Source of the DNA: Pedobacter polysacchareus | Lineage (GTDB): Bacteria; Bacteroidota; Bacteroidia; Sphingobacteriales; Sphingobacteriaceae | Direction of reading: 5' to 3' | DNA length: 64,000 nucleotides | Assembly (NCBI RefSeq): GCF_019802255.1 | Contig: NZ_JAHYSS010000003.1 | Span: forward strand, 496,001 to 560,000 | Shown here: in pieces, positions 1-64,000 of the stretch | How the letters are laid out: the number at the start of each line of letters is the position of its first letter | How positions within the stretch are numbered: the stretch's first letter is position 1 | Notes under the pieces: model-generated | What the model was told of the DNA's origin: nothing | The model's database searches: none | Seen by the model: the letters and a program-made list of their open reading frames with translations, nothing else | Position numbers and translations under genes: made by a program

Positions 1-995
1 ATCATCAAGTCCAGTAAATGCTGGTTTTCTTGTTCGATTAAACTCATATCTACTTTAACCAGGCCACTTTCCGGAGTAAATTTGATCGCATTGGAAATCA
101 GATTACCTGCAATTTGCAGCAGTTTATTTTTCGGGAAAGCGAATAAGGCATCCCCTTCGTTCAGCTGTATGTTCAGGCGAATGCCTTTATTTTTAGCCTG
201 GCCGCCATAAAGGTCTTCCAATTTGCATTTAAATACATTCAGGTTGACTTCATTTTGTGCCAATTTTTTCCCTTGCTCATCTTCTGTCAGGATTTCATCG
301 GCTAATTCCAGCAGTGATTTGCTGCTTTTGTGAATCAATTGAATAAATTCCAGTACTTCGCTCAGGTTGTTTTCATTGCCTTGCTGAACGATGATGCTAG
401 ACAAGCCAATGATGCCTGCCAGTGGTCCACGAATATCATGCGCAACTTTACTTTTTATTTCATTGGCATTTTTCACCTGCCCTTTCAATTCCTTTATTGC
501 CTGATAAGTTTGAATGCGGTTGATCACCTGATCGGCAATAATTTTCAGCATTTCAATCTTCTCAGGGCTCATATTTTTAGGTTGAGTGTCTACGACACAT
601 AAAGAACCTATCTGATACCCCTGAGGATCTGTAATCGGCACCCCCAAATAATACCTCAGTGACATCGGTGGCTTGGTAAAATCTTTATCTTCAAATCGCT
701 TATCAATTGATAAATCGCAGACTTCAAATTGCGATTCTCCCATAATGGTATATTGACATAGTGATTCTTCTCTAGGCACTTGCTGTATTTCCAGCCCATG
801 ACCGGAAATCGTCCATGTGGTATAGGAGTCTATGAGGTTGATCAGCGAAATTCCGGTTCCCGCTACTTTAGCAGCGAGCATGGCTAAATCTTTAAATTCT
901 TTAGATAGTTCGGAATAATCCAGGTCAAGCTCAGATAAGCTCAATAGTCTTTGCATCTCATTTTGAGGCAAGGGAAAAGTTTCTTTTAGCATCAT
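1..995 (-). CDS. GAF-domain sensor histidine kinase, cut by window edge
   Basis: The gene reads leftwards from an ATG-ATG at 995 and is still open at base 1, so 331 residues are visible and the C-terminal part of the ATPase domain is missing. Residues about 25-155 look like a GAF domain (TWTISGHGLE, SLCQYTI, LGVPITDPQG, GSLCVVD), a type usually binding small ligands. The HisKA H-box is VAHDIRGPLAGIIG with the phospho-accepting His near residue 186, followed by an N-box, GNLISNAIKFTPESG. There is no membrane segment, so the kinase is probably cytoplasmic. No response regulator lies beside it in this window. Family assignment is firm; the signal is unknown. Confidence 0.85.
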   Translation of the reverse strand, partial: MMLKETFPLPQNEMQRLLSLSELDLDYSELSKEFKDLAMLAAKVAGTGISLINLIDSYTTWTISGHGLEIQQVPREESLCQYTIMGESQFEVCDLSIDKRFEDKDFTKPPMSLRYYLGVPITDPQGYQIGSLCVVDTQPKNMSPEKIEMLKIIADQVINRIQTYQAIKELKGQVKNANEIKSKVAHDIRGPLAGIIGLSSIIVQQGNENNLSEVLEFIQLIHKSSKSLLELADEILTEDEQGKKLAQNEVNLNVFKCKLEDLYGGQAKNKGIRLNIQLNEGDALFAFPKNKLLQIAGNLISNAIKFTPESGLVKVDMSLIEQENQHLLDLM

Positions 996-1164
996 TTCTT
1001 TATAACGGCACAATATTAGTATACTTACTAATAGTATCAAGTTTTAGAGCTAAAATTACCTATTATATTCCAGAGATCCTGTCAAATGCATCATTTCAGC
1101 ATGTCTCCGACCTCCAGATCACTTAACTGGAGCATGAAGTTAAAGATATTGGTCCTTCATTCTG

Positions 1165-1239
1165 AAAAAAAAGGCCGGTTTGCTGAAGTGCCCCCAATAA
1201 GTGTCTAACTTTTTGGGGGCACTTCATTGCACCAGCCTT
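1165..1239 (-). terminator. Strong intrinsic terminator after the M16 peptidase gene
   Basis: A perfect 13-bp stem (GAAGTGCCCCCAA at 1185-1197 against 1213-1225) sits inside an outer imperfect stem (AAGGC at 1171-1175 with GCCTT at 1235-1239). On the minus strand the structure is followed by eight T residues (1172-1165). It ends the minus-strand unit whose last gene stops at 1255. Confidence 0.85.
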
Positions 1240-1254
1240 GAGGTTTTTAATTTT

Positions 1255-4185
1255 TTAATAGCCAAACAGCGTTTCTAAGGATAAGCTTTCCACTTTTCCA
1301 TAATTCGACAGTTGAGAAAGCGGTAGGTTTTTCTGCGAGCCTACGATACAATATGTGTAGGCCTGGTTTGCAAAATAATCCTGGTGCAGCTTTTTAATCG
1401 CTGAAAAGGAGAGCTTTGGAATCGCTGCATAAGCCTCTTTCCTTAAATCATAATCCAGGCCTTTGCGCTTTGCATCGATATAACTGAATATAATTCGATC
1501 TTCCATGATTCTTTCTGTTTCCAGGTTAGTGGCAAGACTCATTTTTGCAGACTGGAATGCCTTTTCATTATAAGGCAAATCGTTGAGTAAAGCATTCATG
1601 CCTTTAATGGCATCATCTACCTTGTCTGCCTGACAGCCGATAAACGCAGTCACGTAAAACTGGTCTTCTTTTTTTCTTGGTTTTCCATATACCGCACTCG
1701 TACTGTAAGCTAGAGCTTTCGATTCGCGCAGGGTTTGAAAAACGACAGAACCCATGCCAAAACCGAAGTAGTTATTGAACAAGTCGGCAGTTACTTCCTG
1801 TGCTGGTGCATATACATTCGCATTGCGATACCAGCTCACATCGGCCTGCAGCATATTATAATCTGTAAACAGCACCTTATTTTCATTTTGCTCCAGCTTT
1901 TTAAAGGCCATCGCCTCAGGATAAGCCTTAAACTGCGTTGGTACCTGATGATCTGCCTGAAGCAATACTTTATACTCAGGCAATCCTGCTGGTCCATAAT
2001 AAATTACGCTGTATTTATATTGAAAAAGATCCCGAAGTACCGCGATCAGTTCTTCTGGTTTCAGGTTGTTAATTTCAGCATCCGTCATGGTAAAATTATA
2101 AGGATTGTTTTTGCCATAAGCCGCATAGCTTAACATGGCCTGCATCATACTTCCCTTGTTTAGCTTGTTGTTCTGACGATTTTTTAACAGGTTTTCTTTC
2201 ATTGCAGTAAATGCAGACTGATCTACCTGGCCATTTGATAAAACTTCTTTCAGCAATTGCATCGCTTTGCTGTAGTTTTCCTGTAATCCAGTTAAGCCGA
2301 TGGTAGTCACCTGATTGTCTACATTCAGGAAGAAATTACAAGCCAGTTCATAGAACTTTTTATCGTGACTCAAAAAGCTGAGGTACGCTGCTGCGACTGG
2401 TAAAAGTTTACTATTCCATTTCCCCATTTCGAATTGAAAATACTGACGAAACAGCTGGTTGTCTTTGTTTTGTACTGCATAAATTTCCGCCGCTCCAAAT
2501 TTTCCATGCTGAATGTCTTTTTGGAAATCGAGCCATTTCGGAGCAATGGTTTCCGCTGGAATCTGTCCAACCATTTTCAGGAAATCTGATTGTGAACCTG
2601 CATTGGTTTCTACTGCAGTAATCGGTGGTTTTTCTACTTTATCCACCTGAGGTCCCTCTCCTTGATACTTATTTAATACCACATAGTTGTCTGCGAAAAA
2701 CGCTTTTGAGAAACTAACAATTTCAGCCTTGGTTACTTTTTCTAAATCATCAATTCTGGAAACTTCCTGAATCCAGTTTTTGCTGTTCGACTTGATATAA
2801 TCACTCATCAAATCTTCTGCTCTTGACGCGTTATCTGCTATATTATTTAAGGCAGTCAGCTTCTGATTGGCCACGATGGCCTTCAGCAGTGCGTCGCTAA
2901 AGTTTCCGGTTTTCAGCAACTCAATTTGTGCCAATACTAAATCTTTGACTTCTTTTAGGCTCTGCCCTTCCTTCGGCGCTGCATAAATGGAGAATATCCC
3001 ATAATCTTTATACTGTCGGGTGTAAGCTCCAGCCTGCAATACCTTTTGTGGCTGCGACAAGTTTAAGTCCAGCAGACCAGCTTTTCCATTGGAAAGGATT
3101 TCAGCCACCAGACCAGCCATCAATGCGTTTTTGGTTCCGTTGGCCGCAATGCGATAGCCTAAAGCCAGACTTTCAGAAGTGGGGCCATAAATATCCTGTA
3201 CAATCGGTCCTGCCAATGGCTTTTCTGCTACAGGCTTATATTCCTTAACAGGCGCCGCTTTCATATAGCCCATATACTGATCGATCTTTTTCACCAGCTC
3301 GTCCGACTTGAAATCTCCCACCATAATCACCGCCATATTATTAGGCACATAATAATCGTTGTAATATTTCCTAATCGCTTTCAAAGAAGGATTTTTCAAA
3401 TGTTCAATCGTGCCGATGGTACTTTGCTGACCGTAATTATGCGTTGGAAACAAATAATGGTGCATCGCCTGCTGGATTTTCCATCCATCATTGTCCAGGG
3501 ATTCATTCTTCTCCTCATAAACTGCTTCCAGCTCAGTGTGGAATAACCTGAACACCGGATTGCGGAAACGCTCTGCCTGTACGGTCAGGAATTTATCTAC
3601 CGCACTGGAAGGAATATCCTCTTCGTAAACAGTTTCTTCTACCCAGGTATGCGCATTCGTGCCCTGGCCACCCATTGCGCCCATCAACTTATCATATTCA
3701 TTCGCAATGGCATATTTTGAGGCCAATACAGACACTGAGTCTATCCCTCTGTACATGGCTTTTCTTTTCGCCACATCTGTTGTTTTGTTGTATTGTTCGT
3801 AGCGTTCTTCGATTTCCTGAATCAGGGGCTGCTCTTTTTTCCAGTCTAAAGAACCATATTTATCCGTCCCTTTAAACAGCAAATGTTCGAGGTAATGCGC
3901 TAATCCTGTATGTTCTTTCGGGTCGGTATTACTGCCCGCCCGCACTGCAATTTTGGAAGTAATCCTTGGTTCTTTTTTGTTCTCACTTAAGATGACGGTA
4001 AGGCCGTTTTTTAACGTATAAAATCTGGCCTTCGCAGGATCATTTGTAATGTATTTATAAGAATAGCCAGCCGATGATGCTGTTTTCCACTGGTATTTGT
4101 TTGTTTTATTTTGCGCTCCGGCCGATAAAGCCGTAAAAAAAATTAGCCCGATAATCAGGCTAATTTTAAAGTTAGGTGTGTTCAT
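1255..4185 (-). CDS. M16 family zinc metallopeptidase (insulinase/pitrilysin type), secreted
   Basis: This 976-residue protein starts with a signal peptide (residues 1-24, ending SAGAQ), so it acts in the periplasm or at the outer membrane. The inverted zinc motif HxxEH is present as HYLEH at residues 97-101. The third zinc ligand is probably one of the Glu residues in ELEAVYEEKNE, about residues 218-228. Two M16 halves follow in the usual order, the second half lacking the zinc motif as is normal in two-repeat members. It is the last gene of a minus-strand run behind SusC, SusD and a thioredoxin, which suggests it degrades a peptide or protein handled by that uptake system. The substrate cannot be read from the sequence. 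Confidence 0.92.
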   Translation of the reverse strand: MNTPNFKISLIIGLIFFTALSAGAQNKTNKYQWKTASSAGYSYKYITNDPAKARFYTLKNGLTVILSENKKEPRITSKIAVRAGSNTDPKEHTGLAHYLEHLLFKGTDKYGSLDWKKEQPLIQEIEERYEQYNKTTDVAKRKAMYRGIDSVSVLASKYAIANEYDKLMGAMGGQGTNAHTWVEETVYEEDIPSSAVDKFLTVQAERFRNPVFRLFHTELEAVYEEKNESLDNDGWKIQQAMHHYLFPTHNYGQQSTIGTIEHLKNPSLKAIRKYYNDYYVPNNMAVIMVGDFKSDELVKKIDQYMGYMKAAPVKEYKPVAEKPLAGPIVQDIYGPTSESLALGYRIAANGTKNALMAGLVAEILSNGKAGLLDLNLSQPQKVLQAGAYTRQYKDYGIFSIYAAPKEGQSLKEVKDLVLAQIELLKTGNFSDALLKAIVANQKLTALNNIADNASRAEDLMSDYIKSNSKNWIQEVSRIDDLEKVTKAEIVSFSKAFFADNYVVLNKYQGEGPQVDKVEKPPITAVETNAGSQSDFLKMVGQIPAETIAPKWLDFQKDIQHGKFGAAEIYAVQNKDNQLFRQYFQFEMGKWNSKLLPVAAAYLSFLSHDKKFYELACNFFLNVDNQVTTIGLTGLQENYSKAMQLLKEVLSNGQVDQSAFTAMKENLLKNRQNNKLNKGSMMQAMLSYAAYGKNNPYNFTMTDAEINNLKPEELIAVLRDLFQYKYSVIYYGPAGLPEYKVLLQADHQVPTQFKAYPEAMAFKKLEQNENKVLFTDYNMLQADVSWYRNANVYAPAQEVTADLFNNYFGFGMGSVVFQTLRESKALAYSTSAVYGKPRKKEDQFYVTAFIGCQADKVDDAIKGMNALLNDLPYNEKAFQSAKMSLATNLETERIMEDRIIFSYIDAKRKGLDYDLRKEAYAAIPKLSFSAIKKLHQDYFANQAYTYCIVGSQKNLPLSQLSNYGKVESLSLETLFGY

Positions 4186-4214
4186 GTAAATTTCAGGTTT
4201 ACCTGTTAGGTTAA

Positions 4215-5429
4215 CTAGTGTTTAAATATTTCCAGTAATTTTCTTTCTAAATCTTCCGCACGAAGGTCATAGGCAATGATCTTCCCATCTGGATTGATGA
4301 GTATACTGGCAGGAATACCCTGAATCTCGTATAAGTCTGCAGCTTCATTCTGGAAGCCTTTCAGTACAGAAATCTGTGTCCATGGCATTTTATCCTCTTC
4401 AATAGCTTTCAGCCAGGCTTCCTTTTTATCATCAAAAGAAACCCCTAAAATCTCCAGTCCATCTTGCTTATAGCTATTGTAAGCCCTTAATACATTTGGG
4501 TTTTCCCCGCGACAAGGTCCGCACCATGATGCCCAAAAATCCACAAACAGGTATTTTCCTTTAAAGTCGTCTAAGCTGACAGACTTCCCTTCTGGTGTAA
4601 ATTGACTGAAGTTTTTATAAGCGATATCCACTGGTTTTTTCTCCAGTTCACTGATATAATATTGAACACCAGCGAAAACCTGGTATTGCTTTACTTTTGG
4701 TGTTAAAACCTTTACCAGTTCCTTTACAAATACCAGATCTTCGGCTTTCTGCTGATCAACAGCGCTTACTTGTGTACCTGCTGATAACAATTTAGTTAGT
4801 GCAACGGCACTGAAATAATCGTCCGGGTTGGCACGAACAAAGTCTGCTAATTTTAATTTATAGGCACGCTCCAAAACCATTCTTTTTTCCAGTGAGGCCA
4901 GGAAAGCTTTCTCATCGACTGCCTTACCTTGAGCTCTTAATTCCGCCATCGCAGTCCACACACGTTCCTCTTCCATTAATGGTTCAGAGACAGGCTTGAT
5001 AAAAGCTTCAAATTTCCTGCGCTGCAATTCAATCTGACTTTCGCCAATCACACTGTTCTTCAAGGAATCTTTCGAGCTGATTTCATTCTTTCCAGCTTGC
5101 ACTAACATCCTGAATTTATCAATATGTTCCAGATCGTTGTACTTCTTATAAGACTCCATCACCAACTTATTTCTGCTATAACCTTTAGGGCTGAATTGAA
5201 GTTCTATAGATTTAGGTTCTTTAATTACAGGTCCTTTGATGGTAAATACGCCATTAGTTAAGACTGCAGAGTCTCTCACCAACTTATTTCCTGAAGGTCC
5301 TCCAGCATAGCTGATAAATACTTTAGCTGGCGCTGAATAATTCCCGATTTTTCCTTTAAGCGTAAATGGTGCCTGTGCTGCTGAGATGATTGGCAGCAGA
5401 CACAGACTATATATGATCGTTCTTTTCAT
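4215..5429 (-). CDS. TlpA-like thioredoxin-fold lipoprotein/periplasmic protein with N-terminal DUF4369-like domain
   Basis: The protein has 404 residues. A hydrophobic signal peptide (residues 1-19) leads to a beta-rich domain of the DUF4369 type (LKGKIGNYSAPAKVFISY). A helical linker follows, then a C-terminal AhpC/TSA-thioredoxin domain with the redox motif WASWCGPC (Cys303 and Cys306) and a cis-Pro loop, GIPASILI. Such proteins are periplasmic thiol-disulfide reductases, and this type often sits beside SusC/SusD pairs. The gene starts 4 bp after the SusD stop and ends 29 bp before the M16 gene, so all are likely cotranscribed. Its partner protein is not known. Confidence 0.92.
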   Translation of the reverse strand: MKRTIIYSLCLLPIISAAQAPFTLKGKIGNYSAPAKVFISYAGGPSGNKLVRDSAVLTNGVFTIKGPVIKEPKSIELQFSPKGYSRNKLVMESYKKYNDLEHIDKFRMLVQAGKNEISSKDSLKNSVIGESQIELQRRKFEAFIKPVSEPLMEEERVWTAMAELRAQGKAVDEKAFLASLEKRMVLERAYKLKLADFVRANPDDYFSAVALTKLLSAGTQVSAVDQQKAEDLVFVKELVKVLTPKVKQYQVFAGVQYYISELEKKPVDIAYKNFSQFTPEGKSVSLDDFKGKYLFVDFWASWCGPCRGENPNVLRAYNSYKQDGLEILGVSFDDKKEAWLKAIEEDKMPWTQISVLKGFQNEAADLYEIQGIPASILINPDGKIIAYDLRAEDLERKLLEIFKH

Positions 5430-5433
5430 TTTA

Positions 5434-6783
5434 TTATCTTGGATTTAACTTCATGTTTGGATTAAACAGCTGGGTTTGTAAAGGAATCTGGAAGGTATAT
5501 TTCCCGCTTCCTGGTGTTAGGGTTTCAAATACTGTAGTGCCATTTGGCGCATAGCGAAGCACTGGCTGCATTCTTTTTTCTTTGTCGAGGCGTTTCATAT
5601 CACTCCACCTCAAACCTTTGAAAGCCAATTCTCTTCGGCGTTCCAGTAAAATCATATTCAGCGCCTCTTCCTGGGTTGCTGCTTCCAGTGGCTCGTAAGC
5701 TTCTGCTGCAATGCGATTTACACGAATGCTGTGATTCAGGATGTCCATCCCTTCATCGATCGCTCCGCTTCTGATCAGGCACTCTGCTTTATTCAAATAA
5801 ATTTCAGCGTAAGTAATGCCTCGGTTTGGATTATAATTGGCATTTTGAAAACTAACCACACCAGCATCAGTTGCGGTAAAAAGCTTCATGCGCAAGTCTG
5901 CACTTTGGTCGAACTTCGCCAACAGCTCATTTGAAAACCTATATCTGGAATTCGTAGAGTAGCGTAGAAACAGCTCCTCCGGGCTCACATTCGTTTGTGG
6001 AAGGTCATTAGAAGAGGCGTAATCGTTATAATTCAGCAACACTGCATTTCCACTGGCAATCACCAGATCCGCATATTTTAAGGCATTCGGATAATCGCGC
6101 ATGCTCATGTAAATGCGCGACAGCATTCCATAAGCGACATTTTTAGTGATCCTGGTTTTATTGATATTCTGAGTTGGTAAATCCGGGATTGCTTTCAGAA
6201 TGTCTTCAATTAACTGATCATAATGAGCCTTTAAGGTTGGACGATCTGGCAGCGCAGCGTTCTGATCTGTAGAGACTACGAATGGCAATCCCAAGTCTGA
6301 TGTGGCAGTTTGTGCATCATAAGCCGGTGCAAAAAGGCTCAGCAAATGAAAATATGGGAAAGTCCGCGCCACCAATGCTTCCGCATAAATCTGCTTGCGT
6401 TTTTGCGGGGTACCGTCTGTAGCACTGAGGACGCCTTCTAAAATCACATTTAGGTTGCTGATGTTATTGTAGTAATCCGCCCATGCTGCAGGTCTGCTTT
6501 GTGAGTTTACATCTAAATAGGTTTTCCAGAAATAAAGATTGGCATCTATTGAAGTTTCCGTCTGCGGAGTAAAAGTCACATTGCTGATGTCATCATACGT
6601 AAAAATCGTACTTGAATAAAACGATCGGGTAATGTTAATATCATCCAGCAGCAGCTCATAATCATTGGTTTTTTCAGGAATAATAATTCCTACAGGCTTT
6701 ACATCAAGAAACTTGCTGCAAGAGGCGCTGATCATCACAGTACAAAAGAGCACTAAAGTATATATCTTTCTCATAGCGATCAT
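5434..6783 (-). CDS. SusD/RagB family nutrient-binding outer-membrane lipoprotein
   Basis: The protein has 449 residues with a lipoprotein signal ending in SASC, Cys near residue 22, so it should be lipidated and surface exposed. The body shows SusD features: the early KFLDVKP, TPR-like helices (YGMLSRIYMSMRDYPNALKYADLVI) and the C-terminal LLERRRELAFKGLRWSDMKR. At 449 residues it is somewhat short for the family. The start ATG overlaps the SusC stop codon (TAATG at 6781-6785), typical of translational coupling. It forms the lid over the SusC channel next door. The ligand is unknown; with no glycosidase nearby and a peptidase downstream, peptide or protein is a reasonable guess. Confidence 0.93.
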   Translation of the reverse strand: MIAMRKIYTLVLFCTVMISASCSKFLDVKPVGIIIPEKTNDYELLLDDINITRSFYSSTIFTYDDISNVTFTPQTETSIDANLYFWKTYLDVNSQSRPAAWADYYNNISNLNVILEGVLSATDGTPQKRKQIYAEALVARTFPYFHLLSLFAPAYDAQTATSDLGLPFVVSTDQNAALPDRPTLKAHYDQLIEDILKAIPDLPTQNINKTRITKNVAYGMLSRIYMSMRDYPNALKYADLVIASGNAVLLNYNDYASSNDLPQTNVSPEELFLRYSTNSRYRFSNELLAKFDQSADLRMKLFTATDAGVVSFQNANYNPNRGITYAEIYLNKAECLIRSGAIDEGMDILNHSIRVNRIAAEAYEPLEAATQEEALNMILLERRRELAFKGLRWSDMKRLDKEKRMQPVLRYAPNGTTVFETLTPGSGKYTFQIPLQTQLFNPNMKLNPR

Positions 6784-9700
6784 TAAAAATTAGTGGTTAA
6801 AGAAAAAGTATAAGCAGGGACCACACCAAAGTTCCGGATGCCACTTCTGAAGTCGATGGTTTCAGGATCTACGTCGTTTCCGCTAAACACATATTTATAT
6901 GGATTCTGAACCTGAATAGCCAGTTTCGTTTGGTCTAAGCCCAATTTTTTAGAGAATTCCGGCTTCAGTTTATACGTCAGGGTTACATTGCGCAGGGCGA
7001 TGAAATCCATCTTTCTCACAAACTCAGCAGCATAGGTATAGCCGTTGATTGCCGCATAATCGAAATAGTTTTCGGTCCCGTAAACAGGGATACCTGGCAT
7101 ACGGGTATTCAGCTCATCCCCTGCTTGCTTCCAGAAATCCTGTGCGCCATTGATTGGCCTGAAGGCATTGTAGTTTGGTGGAGCAATCCTGGCTACATGG
7201 CCGCCATAGTACATGAACAGCATCGACAGGTCAAAATTACCCAGTCTGAATTGGTTGGTTAAACCCAGAACATATTTAGGATCTGTGGTTCCTGCATAGT
7301 GAAGTGCAGATAAAGGAATATCCACCACATCCCCAAAATTGTTTCTCAGGATTACATTATTGCCATTTCCATCATCCACCATCGGCTGTCCCAGTTCATT
7401 CAATCCTTTATAGTTATAGGTGAAGATGGCGTTTAGTGGGTATCCTTCTACACTTTGTCCGCCGTTTACCTGATTAAAGGTAGTTGGAGAAGTATTTACT
7501 CTATATTTTAACACCTCATTCTTGTTGAAAGAAGCAGTAAGCTGCGTACTCCAGGAGAAACGGTCGTTCAAGATATTTACACTTCTCAGGTTCAGCTCCA
7601 ATCCTTTATTCATGATTTCCGCATTGTTTACCAATTGGTTGGAGAAACCTTTTGTGGCATCGGTAGCGAGGTAAGAAAACACATCTTCCGCATGTTTGAT
7701 ATAGTAATCCACACTTCCAGAAACGCGATTTGTACCCAGTCCGAAATCCAATCCGAAGTTGTAGTTGATCGTCTTTTCCCATCTTAAACCGCTGTTTGCA
7801 GGGGTCTGTACATAGTAACCGAGGATCGGTTCCGGTTGCGCCTGACTATTAATCCTGTTGTTCAGAATGTTATAAGGGCCGCTTAATTTGATAATGTTAC
7901 CATTGTAACCAGTCGCCACCCTTAGTTTAAGCTCATCTAACCAGGAAACATTTTGCAGAAAATCTTCTCCTTTGATGTTCCAGGCAGCTCCTGCCGACCA
8001 TAATGGGGTGTATCTGAATTTTGGATCAGAACCAAATAAATTGGATTGATCGATTCTTAAACTACCGGTCACACTGTATTTCTTATTAAAAGTATAAGCG
8101 CCATTTGCATAAGCGGACACAAAACGATCGTCGCGATAAGTCTGGTTAAAAAAGTCGCTGTAAGAAGAATAGTCGCTCAGGTAACCAGAAAGCGGAATCA
8201 GCTCATACATGTAATCCGGAGCAAAGTTATAGTTTCCTAATAGCCCGGCATCGAAAGGTTTAGAGGTCAGGGAGCGATCATCATAACCGAATAAGGTGTT
8301 ACGCTCGGTACGGTAAGTCATTTTTCGCTGTTCTACACCTGCCAGGAGTGATAAATCATGGTTATCATTGATCAACTTGTTGTAAGTTGCCTGTGCCCTG
8401 ATCGTGTAAGCCTCGGTGGTGTAGTTATTGGTTTGTTTAGAACCTCCTTTAGGAATCCTAAATTCTGGCCCGTTCTGTCCGGCTTTAGCAAAATAGTTTA
8501 AGCGCATTCTGTTTTCATACGCAGACTCAGAAGAAATGAAATTATTGGTACTTAAACCTTTCTCAAAGGCACCACCAAATTCGATATTCAGGTCTTTAGT
8601 AATTTTCGCTTTAAGGTTACCCTGAAAACGGAAGTTATTGCCTTTAGTTTCATTCGAATAATCTACAAAGTCGTTATAAGGGTAATAGTTACCATCATAT
8701 AGCCCCATTGCGATATTCTGCTGGTTTTTCTCTGCGTTTATACTGCCATAACTGCCATCATATCCGAAATAAGGACTGTTGCTGTAAGGTCTCAGAAAAG
8801 TAGCAATTGGGGTTCCGTTAGCATCTAAAAAGCCTTCATAAGGTTTTATCGCCATATAATCAGGAACATTTGGACTATGGTCATTGGTGTTGGAATATAC
8901 TCCCTGAACATCCAGGCTCAGTACTTTCAGGAAATCCATTGAACCACGATAGGTTAAGGTCGTTTTATTAAAGGCCGCACCTTTGATCAGCTGGTCGTTG
9001 TCTACACGGTTTACACCGAAGAAATAGGTCGCATTTTTTGTTCCGCCGCTGGCGTTTAAATCCAATGCCCTTAAATAACGGTTTTGCTGAAATAGCTTTT
9101 GGTAGTCTTTGGTATTGTCGTAAGCCGCGTACTGGTTAAAGATCGCATTTGCTTCCTCCTGCGTGATGACCCCATTCAATAAATCATCCACTGCAGCATA
9201 TACCGGCGTATAAGTTCCACCTTCCAGGTCAAAATTCTCCTTGGTCATGAAGTTATTGACGATGTTGTTCTTCGCCAGACTACCTTCTAAATCAACAAAT
9301 CCGCGACCAGATAATAAGTCCAGCTTATTAAAATTAGGTTTTGGTTTAAAGGATACGGTAGAATTGAGCTGAAACTTTGGAGCGCCTTCAATCCCCTTCT
9401 TGGTCATAATGATAATCACACCATTGGAGGCACGCACCCCATAAATAGCCGCTGCCGCTGCATCTTTTAACACCGTTACCGACACCACATCGTATGGATT
9501 GATTGACTCCAGACTGATTTCAGTTGGGAAGCCGTTCAACACAATTAATGGTGATTTTACCGCATTGAAAGTTGATACGCCACGAATGCTGATCGGACTG
9601 CTGTCTTCACTGCCCGAAGCATTCACATTCATTACCAATCCGGCCAGTTTACCTTCCATGTTTTCCAGGACATTGCTGTTTACCGGAATACTCTGTTTGT

Positions 9701-10439
9701 AATCATCACCAGATAAAGTCGCAAAAGCACCAGTCAATTGCTGGCGTTTAATGGTTTGATAACCATTGCTAACCACCTGTACCTGGTCCAAATTCACCAT
9801 GCTCGGTTTTAGCGAGACCTGAATGAACTTTGAGCCTTCCACTTTTACTTCCTGGCTTTGATAACCGATGTAGGAAATGGAGAGGAATGCATTTTCCGGA
9901 ACACCTTTCAGCAGGAAGGAACCGTCTGTAGCCGAACTTGATCCAATACTGCTGTTTTTCACGCGAATAACCGCACCTGGCAGAGGGTTACCGGACTCGT
10001 CAGTCACCTTGCCTTTTACTTCTAAAAGCACAGTAGCAACATCAGCTTTCCCCCCTGGTTTTGACTTAATGACAATAGTTTTCTGGTCAATCACATAGGT
10101 CAGCCCGTAGTTTTTAAGCGATTTCTCCAGCACTTCCTCAATTGGCGTACTGTTAAAATTGGCGTTCATTTTCCATTGCTGATCTACTTGTTCCACAGAC
10201 CACAGCACATTGTAGCCCGTCTGTTTTCTAATCTCGGTGAACAGCTGTTCCAGCGAGATGTTGTTCTTTGTTAATGATACCCTTTGTGCAAAACCACTGG
10301 CACTCACCTGCATAAAAGTGGCCAGCAGAATTACGCTCATCAGCTTCAAGCGCATAATTATTTGTGTTTTATCTGCAACCATTAGCCGCCGGAAAACCGG
10401 CGCAAAGGGCAGTATGATTTTAGTATAAATTTTATACAT
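6783..10439 (-). CDS. SusC/RagA family TonB-dependent outer-membrane receptor with STN domain
   Basis: The 1218-residue protein has, in order, a signal region (residues 29-52, MRLKLMSVILLATFMQVSAS), an STN signalling domain (about 60-125), a CarboxypepD_reg-like domain (about 140-220, GKVTDESGNPLPGAVIRV), a plug (SVTVLKDAAAAAIYGVRASNG) and a beta-barrel ending in aromatic TNF. The STN domain fits receptors that signal to a FecR anti-sigma, and a FecR gene lies directly upstream. The start at 10439 gives a long N-terminus; Met20 (10382) or Met29 (10355) are alternatives. A GC-rich hairpin covers the codons between Met1 and Met20. It forms the pore for the neighbouring SusD. Confidence 0.93.
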   Translation of the reverse strand: MYKIYTKIILPFAPVFRRLMVADKTQIIMRLKLMSVILLATFMQVSASGFAQRVSLTKNNISLEQLFTEIRKQTGYNVLWSVEQVDQQWKMNANFNSTPIEEVLEKSLKNYGLTYVIDQKTIVIKSKPGGKADVATVLLEVKGKVTDESGNPLPGAVIRVKNSSIGSSSATDGSFLLKGVPENAFLSISYIGYQSQEVKVEGSKFIQVSLKPSMVNLDQVQVVSNGYQTIKRQQLTGAFATLSGDDYKQSIPVNSNVLENMEGKLAGLVMNVNASGSEDSSPISIRGVSTFNAVKSPLIVLNGFPTEISLESINPYDVVSVTVLKDAAAAAIYGVRASNGVIIIMTKKGIEGAPKFQLNSTVSFKPKPNFNKLDLLSGRGFVDLEGSLAKNNIVNNFMTKENFDLEGGTYTPVYAAVDDLLNGVITQEEANAIFNQYAAYDNTKDYQKLFQQNRYLRALDLNASGGTKNATYFFGVNRVDNDQLIKGAAFNKTTLTYRGSMDFLKVLSLDVQGVYSNTNDHSPNVPDYMAIKPYEGFLDANGTPIATFLRPYSNSPYFGYDGSYGSINAEKNQQNIAMGLYDGNYYPYNDFVDYSNETKGNNFRFQGNLKAKITKDLNIEFGGAFEKGLSTNNFISSESAYENRMRLNYFAKAGQNGPEFRIPKGGSKQTNNYTTEAYTIRAQATYNKLINDNHDLSLLAGVEQRKMTYRTERNTLFGYDDRSLTSKPFDAGLLGNYNFAPDYMYELIPLSGYLSDYSSYSDFFNQTYRDDRFVSAYANGAYTFNKKYSVTGSLRIDQSNLFGSDPKFRYTPLWSAGAAWNIKGEDFLQNVSWLDELKLRVATGYNGNIIKLSGPYNILNNRINSQAQPEPILGYYVQTPANSGLRWEKTINYNFGLDFGLGTNRVSGSVDYYIKHAEDVFSYLATDATKGFSNQLVNNAEIMNKGLELNLRSVNILNDRFSWSTQLTASFNKNEVLKYRVNTSPTTFNQVNGGQSVEGYPLNAIFTYNYKGLNELGQPMVDDGNGNNVILRNNFGDVVDIPLSALHYAGTTDPKYVLGLTNQFRLGNFDLSMLFMYYGGHVARIAPPNYNAFRPINGAQDFWKQAGDELNTRMPGIPVYGTENYFDYAAINGYTYAAEFVRKMDFIALRNVTLTYKLKPEFSKKLGLDQTKLAIQVQNPYKYVFSGNDVDPETIDFRSGIRNFGVVPAYTFSLTTNF

Positions 10440-10498
10440 TTATAATCTTGTTTTTCGTGAAAAATTCTACAGTAATTTTTTCCGGCGCGTAGCCATCA

Positions 10499-10561
10499 GG
10501 CTAAACAAGCATCAGAACGGAGGCGTCGGAAGCGCCTCTGTTTCTATAGAGCTGTTTAGCC
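10499..10561 (-). promoter_or_regulatory. Two-stem structured leader between fecR and susC
   Basis: An outer 9-bp perfect stem (GGCTAAACA at 10499-10507 with TGTTTAGCC at 10553-10561) encloses an inner hairpin (GAGGCG at 10520-10525 with CGCCTC at 10533-10538). Neither strand has a T-run straight after it, so it does not look like a plain terminator. It lies about 60 bp before the susC start, where an RNA element or attenuator could separate FecR expression from the receptor operon. Function is inferred only from position and structure. Confidence 0.5.
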
Positions 10562-10625
10562 TCGACCATTTAAGGCCCAGATTCGCTAATTTCTTCTGTC
10601 ATTTGTTGTTTGGTTTGGTTAATAA

Positions 10626-11882
10626 TTATTTATAAGCGGTAACAGTTCTTCCTTCGATTTTAAACTTCACATTTCCGGTGAGTTCCAGCATTCTTAATAC
10701 GTCGGCCAGATCCTGAAAACGGTCTACCGTTCCAGCAAAACGTACGCGTTTGAGCGCCTCATTTTTAAATTTGGTGTCAATATTGTACCATCGGGATAGT
10801 TTACGCATGATGCTGCCCAATTCTTCATGTTCGAATAGGAAATAGCCTTCTTTCCAGGCCACAGCTTCTTCGATCTGGGCTGCTGCCAGCGATAAACCAT
10901 TACTGTTCGCATTTACCTGAGCATCTGCGTTGGTATTGGAATTCGCATCTGGATTGGTATTGGCATTGGCCAGCAAAGCGCGCTGTCCGGGTTTAAGCAT
11001 CAGGTGTTTCCCGGATTTCAGATCCGTTACCCCCACCGATCCTTCCAGCAATGTGGTGACTACCCTGGCCTCTTCCGGATAGCTGTTAATGTTAAAATGT
11101 GTACCGTATACTTGCACCACCTGGTTCAGACTGCGCACCTTAAAAGCTTTATTTTTGTCTTTCGCCACTTCAAAATAAGCCTCCCCTTCTAATTCTACCA
11201 TGCGTACTTTCCCCTCAAATGCCAAAGGAAACCTGAGGGTACTGGCGGCATTCATCCATACTTTTGTGCCATCTGGCAGCATGATTTTATATTGACCGCC
11301 TCTAGGTGTGACCAGTACATTCGAACCTTTGATCCGGGCATTGAGCTGCTGTTCTACAGGTTGGTATAAGAGAAAACCATCTTTGGTTTTAGAAATCCCA
11401 TTTGACCGATATTTTGCTTCATCTCCAGCTTCCAGCTCTGCCAGGCTAAACCTGGTACCATTTGCCATGGTCAGAAAAGCTTTTTCAGTTCCAGGCTTCA
11501 CAACGGAAAGGACTTCTTGTTTTTGGGGCTGATTTAAAGAATTTACGTAAATAAACAGGATGGTCGACAAGCTGATCAGCACTGCCGCAGCACTTATTTT
11601 TAGCCATAACGGTCTTGAATTCGGCTTCAGCTGGATGGTTTTCTGTTCTTTTTCAGGAGCGATCCTGACTGCTGACAGTATATTCCTGAGCATGGCCTGA
11701 CTTTCTTCCGCATTAAAAACAGGCGTTGTTTCTTCGGGATTTGCCCAGGTTTCGGCCGTTAACTCCTCAAAAGAGGATTCATTGGCGGGATCTGCCAGCA
11801 AGCTGAACAGTTCCTTTTTTTGTAGGTCGCTAAGTGTATTCGCGCGTTGTCGCGCCCTTAAATAAACGATTCGTAAATTCAT
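10626..11882 (-). CDS. FecR family anti-sigma factor
   Basis: From the ATG at 11882 this is a 418-residue protein; a possible start at 11903 would add seven residues. A cytoplasmic N-terminal part binds the sigma factor. One membrane helix follows (LWLKISAAAVLISLSTILFIYV), then a periplasmic FecR domain (VVTPRGGQYKIMLPDGTKVWMNAASTL, ELEGEAYFEV, GTHFNI) and a C-terminal DUF4974-type domain that contacts the receptor STN domain. A low-complexity Asn/Ala stretch (about residues 302-325 from this start) interrupts the periplasmic part. The gene follows the sigma gene by about 60 bp and precedes susC. It should hold the sigma factor until the receptor signals. Confidence 0.93.
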   Translation of the reverse strand: MNLRIVYLRARQRANTLSDLQKKELFSLLADPANESSFEELTAETWANPEETTPVFNAEESQAMLRNILSAVRIAPEKEQKTIQLKPNSRPLWLKISAAAVLISLSTILFIYVNSLNQPQKQEVLSVVKPGTEKAFLTMANGTRFSLAELEAGDEAKYRSNGISKTKDGFLLYQPVEQQLNARIKGSNVLVTPRGGQYKIMLPDGTKVWMNAASTLRFPLAFEGKVRMVELEGEAYFEVAKDKNKAFKVRSLNQVVQVYGTHFNINSYPEEARVVTTLLEGSVGVTDLKSGKHLMLKPGQRALLANANTNPDANSNTNADAQVNANSNGLSLAAAQIEEAVAWKEGYFLFEHEELGSIMRKLSRWYNIDTKFKNEALKRVRFAGTVDRFQDLADVLRMLELTGNVKFKIEGRTVTAYK

Positions 11883-11946
11883 TATTTGTCGGTATCTAAA
11901 CATAAAGACACCGAAATTATAGAAAAGTGGATGTCAGGTCAGAAAA

Positions 11947-12537
11947 TTATTTTTGCATAAAACCCATCATCATCCAAAGTGCGAGATAGGAAAGATGCAT
12001 TTTGACAAAAGTAGCCACACTCTTTAAAGCCAATTGCTGGTATTTTTTCACAGAATCCGGACTGATCATCAATTGAGCGGCAATTTCATGGTTTTTGAGT
12101 CCTTCCATGCGAAGTCGGAATACACGCTGCTGCTGAGGAGGCAGCGTTGAGGTGGCTTTTTCAATCAGCTGCAAATAATCATCATGGTCAAGATCGCTCT
12201 GCTCCTGTTCCACATCAGGCAATAACATATTATAAGCTGTTGCTTTTTTCTGCTCCCGCTGAATTTTTCTAATGCAGTTTAAGGTGTAATTTTTACTCAG
12301 CACAAAAAGGTAAGCATCAAATTTCTGTATTTCCAGCAGCTCCCCTCTTTTTTGCCATACCTTGATAAAGATGTCCTGTACGATCTCCTGAGTCAGTTCC
12401 TTAGAGCCTATTATAGAAAATACAAATCCCGAAACCTGCTGCTGGTAAGCATCAAATAACTTCGAGAAAGCATCTTCGTCTCCGGCAGCCACTCTGCGGA
12501 GTAAAAAGATTTCATTGGGAATAGAATTTAGTGACAA
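11947..12537 (-). CDS. ECF RNA polymerase sigma factor, FecI-like
   Basis: The 196-residue protein has sigma-70 region 2 (AFSKLFDAYQQQVSGFVFSI, then QEIVQDIFIKVWQKR) and region 4 (LPPQQQRVFRLRMEGLKNHEIAAQL, then SVKKYQ), without regions 1 and 3, as in ECF factors. The reading frame has no ATG at its 5' end; the start used is TTG at 12537, just after an A-rich run. It is followed by the FecR gene and then by susC/susD, the classical arrangement in which the receptor senses its ligand and releases the sigma factor to transcribe the uptake operon. Confidence 0.92.
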   Translation of the reverse strand: MSLNSIPNEIFLLRRVAAGDEDAFSKLFDAYQQQVSGFVFSIIGSKELTQEIVQDIFIKVWQKRGELLEIQKFDAYLFVLSKNYTLNCIRKIQREQKKATAYNMLLPDVEQEQSDLDHDDYLQLIEKATSTLPPQQQRVFRLRMEGLKNHEIAAQLMISPDSVKKYQQLALKSVATFVKMHLSYLALWMMMGFMQK

Positions 12538-12784
12538 TGCTTTTTTTTAAGCCCTAAACTTATGAAATTCTTTTGGATGGCGCATAATCCATTCCAATTT
12601 CCAGGGCTCAGCAATCAGACATTCTGGTAGATATGGCATGCTTTTTAAATTGCCATTCACATTATTTGAATTAAAGTATCGGAAAGGTAGAGATAATACC
12701 TATATTAAGTTGTATAATTTCATTAATGAATTGGGCATTAACCACCTAACATGAATTAAAATACCTTACAGAAAAACGGTATAT

Positions 12785-13231
12785 ATGGACGAGGACTTCT
12801 ATTATTTAGTGTATTTAAGTAAATCAAAATCATTGATGCAGCAAGATCATCTTATCTTTTTACTTGATCAGTCTAAAAGAAATAATGCAGCCAGAAATAT
12901 CACGGGTATGCTGCTTTACCTGGAAAGTCTCTTTTTGGATTCCTTTGCAGGCCGCTTTATTCAAGTTCTGGAAGGCAAAAAAAAAGACGTGACTGAAGTA
13001 TATCATATCATCAAAAATGATGAAAGACATTTCGGATTAATTGTATTGAATGAAGGTGTTTTGAAAAACAGATATTTTGAAAATTGGGCTATGGGTTTTA
13101 GATGTTTAGATGAGCATATCGTTTACCCTGATTACATTAGCCCAGAGAAGATCTTTGCTCATCCTAGAGAGTTGTTGGATGCCAACCACACCTTGAACTT
13201 CTTACAATCTTTTTACGACATGAACATTTAA
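12785..13231 (+). CDS. BLUF-domain blue-light photoreceptor protein
   Basis: This 148-residue protein is almost only a BLUF domain, which binds FAD and responds to blue light. The key positions are all visible: Tyr10 in YLVYLSKS, Asn34 in RNN, Gln60 in FIQVLEG, and Trp101/Met103 in FENWAMGF. An insertion of about nine residues (around LESLFLDSFAG) lies between the ITGMLLY strand and the Gln strand. There is no output domain, so it must act through a partner. The next gene, 79 bp downstream on the same strand, is a PAS histidine kinase and is the obvious candidate. Family call is firm; the partnership is inference. Confidence 0.93.
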   Translation: MDEDFYYLVYLSKSKSLMQQDHLIFLLDQSKRNNAARNITGMLLYLESLFLDSFAGRFIQVLEGKKKDVTEVYHIIKNDERHFGLIVLNEGVLKNRYFENWAMGFRCLDEHIVYPDYISPEKIFAHPRELLDANHTLNFLQSFYDMNI

Positions 13232-13309
13232 GCTCAGAAAAAAAATACTTGCCATTTATAACCGAAAAGTTCTAGGACTGTTATTAAATTGTATTATTTT
13301 TCCAATTAA

Positions 13310-14707
13310 ATGACATTATCATCAAAAATACTAGAACTTATTCCCGTTGCCTGTTTCCATATTGATGAAAAGGGACGCATTGATTATGTCAACCTTCATG
13401 CAGAGCATCTTTTTGTCATAAAAAGAACGGAACTATTGAGATTCAATTTCTGGGAGGTATTCCCCGATTGGAAATCGAGTCCAATGTTCCAGGTACTGGA
13501 AAACATCCTCGCTGAACAACAACAGACTACTTATGAATTTTTTTCAGCTCCAACGTCTGAATGGGTCAGGCTAACCGCTGCGCCTGATGAAAATGGAATC
13601 ATTTTAATATTCAGCCCTTTCGTCCCCACCGGGGAGTTGGATGGCGACAGTCTGGAACTGAAGCAATCGGAAAAACGATTTCGAATGTTCGTTGATGCCA
13701 GTTCTGACATGATCTATGAGATGAGTGCAGACTGGTCTCAGATGTATCAGCTGGATGGCAAAGAATTTCTGACTGATACTAAAGAGGTGACCGACGACTG
13801 GCTTCAGCGTTATATCCCTGAAAGAGAACAGTCCAGGGTTTTAGAAGCCATAAAAGAAGCCATCGACAATAAAACTACCTTCGAGCTTGAACATGAAGTT
13901 TTAGTAGCAGATGGCAGTATTGGCTGGACCTGCTCTCGCGCAATACCAGTTTTGAATAAGGAGGGTGAAATTATAGAATGGTTTGGAACGGCTAAAGACC
14001 TGACTGCAATCCGGGAAGCGGAACGACAAATCCGGTGTCTGGAGACACGTCAGCAACAGGAGATTCTCCGGGTAACATTAAATACCCAGGAAGAAGAACG
14101 CTGTCGGGTTTCAGAAAGTCTTCATAACGGATTGGGACAGTTGCTCTATGCGATTAAATTGTCAATAAATTACCTGAGCATTAAAATGGCCAATGATACG
14201 CCTGAAAAATTTGATAATGCTAAAAACTATACTTACAGTTTACTCAATGATGCAATTAAGGCTTGTAGAACACTTTCCCATGAGCTTATGCCCACCTTAC
14301 TGGCAGAATTTGGTTTAAAAGTAGCTTTATCAGACTTATGCAGTCAGATGAACCAGCCGTTCAGCTATGACTGCCGTGTGGAATTGGATGAGGTCAGTTT
14401 GGATAAGTTTATGGAAATTGCCGTCTTCCGAATCGTTCAGGAATTAGTATTCAATGTCATGAAACATGCCCATGCAACGGTATTATCCATAGAAGTTGTG
14501 ATTGAAAATGATCAGATTGTTATGAGAGTAAGGGATAATGGCCTGGGTTTTTCAACTGAAAAACCGCCACATTCCGGCATTGGCTTGTCCTCAATCCGTA
14601 TAAAAACGGCACTTTTAAATGGAAACTTTGAAATCTCCTCCTCGCCCGGAGCAGGAACGAGTATAGAAGTTAAGATTCCATTAAACCTGAGCAATGAGCT
14701 GGATTAA
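13310..14707 (+). CDS. PAS-domain sensor histidine kinase, HisKA_3 type
   Basis: The 465-residue protein has two PAS domains (about residues 1-105 and 120-240), a short coiled coil (about 235-258), then a NarX/DesK-type dimerisation domain with phospho-acceptor His272 in RVSESLHNGLGQLL. A HATPase_c domain follows (ELVFNVMKHAHA, DNGLGF, GIGLSSIRIKTALLNG). It has no membrane segment, so it senses a cytoplasmic signal. HisKA_3 kinases normally pair with NarL/LuxR regulators, but none is adjacent. The upstream BLUF gene suggests light input. Confidence 0.92.
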   Translation: MTLSSKILELIPVACFHIDEKGRIDYVNLHAEHLFVIKRTELLRFNFWEVFPDWKSSPMFQVLENILAEQQQTTYEFFSAPTSEWVRLTAAPDENGIILIFSPFVPTGELDGDSLELKQSEKRFRMFVDASSDMIYEMSADWSQMYQLDGKEFLTDTKEVTDDWLQRYIPEREQSRVLEAIKEAIDNKTTFELEHEVLVADGSIGWTCSRAIPVLNKEGEIIEWFGTAKDLTAIREAERQIRCLETRQQQEILRVTLNTQEEERCRVSESLHNGLGQLLYAIKLSINYLSIKMANDTPEKFDNAKNYTYSLLNDAIKACRTLSHELMPTLLAEFGLKVALSDLCSQMNQPFSYDCRVELDEVSLDKFMEIAVFRIVQELVFNVMKHAHATVLSIEVVIENDQIVMRVRDNGLGFSTEKPPHSGIGLSSIRIKTALLNGNFEISSSPGAGTSIEVKIPLNLSNELD

Positions 14708-14770
14708 TAAGATTTAGTACGTAAACATTTTAAATTGCCAAAATTTATGATGTTTTAGAATTTTATTTCC

Positions 14771-14778
14771 TACTTTTG
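14771..14778 (+). promoter_or_regulatory. Candidate -7 promoter element of the MarR-family gene
   Basis: TACTTTTG matches the Bacteroidota -7 consensus TAnnTTTG and lies 23 bp before the start of the MarR gene. A clear upstream TTTG box at the usual distance is not obvious, so this is a partial match. Confidence 0.4.
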
Positions 14779-14800
14779 ATACGAAAACATTCCATATGCA

Positions 14801-15469
14801 ATGGGTAAGAAAGAAATTCTACATGAATTGGTCGAACATCTGTTCGCCTTTGACAGTCAGCATCAGGCTGAAACGGGCTATACAATGGCTGACTTCGTCG
14901 GCTATCTGAACGCGAACCAGGGCGGACCGCTTTCTGAGCATAGAAACCTTGCGGGCGATCAGGAAGAGTGGGTTCGGGACCATCAGGACGACCATACTCA
15001 AATAGCGACCATGCTTGTCTTTATCTATCGCTATGCAGCAATGTATTTCAAAAAGGCACTAAAGGAAGGAAACATCCATACGCTGGATGAGTTTTCATTT
15101 TTGATCGTATTGATGACTTATCAGTCTCTGAGTAAAACCGAGTTGATTCATAAGCTAATCATGGAAAAAACTTCCGGTATGGAGGTGATCAAACGTCTGC
15201 TTAAACAAGAGATGATTGAAGAGTTTGCTCATCCTACCGATAAGAGAAGTGTGTTGGTGGCTATAACCGCAAAGGGGAAAAAGGAAATATCGGATTTATT
15301 GCCAAGAATGGGTTTGGTAGGAAGCGTAGTTGTAGGCAATCTCAGTCAGGCAGAAACCACCGCTTTGTCGTTTCTATTGCGGAAGCTGGACCATCACCAC
15401 AATGATATCTTTTTAAATCATCGAAATTTAAGTCTGGAAGCGCTCAGCGAAAGGCTGGATTATAAATAA
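14801..15469 (+). CDS. MarR family transcriptional regulator
   Basis: The 222-residue protein carries a winged-helix DNA-binding domain in its C-terminal two thirds (SLSKTELIHKLIMEKTSGME, then VIKRLLKQEMIEEFAHPTDKR and ITAKGKKEISDLLPRM). The recognition helix is followed by a wing with the conserved D-x-R motif (TDKRS). About 70 N-terminal residues precede it and probably help dimerisation. It stands 124 bp upstream of an FAD monooxygenase on the same strand. MarR proteins often repress a neighbouring detoxification gene and release it on binding an aromatic ligand, so regulation of the monooxygenase is likely but not shown. Confidence 0.9.
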   Translation: MGKKEILHELVEHLFAFDSQHQAETGYTMADFVGYLNANQGGPLSEHRNLAGDQEEWVRDHQDDHTQIATMLVFIYRYAAMYFKKALKEGNIHTLDEFSFLIVLMTYQSLSKTELIHKLIMEKTSGMEVIKRLLKQEMIEEFAHPTDKRSVLVAITAKGKKEISDLLPRMGLVGSVVVGNLSQAETTALSFLLRKLDHHHNDIFLNHRNLSLEALSERLDYK

Positions 15470-15592
15470 GCACAATATTTCTCCCGGAGGGCAGTTTCGA
15501 TAAACCAAGATACATTACAAATCAATTGGTGAATTGCATTGGTAAATGCCATACCTGAATTGCAACGGTTAAATAATAAATAATTAAAGAAT

Positions 15593-16798
15593 ATGAAAAT
15601 CGCTAATCAAAACATCCTGATTTCCGGAGCCAGCATTGCCGGTCCGACACTGGCTTTCTGGCTTGCAAAATACGGGTTCAATGTAACCGTTGTGGAGCGT
15701 TCAAAAGCATTGAGGCTGGGTGGACAAAACCTGGATGTTAGAGATGCTGGTCGAACGATTGCTCAGATGATGGGCATAGAAGAAGAAATCCTGGCCGCAA
15801 ATACAGGAGAAATCGGCCTTCAGTTTGTCAATAAGGACAATGAAGTAGCCGCTGCTTTTCCCAGGGAGGGCGCAAACAACTTTACCAGTGAGGCAGAGAT
15901 CCTGAGAGGCGATTTGGTCAATATACTCTACAAACACACAAAAGATAAGGTAAAATATGTGTTTGGGAAATACATCACTGGCATAGATCAGCAAAAAGAC
16001 AGCGTGAATGTCACCTTTAGCGATGGCGAAACCCAGGTTTTCGACCTGCTGATTGCAGCCGATGGCGTACGATCTACGACCAGGCAAATCCTGTTTGCTG
16101 AGGAGCCGAAAGTTAAGTTTACCGGCTTGTACAATGCCTGGTATACCATTCCAAAAGCAAAAACAGATACGAAATGGGCGCGCTGGTACACGGCAGTTGG
16201 CTCCAGAGTAATATTAATCCGACCGGATAATCAAGGGACGACAAGGGCATCGTTCAGCTTTCTTTCCGAGGATAAAGGTTATCAAAACCTATCCAGCAAA
16301 GAACAGAAATCCATTCTCAAAGAAAAACTATCAGGAGCCGGATGGGAAGCGGACCGTTTGATGGAAGAAATTGATAAAAATGATGATGTATATTTCGATG
16401 GCATCAGCCAGATACATGCGCCAAAATGGTTCAATGGCAGAGCCGGTATGATTGGAGATGCAGCTTACTGTCCTACTCCGCTTACTGGTATGGGCACCAC
16501 GCTGGCGATAGTTGGTGCTTACCTGCTTGCAGGCGAACTCTCCAGGCACGAAAAACATGAAGATGCGTTTAAAGCTTATGAAGAACGCATGCGTCCATTT
16601 GTAGAAAAGGTTCAGAAGCTTCCTCCAGGAGTACCTTGGCTTGCGCATCCAAAAACAAAGTTTGGGGTGTCCGTGCTGAATGCGGTAGCAGGAATTGTAG
16701 CCAGCAATTTTGTCAAAAAAATCAGTAAGCTTTTTAGCGGTAAACAAAAGGAATCCACAGATCATGGGATTGAATTGCCGGACTTTAAAAACAACTAG
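15593..16798 (+). CDS. FAD-dependent monooxygenase (aromatic hydroxylase / TetX-like fold)
   Basis: The 401-residue protein has the three motifs of group A flavoprotein monooxygenases: the Rossmann GxGxxG-like stretch near residues 8-28 (ISGASIAGPTLAF) ending in VVER, the DG motif (IAADGVRSTTRQ), and the FAD-ribityl motif (GMIGDAAYCPTPLTGMGTTLAI). GGQNLDVRDAG at about 43-53 is the conserved segment after the first strand. Such enzymes hydroxylate aromatic or polycyclic compounds using NAD(P)H and oxygen, and the TetX branch inactivates tetracyclines. The substrate cannot be told from sequence. A hydrophobic patch near residues 355-370 could mean membrane association. It follows a MarR regulator. 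Confidence 0.88.
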   Translation: MKIANQNILISGASIAGPTLAFWLAKYGFNVTVVERSKALRLGGQNLDVRDAGRTIAQMMGIEEEILAANTGEIGLQFVNKDNEVAAAFPREGANNFTSEAEILRGDLVNILYKHTKDKVKYVFGKYITGIDQQKDSVNVTFSDGETQVFDLLIAADGVRSTTRQILFAEEPKVKFTGLYNAWYTIPKAKTDTKWARWYTAVGSRVILIRPDNQGTTRASFSFLSEDKGYQNLSSKEQKSILKEKLSGAGWEADRLMEEIDKNDDVYFDGISQIHAPKWFNGRAGMIGDAAYCPTPLTGMGTTLAIVGAYLLAGELSRHEKHEDAFKAYEERMRPFVEKVQKLPPGVPWLAHPKTKFGVSVLNAVAGIVASNFVKKISKLFSGKQKESTDHGIELPDFKNN

Positions 16799-16919
16799 GT
16801 CAGTCTTCTGCTTTTGGGTTTCCTCTTGGGCATATTTAGGGTAAGGTGCTATAAAAGGAACGAAAATTTAACTACTTTGCGAACTTTTTGAACCGAATCT
16901 TCAATTAAAAAACAAGAGT

Positions 16920-18233
16920 TTGAATAAAAAAACAAGAGACATCCTCACCATAGGCTTTGCTTTATTCGCCATGTTCTTCGGAGCAGGTAATTTATTACTC
17001 CCTCCTTATATCGGCATACAGATAGGAGACCATGTCTGGGTCACCATCCTGGCATTCGGGCTAACCGGTATTTTACTCCCTTTCCTCGGAATCCTTTCCG
17101 TTGTTAATGCAGGAGACAAATTCGAAGACCTGGCAGCCAGGATCCATCCGCTATTGTCGCCCATTTTAGGAACTGTAATCATGCTCTGCATCGGTCCACT
17201 GATTGCCATTCCGAGAACAGCGGCCACGACTTATGAAGTTGGTGTTTTACCCTCCTTTCCATCGTCTGGTCCAATCCTGACTTCCATTATCTTTTTTATC
17301 GTGACCTGGCTTTTAACCATCCGGCCTTCTCGCGTCATAGATATTATCGGCAATATACTTACCCCCTTGCTCTTAATTTTACTCATTGTATTGATACTGA
17401 CAGGTATATTTTCACCAACGGCCAGCTATCATGAATCCGCACTCAGCGCTGGACAATCGTTTAGATTAGGTTTTATTGAAGGGTATCAAACCTTAGATGT
17501 CCTGGCCTCCGTAATCTTCGCCGGGATTATTATTACCGCTTCTAAAGCAAAAGGCTATCAGAACAGCCGCTCAAAAATGCAGGTGGTGATTACCGCTGGC
17601 GCACTTTCCTCCGCTTTCCTGTTTATTGTCTACGGAGGACTCATTTACCTGGGTACCACTTCGGGAATTGCAGACACTTCGATCAAGCGCTCTGAGCTCT
17701 TGCTGCTCATTTCACATTCCATTTTAGGGCCATATGCAAACATTGCCATTGCGATCTCCATTGCGCTGGCCTGTTTGACAACTTCGATTGCACTGGTTGC
17801 GGCTTTTGGAACCTTCTTTTCTGCGCTCAGCAAAGGAAAATTAAGCTATAAACTATTGGTGACCGTTTGCTGTATAGCTTCTTGTGTACTTTCCATTACC
17901 GGGGTAGATAACATCATTAGTTTCGCCTATCCGATTTTGAGTTTCGTTTATCCCATTACGATCACGCTGGTGCTTTATTCAGTTTTCTTTGGCGCCATTG
18001 TCAAAAACCGAAAACCATATATTTATGCGCTACTGGCTTCAACGGTCGTTGCTGTATTATACTTACTCAAGCACTTCTCGCTGCTTAGCGAGAGTAGTAT
18101 TGAAGCATTTAATTACATTCCTTTTTTTCAATATGAATTAGGCTGGGTGATCCCATCTGCGATATGCTTCTTTGCAACCTGGGCAATTGGTGGCTCAGGA
18201 AAGCAGCAGCAAATTGAACAGCCTCTCGGATAA
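16920..18233 (+). CDS. brnQ: Branched-chain amino acid transport system II carrier protein (BrnQ)
   Basis: The 437-residue integral membrane protein has about 12 hydrophobic helices and the LIVCS-family opening, DILTIGFALFAMFFGAGNLLLPP. It would import leucine, isoleucine or valine with a cation. The only start that keeps the conserved N-terminus is TTG at 16920. It is separated by 122 bp from the monooxygenase gene and is probably its own unit. A hairpin lies just after the stop codon. Confidence 0.93.
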   Translation: MNKKTRDILTIGFALFAMFFGAGNLLLPPYIGIQIGDHVWVTILAFGLTGILLPFLGILSVVNAGDKFEDLAARIHPLLSPILGTVIMLCIGPLIAIPRTAATTYEVGVLPSFPSSGPILTSIIFFIVTWLLTIRPSRVIDIIGNILTPLLLILLIVLILTGIFSPTASYHESALSAGQSFRLGFIEGYQTLDVLASVIFAGIIITASKAKGYQNSRSKMQVVITAGALSSAFLFIVYGGLIYLGTTSGIADTSIKRSELLLLISHSILGPYANIAIAISIALACLTTSIALVAAFGTFFSALSKGKLSYKLLVTVCCIASCVLSITGVDNIISFAYPILSFVYPITITLVLYSVFFGAIVKNRKPYIYALLASTVVAVLYLLKHFSLLSESSIEAFNYIPFFQYELGWVIPSAICFFATWAIGGSGKQQQIEQPLG

Positions 18234-18266
18234 AGTATAGTAAAAAGCTTAAATAGTGTAAGTGAA

Positions 18267-18298
18267 AACCGGTTTTGACAGACCATTGAAACCTGGTT
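18267..18298 (+). terminator. Candidate terminator between brnQ and the convergent gene
   Basis: A hairpin forms between AACCGGTTT (18267-18275) and AAACCTGGTT (18289-18298) with a single bulged base, followed by the T-rich GTTTATTGTTTT. It sits in the short gap between two convergent genes and could serve both strands. Confidence 0.5.
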
Positions 18299-18308
18299 GT
18301 TTATTGTT

Positions 18309-19250
18309 TTAAAACCTGCAGGAAGCGCCGATAAAGTACTGTTTGGCTGCAGTGTGCTGAATTCCATAGTTCAAACCTGCATCCAGTTTAAAGTCTTTGG
18401 CAACATCGACCTGAACCGAAGCGTTTATAAAGTTTGACCATTGATGCGCCTTAAAGTCGTAAGTATAATAGGTTTCGGCAATGCCATCTAATCCTTTCCA
18501 TAACTCATGACTAATGGTTAAAGATTGTAAAAGCTCCGTATGCATGGCCTGCTGATCTACATCCTTAAGCCTGTCGGCTTCTACCTGTACTCCCAGTTTC
18601 CAATCACCCGGTAATTTGAATTGCATAGGAAGGATTAAACCACCTTCTAATCTGCTTTGATCATCATATTTGGAAGTGGGAACCTTGATATAAGGCAAAA
18701 TTGCCAGTGCAAAATTACCAGCATCATTCCCTATCAAATTTTGCTTGATCCTGAAAGTCAAATCCCCGACTCCGTAACTGACTTTCCGCGCTCCTGTAAC
18801 CTGATCCTGCTCCACTTGTCGACCGAAACTTTGAAAACCAATCTGAATCGCGGTAGATCCGGTGATTCCTATCTTAAGGTTTCCCTGGTTAATCAGCATC
18901 GTATGAATTTTCTTATCATCTGATTGTTCATGGTTCAACCTAACCAGATCCGTTTCATATTGAAAGTGACCAGCATCTACAGTAAAAGGAGATTCAGTTA
19001 CGTCTGGCCGATCTGTTTCCATTTCCCGCATCTGATCTTTTGGTGTAGGATGAAATAACCAATACTTATCAGAATTCTTCTGCTGATTAGCGGTCTTGTT
19101 CTGGTTGGAACTGCGCTCTTTCGCTGAATTCCTCAGTTTCTCTGGATTTCTCTGTTCCTCTGAATTTCCCTGCTGCGCGAAACCTTGGATTGAGCATTGA
19201 GCTCCAAAAAACAACATCATCAGTATTTTATTTCTTTTACTCATGGTCAA
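18309..19250 (-). CDS. Outer-membrane beta-barrel protein of the MetA-pathway/transporter family
   Basis: The 313-residue protein begins with a signal peptide (about residues 4-25, ending QGFAQ). A low-complexity Gln/Asn/Glu/Lys linker (about 26-62) follows, then the family landmark METDRPDVTESPFTVDAG. After it come alternating hydrophobic strands that end in a terminal Phe, as outer-membrane barrels do. It resembles the phenol-degradation MetA-like transporter family, members of which are annotated as putative outer-membrane channels of unknown substrate. It is convergent with brnQ. Fold assignment is good; function is unknown. Confidence 0.75.
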   Translation of the reverse strand: MTMSKRNKILMMLFFGAQCSIQGFAQQGNSEEQRNPEKLRNSAKERSSNQNKTANQQKNSDKYWLFHPTPKDQMREMETDRPDVTESPFTVDAGHFQYETDLVRLNHEQSDDKKIHTMLINQGNLKIGITGSTAIQIGFQSFGRQVEQDQVTGARKVSYGVGDLTFRIKQNLIGNDAGNFALAILPYIKVPTSKYDDQSRLEGGLILPMQFKLPGDWKLGVQVEADRLKDVDQQAMHTELLQSLTISHELWKGLDGIAETYYTYDFKAHQWSNFINASVQVDVAKDFKLDAGLNYGIQHTAAKQYFIGASCRF

Positions 19251-19513
19251 GATCTTTAATAATATTCGAATAAATGGGCATCAAATATCCGATTAGAAGC
19301 AACGCATTAACCAGCCGTATCAGGAAAATGTTTTAGGTTTCGCATAAAAAAAAATAATTAAAAAAGATTAAGCCTTAGTGAAACAAAGCCAACTTCCCGG
19401 CGGTTCTTCCGAGCATATTGAACAATTTAAAGCATCTGGTTATGAATGGATTCTACCAGAATAGCCTTTTAAAAAAGATTACAATTTACATACCCCTATA
19501 AAAAACAATAATT

Positions 19514-20101
19514 ATGGCAACTACAGTAAAAACAGCGGCAAAGCCCGCACAGAAAACAAGCGCTAAAAAGACAGGTTCAAAGCCAAGTGCTAAAACTGGA
19601 AAAATGGAGCACTCTGAGTTTCATGAATTCTTTGTTGATGAACTCAAAGACATTTACTGGGCAGAAAAGCACCTGGTAAAGGCCTTACCGAAAATGAAAA
19701 AAGCAGCAACCAGTCCTGAGCTGGCCAGCGCATTTGAGAAACACACCGAAGAAACCAATACGCACATTGCAACGTTGGAGCAGGCGTTCGCATTACTGGA
19801 AGAAAAACCACAAGCAAAAAAATGTGATGCGATGGAAGGACTCTTAAAAGAGGCAGATAGTATCATTGAAGATACCGATGCAGGAACCATGATTCGCGAT
19901 GCAGGATTAATCCTTGCTGCCCAAAAGGTAGAGCATTATGAGATTGCCACTTACGGAACACTAGTGGTGTTTGCGCAAAACATGGGTCATACCGCAGTTG
20001 CCGACTTGCTGCAAAGTACGTTGGACAATGAAAAGGCAACAGATGTTGCTTTAACCGAAGTAGCCGAAAGCTTTATCAATGAGCAGGCAGTTTCAGAATA
20101 A
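19514..20101 (+). CDS. YciE/YciF-like ferritin-like (DUF892) protein with a lysine-rich tail
   Basis: The 195-residue protein has an N-terminal Lys/Ala/Thr/Ser-rich tail (residues 1-35) like histone H1-type tails. The DUF892 four-helix domain follows (EFFVDELKDIYWAEKHLVKALPKM, HTEETNTHIATLEQAF, AAQKVEHYEIATYGTL). Glu and His residues placed along the helices resemble a ferritin-type di-metal site. Proteins of this family are stress induced. The basic tail suggests DNA contact, so a Dps-like role is possible. The tail is part of the same frame and the ATG at 19514 is well placed. A terminator follows the stop. Confidence 0.9.
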   Translation: MATTVKTAAKPAQKTSAKKTGSKPSAKTGKMEHSEFHEFFVDELKDIYWAEKHLVKALPKMKKAATSPELASAFEKHTEETNTHIATLEQAFALLEEKPQAKKCDAMEGLLKEADSIIEDTDAGTMIRDAGLILAAQKVEHYEIATYGTLVVFAQNMGHTAVADLLQSTLDNEKATDVALTEVAESFINEQAVSE

Positions 20102-20105
20102 AAAG

Positions 20106-20136
20106 CGGCAAGGCTCAGTGTAACTGGGCCTTGCCG
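20106..20136 (+). terminator. Hairpin terminator after the YciE-like gene
   Basis: CGGCAAGGC (20106-20114) pairs perfectly with GCCTTGCCG (20128-20136), and CAG/CTG extends the stem towards the loop. A run of A precedes it and TTAAACAATTT follows, so it could end transcription, mainly from the left. Confidence 0.65.
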
Positions 20137-20175
20137 TTAAACAATTTGCTATCTAATTGGTTATTCGTTATGTAA

Positions 20176-20580
20176 ATGCATGAAACTATGAGCTTAAGCA
20201 GCAGCAGACCATCGCAACAAAGACCCGAAATTTACGTAGTTGAGGACAACCAGGACATCGGTTTTATCTTAGAATATGTACTTACAGAAGAAGGATTTCA
20301 AGTTAAACTGCTCAGTTCCGCAGCAGAATTCACAAAGGCCTTCCATCTTGCATTACCAGATATTTTCTTACTGGACGTGATGCTGCCCGATGGTAGTGGA
20401 ATTGAACTTTGCGATCAAATCAAAAAAGACATCCGCTCAAAACAGCTCCCGGTATTGATCATGTCGGCCAATGCCGATATTACCGCAGTTCAAACCTGCC
20501 ATGCAGACGAATTCATTCCCAAGCCTTTTGATTTAACGTATTTAATAGATAAAATCAAGCACCATTTACCAGCGGCATAA
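20176..20580 (+). CDS. Single-domain response regulator
   Basis: The 134-residue protein is a receiver domain only. The acidic pair is in YVVEDNQD (residues 20-27), the phospho-acceptor is Asp67 in FLLDVMLPDGSG, the Ser/Thr switch is in LIMSAN and the conserved Lys is in FIPKPF. Without an output domain it would pass phosphate on or bind a partner. No kinase is adjacent. Met5 is an alternative start. It lies between stress-type genes. Confidence 0.88.
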   Translation: MHETMSLSSSRPSQQRPEIYVVEDNQDIGFILEYVLTEEGFQVKLLSSAAEFTKAFHLALPDIFLLDVMLPDGSGIELCDQIKKDIRSKQLPVLIMSANADITAVQTCHADEFIPKPFDLTYLIDKIKHHLPAA

Positions 20581-20659
20581 AAGTATTATTACCCATAAAC
20601 AAAACTTGTTGTAGATCAAAATGTTATACTACTGATCATGAGTACTTAAATTCAAAACT

Positions 20660-20839
20660 ATGGAAGTGAAGTTTAATGAAAAGAGCAGTGCTAAGGCAAA
20701 CCGAGGGTTCAAAAAAAGAAATTATTATTTTCATCCAGATGAAGATTTCAGAGAAGATCATACTTGGGGTAAAACCAAATCTGCAGAACTGTTAAATCCT
20801 AAGCCAGTAAAGAAAGTGAATTTAATTGGCTCCATGTAA
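20660..20839 (+). CDS. Small basic hypothetical protein (59 aa)
   Basis: The frame opens with ATG at 20660 and closes with TAA at 20837-20839. The product is rich in Lys, Asn and aromatic residues (RNYYFHPDEDFREDHTWG in the middle). It has no hydrophobic segment, so it is probably soluble. I do not recognise a family. Codon use looks ordinary, and it follows the receiver gene by 79 bp on the same strand. Confidence 0.45.
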   Translation: MEVKFNEKSSAKANRGFKKRNYYFHPDEDFREDHTWGKTKSAELLNPKPVKKVNLIGSM

Positions 20840-20873
20840 TTACGTATGGTATAAGATTGTTGTTTAGGATGCA

Positions 20874-21167
20874 CTATACTTGTATTTGTATTCTGATTAC
20901 ATTTAAGACAACGATTAAGATGAAGGCACCTAAAATATAGAGTTGAATTTTGTTTGTCTTTTTTAGGCCGGATTTCTTCAGCCAAATTCTGTCAATGACC
21001 AAGGTGACTATCGGTAAGGGTAACCAAAGTAAGTTCACCCAGCCTTGTAATCTTTGATTCATTCCATTTTGATTGACCATAATTATGGAAGAGACAATTA
21101 TTCCCAGCAATGCGATCAGGCTTAAAACATAGAAGATGGTTAGGTTATTGAAGAACTGTTTTTTCAT
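20874..21167 (-). CDS. Small membrane protein with three predicted helices (97 aa)
   Basis: Three hydrophobic segments are visible: residues about 9-32 (IFYVLSLIALLGIIVSSIIM), 43-60 (GWVNLLWLPLPIVTLVIDRI) and 74-96 (LYILGAFILIVVLNVIRI). They are joined by short polar loops with a basic stretch (KKSGLKKTNK) before the last helix. I recognise no family. The regular helix-loop pattern and a sensible ATG start support a real gene. It stands alone on the minus strand. Confidence 0.6.
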   Translation of the reverse strand: MKKQFFNNLTIFYVLSLIALLGIIVSSIIMVNQNGMNQRLQGWVNLLWLPLPIVTLVIDRIWLKKSGLKKTNKIQLYILGAFILIVVLNVIRIQIQV

Positions 21168-21222
21168 AAATTAATACTAAGCGTTTAGAATCTTCTTGAT
21201 TGGTATTCTCCAATAGTCATTA

Positions 21223-21390
21223 CTAAAGGCTAAATATATATAAGTTTTTCAGTACGCACTGTGATCCATTATCTATTCGAGCTCTATAGTCTTCATCCCA
21301 ATTCGGATTTTTCCTCATGGCCATCCTGCCTAACTTGATCATAGCAGCTCCTTCCAATTCCAGGTCAAATGGTGGTTCAACTTCCCTCAT
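21223..21390 (-). CDS. Small hypothetical protein (55 aa)
   Basis: The frame starts with ATG at 21390 and stops with TAG at 21225-21223. The product has an amphipathic, charged composition (MREVEPPFDLELEGAAM, then RMAMRKNPNWDEDYRAR) and no membrane segment. No family is recognised. It lies between two other small minus-strand genes. It is supported only by the open frame and plausible composition. Confidence 0.35.
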   Translation of the reverse strand: MREVEPPFDLELEGAAMIKLGRMAMRKNPNWDEDYRARIDNGSQCVLKNLYIFSL

Positions 21391-21556
21391 TCTCAAATTA
21401 CGGAAAATTTAGTTTAATATAAGCACTGCTTTTCTTTGATATTCCAGGCACAAAATTTCAGCAATCAATCTAAAATAGATTACAGCATACACTTTTCCAG
21501 GGATTTCGATCAAAGATTTGAATTCGCCACTGATAAATAAAAAGTAGAAGTACATC

Positions 21557-21895
21557 TCAGACCCTCCATAACGTAGGGTTACTTCGGTAGTGAGTGATTT
21601 TGTCAATGATTTCCTCCACCTGATCCCTGCTCAGTTTGTTCACTCCATCACTGGCATAGGTATATAACATATCAGGCTGATCAAAAAAAATCGTACCCAG
21701 GTAATCGGGATCTTTTCTCTTTTCCGGCGTCAGCAGTGCATCAATGTTCTCGGTTGGTTTTTTTTCAGCTCCATGAAGCACTTTATACAAGATATAGCTA
21801 TACGTAAGCACAGGATGACCATCCATATGCGCACTGGCATCAGGAATAACCATCACCTGCACATTGTCTTCGATTGAGAAATAAAACGGTTTCAT
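21557..21895 (-). CDS. Hypothetical protein (112 aa)
   Basis: This is a soluble, acidic protein that begins MKPFYFSIEDNVQVMVIPD and contains conserved-looking polar and aromatic residues (DPDYLGTIFFDQPDMLYTY). The C-terminal helix (LSRDQVEEIIDKITHYRSN) looks amphipathic. No family is recognised. The start ATG at 21895 is well separated from upstream genes, and no alternative frame explains the region. Confidence 0.6.
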   Translation of the reverse strand: MKPFYFSIEDNVQVMVIPDASAHMDGHPVLTYSYILYKVLHGAEKKPTENIDALLTPEKRKDPDYLGTIFFDQPDMLYTYASDGVNKLSRDQVEEIIDKITHYRSNPTLWRV

Positions 21896-21996
21896 AAGCT
21901 ATTTTTTTAGCCATACCTTCTTGCTCAATAAATAACAGCCCAGAAAAGATTTAGTTTCTGAAGTTTTTCAGAGGTAGGATTTGTGCTACTAAACCA

Positions 21997-23379
21997 CTAC
22001 ATGGAAACAAAACCTTCCACTTTAAATACCCAGGCATGTTCACAAGGCAAATTTCCAGGACTTAAAACCGGTGGTATAATAGTCAGGCTATTCCCTTTAA
22101 ATGATTTTTTTATCGTGTTATTTACCCCAAGCATACTAACTTTCCCTACCTGCTTTATCCCGCTAATTGTAATCGGCTGATCGGGCCATTTTGTACAGAT
22201 GACATACAGTTGATTTTGATTCACCGTGAAAAACACAGATTTATCGCTTAACTGAGGGCGTTTATCCCATGCAGTACTCCCATAAATCGCCTCTCCATTC
22301 ACTTTTAACCATTTACCAATATCGATCAGCCTTTCCTGCATCACTACTGGTATAAGGCCCTTAGCATCAGGACCAATATTCAACAATAAATTACCGCCGT
22401 TCCCAACTTTATTGATCAGTAAATCAATTATCTTCTTGGAGCTGGAATAGTCATCAGCGGTTTCAAATTGGTTATATCCATAAGACATCCCGATGCCGCG
22501 GCTTTCTTCCCAAGGATGTTCCGCCTTTTCAGCAATTCCCTTTCCATTATGTACCACATCATATTCTGTCGTATAATAACCCCCATGTTTACTCCTGGTT
22601 TCCTTCCCCCATCTATCATTCACAACCACCGTCTGTTTTACAGGAGAATCATTATAAAGCCAGGCAAGGAACTGCTCACTTTTAAACTGATTGCTGGGGT
22701 AATCCCATTCCCCATCCGCAAAAATCACCTCTGGTTTATAACTGGTAACCAGGTCTTTCATTTGCGGAATCATATGCTCATCTACCCATTTATTCATGGT
22801 AGCCGGGCTATAAAGCGGATTGTTCCATTCCAGTAAAGAATAATACAACCCCATATGCAATCCCTTATTTCGTACCGAATTGCTGAGTTCAGCGATGATA
22901 TCCCGGTGGGGGCCTATGGCCACACTATTCCATTTCGGACTCTCTTTACTTGGCCAAAGGCAAAAGCCATCATGATGTTTTGATGTCAGCACCACATATT
23001 TTGCGCCGGATCTTTGTATCAGATCAGCCCATTTATCGGGGTTAAAATATTCTGCCTTAAACATAGGCGCGAAATCCTGATAAGTAAAGTTGTTCCCATA
23101 ATATTTCTGATGATGATTCACAAAAAACTCGTTTTTTAACAACAGCTTATTTTCATAATGTTCAGCATATTTGTCATAAAGCCCCTTCACCTCAGTTGTT
23201 GGCGCGTAAGCGGGAACAGCATATAACCCCCAATGGATAAAAATGCCGAATTTCGCATCCTTCCACCATTCAGGAACAGGCCTCTTGTCCAGTGATTCCC
23301 ATGTAGGCTGATACTGTGCCTCAACATTTACCGAAATGCATAACATGGTGATGAGCAATATGCGCTTAATAATTTTCAT
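21997..23379 (-). CDS. Alpha-L-fucosidase, GH29 family, secreted
   Basis: The 460-residue protein has a signal peptide (residues 1-21, ending VEAQ) and then the GH29 catalytic barrel: WKDAKFGIFIHWGLYAVP, KYVVLTSKHHDGFCLWPS and the nucleophile region PEVIFADGEWD, with Asp222 the likely nucleophile. GNGGNLLLNIGPDAKGLIP marks the end of the barrel. It would release L-fucose from glycans in the periplasm or outside the cell. It is the last gene of a minus-strand run with a glycerate kinase, a secreted unknown and an MFS transporter. Confidence 0.93.
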   Translation of the reverse strand: MKIIKRILLITMLCISVNVEAQYQPTWESLDKRPVPEWWKDAKFGIFIHWGLYAVPAYAPTTEVKGLYDKYAEHYENKLLLKNEFFVNHHQKYYGNNFTYQDFAPMFKAEYFNPDKWADLIQRSGAKYVVLTSKHHDGFCLWPSKESPKWNSVAIGPHRDIIAELSNSVRNKGLHMGLYYSLLEWNNPLYSPATMNKWVDEHMIPQMKDLVTSYKPEVIFADGEWDYPSNQFKSEQFLAWLYNDSPVKQTVVVNDRWGKETRSKHGGYYTTEYDVVHNGKGIAEKAEHPWEESRGIGMSYGYNQFETADDYSSSKKIIDLLINKVGNGGNLLLNIGPDAKGLIPVVMQERLIDIGKWLKVNGEAIYGSTAWDKRPQLSDKSVFFTVNQNQLYVICTKWPDQPITISGIKQVGKVSMLGVNNTIKKSFKGNSLTIIPPVLSPGNLPCEHAWVFKVEGFVSM

Positions 23380-23418
23380 AAGTTTATTTTTTAATGCTAA
23401 TGAAGCGATCCAGAATTT

Positions 23419-24561
23419 TTATTGATTGTTGTAAACAGACAAAATATTACCGATCTGTTTTGAAATGCGGACTAAATTTTCATAGGTGTGGTCAATGGCT
23501 TCCAGGAGAGGTTCAGGTTTATTTCCAATACTCAATAACATAGAAAAATACCGCTGCAGCTCCTCAGCTACTACCATTGGTACATTTCCGGCTAAGCCAA
23601 TTACAGGAATATTTGCCGCCAAAGCATGTTTTGCCGCCACATAAGGAGCTTTGCCATTTAAAGATTGCTCATCGATGCTACCTTCTCCCGTAATCAATAG
23701 ATCTACATTGGACAAAGCTTGCTTAAAACCAGTAATCTGACAAAACTGCTCCGCTCCTTCCAGCAAATCTGCATTGAAATAGACACTTAATGCTGCAGAT
23801 AAACCACCGGCAGCCCCTCCGAATTTAACCTGAGCTAAAGATTTCCCCAGCGTAGCTAGAGTGAGCTCATTAAAGCGCGACAAAAACGCTTCCAATAAGA
23901 GGACCTCTTTTTCAGTAGCCCCTTTTTGTGGACCAAATACTGTTGCAGCACCACATTCCCCCAGTAAAGGATTATCAACATCACATAATACGGTAAACTT
24001 GCAGTGGCTGATCTTTTGCTTTAATCCAGTGACATCAATAACAGCTACCTGCGAGAAGTTTCCGGGATACACATCGATAATCTGATGAGCTGCATCTAAA
24101 AAACGAACACCCAATGCAGTTAACATTCCTATACCACCATCTATAGTGGCCGAACCGCCCAGGCAAATTATAATTTCAGAAACACCAAGACTTAAAACAT
24201 GGTCAATTAACTGTCCCAATCCTTTTGTATCAGCTTGTAAAACCAGTCTGAACTCCCCTTGAATAGTTCTAAATCCAGATGTTTCCGCCACCTCGATGAC
24301 CGCTGTTTTCCCATGGTTTATGAGTCCAAAACGCGCATCCACCAAATCGCCATAAGCACCAAAAACCAGGTGATGACCAAATTCACCTTTTAGATGATTT
24401 GTCAGTAAAAAAGAAGTATGATCGCCCCCATCACCTATCGGAAATTTGCTAGACTGAAACTTGAGCTTACTTTGGTTTAATCCCTGCTCAATAGCATGAG
24501 CAGCTTCATCAGCGGTTAGACTTCCTTTGAAACTATTAGGGGCGATTAAAATTTTGTACAT
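23419..24561 (-). CDS. Glycerate 2-kinase (GarK/GlxK family)
   Basis: The 380-residue protein shows the family opening KILIAPNSFKGSLTADEAA, the GDGG motif (FPIGDGGDHT), the glycine-rich CLGGSATIDGGIGMLTALG and the C-terminal LLITGEGSIDEQSLNGKAP. It phosphorylates glycerate with ATP to feed lower glycolysis. Its place between a fucosidase and a secreted TIM-barrel-like protein suggests that sugar-acid or glycerate is a product of the same catabolic route, though the linking enzymes are not in this window. The start at 24561 gives full family length. Confidence 0.93.
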   Translation of the reverse strand: MYKILIAPNSFKGSLTADEAAHAIEQGLNQSKLKFQSSKFPIGDGGDHTSFLLTNHLKGEFGHHLVFGAYGDLVDARFGLINHGKTAVIEVAETSGFRTIQGEFRLVLQADTKGLGQLIDHVLSLGVSEIIICLGGSATIDGGIGMLTALGVRFLDAAHQIIDVYPGNFSQVAVIDVTGLKQKISHCKFTVLCDVDNPLLGECGAATVFGPQKGATEKEVLLLEAFLSRFNELTLATLGKSLAQVKFGGAAGGLSAALSVYFNADLLEGAEQFCQITGFKQALSNVDLLITGEGSIDEQSLNGKAPYVAAKHALAANIPVIGLAGNVPMVVAEELQRYFSMLLSIGNKPEPLLEAIDHTYENLVRISKQIGNILSVYNNQ

Positions 24562-24580
24562 ATTAGCTAAGCATTTTTAA

Positions 24581-26257
24581 TTAAAAATATCCATTTACAG
24601 CCACATCCCCATAGTTTAAGGCTACTTCTAACCGTTTAACCACAAAAATATTAGGTGTCCTGGCCACAATGCTCACTTTGTTTTCGCCTTTAACCAGACA
24701 GTTTTTTGGAAGTACATAGGCGATCATTTTCTCCCCTTCCTGCAAGCCATGATTTCTATCATAATCTTCCGGATAATTAGCCTGTACTGCTGTAATTTTT
24801 AAACCATTCACCTCAATTTCCATTTTGGCAGAACGGTCTGTACGAAGAAAAAGGATGCTTTCTTTTGGATAGATTTTATCTATAGGATCTCCAATAAAAA
24901 TAGATGCTGTGCTTTTTTTCCCGACTCCACAAGCCATTGGAAGATCGCTCACCTGTAACACCCCATAAGAATTCGTCACACCATCCGAAGCACAAAAGAC
25001 TTTATTTGCGGTATTCAGTTTTTCGATAGTGCCAAGCTCATTCAGCAAACGTGTGGACCTTGTACGGCAAACCAGGCCGCTGGGATTTAAGGCTTTTTGA
25101 TAATCAACTTTGCCGTAGTTGGCAAAATAAAAGTTAAATAAGTATAAACCATCTCCCCCCTGACCAAGGATGTTTGAAGCCATTCCTTTGAACATTCCAT
25201 CTGAATAAAGTTCTCTCGGTAAATAACCCCCATCATCTATTGATCCATATACAGGGATCCTTTTATTGGATTTCCCAAACAAATCCTGTTTAAACTTTGC
25301 GATAGGAATAGCAGTCTCCCCTCGCCAATGCGCGCCAATAGAAATAAAATCTATGAGGTCTTGCTTTAGCCAGGCTTTTACATCCAATCCTTTGTCCAAA
25401 GCGCCTTCCACCGTAATAGGAACACGTACTGACAGCAAGATTTTTTTCCCCCGAACCTTAGACACCGAATCGACCATCGACTTCACGGTCTTCACAAAAG
25501 AAGTCATTAAATGAGCTTTAGCAGGGCCTTCACCAGCCTTAAACAGCACAATAAAACGCATGAAATCTAAATCAAACCCATCAATCATCTCATATTTCTC
25601 TAACTGCTCGCGGATCAGCGCCAGCTTATGGTCGCGCACCGCTTGATGCGTAAAATCCAATGCCCTCGAACTGTTCATCCCCTGGTGATCCTCTCCTATC
25701 CAATATTGCGGGTTATTAAACCAAAAATCGGGATAGGATACCCTGCAATGTGTGGCAGTGTCCGCGAAATGAAGGTCATTGACCCTAAAGGTGATGAACG
25801 CTTCCATTCCGCGTTGTTTGGCCCGTGTTAAAGAGGCATCGATGATGTCAGTGCCCTCTGCTTCTAAGCTCTTGAAATTTTTAAAATATTGCTTAAATGC
25901 CTTACGCTCAGATTCACTTCTACAATCCAGGGAATCATTCAGGTCGTCCCCAAATGGGCGCTCATATTTGGAACGATAAAAGACAAAATCACTCCCTGTG
26001 CACATCATAAATGTGGTGACTACCTTGCTTTCCGCCACCAGATCAACATAATTATTGATGTCTGCTCTTGTTAAATCTGGTTTTCGATTAAACCACATAT
26101 TCGCCAGCGCGTCGGTACCATCATTATTATGGATGATCCTGAATTTTCGAGGTTTCGGTTTGTTTTCAGCTTGTTCTGCTGAAGACAATACTGCGATTAA
26201 ACTGATGGATAGTAGAAAAAATCCCAGTCTGCTTAATTTATTGATGTTAAATTTCAT
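24581..26257 (-). CDS. Secreted protein resembling a family-10-like TIM-barrel glycosidase (function unknown)
   Basis: The 558-residue protein has an N-terminal hydrophobic signal (residues 7-27) and then a domain with TIM-barrel spacing: MEAFITFRVND, YEMIDGFDLDFMRF, KILLSVRVPI, DFISIGAHW and GGDGLYLFNFYFANYG. The acidic residues in GFDLDFMRF (about residue 225) sit where GHL10-like glycosidases place a catalytic carboxylate. The last 150 residues are beta-rich (IFIGDPIDKIYP, LRTDRSAKMEIEVNGL), like a galactose-binding-type module. It overlaps the MFS gene by 4 bp and lies beside a fucosidase, so a role in glycan breakdown is likely. The exact family is uncertain. Confidence 0.65.
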   Translation of the reverse strand: MKFNINKLSRLGFFLLSISLIAVLSSAEQAENKPKPRKFRIIHNNDGTDALANMWFNRKPDLTRADINNYVDLVAESKVVTTFMMCTGSDFVFYRSKYERPFGDDLNDSLDCRSESERKAFKQYFKNFKSLEAEGTDIIDASLTRAKQRGMEAFITFRVNDLHFADTATHCRVSYPDFWFNNPQYWIGEDHQGMNSSRALDFTHQAVRDHKLALIREQLEKYEMIDGFDLDFMRFIVLFKAGEGPAKAHLMTSFVKTVKSMVDSVSKVRGKKILLSVRVPITVEGALDKGLDVKAWLKQDLIDFISIGAHWRGETAIPIAKFKQDLFGKSNKRIPVYGSIDDGGYLPRELYSDGMFKGMASNILGQGGDGLYLFNFYFANYGKVDYQKALNPSGLVCRTRSTRLLNELGTIEKLNTANKVFCASDGVTNSYGVLQVSDLPMACGVGKKSTASIFIGDPIDKIYPKESILFLRTDRSAKMEIEVNGLKITAVQANYPEDYDRNHGLQEGEKMIAYVLPKNCLVKGENKVSIVARTPNIFVVKRLEVALNYGDVAVNGYF

Positions 26258-27213
26258 TTGCTTAGGTTTAGTTTAATGTGAGGAGTGCTCTCTTTTCCAA
26301 TTTGTTTTTTTCCAGGCCTAACCAAATACAAGGCGATTGCAGCAAGCACAATTAATACGGAAGCAAATTTGAAAATGGTACTTAACTCCATATTTGAATC
26401 CCTCAATGCACCGCCAAAATACAATCCGAAGCCACCCACCAAAGTGCCAAAGAAGTTTAAAATACCATATCCGGTGGCTCTATAGCGATTGTCGACAGTC
26501 ATACTTAGAATCGGCATGGTATTGGTATCCACAAAGGATTTACAGAAGGTATACAGCATAAAGCAGAGTAAAGAAATCGAAAGTAATGGGGAGTAATTAG
26601 CCAGGAAGATGGCCGGTGCAGCAATACATAAACCAATAAAAGGCACATAAATCCTTGCATTGGCATTTTTTCTGCTCCATAAATCCGTTAAAAAACCGCC
26701 CAACAGCACACCTGCAATTGCCGATGTAAAAACATAGCCTGTGGAGTAAATCCCTGCCTGGGTCTGGCTTAGTTGAAAGCGCTCCTGGAAATAGGTAGGC
26801 AGCCAGCCCACAATCAGCCAGGAAACAATGCTGATTAACCCGAAGAATAAAACAATACAAATAAAAGAGAAGTTGCTGAACAGCACGCGTAAGGACTGTA
26901 AGAAATTGACTTTAGGCTCCTGCCTTTCCTCGATTATGGTTTCTTTATCTGGCGCATCTTTAAGGAAAAAGAAGATGATCGAAGCATAGCAGATCCCGAA
27001 TATCCCTAAAATAGTAAAAGCGTAATTCCAGGTATGGTTTTCTGCCAGCCAGCCACCCAAAAAGCCTAAACTTTGTCCGGCCATAATTCCCGCCATATGT
27101 ATTCCAGTTGCTAAAGACCGGGTTGGTCCTTTGTGATAGTCCATAATTAAGGAAAGTGCCGCCGGAATATAACAAGCTTCACTAATCCCCATTAAGGCTC
27201 TGGTCATCAACAA
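26254..27213 (-). CDS. MFS transporter, N-terminally truncated (probable pseudogene)
   Basis: The frame encodes the rear part of a major-facilitator permease of the anion/sugar-acid symporter type: RALMGISEACYIPAALSLIM, then PTRSLATGIHMAGIMAG, a central charged loop (KDAPDKETIIEERQEPK) and the second six-helix half. About 90 residues (helices 1 to 3) that should come before RALMG are missing. Reading upstream in frame gives an unrelated aromatic stretch and a stop (TAA at 27300-27298), and the only nearby starts are TTG at 27213 and ATG at 27207. The gene leads an operon for glycan catabolism, so its 5' loss may have silenced the import step. A cut in the ancestral locus around 27230-27250 is my inference. 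Confidence 0.75.
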   Translation of the reverse strand: MLMTRALMGISEACYIPAALSLIMDYHKGPTRSLATGIHMAGIMAGQSLGFLGGWLAENHTWNYAFTILGIFGICYASIIFFFLKDAPDKETIIEERQEPKVNFLQSLRVLFSNFSFICIVLFFGLISIVSWLIVGWLPTYFQERFQLSQTQAGIYSTGYVFTSAIAGVLLGGFLTDLWSRKNANARIYVPFIGLCIAAPAIFLANYSPLLSISLLCFMLYTFCKSFVDTNTMPILSMTVDNRYRATGYGILNFFGTLVGGFGLYFGGALRDSNMELSTIFKFASVLIVLAAIALYLVRPGKKQIGKESTPHIKLNLSK

Positions 27214-27327
27214 TTCCTCAAAACTACTGGCATAAGCATTACATATGTACCACTTTTGTAAATATATATAAGTTCCTGTGAGAAAAGCAAATATTTTTTA
27301 GCACTGCCAAAATCAGGCAATCTTAGA

Positions 27328-27453
27328 ATGACTGAGGAAGTCTTATAGGATGAAGTGCTGATTGAACTATAAGGACCAGCTGATGTGTTCGGTATTCCGC
27401 TGGATGAAAAACCCCTGTTTCAATCTTCGGAAAAGCGACTAAATAGCAATTAA
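27328..27453 (+). pseudogene. Possible remnant of a protein-coding gene
   Basis: In one plus-strand frame the sequence reads MTEEVL-stop-DEVLIEL-stop-GPADVFGIPLDEKPLFQSSEKRLNSN-stop. Composition after the second stop looks protein-like. Without a homologue this is weak, but it fits the sign of decay at the neighbouring MFS gene. Confidence 0.2.
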
Positions 27454-27515
27454 TTTGCCTGTTTTTGGTCGAGTATTGTTCGGGAACAGTAGTGCCTTGA
27501 TATAGGGTCCGGAAG

Positions 27516-27589
27516 GGGTTGCTATAGGGTTGCTAAGGGGTTGCTATAGTATCAGGTATCCCAACCCCTTAGCAACCCTATAGCAACCC
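27516..27589. repeat. Perfect 28-bp inverted repeat made of nested 11-12 bp repeats
   Basis: The left arm (27516-27543) and right arm (27562-27589) are exact reverse complements over 28 bp, with an 18-base loop. Each arm is itself made of repeated units of the kind GGGTTGCTATAG / GGGTTGCTAAG, and one more unit follows the right arm up to 27600. No T-run follows on either strand, so a plain intrinsic terminator is unlikely. It may be a dispersed REP-like or MITE-like element. Confidence 0.85.
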
Positions 27590-27795
27590 TATAGCAACCC
27601 AGGTCTTTTCCCAACCACATCCAAAGCGCTTATTCCCTTCCATCCAACCTTCACAAAATTTCATCTATTTACTTGTTATGATCCAGAAAGGGCTCTGTAG
27701 GCTATCATTTGCTCTTGGCAAGATTAACACAAAACAGCCATGAAAACAAAATGCCGTTTTGAAGGTTATGTTGGGTAGACCTACAGAAAAACACT

Positions 27796-27924
27796 ATGGC
27801 TGAAATAGACGTACAACCTAAAAAGAAGAGTCCGACCCTCTGGATCATCGGTATCATCGTAGTGCTGATCCTATTGTATTTCCTATTTAGAGGAGGTAAC
27901 GAGACTGCCCCTGCATTCGGTTAA
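27796..27924 (+). CDS. Small single-helix membrane protein (42 aa)
   Basis: The frame opens with ATG at 27796 and ends with TAA at 27922-27924. A Lys-rich N-terminus (VQPKKKSPT) is followed by one hydrophobic helix (LWIIGIIVVLILLYFLF) and a short tail, so the tail is probably periplasmic by the positive-inside rule. It lies 25 bp before the PRC-barrel gene and is likely cotranscribed. No family is assigned, but similar short proteins are common in Bacteroidota stress loci. Confidence 0.65.
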   Translation: MAEIDVQPKKKSPTLWIIGIIVVLILLYFLFRGGNETAPAFG

Positions 27925-27949
27925 TTATTTACTTACCAAAAAAGAGAAC

Positions 27950-28471
27950 ATGGAAACCAACGAACCTCATAAAACTACCTATCTGGAAGAATTAAGTGCT
28001 AGTGATTTTGAAGTTGCCGACAAGCAGCCGGACATCAATGGCTGGGAAATCCTGGACTCCCAGGGCAATGAACTAGGCGAAGTAGAAGACCTGATCTTCG
28101 ACAGCAATGCGAGGAAAGTGCGCTATATCGTAGCCCGCCTGGATCTTGAGGAATTGGAAAACGAAGGACCTGATGACCACCTTGTCCTGATTCCAATCGG
28201 GGTAGTAGATCTGGACGAAGATGAGGAGGAAGTCATTTTACCGGAAGTTTCCGTTGGCTTCCTCGCTACGCTACCCAGGTACACCCCGGGTAAAACCATT
28301 TCTCCGGCAGAAGAACTGGCCCTGCGTTATGCCTTCCTTGGAGAAGATGCGTTGCCCCATGCAGACGCGGTGGTATATGAGACCCACCCGGAAGACTTCT
28401 ATACCCACAAACATTTTGATGATGCCCGATTTAAAAAGCAAAATACCGACCCAAGAGACCAAAACAACTGA
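27950..28471 (+). CDS. PRC-barrel domain protein
   Basis: The 173-residue acidic protein has a PRC-barrel (residues about 28-100: INGWEILDSQGNELGEVEDLIFDSNARKVRYIVARL, then HLVLIPIGVVDLDED). The C-terminal half (YTPGKTISPAEELALRYAFLG) is of unknown role. PRC-barrels are small beta-barrels found in stress and RNA- or photosystem-related proteins, and stand-alone copies are often general-stress proteins. It sits between a single-helix membrane protein and further small proteins. Confidence 0.9.
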   Translation: METNEPHKTTYLEELSASDFEVADKQPDINGWEILDSQGNELGEVEDLIFDSNARKVRYIVARLDLEELENEGPDDHLVLIPIGVVDLDEDEEEVILPEVSVGFLATLPRYTPGKTISPAEELALRYAFLGEDALPHADAVVYETHPEDFYTHKHFDDARFKKQNTDPRDQNN

Positions 28472-28616
28472 TAAAAACACCCCAGTAATCCCGTTATTCC
28501 CTTCCTAGAAAAATAAAGTATAAATCCCCTAAACTCTTTGGGCCAGCAAGTGTTAATACACTAAAATCCAATTTATTTAAAGTAGAACAATGCTGATCAA
28601 GCAGAAAAATACCATC

Positions 28617-28850
28617 ATGAAAAATCAAGAAACTACCATTAGCCCAGATTTGCAAAAGTTCATTAATGTTTTCCAGCCCAACAAATTTAAACTCCTGGCT
28701 CGCGGCATTGAAGTAAGAGGGATCAACAACATGCACAGTACCATCACTCAAGCCAAGAGCCTGATTGAAAGATTAGGGCTTAAACTTACCATCCTACACA
28801 ACGCTGAAATGCTCAGCTACGGTGGCTTTGAAGTAAACAACTGTCAGTAA
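28617..28850 (+). CDS. Small hypothetical protein (77 aa)
   Basis: From the ATG at 28617 the product is MKNQETTISPDLQKFINVFQ and on, with a basic and hydrophobic core (NKFKLLARGIEVRGINNMH) and a C-terminus ending GGFEVNNCQ. An ATG at 28590 in the same frame would add nine residues. No membrane segment and no recognised family. It lies in the stress-type cluster, 145 bp after the PRC-barrel gene. Confidence 0.6.
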   Translation: MKNQETTISPDLQKFINVFQPNKFKLLARGIEVRGINNMHSTITQAKSLIERLGLKLTILHNAEMLSYGGFEVNNCQ

Positions 28851-29171
28851 TAAGGCAGAAGTTTTTCCATTAAAAAAAACAAATGCGCATCCCGCTGGTT
28901 ATTGTTCCTGAATTGCCTAAACACATATTCGCCTCAACACACACATCCGTCGAGCAAATTGCCACTGAACAATCGAAAAAACTATGCCGCTTAGCAAAAG
29001 GCTAACTGGCTAATTTCAACATCAGAAGCTTTAAATCAATAAGAAATGAAAAACAAATTGAGTCATCAAATTTTAGATCGAATGAGAACACCGATAAAGG
29101 AGAAAGAATCATTTCAATTCTAGAGTTGATTAAGCTATTCACATTTACATCATCAATTAAAACACATTAAT
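28851..29171. other. Mostly gene-free stretch with one weak small frame
   Basis: About 320 bp separate the 77-aa gene from the small membrane-protein gene. A 40-codon frame (28883-29005, MRIPLVIVPELPKHIFAS and on) follows an A-rich run but has no family support. Nothing else can be called. Confidence 0.4.
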
Positions 29172-29324
29172 ATGGGAAATTTACTTTATACAGTCGCAGT
29201 AATCTTAGTGATCATTTGGGCCATCAGCTTCTTAGGCGGCTTTTACACCGGTGGCATCATCCACATCCTTATTGTCATCGCAATTATCGCGATTATATTG
29301 GGAGTGATCAGAAGAGCTACCTAG
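29172..29324 (+). CDS. lmo0937-type small membrane protein (50 aa)
   Basis: The 50-residue product runs MGNLLYTVAVILVIIWAISF, then GGFYTGGIIHILIVIAIIAIILG and a short RRAT tail. Two hydrophobic helices are separated by the conserved YTGGIIHIL turn, the signature of the lmo0937 family. These are short membrane proteins of unknown function, frequent in stress loci. A GC-rich hairpin follows the stop. Confidence 0.85.
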   Translation: MGNLLYTVAVILVIIWAISFLGGFYTGGIIHILIVIAIIAIILGVIRRAT

Positions 29325-29331
29325 AACAAAA

Positions 29332-29349
29332 GGCCCTGCGAACAGGGCC
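29332..29349 (+). terminator. Candidate terminator after the lmo0937-type gene
   Basis: GGCCCTG (29332-29338) pairs with CAGGGCC (29343-29349) around a CGAA tetraloop, and the flanks are AT-rich (AATATTTAAT follows). There is no long T-run, so efficiency is uncertain. Confidence 0.5.
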
Positions 29350-29399
29350 AATATTTAATACGCTTTCCATCTTTGCTGATACACTTTCCTTCCTAGCCC

Positions 29400-31280
29400 A
29401 TGAAAAATCCAACAAACACGCCGCCCGAATTTGCTGATGATGAAAAACTGTTAGCCCTTCAAGCACGTGTTGATGAATTGTCAGACTTTATCGAAAACGC
29501 TTCACTCCCTTTACATTGGGTGGATAAAAACGGGTTCATCACCTGGGCCAATCAAGCTGAACTCGATGCCCTTGGCTTTACAAGAGAGGAATACATTGGC
29601 GCCTCTATTACCAATTTCCATCAGGATCCGGAGGTAATCAGCGATATTCTGACCAGGCTATCCAACAATGAGACCCTGCACAATTATCCTGCAAAGCTGA
29701 AATGCAAGGATGGCTCCATTAAACATGTGCTGATCAGTTCCAACGTCGCTAGAAAAGACGGCCAATTTATTCGCACACGCTGTTTCACCAGGGATGTAAC
29801 CCAGCTGGTCAACGAGATGGAACGCAAGGAAAGCCTGCTGCAGGAATTGAAAGAAAGTGATACCCGGATGAAAATGGCGATCAGTTCCACAAATATGGGA
29901 ACCTGGGAATATAGCCCTTCACAGTCCTACCTGTATCTTTCCCCGGAAGCGATCATTATTTTAGGATTTCCAGAAGACCAGACAGTAGATTACAACAACT
30001 TTTTAAGCATCGTAGATCCCCAACAAAGAACGCGGGTTGAGCATGGGTTAGCTGCTTCTGTCAAGGCTACAGGAAATGACGTCCATAGCACCAAGTTTAA
30101 AATCATCAGGCCTGGTGACCAGGCAGAACGCTGGTTACATTTACAAGGAAAAATAACACTAAAATCCAACCAGAAAACGATCCGGTTTATCGGTACCGTG
30201 CTGGACATTACCGAAGCAGTTCTTGCTGAAGAAAAAAATTCGCGCCTGCTGGCCATTATTGATTCCAGCAATGATGCCATTATCAGTTTCAACCTCGAAG
30301 GAAAGATCACGAGCTGGAACAATGCTGCAGAAGATATTTTCGGTTTCCAGCAGGAGGAAGTTATCGGATCCACTGCATACGCCCTTATCCCCGATACACA
30401 ACACCAGGAACTTACCGACCTGCTGACAAAGGTTGGCCGTGGTGAACGCGTGCACCAATTGGAAACCAGGCTGCTCAGCAAAGATCATACTGAGATAGAG
30501 GTGGCCATTACCCTGAGTCCAATTAAAGAGGCAACAGGCAAAATCATTGGTTTTTCGAAAATCGTACGCGATATCACAGAAAAGAAACACGAAGAACAGC
30601 GAAAAAATTCGTTCATCGCCATGGTCAGTCACGAAATCAAAACCCCAATCACCGCTGTAACCGCTTACCTGCAGATATTGCTGCAAAAAGCCCAAAAAGA
30701 ACAAAACAGTTTTTTCATCAGTATGCTCTCCAGAGCGGACCTGAAAGTCAAAAAGATGACCGCTATGGTCCAGGATTTCTTAAACGTCACCAGGCTGGAA
30801 GAAGGTAAATTTCAGATCTTAAAACAGGAATTCGAGCTCGCCCCTTTGGTTAAAGAAGTGGCCGACGACGAACAGTTTATCAGCAACCAGCACATCATCA
30901 ATATCGTGAATTGCGAGGAATTAAAAGTTTACGCTGATAAAGAAAAACTAGGACATGTGTTGACTAACCTATTGAGTAATGCAATTAAGTACTCACCAAA
31001 AGGGGGTAACATATTCATCGAATGCGCAACCATTGGTAAAAAAGTCAGAATCTCTATCACAGACCATGGGATAGGTATTAAAAAATCAGACCAGAAAAAA
31101 ATCTTCGAAAGGTTTTACAGGGTAGATGATAAAAATGAATACACCGCTTCTGGTTTCGGCATAGGATTATACCTGGCCTCAGAAATCCTCTCTTACCACA
31201 ACAGCCAGATTCATATCCAGAGCAAAGAAGGTAAAGGCGCTACCTTTTTCTTTGACCTGGAAATTTCCAGTAAAACCTGA
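29400..31280 (+). CDS. Sensor histidine kinase with three PAS domains
   Basis: The 626-residue cytoplasmic kinase has PAS domains at about residues 28-145, 155-270 and 278-395 (markers SLPLHWVDKNGFITWANQAE, GTWEYSPSQSYLYLSPEA, DAIISFNLEGKITSWNNAAE). HisKA follows, with phospho-acceptor His411 in MVSHEIKTPIT, then HATPase_c with an N-box near 520-533 (LLSNAIKYSPKGG) and G-boxes (DHGIGI, GFGIGLYLA). There is no receiver domain. It is divergent in position from the stress cluster genes but on the same strand, and faces two other PAS kinases on the minus strand. Its input is unknown. Confidence 0.93.
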   Translation: MKNPTNTPPEFADDEKLLALQARVDELSDFIENASLPLHWVDKNGFITWANQAELDALGFTREEYIGASITNFHQDPEVISDILTRLSNNETLHNYPAKLKCKDGSIKHVLISSNVARKDGQFIRTRCFTRDVTQLVNEMERKESLLQELKESDTRMKMAISSTNMGTWEYSPSQSYLYLSPEAIIILGFPEDQTVDYNNFLSIVDPQQRTRVEHGLAASVKATGNDVHSTKFKIIRPGDQAERWLHLQGKITLKSNQKTIRFIGTVLDITEAVLAEEKNSRLLAIIDSSNDAIISFNLEGKITSWNNAAEDIFGFQQEEVIGSTAYALIPDTQHQELTDLLTKVGRGERVHQLETRLLSKDHTEIEVAITLSPIKEATGKIIGFSKIVRDITEKKHEEQRKNSFIAMVSHEIKTPITAVTAYLQILLQKAQKEQNSFFISMLSRADLKVKKMTAMVQDFLNVTRLEEGKFQILKQEFELAPLVKEVADDEQFISNQHIINIVNCEELKVYADKEKLGHVLTNLLSNAIKYSPKGGNIFIECATIGKKVRISITDHGIGIKKSDQKKIFERFYRVDDKNEYTASGFGIGLYLASEILSYHNSQIHIQSKEGKGATFFFDLEISSKT

Positions 31281-31287
31281 TCGTAGT

Positions 31288-32367
31288 TTAGTCCTCTAAT
31301 TTCATGTATACGTTGAAAACAGATCCCTTCCCAGGCTCACTATCCACCGTAACTTTGCCCCCCGAAAGTGCTACGATCGTATTCACCAAATAAAGTCCTA
31401 CCCCTGATCCTTCAGTATTTGAGTCTACACGACTAAATTTTTCAAATATAGATTGCTGCGCATCTTTCTGCATACCCATACCATTATCAGCTACACTAAT
31501 CACCAGATATCCATCTTCGTTAAAGCATTTAATAAAGATTTCCGGTCTTCGGTCTTCTGGCGTATACTTAATCGAATTATTGATGAGGTTGTAAATAATA
31601 CTGCGCAGTTTTCGTCTGACAAATTTGATTTCAGCACTATCAATTTGCTGTTTGATCACTACATTTCTTTCTAAAATCTGTGGAGCAAGCGCCAGTTTTA
31701 CATCTGCAACAACATTATACAGATCCAATAACTCCGGCTCTGCCTGGTATTTATGTTTTTGCCAGCGGGTATCTATAAGGTCTCCAACTACCTTTTTCAT
31801 TTCCGTCAAGCTGCTTTCAATATTTTTCAGCAGTGCAGGAAAATTTTCCATGCCCTTTTCTGGTAATTTTTTGAGCACCTGAACCGTTAATCCCAATGCA
31901 AAAATTGGGTTTTTAATATCATGGGCAATGGTATCTAATAAAAGTTCTTGTTCTATGATCAGCTTTTCCTGTTCTTTCAGGTCGTTGACCCTTGGGGTGA
32001 TGTCTACAAAAGTAATGATCACACCATTGGTTTTGTTTTCTTTTCGTATCCGATAGGGCAAGATATTCATCTGATACCAGCACATATCCGTAGTTTGAAT
32101 TTCTTTTTCCAGAATTTCACCCGTATCCATCACCGTCTGTATGTTTTCCATAATTGTTGGAAACCTAAAGTTGTCCCTGATTTCTTCAAATGGCATTCCG
32201 ATGAACTCCGCTTTCAACTTAAAATGCTTCATCGCAGGCGGAGTAAACTTTCTAAGGATCAGCTGCGCATCTACAAAAAGCTGAGGGATTATGGTATTAC
32301 TGAAATAATTCTCCAAATCTTCATTAAGGTCGATTAATGCGCTGGTTTGTTCATTTTTAGTGGTCAT
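31288..32367 (-). CDS. PAS-domain sensor histidine kinase
   Basis: From the ATG at 32367 the protein has 359 residues; a start at 32412 would add 15 residues of unlikely composition. It has one N-terminal PAS domain (about 15-135: NTIIPQLFVDAQLILRKF, VIITFVDITPRV). HisKA follows, with His149 in IAHDIKNPIFALGL, then HATPase_c (LINNSIKYTPEDRRPE, DNGMGM, GSGVGLYLVN). The PAS opening resembles that of CheR-associated PAS domains. It ends 8 bp from the end of the convergent kinase gene at 31280. Probably cytoplasmic. Confidence 0.9.
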   Translation of the reverse strand: MTTKNEQTSALIDLNEDLENYFSNTIIPQLFVDAQLILRKFTPPAMKHFKLKAEFIGMPFEEIRDNFRFPTIMENIQTVMDTGEILEKEIQTTDMCWYQMNILPYRIRKENKTNGVIITFVDITPRVNDLKEQEKLIIEQELLLDTIAHDIKNPIFALGLTVQVLKKLPEKGMENFPALLKNIESSLTEMKKVVGDLIDTRWQKHKYQAEPELLDLYNVVADVKLALAPQILERNVVIKQQIDSAEIKFVRRKLRSIIYNLINNSIKYTPEDRRPEIFIKCFNEDGYLVISVADNGMGMQKDAQQSIFEKFSRVDSNTEGSGVGLYLVNTIVALSGGKVTVDSEPGKGSVFNVYMKLED

Positions 32368-32488
32368 ATCTGTACAGGGAGCTCGCGTTTTATAAATACA
32401 ATGTTTAAACAAATTTTTACTAGGATAGTTTTTATTTATAGTCTTGCACTTAAAGACTTTATGCTGCCGGAAGCGCTGAATTTATAGG

Positions 32489-34795
32489 CTAAACCGGAAG
32501 AAATATGGAAAACACAGCGCCTTTACCAGGTTCACTTTCCACAGTAACCCTGCCCCCATGTCTGGAAACAATATTGTGGACTAAGAATAAGCCAATGCCA
32601 AATCCACTATAATACTTCTCATTCTGCCCTTCTACCCTGAAAAAGCGCTCAAAGATTTTTCTCTGGTCTTTCTCTTCAATTCCGATTCCATCATCTTTGA
32701 TCGCCACCTGCACCTCATTACCGGTTAGCAGTACTGAAATATCCACCACATCGCTGGAAGGGGAATATTTGATGGCATTGGAAATTAAATTGATCAGCAC
32801 CTGGCTCATCCGATCTCTGTCTGCGGTAACCTCTACGCCAGTTCCAAGGTCTAAATTGAAGAAACGATCCTGATGGCTCAAGCGGAAATCTTCGACAACC
32901 TCCAGCACCAAACCATCAACCGAAAAGCGTTCCATTTTCAGGTCCATCCTGCCGGCATCAATCCTGCTCAAATCCAGCATGTCACCAATGAGCCCGGTGA
33001 GTTGTACCAGGAGCACATCAATGCGCGATAGAGAAGAATTCAGCTTCTCCAAGAACTTAGAACCAGTTTCCCGGGCAAGTAACCTCAATAGCAGCTGTAC
33101 ATGTCCCTTGATAGAGGTCACAGGAGTTCTTAATTCATGACTCAGCATACTCACAAAGTCGCTCTTGCGCTGTTCTTCTGCTTTAAGTGACTGGATATCC
33201 GTTGTTGAACCCACCCACATGGTGATATTCCCTTCCTCATCCAAAACTGGCGAGGCTACGTTAAGGTGCCAGATATAGGCACCATCGGTGTTTTTAAAGC
33301 GCATTTCGGAAATATGAGGAACCCCTTTTTGAGCGGCTTCCGCAAGTCCGGCCTGAAAGCCAACGATTTCCGCAGGATGCAGCATCTGATGATAGCCGAA
33401 GTCTCTAAGGCTTTCAAAGTCCATTCCAGCATAATTAAGCCATTGTTTGTTAAAGAAGGTGACCTCTCCATTAGGGCTTGCGTTGGAAATCTTGGCGGGT
33501 ACCAGATCGGCAAGCCTTCTGAAATGCTGTTCGCTTTTCTCTACCAGTTTTCTCGAATTCACTTGTTCTGTCACTTCTACGGCGACCACAAGGATATCTG
33601 AAACATTTCCGTCCAGCCCATCCACCGGCTGATAGACCACATTAAAAAACAGCTCTTTCAGTTCCCCGTCATGTTCTAAAATGGCCCCGATCTCATTCGC
33701 ATTAAAAGCTACTCCTGAAGTATACACCTCGTCTAGTATGCCCAGGAAAGGCTGTCCCTTAAGTTCAGGAAGCACTTTCATCAGCGGAAGGCCGATGATA
33801 TCACTTTTCTTTCCCCAAACCTGTCGAAGGCGTTGGTTGGCAGTTTCTACCAACAGTTCCCTGCCATGGAGTACGCCGATCGCAACCGGTGCCTCCTGGA
33901 TTAGAAACTTAAAGCGTGCCTCACTTTGGGCCAGCAGTTGATTTGCCACAGAAAGCTGTTCATTAGCTGAGCTGAGTTCCTCTGCGTATTTCTCCAGTAA
34001 CCGTTTGGAAATTACCCGGTCTGTGATCTCAAAAGACATCACCAGCACCCCATTTCTATTCCCTTCCAGGTCTAGCAGCGGCTGATAGGTATAGTCTACA
34101 TAAGTCTCACGTGTGCTGCCGTCTGCCATCGTAAACAGCACCTGGCTTTCCTTCACATCTAACACCTCTCCCGTTTCCATAACCTGGAGCAATTGTCCGG
34201 CAAAGGGTTGATTGGCCAGGTCAGGCAGGATCTCCAGAAAAGGTCTCCCTATTACTTCTTCACGGGATTTTTTCCAGTAGTCCAGGTTGGTATCATTGAT
34301 CATCTCCACCACCAGGTCCTTTCCTCGAATCACTACTACCGAGGCTGGGAGCATGTTCAAAATCTGATTCAGGTTGTCGGTGGCCTTATCAGCAGTTGAT
34401 TTGCTTTCTTTAGGACCACTAGGATTTGGTTTCTCCAGGATCCAGACGCCCACTTTACTGACCTCTGCCTTTTCATCCAGCACAGGGGCATAGATAAAGT
34501 TGACCTGAATTTCTTCCTCTTTGCCATCACGCTGCACCTGAAGAGCGATTTCATCCGTAAAATAGCTTTCTCCAGTATTGGCGATGTCCCTGACTGCAGC
34601 TTTATATTTTCCGCTCAGTTGTGCAAAGGACTCCAGGAAAGACTTTCCGATGATGGCCTCTTTCCCGATCCCGGTGATCTCTATAAATTTATCATTCACC
34701 AGCTCTGCCAGAAGGCCGTCTGCATTCAGGATACAAATACCAATAGGTGTACTATCCACTATAGTTTTCAGCAAAGGACTGTCTGTTAAATTCAT
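32489..34795 (-). CDS. Multi-PAS sensor histidine kinase
   Basis: The 768-residue protein has four PAS-type domains in a row (starting near residues 8, 150, 290 and 415), each with the VDITDRV/VEVTEQV-like exit motif. HisKA has His553 in MLSHELRTPVTSIKG, and HATPase_c shows LISNAIKYSPSSD, DDGIGIEEKDQ and GFGIGLFLVH. There is no receiver and no membrane helix. It lies 122 bp before the 31288-32367 kinase on the same strand and may be cotranscribed with it. Its ligand is unknown. Confidence 0.92.
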   Translation of the reverse strand: MNLTDSPLLKTIVDSTPIGICILNADGLLAELVNDKFIEITGIGKEAIIGKSFLESFAQLSGKYKAAVRDIANTGESYFTDEIALQVQRDGKEEEIQVNFIYAPVLDEKAEVSKVGVWILEKPNPSGPKESKSTADKATDNLNQILNMLPASVVVIRGKDLVVEMINDTNLDYWKKSREEVIGRPFLEILPDLANQPFAGQLLQVMETGEVLDVKESQVLFTMADGSTRETYVDYTYQPLLDLEGNRNGVLVMSFEITDRVISKRLLEKYAEELSSANEQLSVANQLLAQSEARFKFLIQEAPVAIGVLHGRELLVETANQRLRQVWGKKSDIIGLPLMKVLPELKGQPFLGILDEVYTSGVAFNANEIGAILEHDGELKELFFNVVYQPVDGLDGNVSDILVVAVEVTEQVNSRKLVEKSEQHFRRLADLVPAKISNASPNGEVTFFNKQWLNYAGMDFESLRDFGYHQMLHPAEIVGFQAGLAEAAQKGVPHISEMRFKNTDGAYIWHLNVASPVLDEEGNITMWVGSTTDIQSLKAEEQRKSDFVSMLSHELRTPVTSIKGHVQLLLRLLARETGSKFLEKLNSSLSRIDVLLVQLTGLIGDMLDLSRIDAGRMDLKMERFSVDGLVLEVVEDFRLSHQDRFFNLDLGTGVEVTADRDRMSQVLINLISNAIKYSPSSDVVDISVLLTGNEVQVAIKDDGIGIEEKDQRKIFERFFRVEGQNEKYYSGFGIGLFLVHNIVSRHGGRVTVESEPGKGAVFSIFLPV

Positions 34796-34914
34796 TTCTG
34801 TTTAAAAAAATGCTAATGTAAGCTAATAAATGCCTAAACTAATCAATGCGATGCCGTTTAAATGAAACCTTTCCTGGGAGGAGGCTGTTATTCATTTAAA
34901 CAAAATCTATAAAC

Positions 34915-35376
34915 ATGGAAAACACAGCAATTAACTCAGAAATCCTTAACGACCTTATTCAAATTAATAACGACCGTGTAGCTGGCTATGAAAAGGCGCT
35001 TTCTGAATTATCAGATCAAGACAATGACTTGAGATCATTATTTTCAGAAATGATCAGACAAAGCAAACAGCATAAAGCTACATTGACACAAGAAGTGCAG
35101 GTATTAGGCGGTGATGCAGAAACATCCAGTACTACCACTGCAGGAAAAATCTATAGGGCATGGATGGATGTAAAAGCCATTTTTACAGGCAACGATCGTG
35201 AAACAGTCTTAAACAATTGCGAAGCTGGTGAAGATGCTGCTCAAAAAGCATACAAAACAGCTTTAGAAACAGAAGGGCTTTCTCTGCACTTACAAAATAT
35301 TATTTCTGAACAAAAAGCAGATTTATACGACTCACACAATGAGATAAAAGCGCTTAGAGATCGCGTATCCTCCTAG
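34915..35376 (+). CDS. PA2169/DUF2383-type four-helix-bundle protein
   Basis: The 153-residue, mostly helical acidic protein matches the DUF2383 pattern: LNDLIQINNDRVAGYEKALSEL, IRQSKQHKATLTQEVQVLGG, IYRAWMDVKAIFTGNDRETV and CEAGEDAAQKAYKTAL. Regularly placed His and Glu resemble ferritin-like bundles, although metal binding is not proven for the family. Such genes are usually stress induced. It is divergent from the multi-PAS kinase and followed by a strong terminator. Confidence 0.9.
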   Translation: MENTAINSEILNDLIQINNDRVAGYEKALSELSDQDNDLRSLFSEMIRQSKQHKATLTQEVQVLGGDAETSSTTTAGKIYRAWMDVKAIFTGNDRETVLNNCEAGEDAAQKAYKTALETEGLSLHLQNIISEQKADLYDSHNEIKALRDRVSS

Positions 35377-35400
35377 TTTATTTCAGAACTGAAGCTTATA

Positions 35401-35435
35401 AATTAAGATCGTTATCCAGCATAACGGTCTTAATT
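35401..35435 (+). terminator. Terminator after the DUF2383 gene
   Basis: Bases 35401-35415 pair with 35421-35435 over 15 positions with one G-U pair, around a five-base loop. CGTTTAAATTC follows. It ends transcription from the left and, being symmetrical, could act both ways. Confidence 0.7.
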
Positions 35436-35514
35436 CGTTTAAATTCTATCTATTTTAAAACAAATCCCTCCAATAACAGTTACTGGATAACAAATCATCA
35501 ATTGAAATTTATTT

Positions 35515-36150
35515 ATGGATTTTACAGTAGAATTAGAGGATATGGTGGCTATGCTGGTTTCCATTATATGCGGTGGTGCAATAGGTTTTGAGCGAGAGTA
35601 TAAAAATAAATCTGCAGGTTTTCGCACCATCATTTTGATTTCCCTCGGCTCTACAATTTTCACGATAGTTTCCGGACATGGCGCCGGAGCAGATGATCGG
35701 ATTTCGGCAAATATCATCACCGGAATAGGCTTTATCGGAGCTGGTGTGATATTTAAAGACAAAGTTTCCGTCAGGGGGATCACCACTGCCGCAGTCATCT
35801 GGACTTCTGCCGCTATCGGAATGACCACTGGTATTGGGTACCATGCCTTAGCGTTATGTCTTACAGTCATCACCCTAGCGATACTCTTAATGGTGACCAA
35901 AGTAGAACGAATGATTGCTCAGCTTCAAAAAGAACAACTGGTAAGCGTTACGTTTCGGAAGCCCGAATTCAATCAGATTGACCACCTTGAAAAGGTCTTG
36001 AGCACCAAAAACCTATCTCTGGAACGTTTGGAAGTATCAAAAGAAAAAGATCATTTAATGGTGGTTTACAAAGTTTCTGGCAAAAAGAAGTATTTGGTAG
36101 AAATGAATGAAACCCTTGCCACCCTTCCAGAAATAATTAGTTTTTCTTAA
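35515..36150 (+). CDS. MgtC/SapB family membrane protein
   Basis: The 211-residue protein has the MgtC signature near its start (VSIICGGAIGFEREYKNKSAGFRT) and about four hydrophobic helices up to residue 125 (TIILISLGSTIFTIVSG, GIGFIGAGVIFKD, TTAAVIWTSAAIGMTTGIG). A soluble ACT-like C-terminal domain (about 145-211) follows. Family members are inner-membrane proteins linked to magnesium limitation and to control of membrane ATPase activity. It lies between stress-type and outer-membrane genes. Confidence 0.92.
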   Translation: MDFTVELEDMVAMLVSIICGGAIGFEREYKNKSAGFRTIILISLGSTIFTIVSGHGAGADDRISANIITGIGFIGAGVIFKDKVSVRGITTAAVIWTSAAIGMTTGIGYHALALCLTVITLAILLMVTKVERMIAQLQKEQLVSVTFRKPEFNQIDHLEKVLSTKNLSLERLEVSKEKDHLMVVYKVSGKKKYLVEMNETLATLPEIISFS

Positions 36151-36159
36151 AAAAATGGA

Positions 36160-36186
36160 TTTGGACCATAAATGGAGCTATCTTTG
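36160..36186 (+). promoter_or_regulatory. Candidate Bacteroidota promoter for the Omp85-type gene
   Basis: TATCTTTG (36179-36186) fits the -7 box TAnnTTTG, and TTTG at 36160-36163 fits the -33 box, though the 15-bp spacing is a little short. It lies 67 bp before the next start codon. Confidence 0.45.
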
Positions 36187-36252
36187 TGTACAGATCTTAA
36201 TTAAGAGTTTTTAGCGCTATTCTCCAAATTCCTTATCCCTATTTATTGCCTT

Positions 36253-37494
36253 ATGATCTATTTAAAACCTTGCATTAAGATATGCTTAATGATGATGCTG
36301 TTCCCCTTTGTAGTCAATGCACAAAATGCAGGAAATGTACTTCCGGAAAACAACCAGGTCCTTGATACTGCAAAACAGAAGGATTTGATTGATGTGGCCA
36401 AATCTATTTTCCACATTAAGCCCGGAAAAATAAGGGAACAAAAGGGAAAACAAATTTACTTCTCCATATTGCCTGTTGGCGCAACAGTGCCAGGGGGATC
36501 TGGCAGAGCTTTGATCACCAGCACTACTGCTGCCATGTATCTTGGCCCAAAAGCCACTACCAATCTATCTACTGCAACTTTTACACCTTACTGGAACTTT
36601 GGCAGCCGCTTTGGCCTGCCCATCCGCAATAACATCTGGCTTCCGGATAATACCTGGTTGATCCAGGGAGATACCCGCTTTTTAGTGTACCCTCAATTTA
36701 CCTGGGGCCTGGGCAATAGCCACAGCGAAAAAGATAAAGTTTTGCTAGACTATAAGTATATCCGCTTTTATCAGAATGCATTGAAACGGATCCGCCCTTA
36801 CTTTTATGCCGGATTGGGCTACAACCTGGATTATCGATTTAACATTAAACCTGAAGATGGGGAAATAGACCTGGCCAGCTATACTGGTTATAAATATGGT
36901 ACAGGCAGCAATTCGGTTTCTTCGGGTCTGAGTTTAAACCTGGTTTATGATACCCGCAGCAATGCGATAAATCCGATGCCTGGAATGTACGCAAACCTGG
37001 TATACCGGATCAATCCTACCTATTTGGGCAGCAACAATACCTGGAGGTCATTGTACCTGGATGTGAGGAAATACATTTCCATGAACAAGGAAAAACCCAA
37101 TCAGCAGAATACCCTTGCGTTATGGTCTTATTTATGGACTGCATTAGATTCCAAAACCCCATACCTCGATTTGCCGAGTACAGGCTGGGATCCTTATAAC
37201 CGTTCGGCAAGAGGGATAGACCAGAACCGCTATAGAGGAAGAAGTCTCTTTTACCTGGAGAGTGAATACAGACGTGACATCACCAGTAATGGTCTGGTTG
37301 GATTTGTGGTGTTTGCCAACGTCAATTCTGTTGGCGTCAGCAAAACACAGGCCTTATTTTCGTCCTGGAAACCCGCCGCAGGAACCGGACTCCGCCTCAA
37401 ATTTAATAAAGGATCCAATACCAATATTGGCATTGACTATGGGATGAGTAAAGGCTATAAAAGCATCTCTTTTAACCTTGGAGAGGCATTTTAG
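36253..37494 (+). CDS. Omp85/BamA-like outer-membrane barrel protein without POTRA domains
   Basis: The 413-residue protein has a signal peptide (residues 1-23, ending VNAQ) and a short N-terminal region. A C-terminal half then matches the bacterial surface antigen barrel of the BamA/TamA type: SGLSLNLVYDTRSNAINPMPG, YRGRSLFYLESEYRRD and GTGLRLKFNKGSNTNIGIDYG, ending LGEAF with a terminal Phe. No POTRA domain is visible, so it is not BamA itself. Similar short homologues are annotated as outer-membrane proteins of unknown function. Its stop overlaps the stop of the convergent kinase by 4 bp. Confidence 0.85.
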   Translation: MIYLKPCIKICLMMMLFPFVVNAQNAGNVLPENNQVLDTAKQKDLIDVAKSIFHIKPGKIREQKGKQIYFSILPVGATVPGGSGRALITSTTAAMYLGPKATTNLSTATFTPYWNFGSRFGLPIRNNIWLPDNTWLIQGDTRFLVYPQFTWGLGNSHSEKDKVLLDYKYIRFYQNALKRIRPYFYAGLGYNLDYRFNIKPEDGEIDLASYTGYKYGTGSNSVSSGLSLNLVYDTRSNAINPMPGMYANLVYRINPTYLGSNNTWRSLYLDVRKYISMNKEKPNQQNTLALWSYLWTALDSKTPYLDLPSTGWDPYNRSARGIDQNRYRGRSLFYLESEYRRDITSNGLVGFVVFANVNSVGVSKTQALFSSWKPAAGTGLRLKFNKGSNTNIGIDYGMSKGYKSISFNLGEAF

Positions 37495-39269
37495 TCTTTG
37501 TAATTGCTATGCTCCATCCTGGCGCTCTGCTCCAGTTTTGCTTTGAGCTGTTCCACAGAAAATGGTTTCAGTAAAAAATCATCCAGGTACCGAAGTTCAG
37601 GATGTTCCTCTACGGACATCCCTATGGAAGCGGTCAATGCAATGATACAGACCTTATTTTTTTGTGGATCGCTCAACTCACGAATCTGTTTACTGGCTTC
37701 AAAACCACTCATCACAGGCATATTAATGTCCATGAATACTAAATCATAAGGTTTTGCTACTACCGCATTCAGTGCGAGCTGTCCATTTTCTGCTACATCG
37801 GCAACCAGTCCCCATCTGGTCAGCGTTTTCTGCAGCACCATCACATTTACAGGATTATCCTCGGCAATCAGGATCCGCAGATGCCCAATTTTAGTGTTGA
37901 GTTCCCCGGACATTATATCTTCTGAAACCTCCTCATTGATGAGCTCAGGAAAGGTCAATTCGAAACTAAACAAGGTTCCTATCCCCTGTTCCGATTTAAA
38001 GTTCAAAACACCGCCATGAAGATCCACCAGTCTGCGGGCAATGCTTAAACCAAGACCAGTTCCCTGGAATTGATCGGCGCTGTGGTGTTCCGCACGAAAA
38101 TAAGGCTCAAAAACACGAGCTTGCTGCAGTTCAGGAATTCCGATCCCGGAATCTTCAATTTCAAATTTAATCTTTAGCCTGTCGGAATCGGCCATTACAA
38201 CAATGGCCCTAATTTTAACAAATCCTGAAGCTGTAAATTTAATGGCATTTCCGACCAGGTTAAAAAATATTTGGGTCAGCCGGATCTGGTCTCCCATCAC
38301 CAATTTCGCTTTAATCCGATCATCCATGTCAAGCTCAAACGCTAAATCTTCATTCAAAACACGCAGTTTTAGCGCCCCATATATATTGCTCAGTAAAAGA
38401 TCCAGACGGAAACTTGTATTCTCCAGCTGTTCCATCCCAGCATCCAGACGGTTAAAGCTCAGGATATTATTGATGGTCGACATCAGGTTTTCTGATGAAA
38501 AACTTAAGATCTCCAGGTTTTCCTTTTGGCCGGCTCTTGGGTTGTCTTCTAATAAAACATTGGTCATCCCGATCACCGCATTTAAAGGAGTACGCAGTTC
38601 ATGAGACATGGTCGCCAGAAAGTTAGTTTTCGCTGCAGCCACTTTTTCAGCGGAAAACAGCGATTTCTTAAGATAAGCAGTCAGTATACGCTCCTTGCGG
38701 CTGGTTTTCTTAAATGCCCTGAAAAAATAATGGTGAATAAATATCAGCAGTAAAAAGTTAAATACTAAAGCGAAACTATACTCATAATAGTTTGTAGACA
38801 GGTTGCCAATCGACAGGTCAATCTGACTAAAGTTTTTGATGAAAAACAAAGCCACTACAGACAAGGTATTGACCAGCGAATAAATCAGTCCCCAGCGAAA
38901 TCCAAGGATATAATAACCACCTGATATGATGATCAGGACGTATTGAACGGTGACGATGTTAATCCCGTCCTGCAGCAATAACATGTTCGACCAAACTAAA
39001 CAAGTCAGGCAAAAAATAAAATAATGCCCGATCTTTTTCCAGGATACCTCTTTAAAAATCAGGACCAGCCCCAGCAGCAAAAGCAGCAGCAATATACCGA
39101 TTCTATACCCAAGGATACTGGGTTCCTGAAAGCAGTAAATGACCAATAATACGACGCTCTGCATAGAAAAAGCAATCAGTAACTGGACAAGAATGACGAT
39201 TCTTCCACGATTGAGCAGCCCGACTTCCTTGTTGCGGATTGCTTTAAATTTATCTAAAAACCTTCTCAT
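37491..39269 (-). CDS. Membrane-bound hybrid histidine kinase with receiver domain
   Basis: From the ATG at 39269 the protein has 592 residues; a longer form from 39326 is possible. About six hydrophobic helices lie in residues 20-165 and form a membrane sensor. HisKA has His223 in MSHELRTPLNAVIG, then HATPase_c (NLVGNAIKFTASG, DSGIGIPE, GTGLGLSIARRL). A C-terminal receiver follows (ILIAEDNPVNVMVLQ, FMDINMPVMSGFEA, LLKPFSVEQL). There is no Hpt domain, so phosphate must pass to another protein. Convergent with the Omp85-type gene. Confidence 0.93.
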   Translation of the reverse strand: MRRFLDKFKAIRNKEVGLLNRGRIVILVQLLIAFSMQSVVLLVIYCFQEPSILGYRIGILLLLLLLGLVLIFKEVSWKKIGHYFIFCLTCLVWSNMLLLQDGINIVTVQYVLIIISGGYYILGFRWGLIYSLVNTLSVVALFFIKNFSQIDLSIGNLSTNYYEYSFALVFNFLLLIFIHHYFFRAFKKTSRKERILTAYLKKSLFSAEKVAAAKTNFLATMSHELRTPLNAVIGMTNVLLEDNPRAGQKENLEILSFSSENLMSTINNILSFNRLDAGMEQLENTSFRLDLLLSNIYGALKLRVLNEDLAFELDMDDRIKAKLVMGDQIRLTQIFFNLVGNAIKFTASGFVKIRAIVVMADSDRLKIKFEIEDSGIGIPELQQARVFEPYFRAEHHSADQFQGTGLGLSIARRLVDLHGGVLNFKSEQGIGTLFSFELTFPELINEEVSEDIMSGELNTKIGHLRILIAEDNPVNVMVLQKTLTRWGLVADVAENGQLALNAVVAKPYDLVFMDINMPVMSGFEASKQIRELSDPQKNKVCIIALTASIGMSVEEHPELRYLDDFLLKPFSVEQLKAKLEQSARMEHSNYKD

Positions 39270-39326
39270 ATTGATTCCCACAAAATTTCCATGTTCTTTT
39301 AACCTGTAAATCATTGATATTTTCAT

Positions 39327-39844
39327 TCAAAAACAAGCGCAATTGAAATCCTGCCAGCATTTTGAAACTTCTGAACAAATTTATCCCGCATACTCTATTC
39401 CTATATAGCCTCTCCAAAAGGCATATTAAATCCGCATCCCTGGCATTTAACACCAGGGTTATTGGTTAAAAAATCAAATAATAACGTTATTCCATACTTT
39501 AATAAAACATACCACAGCAGCAGTACCTCCCCTTCTTTTCTAATATCCAGTATGATACGATTACAATATAGCTCTATACAAAGCACATACCATCCCAAAT
39601 GAAGGCATGGGATTAAAATTTATCGAAAAATATATTTATGCGCCTAGAGAACCCCAGGCCCCTAATTAGGAAAATATGTGATCGAATGCCCGGTTTTTTA
39701 TCCATAAAAAAAAAGCTGGCACAATTGGTGCAAACAAGAGCCCATCAAAGCAGATAAAAGAAACTGAAATGAGCCATACAGACAAGTAAATTGAGCCTTA
39801 GGAGAAATAACAAAGACGTATTGGCGGATGACCGCTTTATCCGG
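39327..39844. other. Gene-free stretch upstream of the hybrid kinase
   Basis: About 520 bp between the hybrid kinase and the end of the universal stress gene hold no convincing gene. On the minus strand a short stem with T9 at 39705-39731 is the likely end of the stress gene transcript. The small frames across it have no coding character. Confidence 0.6.
39704..39732 (-). terminator. Weak candidate terminator after the universal stress gene
   Basis: On the minus strand GCAC-N5-GTGC is followed by CAGC and nine T residues. The stem is only 4 bp, extended by an imperfect pair. The same bases on the plus strand resemble a -24/-12 sigma-54 promoter, but no plus-strand gene follows. Confidence 0.4.
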
Positions 39845-40687
39845 TTATTTGGAAGAGCAGACCAACAGTGGAATTTTAGTATGCATGGAAAGTTTTTGAG
39901 TATAATTTACTTTAAACATTCTTTCCAAAAAATTATGTCTATGGTGGGTGATAGCTATCAGGTCATAATTCTCTTGCTCAGCAATCCAATCCAGCCCATT
40001 GTCTATGCCTATATTCCAGATATACTCATATTTAATGATTGAAAAATTGATGCTGAGGCTTACTTGATTAAAAAAGGCATCTATTTTCCGGCGCATGCTA
40101 CTTTGTGACTCTACCCCTTTATTTGTGATGTGCACAATCGCCACCTGGGCATTTAATACTAATGCCAGGTTGATTATAAATTGTAAGGAACGCACATCTT
40201 CTAAATTGAGATCAGTTGCAAATGCAATTTTTCGAATGTTGTTAAAAGCTGCCGCATCAGGTACCAGTAACAATGGAACTGTTGCTTTTTCAAGTATTTC
40301 TTTATTTTTGCCCTTAAAAAACAGCTGACTGGGCGTTGTAATTCCAGCTATTCCCATCACTATAATTTCTACATTTTGCTCTTGAACGAAAGAGCACATG
40401 ACGTCACAAACATTCCCTTCGGCACTTTCATAGGCTAAATGAGGATCATATTCTTCGTCGATAACGGAGTATGCGGGATCGGCCAGCAATTTACCTATTA
40501 AACTACGATCCTTTGTGCCACTGGCTTGATCATTCACTAATGACCAGCCAAACTGACCTTCATCTCTTACTTTAATCGCATGATACAATAAGATATCCAT
40601 CTTGAGTTTTTTCGCTATTGCTACGGCATAATGTGCAGCATTTTCAGACGGTACTGAGCAATCGGTGGCTACTAAAATCTTTTTCAT
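39845..40687 (-). CDS. Tandem universal stress protein (UspA family)
   Basis: The 280-residue protein has two Usp domains. The first starts KKILVATDCSVPSENAAHYAV and ends with IIVMGIAGITTPSQLFFKGK, which carries a partial ATP-binding glycine pattern, then ATVPLLLVPD. The second starts KIAFATDLNLEDVRSLQFII and lacks the glycine motif (IAITHHRHNFLERMF). Such cytoplasmic proteins are induced by stress and may bind ATP through the first domain. It stands alone on the minus strand, next to the polysaccharide cluster. Confidence 0.92.
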   Translation of the reverse strand: MKKILVATDCSVPSENAAHYAVAIAKKLKMDILLYHAIKVRDEGQFGWSLVNDQASGTKDRSLIGKLLADPAYSVIDEEYDPHLAYESAEGNVCDVMCSFVQEQNVEIIVMGIAGITTPSQLFFKGKNKEILEKATVPLLLVPDAAAFNNIRKIAFATDLNLEDVRSLQFIINLALVLNAQVAIVHITNKGVESQSSMRRKIDAFFNQVSLSINFSIIKYEYIWNIGIDNGLDWIAEQENYDLIAITHHRHNFLERMFKVNYTQKLSMHTKIPLLVCSSK

Positions 40688-41028
40688 AAACCATAATATT
40701 TACATTTTTACTACAATGAAATTTCCTAAGCTATTTACGCTTTCATTATTGTTTCTTTATACCACGACAGGCTTGAAAAGAGCGCACATCAAAACAATAC
40801 TCATAAATGTATTGCAAACCAATGAGTTAAATAATGATCCACATCATATTTATAAATGACATGGAGCAGGATATTGCTTTAACGACCGGAACAAATAAAG
40901 CACAGCAATTTTTCTTTAAAAATAACAGCGGGGACATACCTGCTTTTTAAAATCGGTTCGCTATATTTAATAAACCCTCTCATTTGAATCAGAATGCTGA
41001 ATTCTATCTCTTCAAACAAAAAGAAATT

Positions 41029-41063
41029 GTCCATAATATGGAATCAAGATCCATGATTTGGAA
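41029..41063 (+). promoter_or_regulatory. Paired inverted-repeat operator upstream of the export operon
   Basis: Two sites of the form (t/a)TCCA-N5-TGGAA lie at 41029-41043 and 41049-41063, with centres 20 bp apart, so on nearly the same face of the helix. The same doublet occurs at 48123-48157 and 57606-57639. It lies about 71 bp upstream of a -24 box, the usual place for an NtrC-type enhancer. Confidence 0.65.
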
Positions 41064-41115
41064 TATCCCAATCGTAAAACCTCATTTAAACCCAACAGAA
41101 TGCTATTCTTTGATT

Positions 41116-41131
41116 TGGCACCTGTTTAGAA
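41116..41131 (+). promoter_or_regulatory. Possible sigma-54 promoter of the receiver/export operon
   Basis: TGGCACCTGTTTAGAA has a perfect -24 box (TGGCAC) and a -12 box that keeps T and G but has A where C is expected. It lies 24 bp before the receiver start codon and downstream of the operator pair. Confidence 0.45.
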
Positions 41132-41155
41132 TAAGGCTATGTAAACCTTTAAATC

Positions 41156-41590
41156 ATGGAAACAAGTCGCACATTTAAAATATACCTGGTAGATGACGAT
41201 GCCTTTTGTCTGAACCTATATAAACTTCATCTTGAAAACCTCGACTATAGTGACATCACACTTTTCGACAATGAAACTACTTTCCTTAATCATTTAACAG
41301 AAAGTCCTGATGTTATTTTTCTCGATTATGAGCTCAGTGATCTAAGCGGCATAGAAGTACTCAAAAAAATAAAGCGGTTCAATCCTGATCTCTTTGTTGT
41401 TTTTCTATCCGGTCAGGCGAGTATTGGAACCGCAGTGAATGCTTTAAAATTCGGCGCTTTTGATTACATCGTAAAAGGTCCTGAAGAATTCACGCAGATC
41501 ACTAAAGTACTCCTTAAGATTAAAGAAATTAAGGAGCTCATGCTGCTCAACAAACCTGGTTTTCTGAGTAAAATTAAATCCCTATTTTAA
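41156..41590 (+). CDS. Single-domain response regulator at the head of the polysaccharide operon
   Basis: The 144-residue protein is a receiver with acidic pocket YLVDDDAF (residues 10-17) and Asp57 in VIFLDYELSDLSG, the switch FLSGQASIGTAVNAL and Lys in YIVKGPEEF. Its pattern resembles the receiver of the NtrC-like regulator at 56258 (compare TAVDLLKMGVSDYLVK). It has no output domain, so it probably acts as a phosphate sink or carrier, or binds an export protein. It starts the operon whose next gene begins 12 bp later, under the operator pair. Confidence 0.9.
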   Translation: METSRTFKIYLVDDDAFCLNLYKLHLENLDYSDITLFDNETTFLNHLTESPDVIFLDYELSDLSGIEVLKKIKRFNPDLFVVFLSGQASIGTAVNALKFGAFDYIVKGPEEFTQITKVLLKIKEIKELMLLNKPGFLSKIKSLF

Positions 41591-41602
41591 TTACAAACTG
41601 TT

Positions 41603-42352
41603 ATGAGAACGTCAATCCCTTGCCTCATTATATCATTAACCATTTTATTGCTCAGTTCCTGTACGACTCAGAATTTATTAACTGGAGCAAAAAGTCATTC
41701 CACCTTAGCAGATACTGTTTTTGCCTATAACCCCCATTATGAATACACGCTTGCCAAAGATGATAAGATTAGTATAAGTGTTTGGGACCATGATGACCTT
41801 AGTGTGGGCTCGGTCTACGGGATTTATAATTCTAATGAAGTTTATGGAAAATGGCTGATGTTAAATGATCAAGGTACAGTAACCGTTCCTAAACTTGGTG
41901 AGGTGAACCTGTTGGGTTTAACCATTCCGCAGGCGAAGGAAAAGCTGACAGCAGGATTTAAAAAGTGGATTGTCAATCCAATAATTGAGATAAAGATCCT
42001 AAACAAAGAAGTATCCATATTGGGGGAGCTTAAAACCCCAGGTAAGTATCTGCTGGAGAAAAGCAATACGACCTTATTGGACATCATCAGCCGGGCCGGC
42101 GACTTTGATTTTTATGCCAATAAGAAAAGTATCCAAATTATACGGATGGTTAACAATAGACCGGTAACCCATATTGCAGACCTTACGAAGATGGACCATT
42201 ACTTAAGCTCAAACATACAAATACAACCGGGTGATGTGATCTATGTGCCTAGTCGTAAAGGTAAACATTGGGATAAAAGAGTGGGCTCTACCATAGTGCC
42301 AATTGCCTCGGCGATCAGTTCAATAGTTTTGATTTGGGGAATTCTAAAATAA
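41603..42352 (+). CDS. Polysaccharide export outer-membrane lipoprotein (Wza-like)
   Basis: The 249-residue protein has a lipobox LLSSC (Cys near residue 20) and the Poly_export domain (YTLAKDDKISISVWDHDDL, LNDQGTVTVPKLGEVNLLGL, TIPQAKEKLTAGF). An SLBB-like part (VSILGELKTPGKYLLE) follows, with a C-terminal hydrophobic helix (STIVPIASAISSIVLIWGIL) that could cross the outer membrane as in Wza. It would form the exit channel for the polymer. It starts 12 bp after the receiver gene and ends 4 bp before the Wzc-like gene. Confidence 0.93.
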   Translation: MRTSIPCLIISLTILLLSSCTTQNLLTGAKSHSTLADTVFAYNPHYEYTLAKDDKISISVWDHDDLSVGSVYGIYNSNEVYGKWLMLNDQGTVTVPKLGEVNLLGLTIPQAKEKLTAGFKKWIVNPIIEIKILNKEVSILGELKTPGKYLLEKSNTTLLDIISRAGDFDFYANKKSIQIIRMVNNRPVTHIADLTKMDHYLSSNIQIQPGDVIYVPSRKGKHWDKRVGSTIVPIASAISSIVLIWGILK

Positions 42353-42356
42353 AATC

Positions 42357-44477
42357 ATGAGCAATTCAAAAAATAGTTTAGCTGCATTAGGCCCTTTATA
42401 CCGGGGATTGCCAGTCATTTTACTGGTCATGTTTTCAGCCATTTTTATAGCAAAGAAATACCTGAAATACACTACCCCTGAATTTGAAAGCACTGCAAAA
42501 ATAAAACTAGCAGATATTCATGAAGGAGTTAACAACAGTAATCTCTTTAAAGATTTTGATGTTTTTGCAACCAGTAATAAAATTGGAGCCGAAGTAGAGT
42601 TGTTAAAATCTAAAGTATTGGTTTCTAAAGTAATTGAAAAACTACCTTTAAAAACATCCATCTACCGAGTGGGTGAAATTCATAAAACAGAGTTGTACGA
42701 CAATTCCCCATTCCTGGTAACTGCAATTATAAAAAACAAAAAATGGTTCGACGGCAGGTTCAGCTTGCATTTATATGCTGATTCTCTTTTTAAACTGCTT
42801 TCTCCCACAGGAGAAAGCATCGAGGGAAAACTAAATCATCTGGTGACAAACAAGATGGCAGACCTCATGATTTCCAGGAATGAGCCTGTTTTAAAAAACA
42901 GACCAGGTTTACAGGTAAATGATAATTATGAATTCAGTGTACACTCCGCTGATAAACTGGCTGATGACCTCATTGCCGGACTGGATGTGATGGCTGTTGA
43001 TAAAGACATCCCGGTTTTGCGGATCAGCTACAAATGCCCTGTTGCACAAAAATCAGCGGATGTAGTCAATACATTGTCTGCGGCTTACATCGCAGACTAC
43101 ATAGAGCAGAAATACAAATCGGCAGATACTACTGAGGATTTCCTGAACAAACAACTTCACACCTATAGTAAAAAGCTTTCCTCGAGTGAAAATGCCATAC
43201 AACACTATCGGGATCAACATGACATCATCAATATCCCTCAGGAAACAGAAACAGACCTCAGAAAAATTGCTGATTTAAAAAAGCAACTGGCGAGTGTAAA
43301 AATGAATCTGAATGCAGTAGATAGTCTAAATGACTATATGAAGAATGGCAAGGAAAAATTTCTTCAACTTGCGCCCAACTTTGAGGCATTTACAGATCTG
43401 CTGAGTACTGAACTGGTAAAAAAAGCAAAAGAACTGCAACAGGACAGAAGTGATCTGCTGCTGCGTTATACACCTGAACATGAAAAGGTGAAAGTAATCG
43501 ATGAAAAGCTCAAAGACATTAGTAATTATATGCTGGAAAGCATTAAAAATACCCAAAGTAACCTTCGTATTAAATACAGAGATCTGGATCAAAGTATCCA
43601 TGAATCCGAAAAGGTATTTTCCGGACTTCCAGGCAGAGAAAAAAACATGACAGTTCTGGAAAGAAACTTTGGGCTTAATGATCAGGTATATCGGTTTTTA
43701 CAGGGAAAAAGAACAGAAGCAGAAATCGCAAAGGCAGCAACCATTTCTTTTCATAGAATTATTTCAGCAGGTGAAGTTCCGATCAAGCCGATCTCCCCTA
43801 ATGTTTCCATCATTTTAATCCTTTCCATCATTCTGGGCCTGATGGCAGGAATCGGAGTCGTGTATGCGGTACATATTTTAAAATCAAGAGTAAATAATGA
43901 AGATACCATTAACCGCCTCACTGATTTACCAGTTGCTGCTGCTGTCCCCTATTTTAAAAAAACCATTGACAGGGAATATTTTTTCAAAAGCTGGGTATTA
44001 CAAATGGAATTAAAAGGTTTGCTAAAGAAAGGAACTGTACTCCTGATCTCTTCATTTGATCATCTGGAAGGAAAGCAATTTATTGCCTCGGCATTAAGTC
44101 ATGAATTCAGCGTATTGAATCAGGATTACCTTTTCATTGATGCCTCAAAAGAGCTGGCTTCAGAACTGACCAGACCTGAGTCCTGGAAGCAATATCTTGA
44201 AACCCTCAAAAAAGAGAAGGATATCATTCTGATCAAAAACTTCCCGCTGAATGATAATCCGAGCTCCCTGCTATTGATGGCAACAGCAGACTTAAATCTT
44301 TTCATTCTGGACAGTCGAATTACAAAGAAAGCAAGCGTTAGTTCAGCTCACCTGCTTCATGAAGAACTTAGGATCCCAAACATTCAATTTGTATTGAACA
44401 GAGCGGGATACATTCCCAGTTTATTCAACCAGATAAAAGAAATGGCATTGCATATTCTTAACAAAAAGAAATCATGA
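42357..44477 (+). CDS. Wzc-like chain-length/export protein with a degenerate kinase domain
   Basis: The 706-residue protein has Wzz-type membrane helices near residues 15-35 and 480-505, a GNVR-like region (LPGREKNMTVLERNFGLNDQVYRFLQGKRTEAEIA) and long coiled-coil segments (about 270-440). The C-terminal cytoplasmic domain (about 540-706) keeps the BY-kinase outline (GTVLLISSFDHLEGKQFIA, YLFIDASKELA). It lacks the canonical GxxxxGK(S/T) Walker A and the terminal Tyr cluster, ending NKKKS. It therefore probably controls chain length or gates export without tyrosine kinase activity. Its start codon is 4 bp after the Wza-like gene and its end overlaps the flippase start. Confidence 0.9.
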   Translation: MSNSKNSLAALGPLYRGLPVILLVMFSAIFIAKKYLKYTTPEFESTAKIKLADIHEGVNNSNLFKDFDVFATSNKIGAEVELLKSKVLVSKVIEKLPLKTSIYRVGEIHKTELYDNSPFLVTAIIKNKKWFDGRFSLHLYADSLFKLLSPTGESIEGKLNHLVTNKMADLMISRNEPVLKNRPGLQVNDNYEFSVHSADKLADDLIAGLDVMAVDKDIPVLRISYKCPVAQKSADVVNTLSAAYIADYIEQKYKSADTTEDFLNKQLHTYSKKLSSSENAIQHYRDQHDIINIPQETETDLRKIADLKKQLASVKMNLNAVDSLNDYMKNGKEKFLQLAPNFEAFTDLLSTELVKKAKELQQDRSDLLLRYTPEHEKVKVIDEKLKDISNYMLESIKNTQSNLRIKYRDLDQSIHESEKVFSGLPGREKNMTVLERNFGLNDQVYRFLQGKRTEAEIAKAATISFHRIISAGEVPIKPISPNVSIILILSIILGLMAGIGVVYAVHILKSRVNNEDTINRLTDLPVAAAVPYFKKTIDREYFFKSWVLQMELKGLLKKGTVLLISSFDHLEGKQFIASALSHEFSVLNQDYLFIDASKELASELTRPESWKQYLETLKKEKDIILIKNFPLNDNPSSLLLMATADLNLFILDSRITKKASVSSAHLLHEELRIPNIQFVLNRAGYIPSLFNQIKEMALHILNKKKS

Positions 44478-45724
44478 GTTTATTTAAACAGATCACTGAA
44501 AAATACTGGGTACTGGCCGATCAGGTGGTGGTCAGTGGTTCGGCATTTTTAACGAACCTTTTACTTGCTAAAGCAATGGGGTTACCCGAATATGGTAAAT
44601 TTTCGATCATGGTGATGGTTCAATTGTTTATCCTTTCTGTAAGTATGGCTTTTAGTTCTCAAGTGTATCAGGTGAACTATCCCAGCTTAGCAGCCAATGA
44701 TCAAAAAAAGTTGACCCGGGGAATGTTGGGTATTCAATTTATGGTTGCAGCACTGATCTTGATGATGGCATTACTGGGCTTTTCCATATGGCATATTTCC
44801 GGCTTCAAAGCCATGAGTTTTACCACCGAAATACTCATTATGGCAACGCTTTCCACCGTTCTTTATCTTTTACAAGATTTCCTGAGACGTGTTTTTATTA
44901 CCAAAACAGAAGGAAGAAATGCTTTTTTAATTGACAGCCTCACTAACATCCTCCAGATTACCGCCTTATTACTTGCCTGGCATTTCAATTTATTAGGGCA
45001 AGCGATGGCCTGGAGCATCATCGGGTTGAGCTTTCTTCCCTCGGTTGTCTGCGGTATTGTCTTGTTAAAACCTGAAGCCATCACCTTCGCCGACATCAGG
45101 TTTTCCTGGAAGCTTCAACTTGTAAAAGGAGGATGGCTGATTGGTTCTTCCCTCCTGCAATGGGGTTCGGGATATTTCTTTGTGATCGCCGCTGGGTGGT
45201 GGTTAGGGGCAGCAGCATTAGGGGCTTTAAGGCTTGCCCAGTATATTTTTGGACTATTAAATTTGCTTTTACAGGCAATTGAGAACTATGTTTTACCTAA
45301 AGTTGTAGCAATTAAAGCGGATATGTCGGTCTACTGGTGGCAGTTAATGCGTAAATCATTGGTCATGATCGTCCCTATCCTCTGCCTGCTTAGTTTATTT
45401 GCAAATGACATTTTCAGTATCATTGGTGGCCCTGAATATCAACAATATACATTTATCATTTATGGATTAAGTATTGTTTACCTACTCATTACTATTGGCT
45501 ATCCTGTCAGGATCGCCATACGCTCCCTTGAACTAAACAGAGCTTATTTTATAGGGTATATCTTATCCGTAAGCACCGGCCTGATGCTTGCCCCCTGGCT
45601 CATCAAAACATGGGGAATACAGGGTGTACTTGCAGGAATCTTTCTCACGCAGCTGATCATGATTTGCTATTGGTCAATTATTCTTCAGCGCAAATATTCA
45701 ATATTATGGAAATCATACATTTAA
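44474..45724 (+). CDS. Oligosaccharide flippase (Wzx-like)
   Basis: The 416-residue integral membrane protein has about 12 hydrophobic helices and the MOP/Wzx-type beginning ITEKYWVLADQVVVSGSAFL. It overlaps the Wzc-like gene by 4 bp (ATGA). It would move the lipid-linked repeat unit across the inner membrane. Its last 19 bases overlap the start of the next glycosyltransferase gene. Confidence 0.9.
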   Translation: MSLFKQITEKYWVLADQVVVSGSAFLTNLLLAKAMGLPEYGKFSIMVMVQLFILSVSMAFSSQVYQVNYPSLAANDQKKLTRGMLGIQFMVAALILMMALLGFSIWHISGFKAMSFTTEILIMATLSTVLYLLQDFLRRVFITKTEGRNAFLIDSLTNILQITALLLAWHFNLLGQAMAWSIIGLSFLPSVVCGIVLLKPEAITFADIRFSWKLQLVKGGWLIGSSLLQWGSGYFFVIAAGWWLGAAALGALRLAQYIFGLLNLLLQAIENYVLPKVVAIKADMSVYWWQLMRKSLVMIVPILCLLSLFANDIFSIIGGPEYQQYTFIIYGLSIVYLLITIGYPVRIAIRSLELNRAYFIGYILSVSTGLMLAPWLIKTWGIQGVLAGIFLTQLIMICYWSIILQRKYSILWKSYI

Positions 45725-46821
45725 TACTTGGAAAAGCTAATCCTGACCGGATGAATGGCGTTAATAAAGTGGTTCATGAAATGGCAACAAGACAATGTGC
45801 CTCAGGAGAAAATATTGAAGTTTGGGGAATTACCCCTCATCCGATTCATGATTATCCAGCTAGGAATTATACCACAAGGTTATTTCAATCCGGAAGAAAT
45901 GCATTCTCAATTAGCGATGCGCTGAAAAAGGAGATCAGTGCAAAGAAAAATGGCAGTATTTTTCATCTGCACGGCGGGTTCATCCCTCAAATGTATAGTG
46001 CTGCAATGTGGATGAAAAAGAATAAAATTCCTTTTATCATCACTCCTCATGGCAGTTACAATACAATAGCCTTATTGAGAAACAGGTTCATTAAGTATCT
46101 GTATTTCCTGTTTTTTGAACAGAAAATATTGCAGGCAGCAAGCTCCATACATTCCCTGGGACAGTCTGAAATTGATGGTTTACAAATGGTATTTCCCAAT
46201 AAGAAATCGGTACTCATTCCTTATGGACTTGATGAACTTAAAGCGATGGTTCCATGGAAAAAGACAGGGAAATTTATCGTTGGCTATTGTGGCAGGCTTG
46301 ACCTTCACACCAAAGGGATAGTAGAGCTAATGGAGGGCTTTGGGCTTCTTAAACAGGAACGATTAAACGCAGAATTATGGATCATAGGCGATGGAAAAAA
46401 GGAGGACATGGAAAAGCTGATTAAAATTGCCATCAAGATGAATTTACAACACTCAATAGCCTTTTTAGGTTCGCGCTATGGAGAAGAAAAAAACCTATTG
46501 CTGCAACAATTAAATGTCCTGGCAGTCCCTAGCAGAAATGAAGGGCTCCCAACAGTTGTCTTTGAGGCAGCCTCCATGGGCATTCCCTGCCTGGTTACAA
46601 AAGCGACAAATACTGGTGATTATATCCATCAGTATATGGCTGGGGTCGTTATCGAACACACTGATCCTAAGGAAATACACCAGGGACTAGTGAGCTTGTA
46701 TGAAACCATGCAAACCGCAACCGGTCTGAGTAATATAAGGGCTAATGCGAGGCGGATGGTAAAAGAGGCTTTCGACTGGACGATGATCTTAAATAGATTT
46801 CATAAACTATACGAGGCATGA
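45706..46821 (+). CDS. Glycosyltransferase, GT4 family
   Basis: From the ATG at 45706 the protein has 371 residues (MEIIHLILGKANPDRMNG). An upstream extension to 45610 overlaps the flippase and is not credible. The GT-B pattern is clear: GVNKVVHEMATRQ, FHLHGGFIPQMYS, IITPHGSYN, GYCGRLDLHTKGIVELMEGF and the nucleotide-sugar motif PSRNEGLPTVVFEAASMGIPC. It adds a sugar to the lipid-linked repeat unit. The donor cannot be told. Confidence 0.92.
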   Translation: MEIIHLILGKANPDRMNGVNKVVHEMATRQCASGENIEVWGITPHPIHDYPARNYTTRLFQSGRNAFSISDALKKEISAKKNGSIFHLHGGFIPQMYSAAMWMKKNKIPFIITPHGSYNTIALLRNRFIKYLYFLFFEQKILQAASSIHSLGQSEIDGLQMVFPNKKSVLIPYGLDELKAMVPWKKTGKFIVGYCGRLDLHTKGIVELMEGFGLLKQERLNAELWIIGDGKKEDMEKLIKIAIKMNLQHSIAFLGSRYGEEKNLLLQQLNVLAVPSRNEGLPTVVFEAASMGIPCLVTKATNTGDYIHQYMAGVVIEHTDPKEIHQGLVSLYETMQTATGLSNIRANARRMVKEAFDWTMILNRFHKLYEA

Positions 46822-48104
46822 AAGTCCAGGAAGTCGCCAACAATCATAGGAAGTTCTTAAAGAGAACCGAATGGCTATTGTTAATAGTCTTGTTTTTTAT
46901 GGTTGCTGGTTTTTTCACCTGGAGCGAAAATATTGGGATTACAAGGGCGATTAAGGTGTTCAGTAGAATAGGCATGACAACAGCGGCTTTTATAATCCAT
47001 CAAATGATTGTTAAAAAGGGTGCGATCGGCGCTTTCGAATGGAAAAACCAATGGTCTCCCTTTTTGTATTTCGGATATCTTGGTTTAAGTTTCACCTCTT
47101 TTCTTTGGAGTACCGATGTTTCCTACAGTGCACTACAATGGTTAATGGATTTGGAAAGCCTGGTTTTTGCCTTTTATTTCATGAAATCACTGATGCTTCT
47201 GGATGCGTACTTTCCAGAAAACACGATTAGATTTTATCACCTGATGGGCAATACCGTTTTCCTGCTGATGCTCATTTTTGTACTAGGAATGTGGTTTAAT
47301 CCAGATGACTTTATGCGTTTGGTTGAGGGAGGAGAAGATCAGCGGCTGGGCGGATATATCATGAACCCGAATGAGCTGGGAATGCTTTGCGGACTAGGGA
47401 TTTCTTGTCTCATTTTTGATCTTTACCGCAATCACCAGCGGTGGTGGACCATCCTGAAAATTGCCATCCTTGCTTATGCACTGATCATGACCAAATCAAG
47501 GTCCTCTTTGGTAGGCCTCCTCCTGATCATCTATTTTCATTTGCGCAGATCAGAGTCTAAAATATTAAAATATGCGATTTACACTGCCATTATCGGGGTG
47601 ATACCAATCGCAGTGGAAAAGCTGATCCTAAGGAAAGGAGGAATCGATGACCTCCTTTCTATGACTGGGAGAATGCCCTTCTGGAAGGCCCTGATCAATG
47701 AAGGATTACCTAGAGAACCCTGGTTTGGCTTTGGTTTTATGCGAATTGATTATAAAGATCATTTTGAAAGCGTTCATACTTATGCAGGTCATATGACCCA
47801 CAATACTTTTATGCAAGTACTCATGAACCTCGGTTTCGTAGGATTTCTCCTTGCAATCACTCAACTCACTTTTACCATCCGCGGCTTTTTAAAGGAACCC
47901 GAAGAAAAAAAACTGATGCTATTGGGCATTCTTATTCCAGTGCTGATCAACTCTTTTACAGAGTTTGGGATTTTTGGCGAGACCAATTATGGGATATTAT
48001 TTTATCAGATGCTCATCTTTTCAATTAGTCTGAAGACATATGATAGATTTACCACGAGCGAACGCCTGTTCTTAAAAAGAAGGCGACCAGATCTCTCTTT
48101 GTAA
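46818..48104 (+). CDS. O-antigen ligase/polymerase family protein (Wzy-like)
   Basis: The 428-residue membrane protein has about 11 hydrophobic helices and a large loop with the Wzy_C/ligase pattern (WFGFGFMRIDYKDHFESVHTYAGHMTHNTFMQVLMNLG). The His and Arg in this region are typical of the family. In a locus with Wzx and Wza genes and no lipid A-core genes, it is more likely the polymerase than the ligase. It overlaps the previous gene by 4 bp (ATGA). The operon seems to end here, as the next gene has its own regulatory site. Confidence 0.85.
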   Translation: MKVQEVANNHRKFLKRTEWLLLIVLFFMVAGFFTWSENIGITRAIKVFSRIGMTTAAFIIHQMIVKKGAIGAFEWKNQWSPFLYFGYLGLSFTSFLWSTDVSYSALQWLMDLESLVFAFYFMKSLMLLDAYFPENTIRFYHLMGNTVFLLMLIFVLGMWFNPDDFMRLVEGGEDQRLGGYIMNPNELGMLCGLGISCLIFDLYRNHQRWWTILKIAILAYALIMTKSRSSLVGLLLIIYFHLRRSESKILKYAIYTAIIGVIPIAVEKLILRKGGIDDLLSMTGRMPFWKALINEGLPREPWFGFGFMRIDYKDHFESVHTYAGHMTHNTFMQVLMNLGFVGFLLAITQLTFTIRGFLKEPEEKKLMLLGILIPVLINSFTEFGIFGETNYGILFYQMLIFSISLKTYDRFTTSERLFLKRRRPDLSL

Positions 48105-48122
48105 CCAGACCAGCTATCCGTT

Positions 48123-48157
48123 TTCCATAATTTGGAAATACCTTCCCTTTATTGGAT
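48123..48157 (+). promoter_or_regulatory. Paired inverted-repeat operator upstream of the three-domain gene
   Basis: TTCCA-N5-TGGAA at 48123-48137 is followed by a second, slightly weaker copy (TTCCC-N5-TGGAT) at 48143-48157. Centres are 20 bp apart, as at 41029-41063. It begins 18 bp after the polymerase stop codon and points to a separate transcription unit. Confidence 0.65.
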
Positions 48158-48232
48158 TAATCAGTTGGGGCTAAATCTCAAAAAACACTGATTCCAGACA
48201 AATTAAGGCGGTTTAACCACAATAACAAACAC

Positions 48233-48248
48233 TGGCATCATTGTGGGA
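48233..48248 (+). promoter_or_regulatory. Possible weak sigma-54 promoter of the second synthesis operon
   Basis: TGGCATCATTGTGGGA has a near-consensus -24 box and a poor -12 box that keeps only the central G. It lies 22 bp before the start codon at 48271 and about 94 bp after the middle of the operator pair. Called mainly by analogy with the other two units. Confidence 0.3.
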
Positions 48249-48270
48249 TTTATAGTAGAAAATTAAAGCT

Positions 48271-50664
48271 ATGCATCCCGATAGAGAAATTTTCATCCAA
48301 TCGTTAAGACAATTAGGAATACCTGTAACGTTGAAGGCCAACTTATTGACATCAAATGCTATTCCCTGCAATTACATCTGTAACCCTGATGGCAGCATAC
48401 GCTGGGTTTGGCCTTCCAGAGTCAGACATGCTGATTTCCTGAAATTTTATCACCCTAGTGGTTTCAAGGCCATGCTGTTTGTTATTACGGCTTCGATTCT
48501 AGCGAAGTTAGGCATGCTGGCTTTTTTAAGAGGAGGAATGTTCAAGATGTACACTTCCAGACCTTATACCAAAGACCATAGATGGGCCTGGTTTTCAGGG
48601 ACTGCTGGTCCAGGTAGGAAAGCGATTTTATGGCACCTTGCACCAGAACTCCATACAGGTTATTTTTACAAAATCCCTACTGGCCCATTGGCAGCAGCAA
48701 ATCTCCAAAGGGAGGCCGAGACACTAAAATCCTTTTCGGAGATCCATCAAACTAACATTATCGTCCCAGCATCAACCATATTCAGCAATGATATTTTAAA
48801 AATACAGGACATCGGTCAGGGAACGACCAGAAGAAACAGATTCGACCAACTTCCATATAACGCGGTAAAAACCTGGCTGGAAAGGGGTTTAAGGATTCAA
48901 ACTTATGAAGCATCCTCATTTAAAATTAAACTTGAGGAGATGATCTCAAATTTAAGCCTGCTCAATGACCACAGAATTCCAAATCAAATGATAAAGAAAC
49001 TGGAGGTATTGCTAAACAGCAATCCTGTTCCTAAAACATTCATTAGTAGTAATTCCCATGGCGACTTTACCCCCTGGAACGTCATGATCAAAGCTGAAAA
49101 ACTCCATATCATTGATCTTGAGCTCAGTCAGAATGATATGCCGGCCTTATTTGATTTGTTTCATTTTATATATCAATCAAACATATTAATCGGCAACAAT
49201 AGCTATGCTGCCATTAGAAAAGAACTGGATCGGCTATTTGCCAATCCAGACTTTATCAGATTTTTCGAAGCGCATCAAATTGACCCAGCGCAAGCCGAAA
49301 CTATGTATTTACTTTATACTATTGCCTATTACCTCCATGTTTATGCCCAGCAGCCACAATGGCATACCCAGGTCAACTGGCTATTAAAAACCTGGAATGA
49401 AGCACTCAGTATGCAATTGCAAAAGCACCAGGTTGAAGCGGTCAGAAATACGGTATTGATCGATCTTGGAGTGTTACTCCGCACCAAAAAATACGCCGCT
49501 TTGAAATGGATGTATGAGGGAATTGAAACACTGCCTGAGGATTCGGATATTGACCTTTGCATTACGCATCAGGATGCAAAAATGCTAATCAAGGAATTAA
49601 AGCAACATCCCCTGATTGTTAAAATCTTCCTTTCCAGGAAAAGCTTTATGACTCAATTGGAGTTGGTTTGCCTGGATGGAAGTCTTATTCATATTGATTT
49701 GATCTATACTTTCAAAAGAAAAGCGTTTGTGTTTTTAAGTGCGGCAACTTTACTTGACAATACCACCCTACATCCTGGGGGGCTAAAAATACCCAGTAAA
49801 GAAGAGAACGCTGAATACATCAGGCTTTTTTACCTCTTAAATCATGCTGAAGTTCCGGAACGCTATCAGCCATTATTACAGATTACCTATTCCTTTCCAG
49901 CACAGAATAAGACTGAGGAATATCAAAAAAGCAGGCAAAACAGCGGTTGGAGAAAATATCTGCATCTGGCAGAATATGGGATGGATACGCTGAGAAGCTG
50001 CTTTTCAAATCATGGTTTTGTCATCACCTTTAGTGGTGTTGATGGTGCCGGGAAGAGCACCGTAATTTCACATATTCAACGGTTAATAGACAAGAGATTG
50101 AGGCGGAAAGTGGTGGTTCTTCGCCACCGGCCAGGTCTGCTGCCAATTATCAGTTCCTGGAAATATGGCAAAGTGCAAGCAGAATATAAAGCGGCAAATT
50201 CTTTGCCCCGCCTGGGCAGCAATCAGAACAAATGGTCTTCCATCCTGCGATTTGGCTATTATTACCTGGATTATTTAATAGGTCAATGGTTCATACAACT
50301 TCGCTATGTATCCCAAGGGTATATTGTACTGTACGACCGTTATTATTTTGATTTCATCAATGATGCTAAGAGAAGTAACATTGTACTTCCCTCCTCTTTT
50401 ACAGCCTGGTGGTATCGATTTCTTGTTCAGCCCAAGCTTAATTTTTTCCTTTTCGCAGATGAGCAGCTCATTATGGAGCGGAAACAAGAACTGGATGGGC
50501 AAACCATTCGAAAACTGACAAAAAGTTACCTGATGCTCTTTGACAAGTTAAAAGTGAATTCTCCGCAAGCGCTATATATTCCACTCGAAAATTTGCAGCT
50601 CAGCACTACCCTTACCACTGTATTCAACTATATAAAACTTCAGCACGATGAAAGCTATCATTGA
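48271..50664 (+). CDS. Three-domain protein: APH-like phosphotransferase, nucleotidyltransferase-like and thymidylate-kinase-like
   Basis: The 797-residue protein appears to join three enzymes. Residues about 100-380 look like an aminoglycoside-phosphotransferase-fold kinase: [19 protein letters not shown], the catalytic HGDFTPWN (His263, Asp265, Asn270) and IIDLEL near 280. Residues about 400-545 resemble a polymerase-beta-type nucleotidyltransferase with SDIDLCI near 428. Residues about 580-795 are a thymidylate-kinase-like P-loop domain with GVDGAGKST near 589-597 and YDRYYFDF near 686. All three fit phosphate or nucleotide transfer, so it could phosphorylate or activate a sugar or lipid for the polymer. 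I do not know a characterised protein with this order. The gene heads the second operon. Confidence 0.75.
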
Positions 50665-51370
50665 AAAATTGATCCGATTCAGAAACCCTTCCTTTCGATT
50701 CGATCAGCATTTAAGCCTAAGGATTATTCTTCATTTCGCCTTCAAACAGTTGATAACCTTAGTCAGAGGACTCCGCCTCTTTTTATATTTTAGAAATCCT
50801 AAAAGGATGATGCTGGGAACCGGAGTTCAGTTTTTTGTCCTTTCACACATCCGTTGGGGTAATTATGTTAAAATAGCAGACCATGTAATGATCAGTGCCC
50901 TTGGAACGGAAGGGATCAGACTCGGAAACAATGTTGGAATTGGCGCTTACAGCAGGTTGATCCTGGCTACTTCATTTGATCGCATCGGAAAATACATTGA
51001 AATCGGAAATAATGTTGGAATTGGTGAATTTGCCTATTTGGGGGGAGCAGGTGGACTACATATTGGTGATGATTGTATCATCGGACAATATTTCAGTTGT
51101 CATCCGGAAAACCACCTGTTTGATGATTTAGCTACACCGATAAGGAATCAAGGAGTTATCCGGACCGGCATTCATATAGGAAAAAACTGTTGGATTGGCA
51201 GTAAGGTAACCATTCTTGACGGCGTGAAGATTGGACAGGGATCTGTAATTGCTGCAGGAGCGGTAGTCAATAAATCATTTCCTGCCAACTCCATCATCGG
51301 TGGTGTACCTGCGCGCTTGCTCAAAACCAGGCTGCCTTTTACTGAGAAGGAAATCATTAAAGCAAATTAA
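50648..51370 (+). CDS. Hexapeptide-repeat acyltransferase (left-handed beta-helix)
   Basis: The 240-residue protein has the hexapeptide repeat pattern of LbH acyltransferases ([52 protein letters not shown], then [20 protein letters not shown] and [16 protein letters not shown]). His in CHPENH is the probable catalytic residue. It would acetylate or otherwise acylate a sugar of the repeat unit. The ATG overlaps the end of the three-domain gene by 17 bp, showing coupling. Confidence 0.93.
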
Positions 51371-51381
51371 CCCTACCGCAC

Positions 51382-52650
51382 ATGAAAAAGATACTCCTCA
51401 CGGCTTATGCCTTAAATCCTTATAAAGGTTCTGAAGATGCAATGGGATGGAATATGATGATGCAAGTGGCACGTTTTCAGGAAGCAATTATAGTGACCCG
51501 CAAAAACAACAGGCCGGCTATTGAACAATATATTGGAGAACATGAAGAACTTAACAGCACCTTTTCAAGGTTATCATTTCTATTTTTTGATTGGCCGGAA
51601 TGGGCTATCCAATGGAAAAAAGGCCCATTTTTAAGTATGTTTTATTATTACGGATGGCAGCTTACTTTAGCCATTTGGTTAAAATGGAAAAACTATCATG
51701 TAGACCTCGTTCACAATTTAAATTTCCACAATGACTGGACTCCGTCCTTTCTTTGGATATTGGGCAAGCCAATGGTTTGGGGGCATGTTGGCCATCATCC
51801 AAAAATACCGAAAGCATTTATCCTTCCTGTTTATGGAAGACTTGCCTACTATAAAGATCGCGCATTGTGGGCTTTAAAAAACATCTTCTGGTACCTTGAC
51901 CCTTTTCTTTATCTCTGTAAAATTAAGGCTGATATGGTTATTTGCATGAATTCTGAATCGGTAAAGCAACTTCGGCTAAAAGAAAAATTCATCATTCATC
52001 CTTCTGTTGCAGCTGAACGGGCTCAAACATTTCAACCTCTAAAAAAAGAGGAATCATTTCATGTGATTTCTATAGGAAGGTTTGTCCCACTTAAAGGTTT
52101 TGACCTCACAATTAGGAGTTTTGCAAAATTCTACAGGCATTTACCCCTTTCTATTCGCAAAAACACCAAACTGACTATCATTGGCTCTGGTCCATTAAAA
52201 AGTCAACTACAAAATCTGGTCATTGCAGAAGAGATGGGTCAGGCAGTCACATTTGTAGACTGGTTACCAAGAGTTCGCTTAAAAGAAATCTATGCTTCGG
52301 CTTCTGTTTTTCTGTTCCCTTCGCATGAAGGTGCGGGAATGGTTGTTCCGGAAGCCATGAGCTATGGACTGCCTGTAATTTGTTTGAAAAATTGTGGTCC
52401 TGGCGAATTGGTTCCTCCTAGCTCAGACCTCATTGTTCCATACGGAGATTACCAGGAGACGGTAGGAATTCTTGCCGACAAATTAACCGCCTTAATGATC
52501 GATCCTGATTATATCAAGGTAGAAAAAAAGCTGGTAGACCATCGTTATGAAGCGATGCTAAACTGGAACATCCGGGGTGATATGCTAAAAGAAGTTTACG
52601 CCCAGGTATTAAACAAAAAGATCGTTAACCTTAAAAACATACCCTCATGA
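51382..52650 (+). CDS. Glycosyltransferase, GT4 family
   Basis: The 422-residue GT-B enzyme has the markers YALNPYKGSEDAMGWNMMMQ, LVHNLNFHNDWTPSF, FHVISIGRFVPLKGFDLTIRSF, ASVFLFPSHEGAGMVVPEAM and GLPVICLKNCGPGELV. It adds one sugar to the lipid-linked unit. It lies 11 bp after the acyltransferase gene and overlaps the next glycosyltransferase by 4 bp. Donor and acceptor are unknown. Confidence 0.93.
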   Translation: MKKILLTAYALNPYKGSEDAMGWNMMMQVARFQEAIIVTRKNNRPAIEQYIGEHEELNSTFSRLSFLFFDWPEWAIQWKKGPFLSMFYYYGWQLTLAIWLKWKNYHVDLVHNLNFHNDWTPSFLWILGKPMVWGHVGHHPKIPKAFILPVYGRLAYYKDRALWALKNIFWYLDPFLYLCKIKADMVICMNSESVKQLRLKEKFIIHPSVAAERAQTFQPLKKEESFHVISIGRFVPLKGFDLTIRSFAKFYRHLPLSIRKNTKLTIIGSGPLKSQLQNLVIAEEMGQAVTFVDWLPRVRLKEIYASASVFLFPSHEGAGMVVPEAMSYGLPVICLKNCGPGELVPPSSDLIVPYGDYQETVGILADKLTALMIDPDYIKVEKKLVDHRYEAMLNWNIRGDMLKEVYAQVLNKKIVNLKNIPS

Positions 52651-53795
52651 ATACGCCTAAAAAAAGAGTTATCGCCGTTCATATGTTAAATGATTTCAGT
52701 GGCAGTCCGATGGTCCTCAGACAGGCACTTGAACTTTTAAAACTAAAATCTGAAGTTCATTTATATACTGCAACTCCATCTGGAAAAGGTATACTGAGTA
52801 CTATTGAAGGCATCAACATACATCCCATTTTTTACAAATGGAGTCCTAATAAACTCATCACCCTGATCTTTTACTTATGGGCCCAGTTGGTTTTATTTAG
52901 TCGCCTGCTGTTATTTTTAAGAAGAGAAGACACGGTGTATATTAATACGCTGCTCCCTTTTGGAGCAGCATTAGCGGGCCTTTGTGCGGGCTCAAAAGTA
53001 GTCTACCATGTCCATGAAGTCAGCATCAATCCTGCCCTTTTCAAGGCATTGCTAGTTAAAACGGCAAAGCTATGCGCGAACGAATTGTTATTTGTTTCTC
53101 ATTACGTAAAAGCACAGTTTGATTTTGCCGAGGAAAAAAGCATTGTGATTTACAATGCTTTGCCAGACTCATTTGTAAGAAATGCGACTTTAAAAACAAG
53201 GGTACGTACGGAACGTAAATTTACCGTACTGATGCTGTGTTCAGCTAAAGCTTATAAAGGCATCTATGAATTTGCAGCGATTGCTAAGAAGCTTCCTTTC
53301 TTAGAATTCCGATTGGTTTTAAATGCATCTATAGCGGAGACCGATGCTTTTAAACGCAATGCAGCGATTCCTGAAAACTGCCAGGTTTATCCCGTACAGG
53401 AAGATACCAGTAACTTTTATTTAAATGCAGATTTAATTGTCAACTTATCCAGGCCTGGGCAGTGGGTAGAAACCTTTGGAATGACTATTCTTGAAGGAAT
53501 GGTATATGGCTTACCTTCTATTGTCCCTCCCGTTGGTGGAATTACCGAAGTTGTGGCAGATGGAGTTGAGGGATTACAAATTGACGTTACGCATATACAT
53601 GAAGTGATATGGGCAATTGTAAAACTTTCCTCCAATCCGGGCTATTACGATAAAATGTCTTTAGCAGCCAGCGCAAAAGCAAAGAAATTCTCCCAACAAA
53701 ACTTTAGCCATCAAATTAACCATTGTTTTTACGTCGTTAAAAAAACGACAGCAATCACACCAGATGGAATATTAGTCCAAAAAATGGAATTCTAA
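52647..53795 (+). CDS. Glycosyltransferase, GT4-like
   Basis: The 382-residue GT-B enzyme begins KKRVIAVHMLNDFSGSPMVLRQ, with VVYHVHEVSINPALF in the N-terminal half and PGQWVETFGMTILEGMVYGL in the donor site. The ETFGMTILEGM stretch fits the E-x7-E motif of GT4. It overlaps the previous gene by 4 bp and stands 85 bp before the next. It adds another sugar to the repeat unit. Confidence 0.9.
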   Translation: MNTPKKRVIAVHMLNDFSGSPMVLRQALELLKLKSEVHLYTATPSGKGILSTIEGINIHPIFYKWSPNKLITLIFYLWAQLVLFSRLLLFLRREDTVYINTLLPFGAALAGLCAGSKVVYHVHEVSINPALFKALLVKTAKLCANELLFVSHYVKAQFDFAEEKSIVIYNALPDSFVRNATLKTRVRTERKFTVLMLCSAKAYKGIYEFAAIAKKLPFLEFRLVLNASIAETDAFKRNAAIPENCQVYPVQEDTSNFYLNADLIVNLSRPGQWVETFGMTILEGMVYGLPSIVPPVGGITEVVADGVEGLQIDVTHIHEVIWAIVKLSSNPGYYDKMSLAASAKAKKFSQQNFSHQINHCFYVVKKTTAITPDGILVQKMEF

Positions 53796-53880
53796 TCCAT
53801 AGAAAACCACGCTAACAGTATCGCAGAGGGCATTTATAGCTTTGGCCTGGAAAATGAAAAGCGTATAGAAACAGTAAGTC

Positions 53881-55095
53881 ATGAAAAAGAATAAAATTGC
53901 CATTATTGGTACTGTAGGTTTACCAGCCAAATACGGGGGCTTTGAAACGCTCGCTTCACATCTGGTAGAACATTTAGGCATTAAATGGGACATCTCAGTT
54001 TATTGTTCCTCTACGGCCTATCCGAAACCTGAGCGAAAAAAAACATACAAGAATGCAAGGCTGATCTATCTGCCATTTAAGGCCAATGGGATTCAGAGCA
54101 TTGTATATGATTGCATTAGCATTTTACATGCCTTATGGTATGCTGATGTCTTGTTAATTTTGGGGGTAAGCGGAGGATTTATACTTCCATTTGTCAGGTT
54201 ATTTAGTAATAAAAAGATCCTGATTTCCATTGACGGCATCGAATGGAAACGCAACAAATGGAGTAAACTTGGTCGATTGTACCTATGGATGGCAGAATGG
54301 ATGGCGGTCAAATGTTCCCATGCAGATATTGCAGATAATGAGTCCATTCAGGATTATACCGCCATTCGTTACAAAACGTTAAGTAACATCATTGAATATG
54401 GTGCAGACCATACCTTGAATGTCCGTTCAACAGAGCTGGACCGAAAGAATTATCCTTTTTTAAAAGCACCATACGCATTTAATGTCTGTCGAATTGAACC
54501 GGAAAACAACATTGAGATGATACTCAAAGCATTTTCTGTCCTGCCAAAGCACACCTTGGTGATGGTTGGGAACTGGGGCAACAGCGACTATGGAATAGAG
54601 ATGAGAAATCAATATGGCAATTTTGCCAACATCATTTTACTTGATCCCATTTACAACCAAAGGGATTTAGATGTATTGAGAAGTAACTGCTACGTTTACA
54701 TACATGGCCATAGTGCTGGCGGCACAAATCCATCACTTGTGGAGGCCATGTTTCTAGGCTTACCCGTGATGGCCTATGGCGTCACTTACAACAAAACAAC
54801 CACAGAAGGGAAAGCAATGTATTTCAGCAGCATACAAGAACTCAAAATGCTCATCAAGGATAAAAGCATAGCTGAGCTCAAGCAATCGGCAATGGTCATG
54901 AAAGGAATTGCAAACCGCAGGTATACCTGGAAACTGATTGCCAACAAATATGAATTTATGATCATTGAAGTGATCAAATCTCCTGAGAAAAAAAGACTCA
55001 CATCTGCCTTTTCTAACTTCCTGAATAAAAAGAGCTTACTGGAACTGGAATTGGGTCATTTACAGTCCAGCACCTACTTTTATGAAAAAAGATAA
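53881..55095 (+). CDS. DUF1972-type glycosyltransferase (rhamnosyltransferase-like)
   Basis: The 404-residue GT-B protein has the DUF1972 N-terminus, IAIIGTVGLPAKYGGFETLASH, then DVLLILGVSGGFILP, DGIEWKRNKWSKLGRLYLW, IADNESIQDYTA and IEYGADH. The C-terminal donor half includes GHSAGGTNPSLVEAMFLGLPV. Relatives include beta-1,4-rhamnosyltransferases that add the second sugar of capsule repeat units, so this may be the second committed step. The acceptor would be the product of the initiating transferase just downstream. Confidence 0.9.
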   Translation: MKKNKIAIIGTVGLPAKYGGFETLASHLVEHLGIKWDISVYCSSTAYPKPERKKTYKNARLIYLPFKANGIQSIVYDCISILHALWYADVLLILGVSGGFILPFVRLFSNKKILISIDGIEWKRNKWSKLGRLYLWMAEWMAVKCSHADIADNESIQDYTAIRYKTLSNIIEYGADHTLNVRSTELDRKNYPFLKAPYAFNVCRIEPENNIEMILKAFSVLPKHTLVMVGNWGNSDYGIEMRNQYGNFANIILLDPIYNQRDLDVLRSNCYVYIHGHSAGGTNPSLVEAMFLGLPVMAYGVTYNKTTTEGKAMYFSSIQELKMLIKDKSIAELKQSAMVMKGIANRRYTWKLIANKYEFMIIEVIKSPEKKRLTSAFSNFLNKKSLLELELGHLQSSTYFYEKR

Positions 55096-55110
55096 TTAAT
55101 CCACAGCCTT

Positions 55111-56196
55111 ATGAAAACTCTCCTATTAGACATTGTCCCCCTAACCTTGCTTTCACTTGCTTCAGCGATCTTGTTGTTCCCGGTTCTGATCAAAATAAGT
55201 CCCTACCTGGGAATGGTTGATCAACCGAACCTCAGAAAGGTTCATGTCCATCCGATTCCGGCGATAGGTGGATTTATAATTGTACTCTGCCTGCTCATTC
55301 CGGCATTATTTTCAGGCTTGTTATGGACTTTTATCATCGCTCACAAAACCATCTACTTGACACTGGTTTCAATGATGTTAATTGGACTTTTAGATGACCG
55401 CTGGGATTTACCTGTCAAATTACGGCTGGTTGTCCAGCTAGGCTGTGCAACAGCAATTGCTGTTGCCGGGATAAGACTGACCTCTCTTTATGGATTTATG
55501 GGCATACATGAATTATCAGCATTTCCACAATATATCATCACCGTGCTGATCATTATGGGGGTAGTCAATGCGTTTAACCTTATTGATGGCATTGACGGAT
55601 TAGTGGGAAGCCTGGGATTCATCAGCATACTGGTACTCATTGTGATGAGTATCCTATCCCACCATACAGAATGGTTGCTTCTTTTAGTGCCCCTGGCATC
55701 CGCTATTTCGGTATTCCTAAAGTATAACTGGAAGCCTGCCCAAGTATTTATGGGCGACAGTGGTTCTTTAACGATTGGGTTTGTGGTTTCAACTTTAGGG
55801 ATTTATTTTATACAATCCGCACAATTAAAGACACCTCATCTGACTCCTTTTTTTATTGTATTGATTACTGCCTGCTGTATGATTCCGGTTTTAGATTCAG
55901 TTAGAGTGTATTTAACCAGGATATGGAAAGGAAAATCTGCCTTTTCAGCTGACAAAACCCACCTTCATCACCTGCTCATCCATCATCATCTGATGCATTC
56001 TAATGCAACCCATAAAATTATCAGGCTTCAAATCCTGCTCCTTGTATTTTCTCTGGCGGCAATCTGCCTGTTCAGTATTGTCTGGGTAATCATTTTACAG
56101 GTACTGATGGTGATCTTCTATATCTATAGTCTACAGGTCATGACTTATTTCTACCGCTGGTATCGTTTTATAAAAAAAATGGAAATAGCCAACTGA
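55111..56196 (+). CDS. WecA/MraY-like polyprenyl-phosphate sugar-1-phosphate transferase
   Basis: The 361-residue membrane protein has about 10-11 helices and the family motifs: KVHVHPIPAIGGF, LIGLLDDRWDLPVK (the DD pair), FNLIDGIDGLVGSLG, QVFMGDSGSLTIGF and DKTHLHHLLIHHHL. It transfers a sugar-1-phosphate, probably GlcNAc-1-P, to undecaprenyl phosphate at the inner membrane and so starts the repeat unit. It is the last biosynthetic gene of the cluster, 62 bp before the regulator gene. Confidence 0.93.
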   Translation: MKTLLLDIVPLTLLSLASAILLFPVLIKISPYLGMVDQPNLRKVHVHPIPAIGGFIIVLCLLIPALFSGLLWTFIIAHKTIYLTLVSMMLIGLLDDRWDLPVKLRLVVQLGCATAIAVAGIRLTSLYGFMGIHELSAFPQYIITVLIIMGVVNAFNLIDGIDGLVGSLGFISILVLIVMSILSHHTEWLLLLVPLASAISVFLKYNWKPAQVFMGDSGSLTIGFVVSTLGIYFIQSAQLKTPHLTPFFIVLITACCMIPVLDSVRVYLTRIWKGKSAFSADKTHLHHLLIHHHLMHSNATHKIIRLQILLLVFSLAAICLFSIVWVIILQVLMVIFYIYSLQVMTYFYRWYRFIKKMEIAN

Positions 56197-56257
56197 AACA
56201 AATTGTGGTTTAGACTCCTAGTTCTGGATAAATTCTGTAATTTAGAGAAAAGCTCTT

Positions 56258-57604
56258 ATGGAAAACTATCGCATTTTCATTGTGGAGGATGACCCTTGGT
56301 ATGGTGAAATTCTAAACTACCATCTCTCCCTAAACCCAGACTACCAGGTAACCAGGTTTTTAACCGGATCAGACTGCATCAACAGCTTACATTTGAATCC
56401 GGATCTCATTAGCATTGACTTTTCTTTACCCGATACTACAGGGGATAAATTTTATAAGACTATCCGGAGCATCATGCCGGATGTCCCTGTTATTGTGATC
56501 AGTTCCCAGGAGAATATTACCACAGCTGTGGATCTCCTTAAAATGGGGGTCTCGGATTATCTGGTCAAAGATGAATCCACTAAAGATTTGCTATGGAACA
56601 GCATTATCCGGATTCGGGAAAATCAGTCCCTGAAAAAGGAGGTTCAATATCTGAGAGAAGAACTGGAGCAAAAGTTTTCATTCGAAAAGACCATTATTGG
56701 TCAGAGTCCGGCCATCAAAAGCATATTTGGTTTAATGGAAAAAGCGACTAAAACCAATATCAACATTTCTATCACCGGAGAAACAGGAACAGGAAAGGAA
56801 ATCGTCGCCAAAGCAATCCATTACAATAGCATCCGGAACAAAAAAAAGTTTGTTGCCGTTAATATGGCGGCAATTCCAAGAGAACTCGTGGAGAGCGAAC
56901 TATTTGGTTATGAGAAAGGAGCTTTTACTGGGGCGCTGACCCGTAAAACAGGGAAATTTGAAGAGGCCAATGGGGGTACGATTTTTTTGGATGAAATTGC
57001 AGAATTAGACCTGAATGTACAGAGCAAAATATTAAGGGTACTTCAGGAAAGAGAAGTCACACGTGTTGGAGGAAATGAAACCATTAAGTTTGATGCAAGG
57101 CTCATCGTAGCCAGTCATAAGAATTTAGCGGAAGAAGTGAAGAAAGGCAATTTCCGGGAAGACCTCTATTACCGGATCATGGGTTTACCAATTGCGCTTC
57201 CTCCTTTAAGGTTACGCGGGCAGGACATTCTTATTTTGGCTAAGCATTTTACAGATGAGTTTACTTCAGCAAATAAATTGAATGGCGTTGTCATTTCAAA
57301 TTCAGCAAAGGAAAAATTATTAAAGTATGCTTATCCTGGTAATGTGAGGGAACTCAAAGCAATTATTGACCTGGCTGTAGTCATGTGCGATCAAAATGAA
57401 ATCAGAGCAGAAGATATCACTTTTAATACCATTGGTCGTGACAATGTTTTGATTACAGAAGAGAAAACGCTAAAAGACCATAACCAGGACATCATCAGGT
57501 TTTACCTAAAAAAATACAACCATGATGTGATTGCCACGGCAAAAGTACTGGACATAGGCAAAAGCACGATATACAACATGATTAAAGCAGGAGAGCTGGA
57601 ATAA
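56258..57604 (+). CDS. Sigma-54-dependent NtrC-family response regulator
   Basis: The 448-residue protein has a receiver (residues 1-120, acidic pocket VEDDPW, phospho-acceptor Asp54 in SIDFSLPDTTGD). A sigma-54 AAA+ domain follows, with Walker A GETGTGKE near 174-181, the GAFTGA sigma-54 contact at 221-226 and Walker B GGTIFLDE near 240-247. A Fis-type helix-turn-helix (VIATAKVLDIGKSTIYNMI) closes it. It should activate sigma-54 promoters when phosphorylated. It sits between the synthesis operon and the FIST/kinase operon, and is the best candidate to bind the TTCCA-N5-TGGAA doublets. Two copies of that site start just 2 bp after its stop codon. Confidence 0.95.
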   Translation: MENYRIFIVEDDPWYGEILNYHLSLNPDYQVTRFLTGSDCINSLHLNPDLISIDFSLPDTTGDKFYKTIRSIMPDVPVIVISSQENITTAVDLLKMGVSDYLVKDESTKDLLWNSIIRIRENQSLKKEVQYLREELEQKFSFEKTIIGQSPAIKSIFGLMEKATKTNINISITGETGTGKEIVAKAIHYNSIRNKKKFVAVNMAAIPRELVESELFGYEKGAFTGALTRKTGKFEEANGGTIFLDEIAELDLNVQSKILRVLQEREVTRVGGNETIKFDARLIVASHKNLAEEVKKGNFREDLYYRIMGLPIALPPLRLRGQDILILAKHFTDEFTSANKLNGVVISNSAKEKLLKYAYPGNVRELKAIIDLAVVMCDQNEIRAEDITFNTIGRDNVLITEEKTLKDHNQDIIRFYLKKYNHDVIATAKVLDIGKSTIYNMIKAGELE

Positions 57605-57605
57605 A

Positions 57606-57639
57606 TTCCATTAAATGGATTTTATTCCAGTTCATGGAA
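57606..57639 (+). promoter_or_regulatory. Paired inverted-repeat operator upstream of the FIST gene
   Basis: TTCCA-N5-TGGAT at 57606-57620 and TTCCA-N5-TGGAA at 57625-57639 have centres 19 bp apart. This is the third doublet in the cluster. It ends 65 bp before a near-consensus sigma-54 promoter. Confidence 0.7.
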
Positions 57640-57704
57640 TAGACTGCTGGTACAAAACCTGAATAAACACAGTTACAATGGTGGTTATGCCCTTTAATCT
57701 GTTT

Positions 57705-57720
57705 TGGCACAAAACTGGCG
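57705..57720 (+). promoter_or_regulatory. Near-consensus sigma-54 promoter of the FIST operon
   Basis: TGGCACAAAACTGGCG matches TGGCACrN4TTGC at all positions but one, with GG at 57706-57707 and GC at 57718-57719 exactly 12 bp apart. Transcription would begin near 57731, just before the ATG at 57744. This places the promoter inside the 5' extension of the open frame and argues for the shorter start. Confidence 0.7.
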
Positions 57721-57743
57721 TTACCAATGGAAATCGTCTGATC

Positions 57744-58886
57744 ATGAACGCAACACTTTTTCAGTTTTCAACTAATAAATGGCAAAGCTTCCCGTCTGAT
57801 TCTGGTATCGATACAGATCTGGTACAACTGGTACTCTGCTTTGCAGGGAAGAACAGCATTACCGAAATCGATCTTTGCAAAAGCCTGCGATCTGATTTCC
57901 CTAATGCCGAATTTGTCATCTGCAGTACAGCCGGAGAAATATTTGGGCAAAATGTTCAGGATGATTCAGTGATCTGTGCTGCGTTAACATTTGAACACAC
58001 CGCTTTACGCAGCTCCTCGGTATCGATTCAGGACTTCCCCGACAGTTACAGTGCTGCTGCTAAATTAATTGACCAGCTCCACAAAGAAGATTTATGCTAT
58101 GTCATGGTTTTTTCGGATGGCAGCTTGGTTAACGGGAGTGAACTTGTTAAAGGACTTAATTATGCTACTGGAAATAAGATACTAATTACGGGTGGACTTG
58201 CCGGAGATGGGCCAGATTTCAAGGCTACTTTGCTAGGCTTGAATGAAGGCCCATCGGAAGGTAAAATAATCGCCATTGGTTTTTACGGAAAAAATCTCTT
58301 AGTCACGCATGGTTCACAGGGAGGCTGGGATATGTTCGGATTAGAAAAGGAGATTACCAAATCCGAAGCGAATGTACTCTACGAGATCGACGAAGAAAAT
58401 GCACTTGATTTGTATAAAAAATACCTAGGCTCTGAGGTGGAAAACCTACCCGCCGCCTCTCTTCTATTTCCGCTTTCAGTAACTATTCCAGGAATTGAAA
58501 AACCGGTTGTTCGAACGATTTTATCAATTGACGAAGCAGTCAAAAGTATGACCTTTGCTGGCGATGTACCTATCGGTTCAAAGGTTAGGTTTATGAAAGG
58601 CAACTTTGATAAACTGACTGCTGCTGCGGCCATCGCCGCTCAGAAAACACTCTCGAAAGACAATGGCATGCCAAACTTTTCCCTATTGATAAGTTGTGTT
58701 GGCCGTAAACTGATACTAGGCGTCAGGGCTGAAGAAGAAGTGGAAGCGGTGAGTGAAATATTTGGAAACAAGACTCCTATGGTGGGTTTCTATGCGTATG
58801 GAGAGATATCGCCATTTGACGAAGGGGGCAATTGTCAATTACATAACCAAACCATGACCATTACTTCCTTTTATGAATTACCATAA
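57744..58886 (+). CDS. FIST-domain signal protein
   Basis: From the ATG at 57744 the protein has 380 residues. An in-frame start at 57678 would lie upstream of the sigma-54 promoter and is unlikely. FIST_N is visible (FICSTAGEIFGQ-like patch VICSTAGEIFG, VMVFSDGSLVNGSELVKG, ILITGGLAGDGPDF), then FIST_C (EEVEAVSEIFGN, MVGFYAYGEISPF, HNQTMTITSFYELP). FIST proteins sense small molecules, often amino acids, and work with kinases. It overlaps the hybrid kinase gene by 14 bp, so both are made together. Confidence 0.92.
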   Translation: MNATLFQFSTNKWQSFPSDSGIDTDLVQLVLCFAGKNSITEIDLCKSLRSDFPNAEFVICSTAGEIFGQNVQDDSVICAALTFEHTALRSSSVSIQDFPDSYSAAAKLIDQLHKEDLCYVMVFSDGSLVNGSELVKGLNYATGNKILITGGLAGDGPDFKATLLGLNEGPSEGKIIAIGFYGKNLLVTHGSQGGWDMFGLEKEITKSEANVLYEIDEENALDLYKKYLGSEVENLPAASLLFPLSVTIPGIEKPVVRTILSIDEAVKSMTFAGDVPIGSKVRFMKGNFDKLTAAAAIAAQKTLSKDNGMPNFSLLISCVGRKLILGVRAEEEVEAVSEIFGNKTPMVGFYAYGEISPFDEGGNCQLHNQTMTITSFYELP

Positions 58887-61509
58887 ACTTTTATCCCGTC
58901 AGATCAAGAAACATTTACCGGAAGAGTTGGCTTCTGATCCGGCTATGCTCCGTTTTTTATCCGTCATCAGTGATGCTTACGCTACCTTGGAGAGAGATAC
59001 TGAGTTGGCAGAACGTGCTTTTGGAATAAGTGAAGAACAGTATTTGAGTCTAAACAATAAATTAAAGCATGAGCTTCAGGTGAAAAAGTTATCAGTTGAA
59101 AAGTTGAAGTCAGCTGCCGGATTTCTAGGCTCTGACTCAGATAATGATTCTGATGATTTATTACTTATTGCACAACAACTTTTGGATGAGATTGACAAAA
59201 GAAAGAAAAGTGAAGCAGCCTTGAGATCAAGTGAGGGCCTTTGGCAGTTTGCTTTAGAAGGTGCCGGTGATGGAGTTTGGGAGTATAATTTTCTAACTCA
59301 GGAGGTATTCTTTTCAAAACAATACAAAAAAATGTTAGGTTACACTGAGGAGGAATTTAAAAATAGTTCAACGGAATGGCTCAACCGCATACATCCTGAT
59401 GATCTGGAACTCGTCAATAAGACCGACCGTGATTATGCAGAAGGGAAGATATTGAGTCACCAAAGGGAGTTTCGGCTGAGGCACAAAGATGGCCACTATC
59501 TTTGGATATTGGACAGGGGGATGGTCATTGATTTCACCAAAGATAAGTTACCTGAACGCATTGTGGGCACTCATACCGACATCACCGAAAGAAAGCTCGC
59601 AGAACAGGCATTAAAAATCAATGAAGAGAAATATAGAGGTATCATTGCTAATATGAATTTGGGTTTGATCGAGGTAGATAATGAGGAGGTCATCCAATAT
59701 GCAAATGATAGTTTTTATACCATGAGTGGGTTTACTCAACAGGATTTACTTAAAAAAAAGGCTTCCGAAGTCCTGATCTTAGATGAAGAGATGAAAAGGA
59801 TTGTTTCTCAAAAAAATGAATTGAGGAAAAAAGGCATTTCTGATACTTATGAAATTTCGGTAAATCATAAAAATGGACAAAAAAGATGGTGGCTAATTAG
59901 TGCAGCACCAAGGTTTAATGACAATGCGGAATTAGTTGGTTCTATTGGTATTCACCTGGACATCACCCAACAGAAGCAACTTGAACTGGAATTAATCAAA
60001 GCGAAAGAACAAGCGGAGGCCTCTACCCTTGCCAAAGAAATGTTTCTGGCAAATATGAGTCATGAAATCCGTACTCCCATGAATGCAATATTGGGAATGT
60101 CCAATCAACTTAGAAAAACTCATTTAGATGAAGGGCAGTCGTTTTTCTTAAACACTATAAAAGCGGCTGCAGACAACCTATTAGTGATTATAAACGACAT
60201 ATTGGATCTCAGTAAAATTGATGCAGGGATGTTATCACTTGAAAACATAGGTTTTGAACCCCGGTCTCTCCTACTAAGAACAATACAGGTGATGAGTCAT
60301 AAGGCCGAAGAAAAAGGAATTATACTGACCAATGCCTTTAATGATCCCAATTTACAAAATGTATTAATTGGCGATCCCTACCGAATTAACCAGATATTAC
60401 TAAACCTAGTCAGTAATGGTATTAAATTTACCGCCAAAGGCAGTGTTGACCTCAGTTGCCAGCTGATAAAAGACTATCCAACTAAACAATTGATTAGCAT
60501 CACCGTGAAAGATACCGGTTTGGGCATGGATCAATCCTTTCAAGAAAAGCTTTTTGACAATTTCTCCCAGGAAGATGCTTCAATTACCAGAAAACATGGA
60601 GGTACCGGTCTTGGAATGAGTATTACCAAGAAATTGATTGAGCTCATGAATGGCAAAATTGAGGTAGACAGTAAAAAAAACAAAGGCACCACCATTTCTA
60701 TTCTCCTGGAACTCACCAAAGGGAGTCCTAAAGACTTACCTCAGATTGACATTACAGAAACAGATACCGAAATTTTGAGGGGAAAAGTGATTTTGGTGAC
60801 AGACGATAATGAGATCAATCGTTTACTGGCCTCTACGATATTACAGGCTTATGGTGCGGAGGTATTGGAAGCGATTAATGGTACGGAAGCAATTGAGCAA
60901 GTCATGAAGTTTGCTCCCGATTTAATATTAATGGATATACAGATGCCGGTAATGGATGGCATGGAAGCTATTAAGGAAATACGCATCAAACAACCTCAGC
61001 ATATCCCTGCAATCGCCTTGACCGCTTTAGCGCTAAAAGGAGACCATCAAAAATGCCTGGAAGCGGGTTTTAATGACTATTTATCAAAGCCATTTGAGGA
61101 ATCCCAGCTGCTGCATATGGTAGCTACTTGCCTTGGAGAAAACGTAAAAAGACTCCAGGCAATCCCTGAGCATATCCCAATTAACGAACCGCTGTATAAT
61201 TTAAATCAATTACATAAAATTGCAAGAGGCAATACTGAGTTTATCGATAAAATGAAGCGACTTTTTAAAGAACAGGTTCCCGAATCAGTTCATGAGTTAA
61301 AAGCTGCCTATCTCAGCAATGATTATGTACTCATGGCTAAAATCGCGCATAGGATGAAACCCTCCATAGACACCATGGGTATTGTCAGGTTGAAAGAAGT
61401 AGTAAAGGAAATTGAAGCATCTTCTGGGGCTGAAGGAGAGTCAGGAAGACTGGACGCGCTCATACAGACCTTGGAAGACACAATTACAGAGGTAATCTCT
61501 AAATTATAA
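58873..61509 (+). CDS. Hybrid histidine kinase with PAS, receiver and Hpt domains
   Basis: The 878-residue protein has an N-terminal helical region (about 1-105) like those found in kinases encoded after FIST genes, and two PAS domains (about 120-240 and 250-375). HisKA follows with His397 in MSHEIRTPMNAILG, then HATPase_c (NLVSNGIKFTAKG, GTGLGMSITKKL). A receiver has Asp688 in LILMDIQMPVMDG, and a C-terminal Hpt has His826 in KIAHRMKPS. This is a complete His-Asp-His relay whose Hpt can pass phosphate to the NtrC-like regulator. It overlaps the FIST gene and is 12 bp before the second hybrid kinase. Confidence 0.95.
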   Translation: MNYHKLLSRQIKKHLPEELASDPAMLRFLSVISDAYATLERDTELAERAFGISEEQYLSLNNKLKHELQVKKLSVEKLKSAAGFLGSDSDNDSDDLLLIAQQLLDEIDKRKKSEAALRSSEGLWQFALEGAGDGVWEYNFLTQEVFFSKQYKKMLGYTEEEFKNSSTEWLNRIHPDDLELVNKTDRDYAEGKILSHQREFRLRHKDGHYLWILDRGMVIDFTKDKLPERIVGTHTDITERKLAEQALKINEEKYRGIIANMNLGLIEVDNEEVIQYANDSFYTMSGFTQQDLLKKKASEVLILDEEMKRIVSQKNELRKKGISDTYEISVNHKNGQKRWWLISAAPRFNDNAELVGSIGIHLDITQQKQLELELIKAKEQAEASTLAKEMFLANMSHEIRTPMNAILGMSNQLRKTHLDEGQSFFLNTIKAAADNLLVIINDILDLSKIDAGMLSLENIGFEPRSLLLRTIQVMSHKAEEKGIILTNAFNDPNLQNVLIGDPYRINQILLNLVSNGIKFTAKGSVDLSCQLIKDYPTKQLISITVKDTGLGMDQSFQEKLFDNFSQEDASITRKHGGTGLGMSITKKLIELMNGKIEVDSKKNKGTTISILLELTKGSPKDLPQIDITETDTEILRGKVILVTDDNEINRLLASTILQAYGAEVLEAINGTEAIEQVMKFAPDLILMDIQMPVMDGMEAIKEIRIKQPQHIPAIALTALALKGDHQKCLEAGFNDYLSKPFEESQLLHMVATCLGENVKRLQAIPEHIPINEPLYNLNQLHKIARGNTEFIDKMKRLFKEQVPESVHELKAAYLSNDYVLMAKIAHRMKPSIDTMGIVRLKEVVKEIEASSGAEGESGRLDALIQTLEDTITEVISKL

Positions 61510-61521
61510 CTATAATTTAAG

Positions 61522-63846
61522 ATGAGCAGGAAAATCAATATCAAAGCAGTACCATCTATTGAAAAGGTAGTAGACCTGGAAATGGAGGAAACTGTTACGT
61601 TGAAACATTTTTTCAATTTATCACAGGATCTAATTTGTATTGCAGGAACTGATGGATATTTTAAAAAAGTTAACCCTGCCTTCCAGACCCTACTTGGCTG
61701 GGATACAGCTGTATTGTTGAGCATTTCTTTGTTTGACTTCATACATCCTGAGGATGTGCAGATTACCATAGCAGAGATGGCAGAATTAAAAAAGGGGAAG
61801 CATACTATAAATTTTACGCATCGGTTTAAAACGAAGGCAGGAGACTATAAAACACTGCAATGGACCGCAGCACCCGACTTATCCAGTGGTCAGATCTTTG
61901 CCATTGGCAGAAATATTACTGATGCTATTGAAAATCAACAGCAGCTAAAAATTAGTGAAGAAAAATTAAAGCGCTTTTTTGAAAACTCACAGGGTTTAAT
62001 GTGTACCCATGATCTGAATGGAAAGTTCCTTTCCGTTAATGATGCCGGTGCATCTATTTTAGGTTATTCCAGAAAAGAGATTGAACTTATGAGTTTATTT
62101 GATGTGGTTCCTGAAAGCAACCACACTCCCTTAAAGGAATATCTGGAAACGATTAAAAATACCGGAAGTGCAGGTGGAAGGATGCTAACCAGAGATAAAA
62201 CCGGGAATAAAAAGATATGGTTTTTTAGTAACGTTTTAGAAAATGGGCTAAATGATGAACCGTATATCATAGGTAATGCTGTGGACATTACAGAACAGTA
62301 TTACCTGGAACAAGATCTGAAAACTGCAAAAATACATGCTGAAAAAGCAAGTATGGCAAAATCCGAGTTTCTCGCTAATATGAGTCACGAAATAAGAACC
62401 CCGTTAAATGGGATAATTGGCTTTACAGACTTGGTTTTAAAAACAAAACTTAACAAAACCCAGCATCAGCATCTCAGCATAGTTAATCAATCAGCAACAA
62501 CTCTCTTAGAAATCATTAATGATATTCTTGATTTTTCCAAAATCGAAGCCGGGAAATTGGAATTAGAAATTGAAAAATGTGACCTTTATGAAATCTGTTC
62601 TCATGCCACCGAGATCATTCATTTCCAAACACACAAGAAGCAGTTAAATGTCATACTAAATATTGCAGCTAATGTCCCAAACTTTATATGGGCCGATGCT
62701 GTCCGGCTGAAACAAGTTTTAGTTAACTTACTGAGTAATGCGACAAAATTCACTGACAAAGGTGAAATCGAACTCAAAGTGGAATCTTTAAAAAATTTAG
62801 CAGGAGAAAGTACGATCCGATTCGGTGTGAGAGATACTGGTATAGGCATTAAACAAGACAAATACGATAAAATTTTCGAGGCTTTTTCACAGGAAGACAC
62901 CTCTACTACTAAAAAATATGGGGGAACAGGACTAGGCCTTACGATTTCAAATAAGTTGCTAAAAATAATGGACAGCAGGCTTGAATTGATTAGTGAAATT
63001 GGAGTAGGGAGTTTGTTTTATTTTGACCTTAATTTAAAGACTGAACTGGGTGAAGCTGCTTTAATTCACAAAAAACAATCGCCTTATGCAACAGCACCTC
63101 CCACATTAAATCAATATTTAGATTGCTGTTTTAAGATCATGATTGTTGAAGATAATGAAATCAACATGTTTCTTCTCAAAACTATCATTTTAAAAATCAT
63201 GCCCCGATCTATTATTATTGAAGCAGGTAACGGGTCTTCATGCCTGAATCATTTAGAAAACGAAGTCGTAGATCTCATTTTCATGGATGTGCAAATGCCA
63301 GAAATCAATGGTTATCAAGCAGTAAGTAGAATAAGAAAGATGGATAACTCCTCTCATGTTCCTATCATTGCTTTAACTGCCGGCAATGTTAAAGGTGAAA
63401 AAGAAAAGTGTATTGAAGTGGGAATGAATGATTTTGTTCTAAAGCCTATTGTTGAAGAAACTATCCTTCTCCTCCTGGAAAAATGGCTTCTGAATACCTT
63501 AAACAGCGAACAACCCAACACAAATCAGCCCATGCACTTTAATCTTGAACGATTAAACATGTATTGTGATCACGATGAGGAAAGACTGACTAAACTATTA
63601 GCAATGATCAAGCAGCAATTGCTGGATTCCCTATTAAGTCTTGAACTGTATGTAAAACAACAGGATCTACCATCAATAAACAGCCTTGGCCATAAGCTTT
63701 ATGGTACTGCAATGGCGGCGGGTTTTGATCTTTTAGCATTGCTTGCAATGGAGCTAAAGAATATGGATACTTTCCTGGTTTTTGACATGGAAGTCCTATT
63801 AGCCAAAACGAATTTAGAAATAGAAACCATCCTCAACTTACTGTAA
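61522..63846 (+). CDS. Second hybrid histidine kinase with PAS, receiver and Hpt-like domains
   Basis: The 774-residue protein has two PAS domains (about 30-140 and 150-270) and HisKA with His289 in MSHEIRTPLNGIIG. HATPase_c follows (NLLSNATKFTDKG, DTGIGIKQDK, GTGLGLTISNKL), then a receiver with Asp589 in IFMDVQMPEINGYQ and a C-terminal Hpt-like domain with His724 in GHKLYGTA. It shares architecture with the preceding kinase and probably arose by duplication, though the sequences differ in detail. It ends the operon and is followed by a terminator. Confidence 0.94.
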   Translation: MSRKINIKAVPSIEKVVDLEMEETVTLKHFFNLSQDLICIAGTDGYFKKVNPAFQTLLGWDTAVLLSISLFDFIHPEDVQITIAEMAELKKGKHTINFTHRFKTKAGDYKTLQWTAAPDLSSGQIFAIGRNITDAIENQQQLKISEEKLKRFFENSQGLMCTHDLNGKFLSVNDAGASILGYSRKEIELMSLFDVVPESNHTPLKEYLETIKNTGSAGGRMLTRDKTGNKKIWFFSNVLENGLNDEPYIIGNAVDITEQYYLEQDLKTAKIHAEKASMAKSEFLANMSHEIRTPLNGIIGFTDLVLKTKLNKTQHQHLSIVNQSATTLLEIINDILDFSKIEAGKLELEIEKCDLYEICSHATEIIHFQTHKKQLNVILNIAANVPNFIWADAVRLKQVLVNLLSNATKFTDKGEIELKVESLKNLAGESTIRFGVRDTGIGIKQDKYDKIFEAFSQEDTSTTKKYGGTGLGLTISNKLLKIMDSRLELISEIGVGSLFYFDLNLKTELGEAALIHKKQSPYATAPPTLNQYLDCCFKIMIVEDNEINMFLLKTIILKIMPRSIIIEAGNGSSCLNHLENEVVDLIFMDVQMPEINGYQAVSRIRKMDNSSHVPIIALTAGNVKGEKEKCIEVGMNDFVLKPIVEETILLLLEKWLLNTLNSEQPNTNQPMHFNLERLNMYCDHDEERLTKLLAMIKQQLLDSLLSLELYVKQQDLPSINSLGHKLYGTAMAAGFDLLALLAMELKNMDTFLVFDMEVLLAKTNLEIETILNLL

Positions 63847-63875
63847 GTTAAGACAGGTTGGTAGATGAGGAAACA

Positions 63876-63908
63876 AAAGCTCCTCTTAAAATATTGAAGA
63901 GGAGCTTT
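63876..63908. terminator. Shared terminator between the hybrid kinase and a minus-strand gene
   Basis: AAAGCTCCTCTT (63876-63887) pairs perfectly with AAGAGGAGCTTT (63897-63908). T residues follow on the plus strand (TTTCTATATC) and on the minus strand (TTTTG), so it probably acts on both sides. Confidence 0.8.
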
Positions 63909-63915
63909 CTATATC

Positions 63916-64000
63916 TTATATATTTAGGTCTCCCTCACGGCCTATATCAAGTTTTTGGCCCGAAACTGCACTTGCTGCAACTTTTAAAAAGGTCACCAAT
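63916..64000 (-). CDS. C-terminal end of a minus-strand gene, cut by window edge
   Basis: In one minus-strand frame the last 27 residues read VTFLKVAASAVSGQKLDIG and then REGDLNI, with TAA at 63918-63916. The shared terminator lies 8 bp downstream. Only this tail is visible, so no function can be given. Confidence 0.4.
   Translation of the reverse strand, partial: LVTFLKVAASAVSGQKLDIGREGDLNI

Follow-up and report, generated by a model that had tools for sequence, protein, structure and literature searches.

A Perfect Hairpin of Pedobacter polysacchareus as One Copy of a Dispersed 155-bp Element Family Built from 11-bp Units

The Locus and Its Hairpin

The window analyzed here, a stretch of 64,000 nucleotides from Pedobacter polysacchareus (own genome of 5.83 Mb, designated G000 below), contains a hairpin lying between an MFS transporter gene (26257-27213, minus strand) and a 42-aa open reading frame (27796-27921, plus strand), which is followed by the gene for a PRC-barrel protein (27950-28468, plus strand). 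The first-pass annotation had placed this hairpin between a truncated gene and a stress locus. The left-hand gene does lack its N-terminal part, its match to PF07690 starting at profile position 88 of 347, while the supposed stress locus on the right consists of the ORF, without Pfam match, and of the PRC-barrel protein. Only the right flank matches in the related genomes (87-89% identity), being conserved in both sister species; the left flank has no match in either and looks rearranged, in line with the truncation of the MFS gene.

The hairpin is a perfect inverted repeat with arms of 28 bp (27516-27543 and 27562-27589) around a loop of 18 bp. A second perfect pairing of 20 bp (27516-27535 with 27581-27600) is formed through an extra unit that follows the right arm and ends at 27600. 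Both the inverted repeat and the additional unit had been recognized from the letters alone and hold as described. The proposed tandem of 11-12 bp units holds on both sides of the hairpin, where TRF finds periods at 27516-27549 and 27562-27600, with a unit length of 11 bp; the proposed extent, 27516-27600, covers the hairpin but falls short of the element, which spans 27463-27617. This inverted repeat is the longest perfect one in the window (loops of 3-100), the next unrelated one having 14 bp. Arms of at least 28 bp are expected about 2e-10 times from base composition, and an 18-base two-unit pattern (up to 3 mismatches) matches five times in the window against 0.12 expected, a number reached in none of 100 shuffles; hence an isolated chance structure is virtually excluded, the more so as the absence of any other copy, which had been named as the outcome pointing to chance, did not occur: the genome has 25 places.

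Folding of the window copy is strong both for RNA of either strand (z -7.7 and -8.1) and for DNA (z -9.2), and no terminator-like site, in the sense of a stem followed by a T-run, is found at it. Another copy, L023, has a perfect hairpin with a subsequent T-run within about 75 bases to the left of the element start (1486); this hairpin, which includes CTATAGGGTT, is terminator-like and has its unit sequence in common with the element.

A Family of Intergenic 155-bp Elements

The two-unit pattern, taken with up to 2 mismatches, matches the own genome 20 times, its reversed control not at all, and most matches sit within longer palindrome-like structures that have their ends in common. Fifteen copies, that of the window included, were aligned to build a covariance model (CM R1) of 155 positions, which carries mostly sequence information and 18 pairs. 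Its 48 rows over both strands of G000 were merged by hand into 26 places; one of these (C1:837511, E 0.21), inside a coding ORF, was dropped as chance, leaving 25, of which five are truncated, internally deleted or weak (L206-L210). The family is intergenic, save for short mechanical ORFs overlapping L065 and L069, and the model recognizes most copies on either strand. The surmise of a dispersed element is thus confirmed.

The window copy (27463-27617, plus strand, 155 bp) matches the model, to which it contributed, with 149.6 bits and an E value of 7e-34 in its own genome (alignment A1). On the plus strand, it begins with a left outer module (27463-27489) of consensus TAGTGGTCGGG-TAGTGTTCGGG-AAGAG, a locus-specific end. 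Then come the left perfect arm (27516-27543) with about 2.5 units of 11 bp, the centre or loop (27544-27561), for which variants in the family include TAGTCTCTGCTATCC and TAGTGTTTACTATCC, the right perfect arm (27562-27589), the extra 11-bp unit (27590-27600) and the right outer module (27601-27617) of consensus CAGGTCTCTTCCCGACCA, which has the opposite orientation to the left one. Throughout the family, the core is made of TAGGGTT followed by 4 variable bases, repeated directly to the left of a short centre and in reverse complement to the right of it. In each of the five genomes measured, self-similarity is highest at lag 11.

The length is strongly preferred. Among copies of at least 120 bp, exactly 155 bp is found in 11/20 of G000, 20/21 of G114 and 21/24 of G128 (Pedobacter sp. 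N36a); the outliers of G000 include 122, 144, 166 and 177 bp, which are steps of 11 bp, and also 134, 137, 138 and 154 bp. Pairing varies more. The mean z of RNA folding is -5.1 in G000, -4.8 in G114 and -5.5 in G128, with -2.5 in G142 and -1.1 in G081; native arms fold better than arm-swapped chimeras in 71, 61, 61, 54 and 43% of comparisons, respectively. The 4-base cores of the right arm are found in the left arm of the same copy at frequencies of 0.44, 0.29 and 0.27 (G000, G114, G128) and in other copies at 0.22, 0.09 and 0.28. By the folding values, the hairpin is not constant across the five genomes and its pairing is modest outside the G000 clade, which counts against the explanation that we favor below.

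Nine of the 26 G000 places (one of them the chance match) lie between divergent genes and only three between convergent ones, and on this ground a general role as terminator or 3'-end element is rejected. The element lies upstream of a co-directional right-hand gene at 19/26 places in G000, a bias that is weaker in G128 (14/24) and G114 (13/21). Among 20 neighboring proteins no common function was found.

Conserved Sites and Homogenized Cores

A comparison, flanks included, with G128 (25 places) and G114 (21), two related species, shows that 23 of the 25 places of G000 are occupied in one or both of these genomes, always in the same orientation. The flanks of these common sites are mostly 90-97% identical, some being matched by one flank only. 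The recent origin that the perfect arms had suggested is therefore not borne out, for the site is occupied in related species. Beyond this clade, in two species at a greater distance, 11 elements examined in G142 and six in G081 follow the same plan, with lengths of 155-156 bp save one of 144, and by their flanking proteins 7/11 and 5/6, respectively, stand at sites in common with the G000 clade. Two of the seven G142 sites have the opposite orientation, a point against the favored explanation. No clean empty site was found, both missing sites examined being deletions: at the L064 site G128 keeps a remnant of the left end, and at the L163 site G000 has lost the element together with its flanks. 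Copies have been lost or internally deleted at several sites.

A function as chromosome-domain marker was tried and rejected. In G114, the central half of the contig, where the terminus lies, holds 6/21 elements (one-sided p 0.04), and the corresponding 4/13 in G092 is meaningless, since GC skew puts the contig start off the origin. Orientation against the replication fork in G114 amounts to 15/21 (p 0.08; hand count, with origin and terminus assigned).

The elements keep their sites across species, but their contents differ. For full 155-bp copies, the identity between orthologous elements is 0.72 for G000-G114 (8 pairs), 0.73 for G000-G128 (7) and 0.82 for G114-G128 (16), as against 0.71, 0.71 and 0.75 for non-orthologous copies of the same genome pairs. 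When the ortholog is ranked among all copies of the other genome (full-length copies, 62 directed pairs), its mean percentile is high for the outer modules, at 0.84 and 0.92, and near chance for the stems and loop, at 0.55-0.58. Within G128, cores at different loci are 91-99% identical, while the ends of these copies are unlike one another and for the most part resemble those of the orthologs. For example, L155 and L164 have cores of 0.99 identity with ends of 0.70 and 0.57, while L155 and its G114 ortholog have a core of 0.80 with ends of 0.85 and 0.86; a second cluster of five loci has cores of 0.91-0.98. Less clean ends are seen to the left of L164 and to the right of L146 and L161. Cores are homogenized among loci, and ends stay with their locus. 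Because cores at different loci are so nearly identical, independent fast change alone is insufficient, and from these cores combined with locus-specific ends we read a transfer of cores between loci, as would occur in gene conversion.

Distribution of the Family and of Other 11-bp Arrays

An exact end pattern searched over 84,980 species genomes returned ten loci, eight of which are in Pedobacter sp. N36a; the other two, in a Nitrospira and a Rhodospirillaceae MAG, we take as chance. The covariance model matches 16 of 145 genus genomes at E 0.001, strongly in G000, G114 and G128 only, and none of 23 genomes of the same class. The 11-mer pattern is wider: within the genus it has 89 matches in 20/145 genomes, the control having 13 in six genomes (seven of them in G006). 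A scan of 399 genomes found a match in 36, where single matches are near control level, single matches of the reversed control occurring in similar number by hand count, and only genomes with at least three are informative; these number 16 (six Pedobacter and ten of genus g39, by hand count), a level that no control reaches. The unit TAGGGTT-N4 thus recurs in Pedobacter and in g39, a genus of the same family, where some places consist of direct units and form no strong inverted repeat (L253 and L255, with no pairs).

Related arrays of 11 bp with other unit sequences are found in G092, G012, G024, G029, G019 and others, as well as in g39. G092 has 13 places, and the copies measured are perfect palindromes with 29-bp arms around one base, one copy carrying a matched change in both arms. 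In the same genome, two places combine two different families of 11-bp arrays (L170 and L173) at a distance of about 230 bp. The titles and opening abstract lines of the literature found on Pedobacter and Bacteroidetes repeats contain no description of the 155-bp family.

The Link with DUF6266

When flanks were compared across unrelated families, one protein recurred: DUF6266 genes lie beside elements in G000, G142, G081, G006, G012, G024 and G029, the instances of the first three being one site in common. DUF6266 is present in 105/145 genus genomes, often in many copies (18 in the own genome). It forms a large uncharacterized family of paralogs in Pedobacter, some genomes having 20 matches or more, and in the own genome a cluster of its genes, L063 (1708-2334, plus strand), L313, L317 and L327, lies beside one element copy. 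A DUF6266 remnant lies 6 bp from element L056. Periodicity at lag 11 is found upstream of 16/48 DUF6266 genes and downstream of 1/48 (Fisher 7e-5; the threshold of 24 of 44 was set after seeing the data), and two of these 16 regions are elements of the 155-bp family. Lag 10 is enriched upstream as well, at 11/30 genus loci, with 1/18 in the own genome. Only the periodicity is enriched, as the strength of inverted repeats is no greater upstream than downstream (p 0.28). DUF6266 is present in all 20 genomes with the 11-mer pattern and in 85/125 without it (p 0.002, on raw counts uncorrected for ancestry), and in 9/9 of those with at least three matches (p 0.06).

The structure model of DUF6266, obtained from two sequences, is poor (mean pLDDT 54); its C-terminal half appears to resemble fibronectin type III folds, and the protein has no match in PDB, PHROG or NCBIfam. 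It is therefore a correlate rather than an identified enzyme, and its candidacy as such was rejected. The literature searched does not mention it. On two short IMG/VR contigs (L331 and L332) a holin-family gene comes after a DUF6266 gene, along with two ORFs that lack a Pfam match and are reminiscent of lysozyme and spanin; a Cas2 gene lies near one of the two.

Origin and Maintenance of the Family

We read the family, about 25 intergenic places per genome with inverted conserved outer modules, a core of 11-bp units and sites common to species, as a REPIN/MITE-like element that is old, passed on vertically and served by a putative cognate enzyme. The window hairpin would be one copy of this dispersed, non-coding Pedobacter family, and we hold this explanation, its scenario of spread and core overwriting included, with moderate confidence. 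In an ancestor, the family would have dispersed as non-autonomous copies with ends recognized by an enzyme, and it would now be inherited vertically. Recombination in the form of gene conversion, guided by homology of the conserved end modules and possibly proceeding through annealing of single-stranded hairpins at the replication fork, would let other copies overwrite the core, and perfect arms such as those of the window could arise from unit-wise slippage and from copying of one arm from the other. Both the mobile ancestry and the recombination at the ends are what we infer from these patterns. Against the explanation stands that the search for a transposase partner, which covered PF01797, found no enzyme for the ends; the lack of target-site duplications and the deletions at the two missing sites count against it too. 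The long-term conservation of sites combined with core turnover would fit a selected function too, which the explanation does not need.

The main rival is a protein-binding array, which we consider possible though rather unlikely. A protein or oligomer would read the 7-bp constant part of each unit along one face of the helix; the elements would be kept for gene regulation or chromosome organization, and the same protein would act upstream of DUF6266 genes. The 11-bp spacing of the families seen, the recurrence of TAGGGTT-N4 in two genera, the sites common to five species and the periodicity upstream of DUF6266 speak for such an array, but neighboring genes lack a common function, copies are lost or deleted at several sites, no binding protein is known, and the partial matching of 4-base cores between arms is not required by DNA binding alone. 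A further, tentative idea is that of Sphingobacteriaceae-wide "undecamer" elements, mobile or formerly so and unrelated to RAYTs, in which cassettes of 11-bp units would be exchanged between fixed sites through conserved end modules; the cognate partner might be linked to the multicopy, uncharacterized DUF6266 genes, upstream of which arrays with an identical rhythm are found.

A multicopy family of structured small RNAs, each element being transcribed and the hairpin being its product, is improbable. The strong hairpin of the window copy on either strand, the preferred length and the conserved ends would suit it, but the hairpin is weak in G142 and G081, the gene contexts have all orientations, and the element has no terminator or sigma-70-like promoter (by a promoter model that does not cover Bacteroidota). 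Membership in an Rfam family was rejected, since no model reaches gathering score in the window or within the elements of six loci, where the matches below it are mostly miRNA hairpin models; the sole match above is a tRNA outside the element.

Mobilization by a RAYT, as in a true REP/REPIN, is very improbable and was rejected. The REPIN-like layout, with conserved inverted ends and a variable pairing core, is indeed present (PMC3116915). The enzyme is missing: the Y1_Tnp model PF01797 has no match in the own genome, where the first-pass annotation had proposed to look for a REP-associated transposase, and matches 5/14 control genomes; within the genus it is found in 0/20 genomes with the 11-mer pattern and 82/125 without, an anti-correlation on raw counts that includes shared ancestry, and in 0/9 with at least three matches. 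GTAG occurs within -5 to +6 of the left end in 19/66 copies, and CGTC or GACG near an end in 8/66. In shape the family resembles a MITE, being short, non-coding and dispersed with terminal inverted repeats. No clean empty site was seen, however, and no boundary offset gives target-site duplications of 5, 6 or 8 bp in more than 2/65 copies, although the insertions are old and their duplications may have decayed. The suggestion of a MITE-like element thus holds for the shape, while membership in REP/REPIN proper fails, given that RAYT or IS200-type transposase, target-site duplication and clean empty site are all missing.

Dispersed bacterial palindromes of such layout are usually explained by RAYTs. 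The Pedobacter family presents a REPIN-like layout in RAYT-free genomes, with site occupancy kept across species and content replaced. If core exchange is real, it offers a tractable bacterial case of concerted evolution among short dispersed repeats, and the link with DUF6266 is a concrete lead on an uncharacterized protein family.

Comparison with Known Systems

Tandem sites of the OmpR/PhoB type are 11-bp direct repeats in which 7 bp are constant and 4 bp variable, as here, but they have few units and stand at promoters; REPINs, in turn, have hundreds of copies, versus about 25 here. The TAACTGA heptamer repeats of Beggiatoaceae, Cyanobacteria and some Bacteroidetes are likewise intergenic short-unit arrays of obscure origin, but they consist of 7-bp direct repeats without gaps, most of them close to start codons, and the part of the text covered describes no opposed blocks or end modules (PMC4679880). 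The TIR repeats of TIRYT transposases are also inverted repeats dispersed in the genome, but they go with a tyrosine transposase of IS200/IS605 type, which the own genome lacks (PMC3733652). REPINs, REP doublets forming a hairpin in Pseudomonas and others, come closer, for they are intergenic, with inverted conserved ends, a variable middle in which length and pairing matter and compensatory changes (PMC3116915); the present family differs by its 11-bp units, its length of about 155 bp and the core exchange between loci, and it lacks both a RAYT and a consistent GTAG tag. The BrickBuilt MITE of Porphyromonas gingivalis, with 19 intergenic copies of 84-991 nt built from 23-nt units and no BLASTn match outside the species, is from Bacteroidota too, and has tandem units between flanking ends (a leader and a tail with small inverted repeats), sites common to strains and long stem-loops (PMC4596501). 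Its 23-nt unit is not that of the Pedobacter family, which is set apart by its unit length of 11 bp, by the arrangement of these units in two opposed blocks, by a near-constant 155 bp and by its presence in several species.
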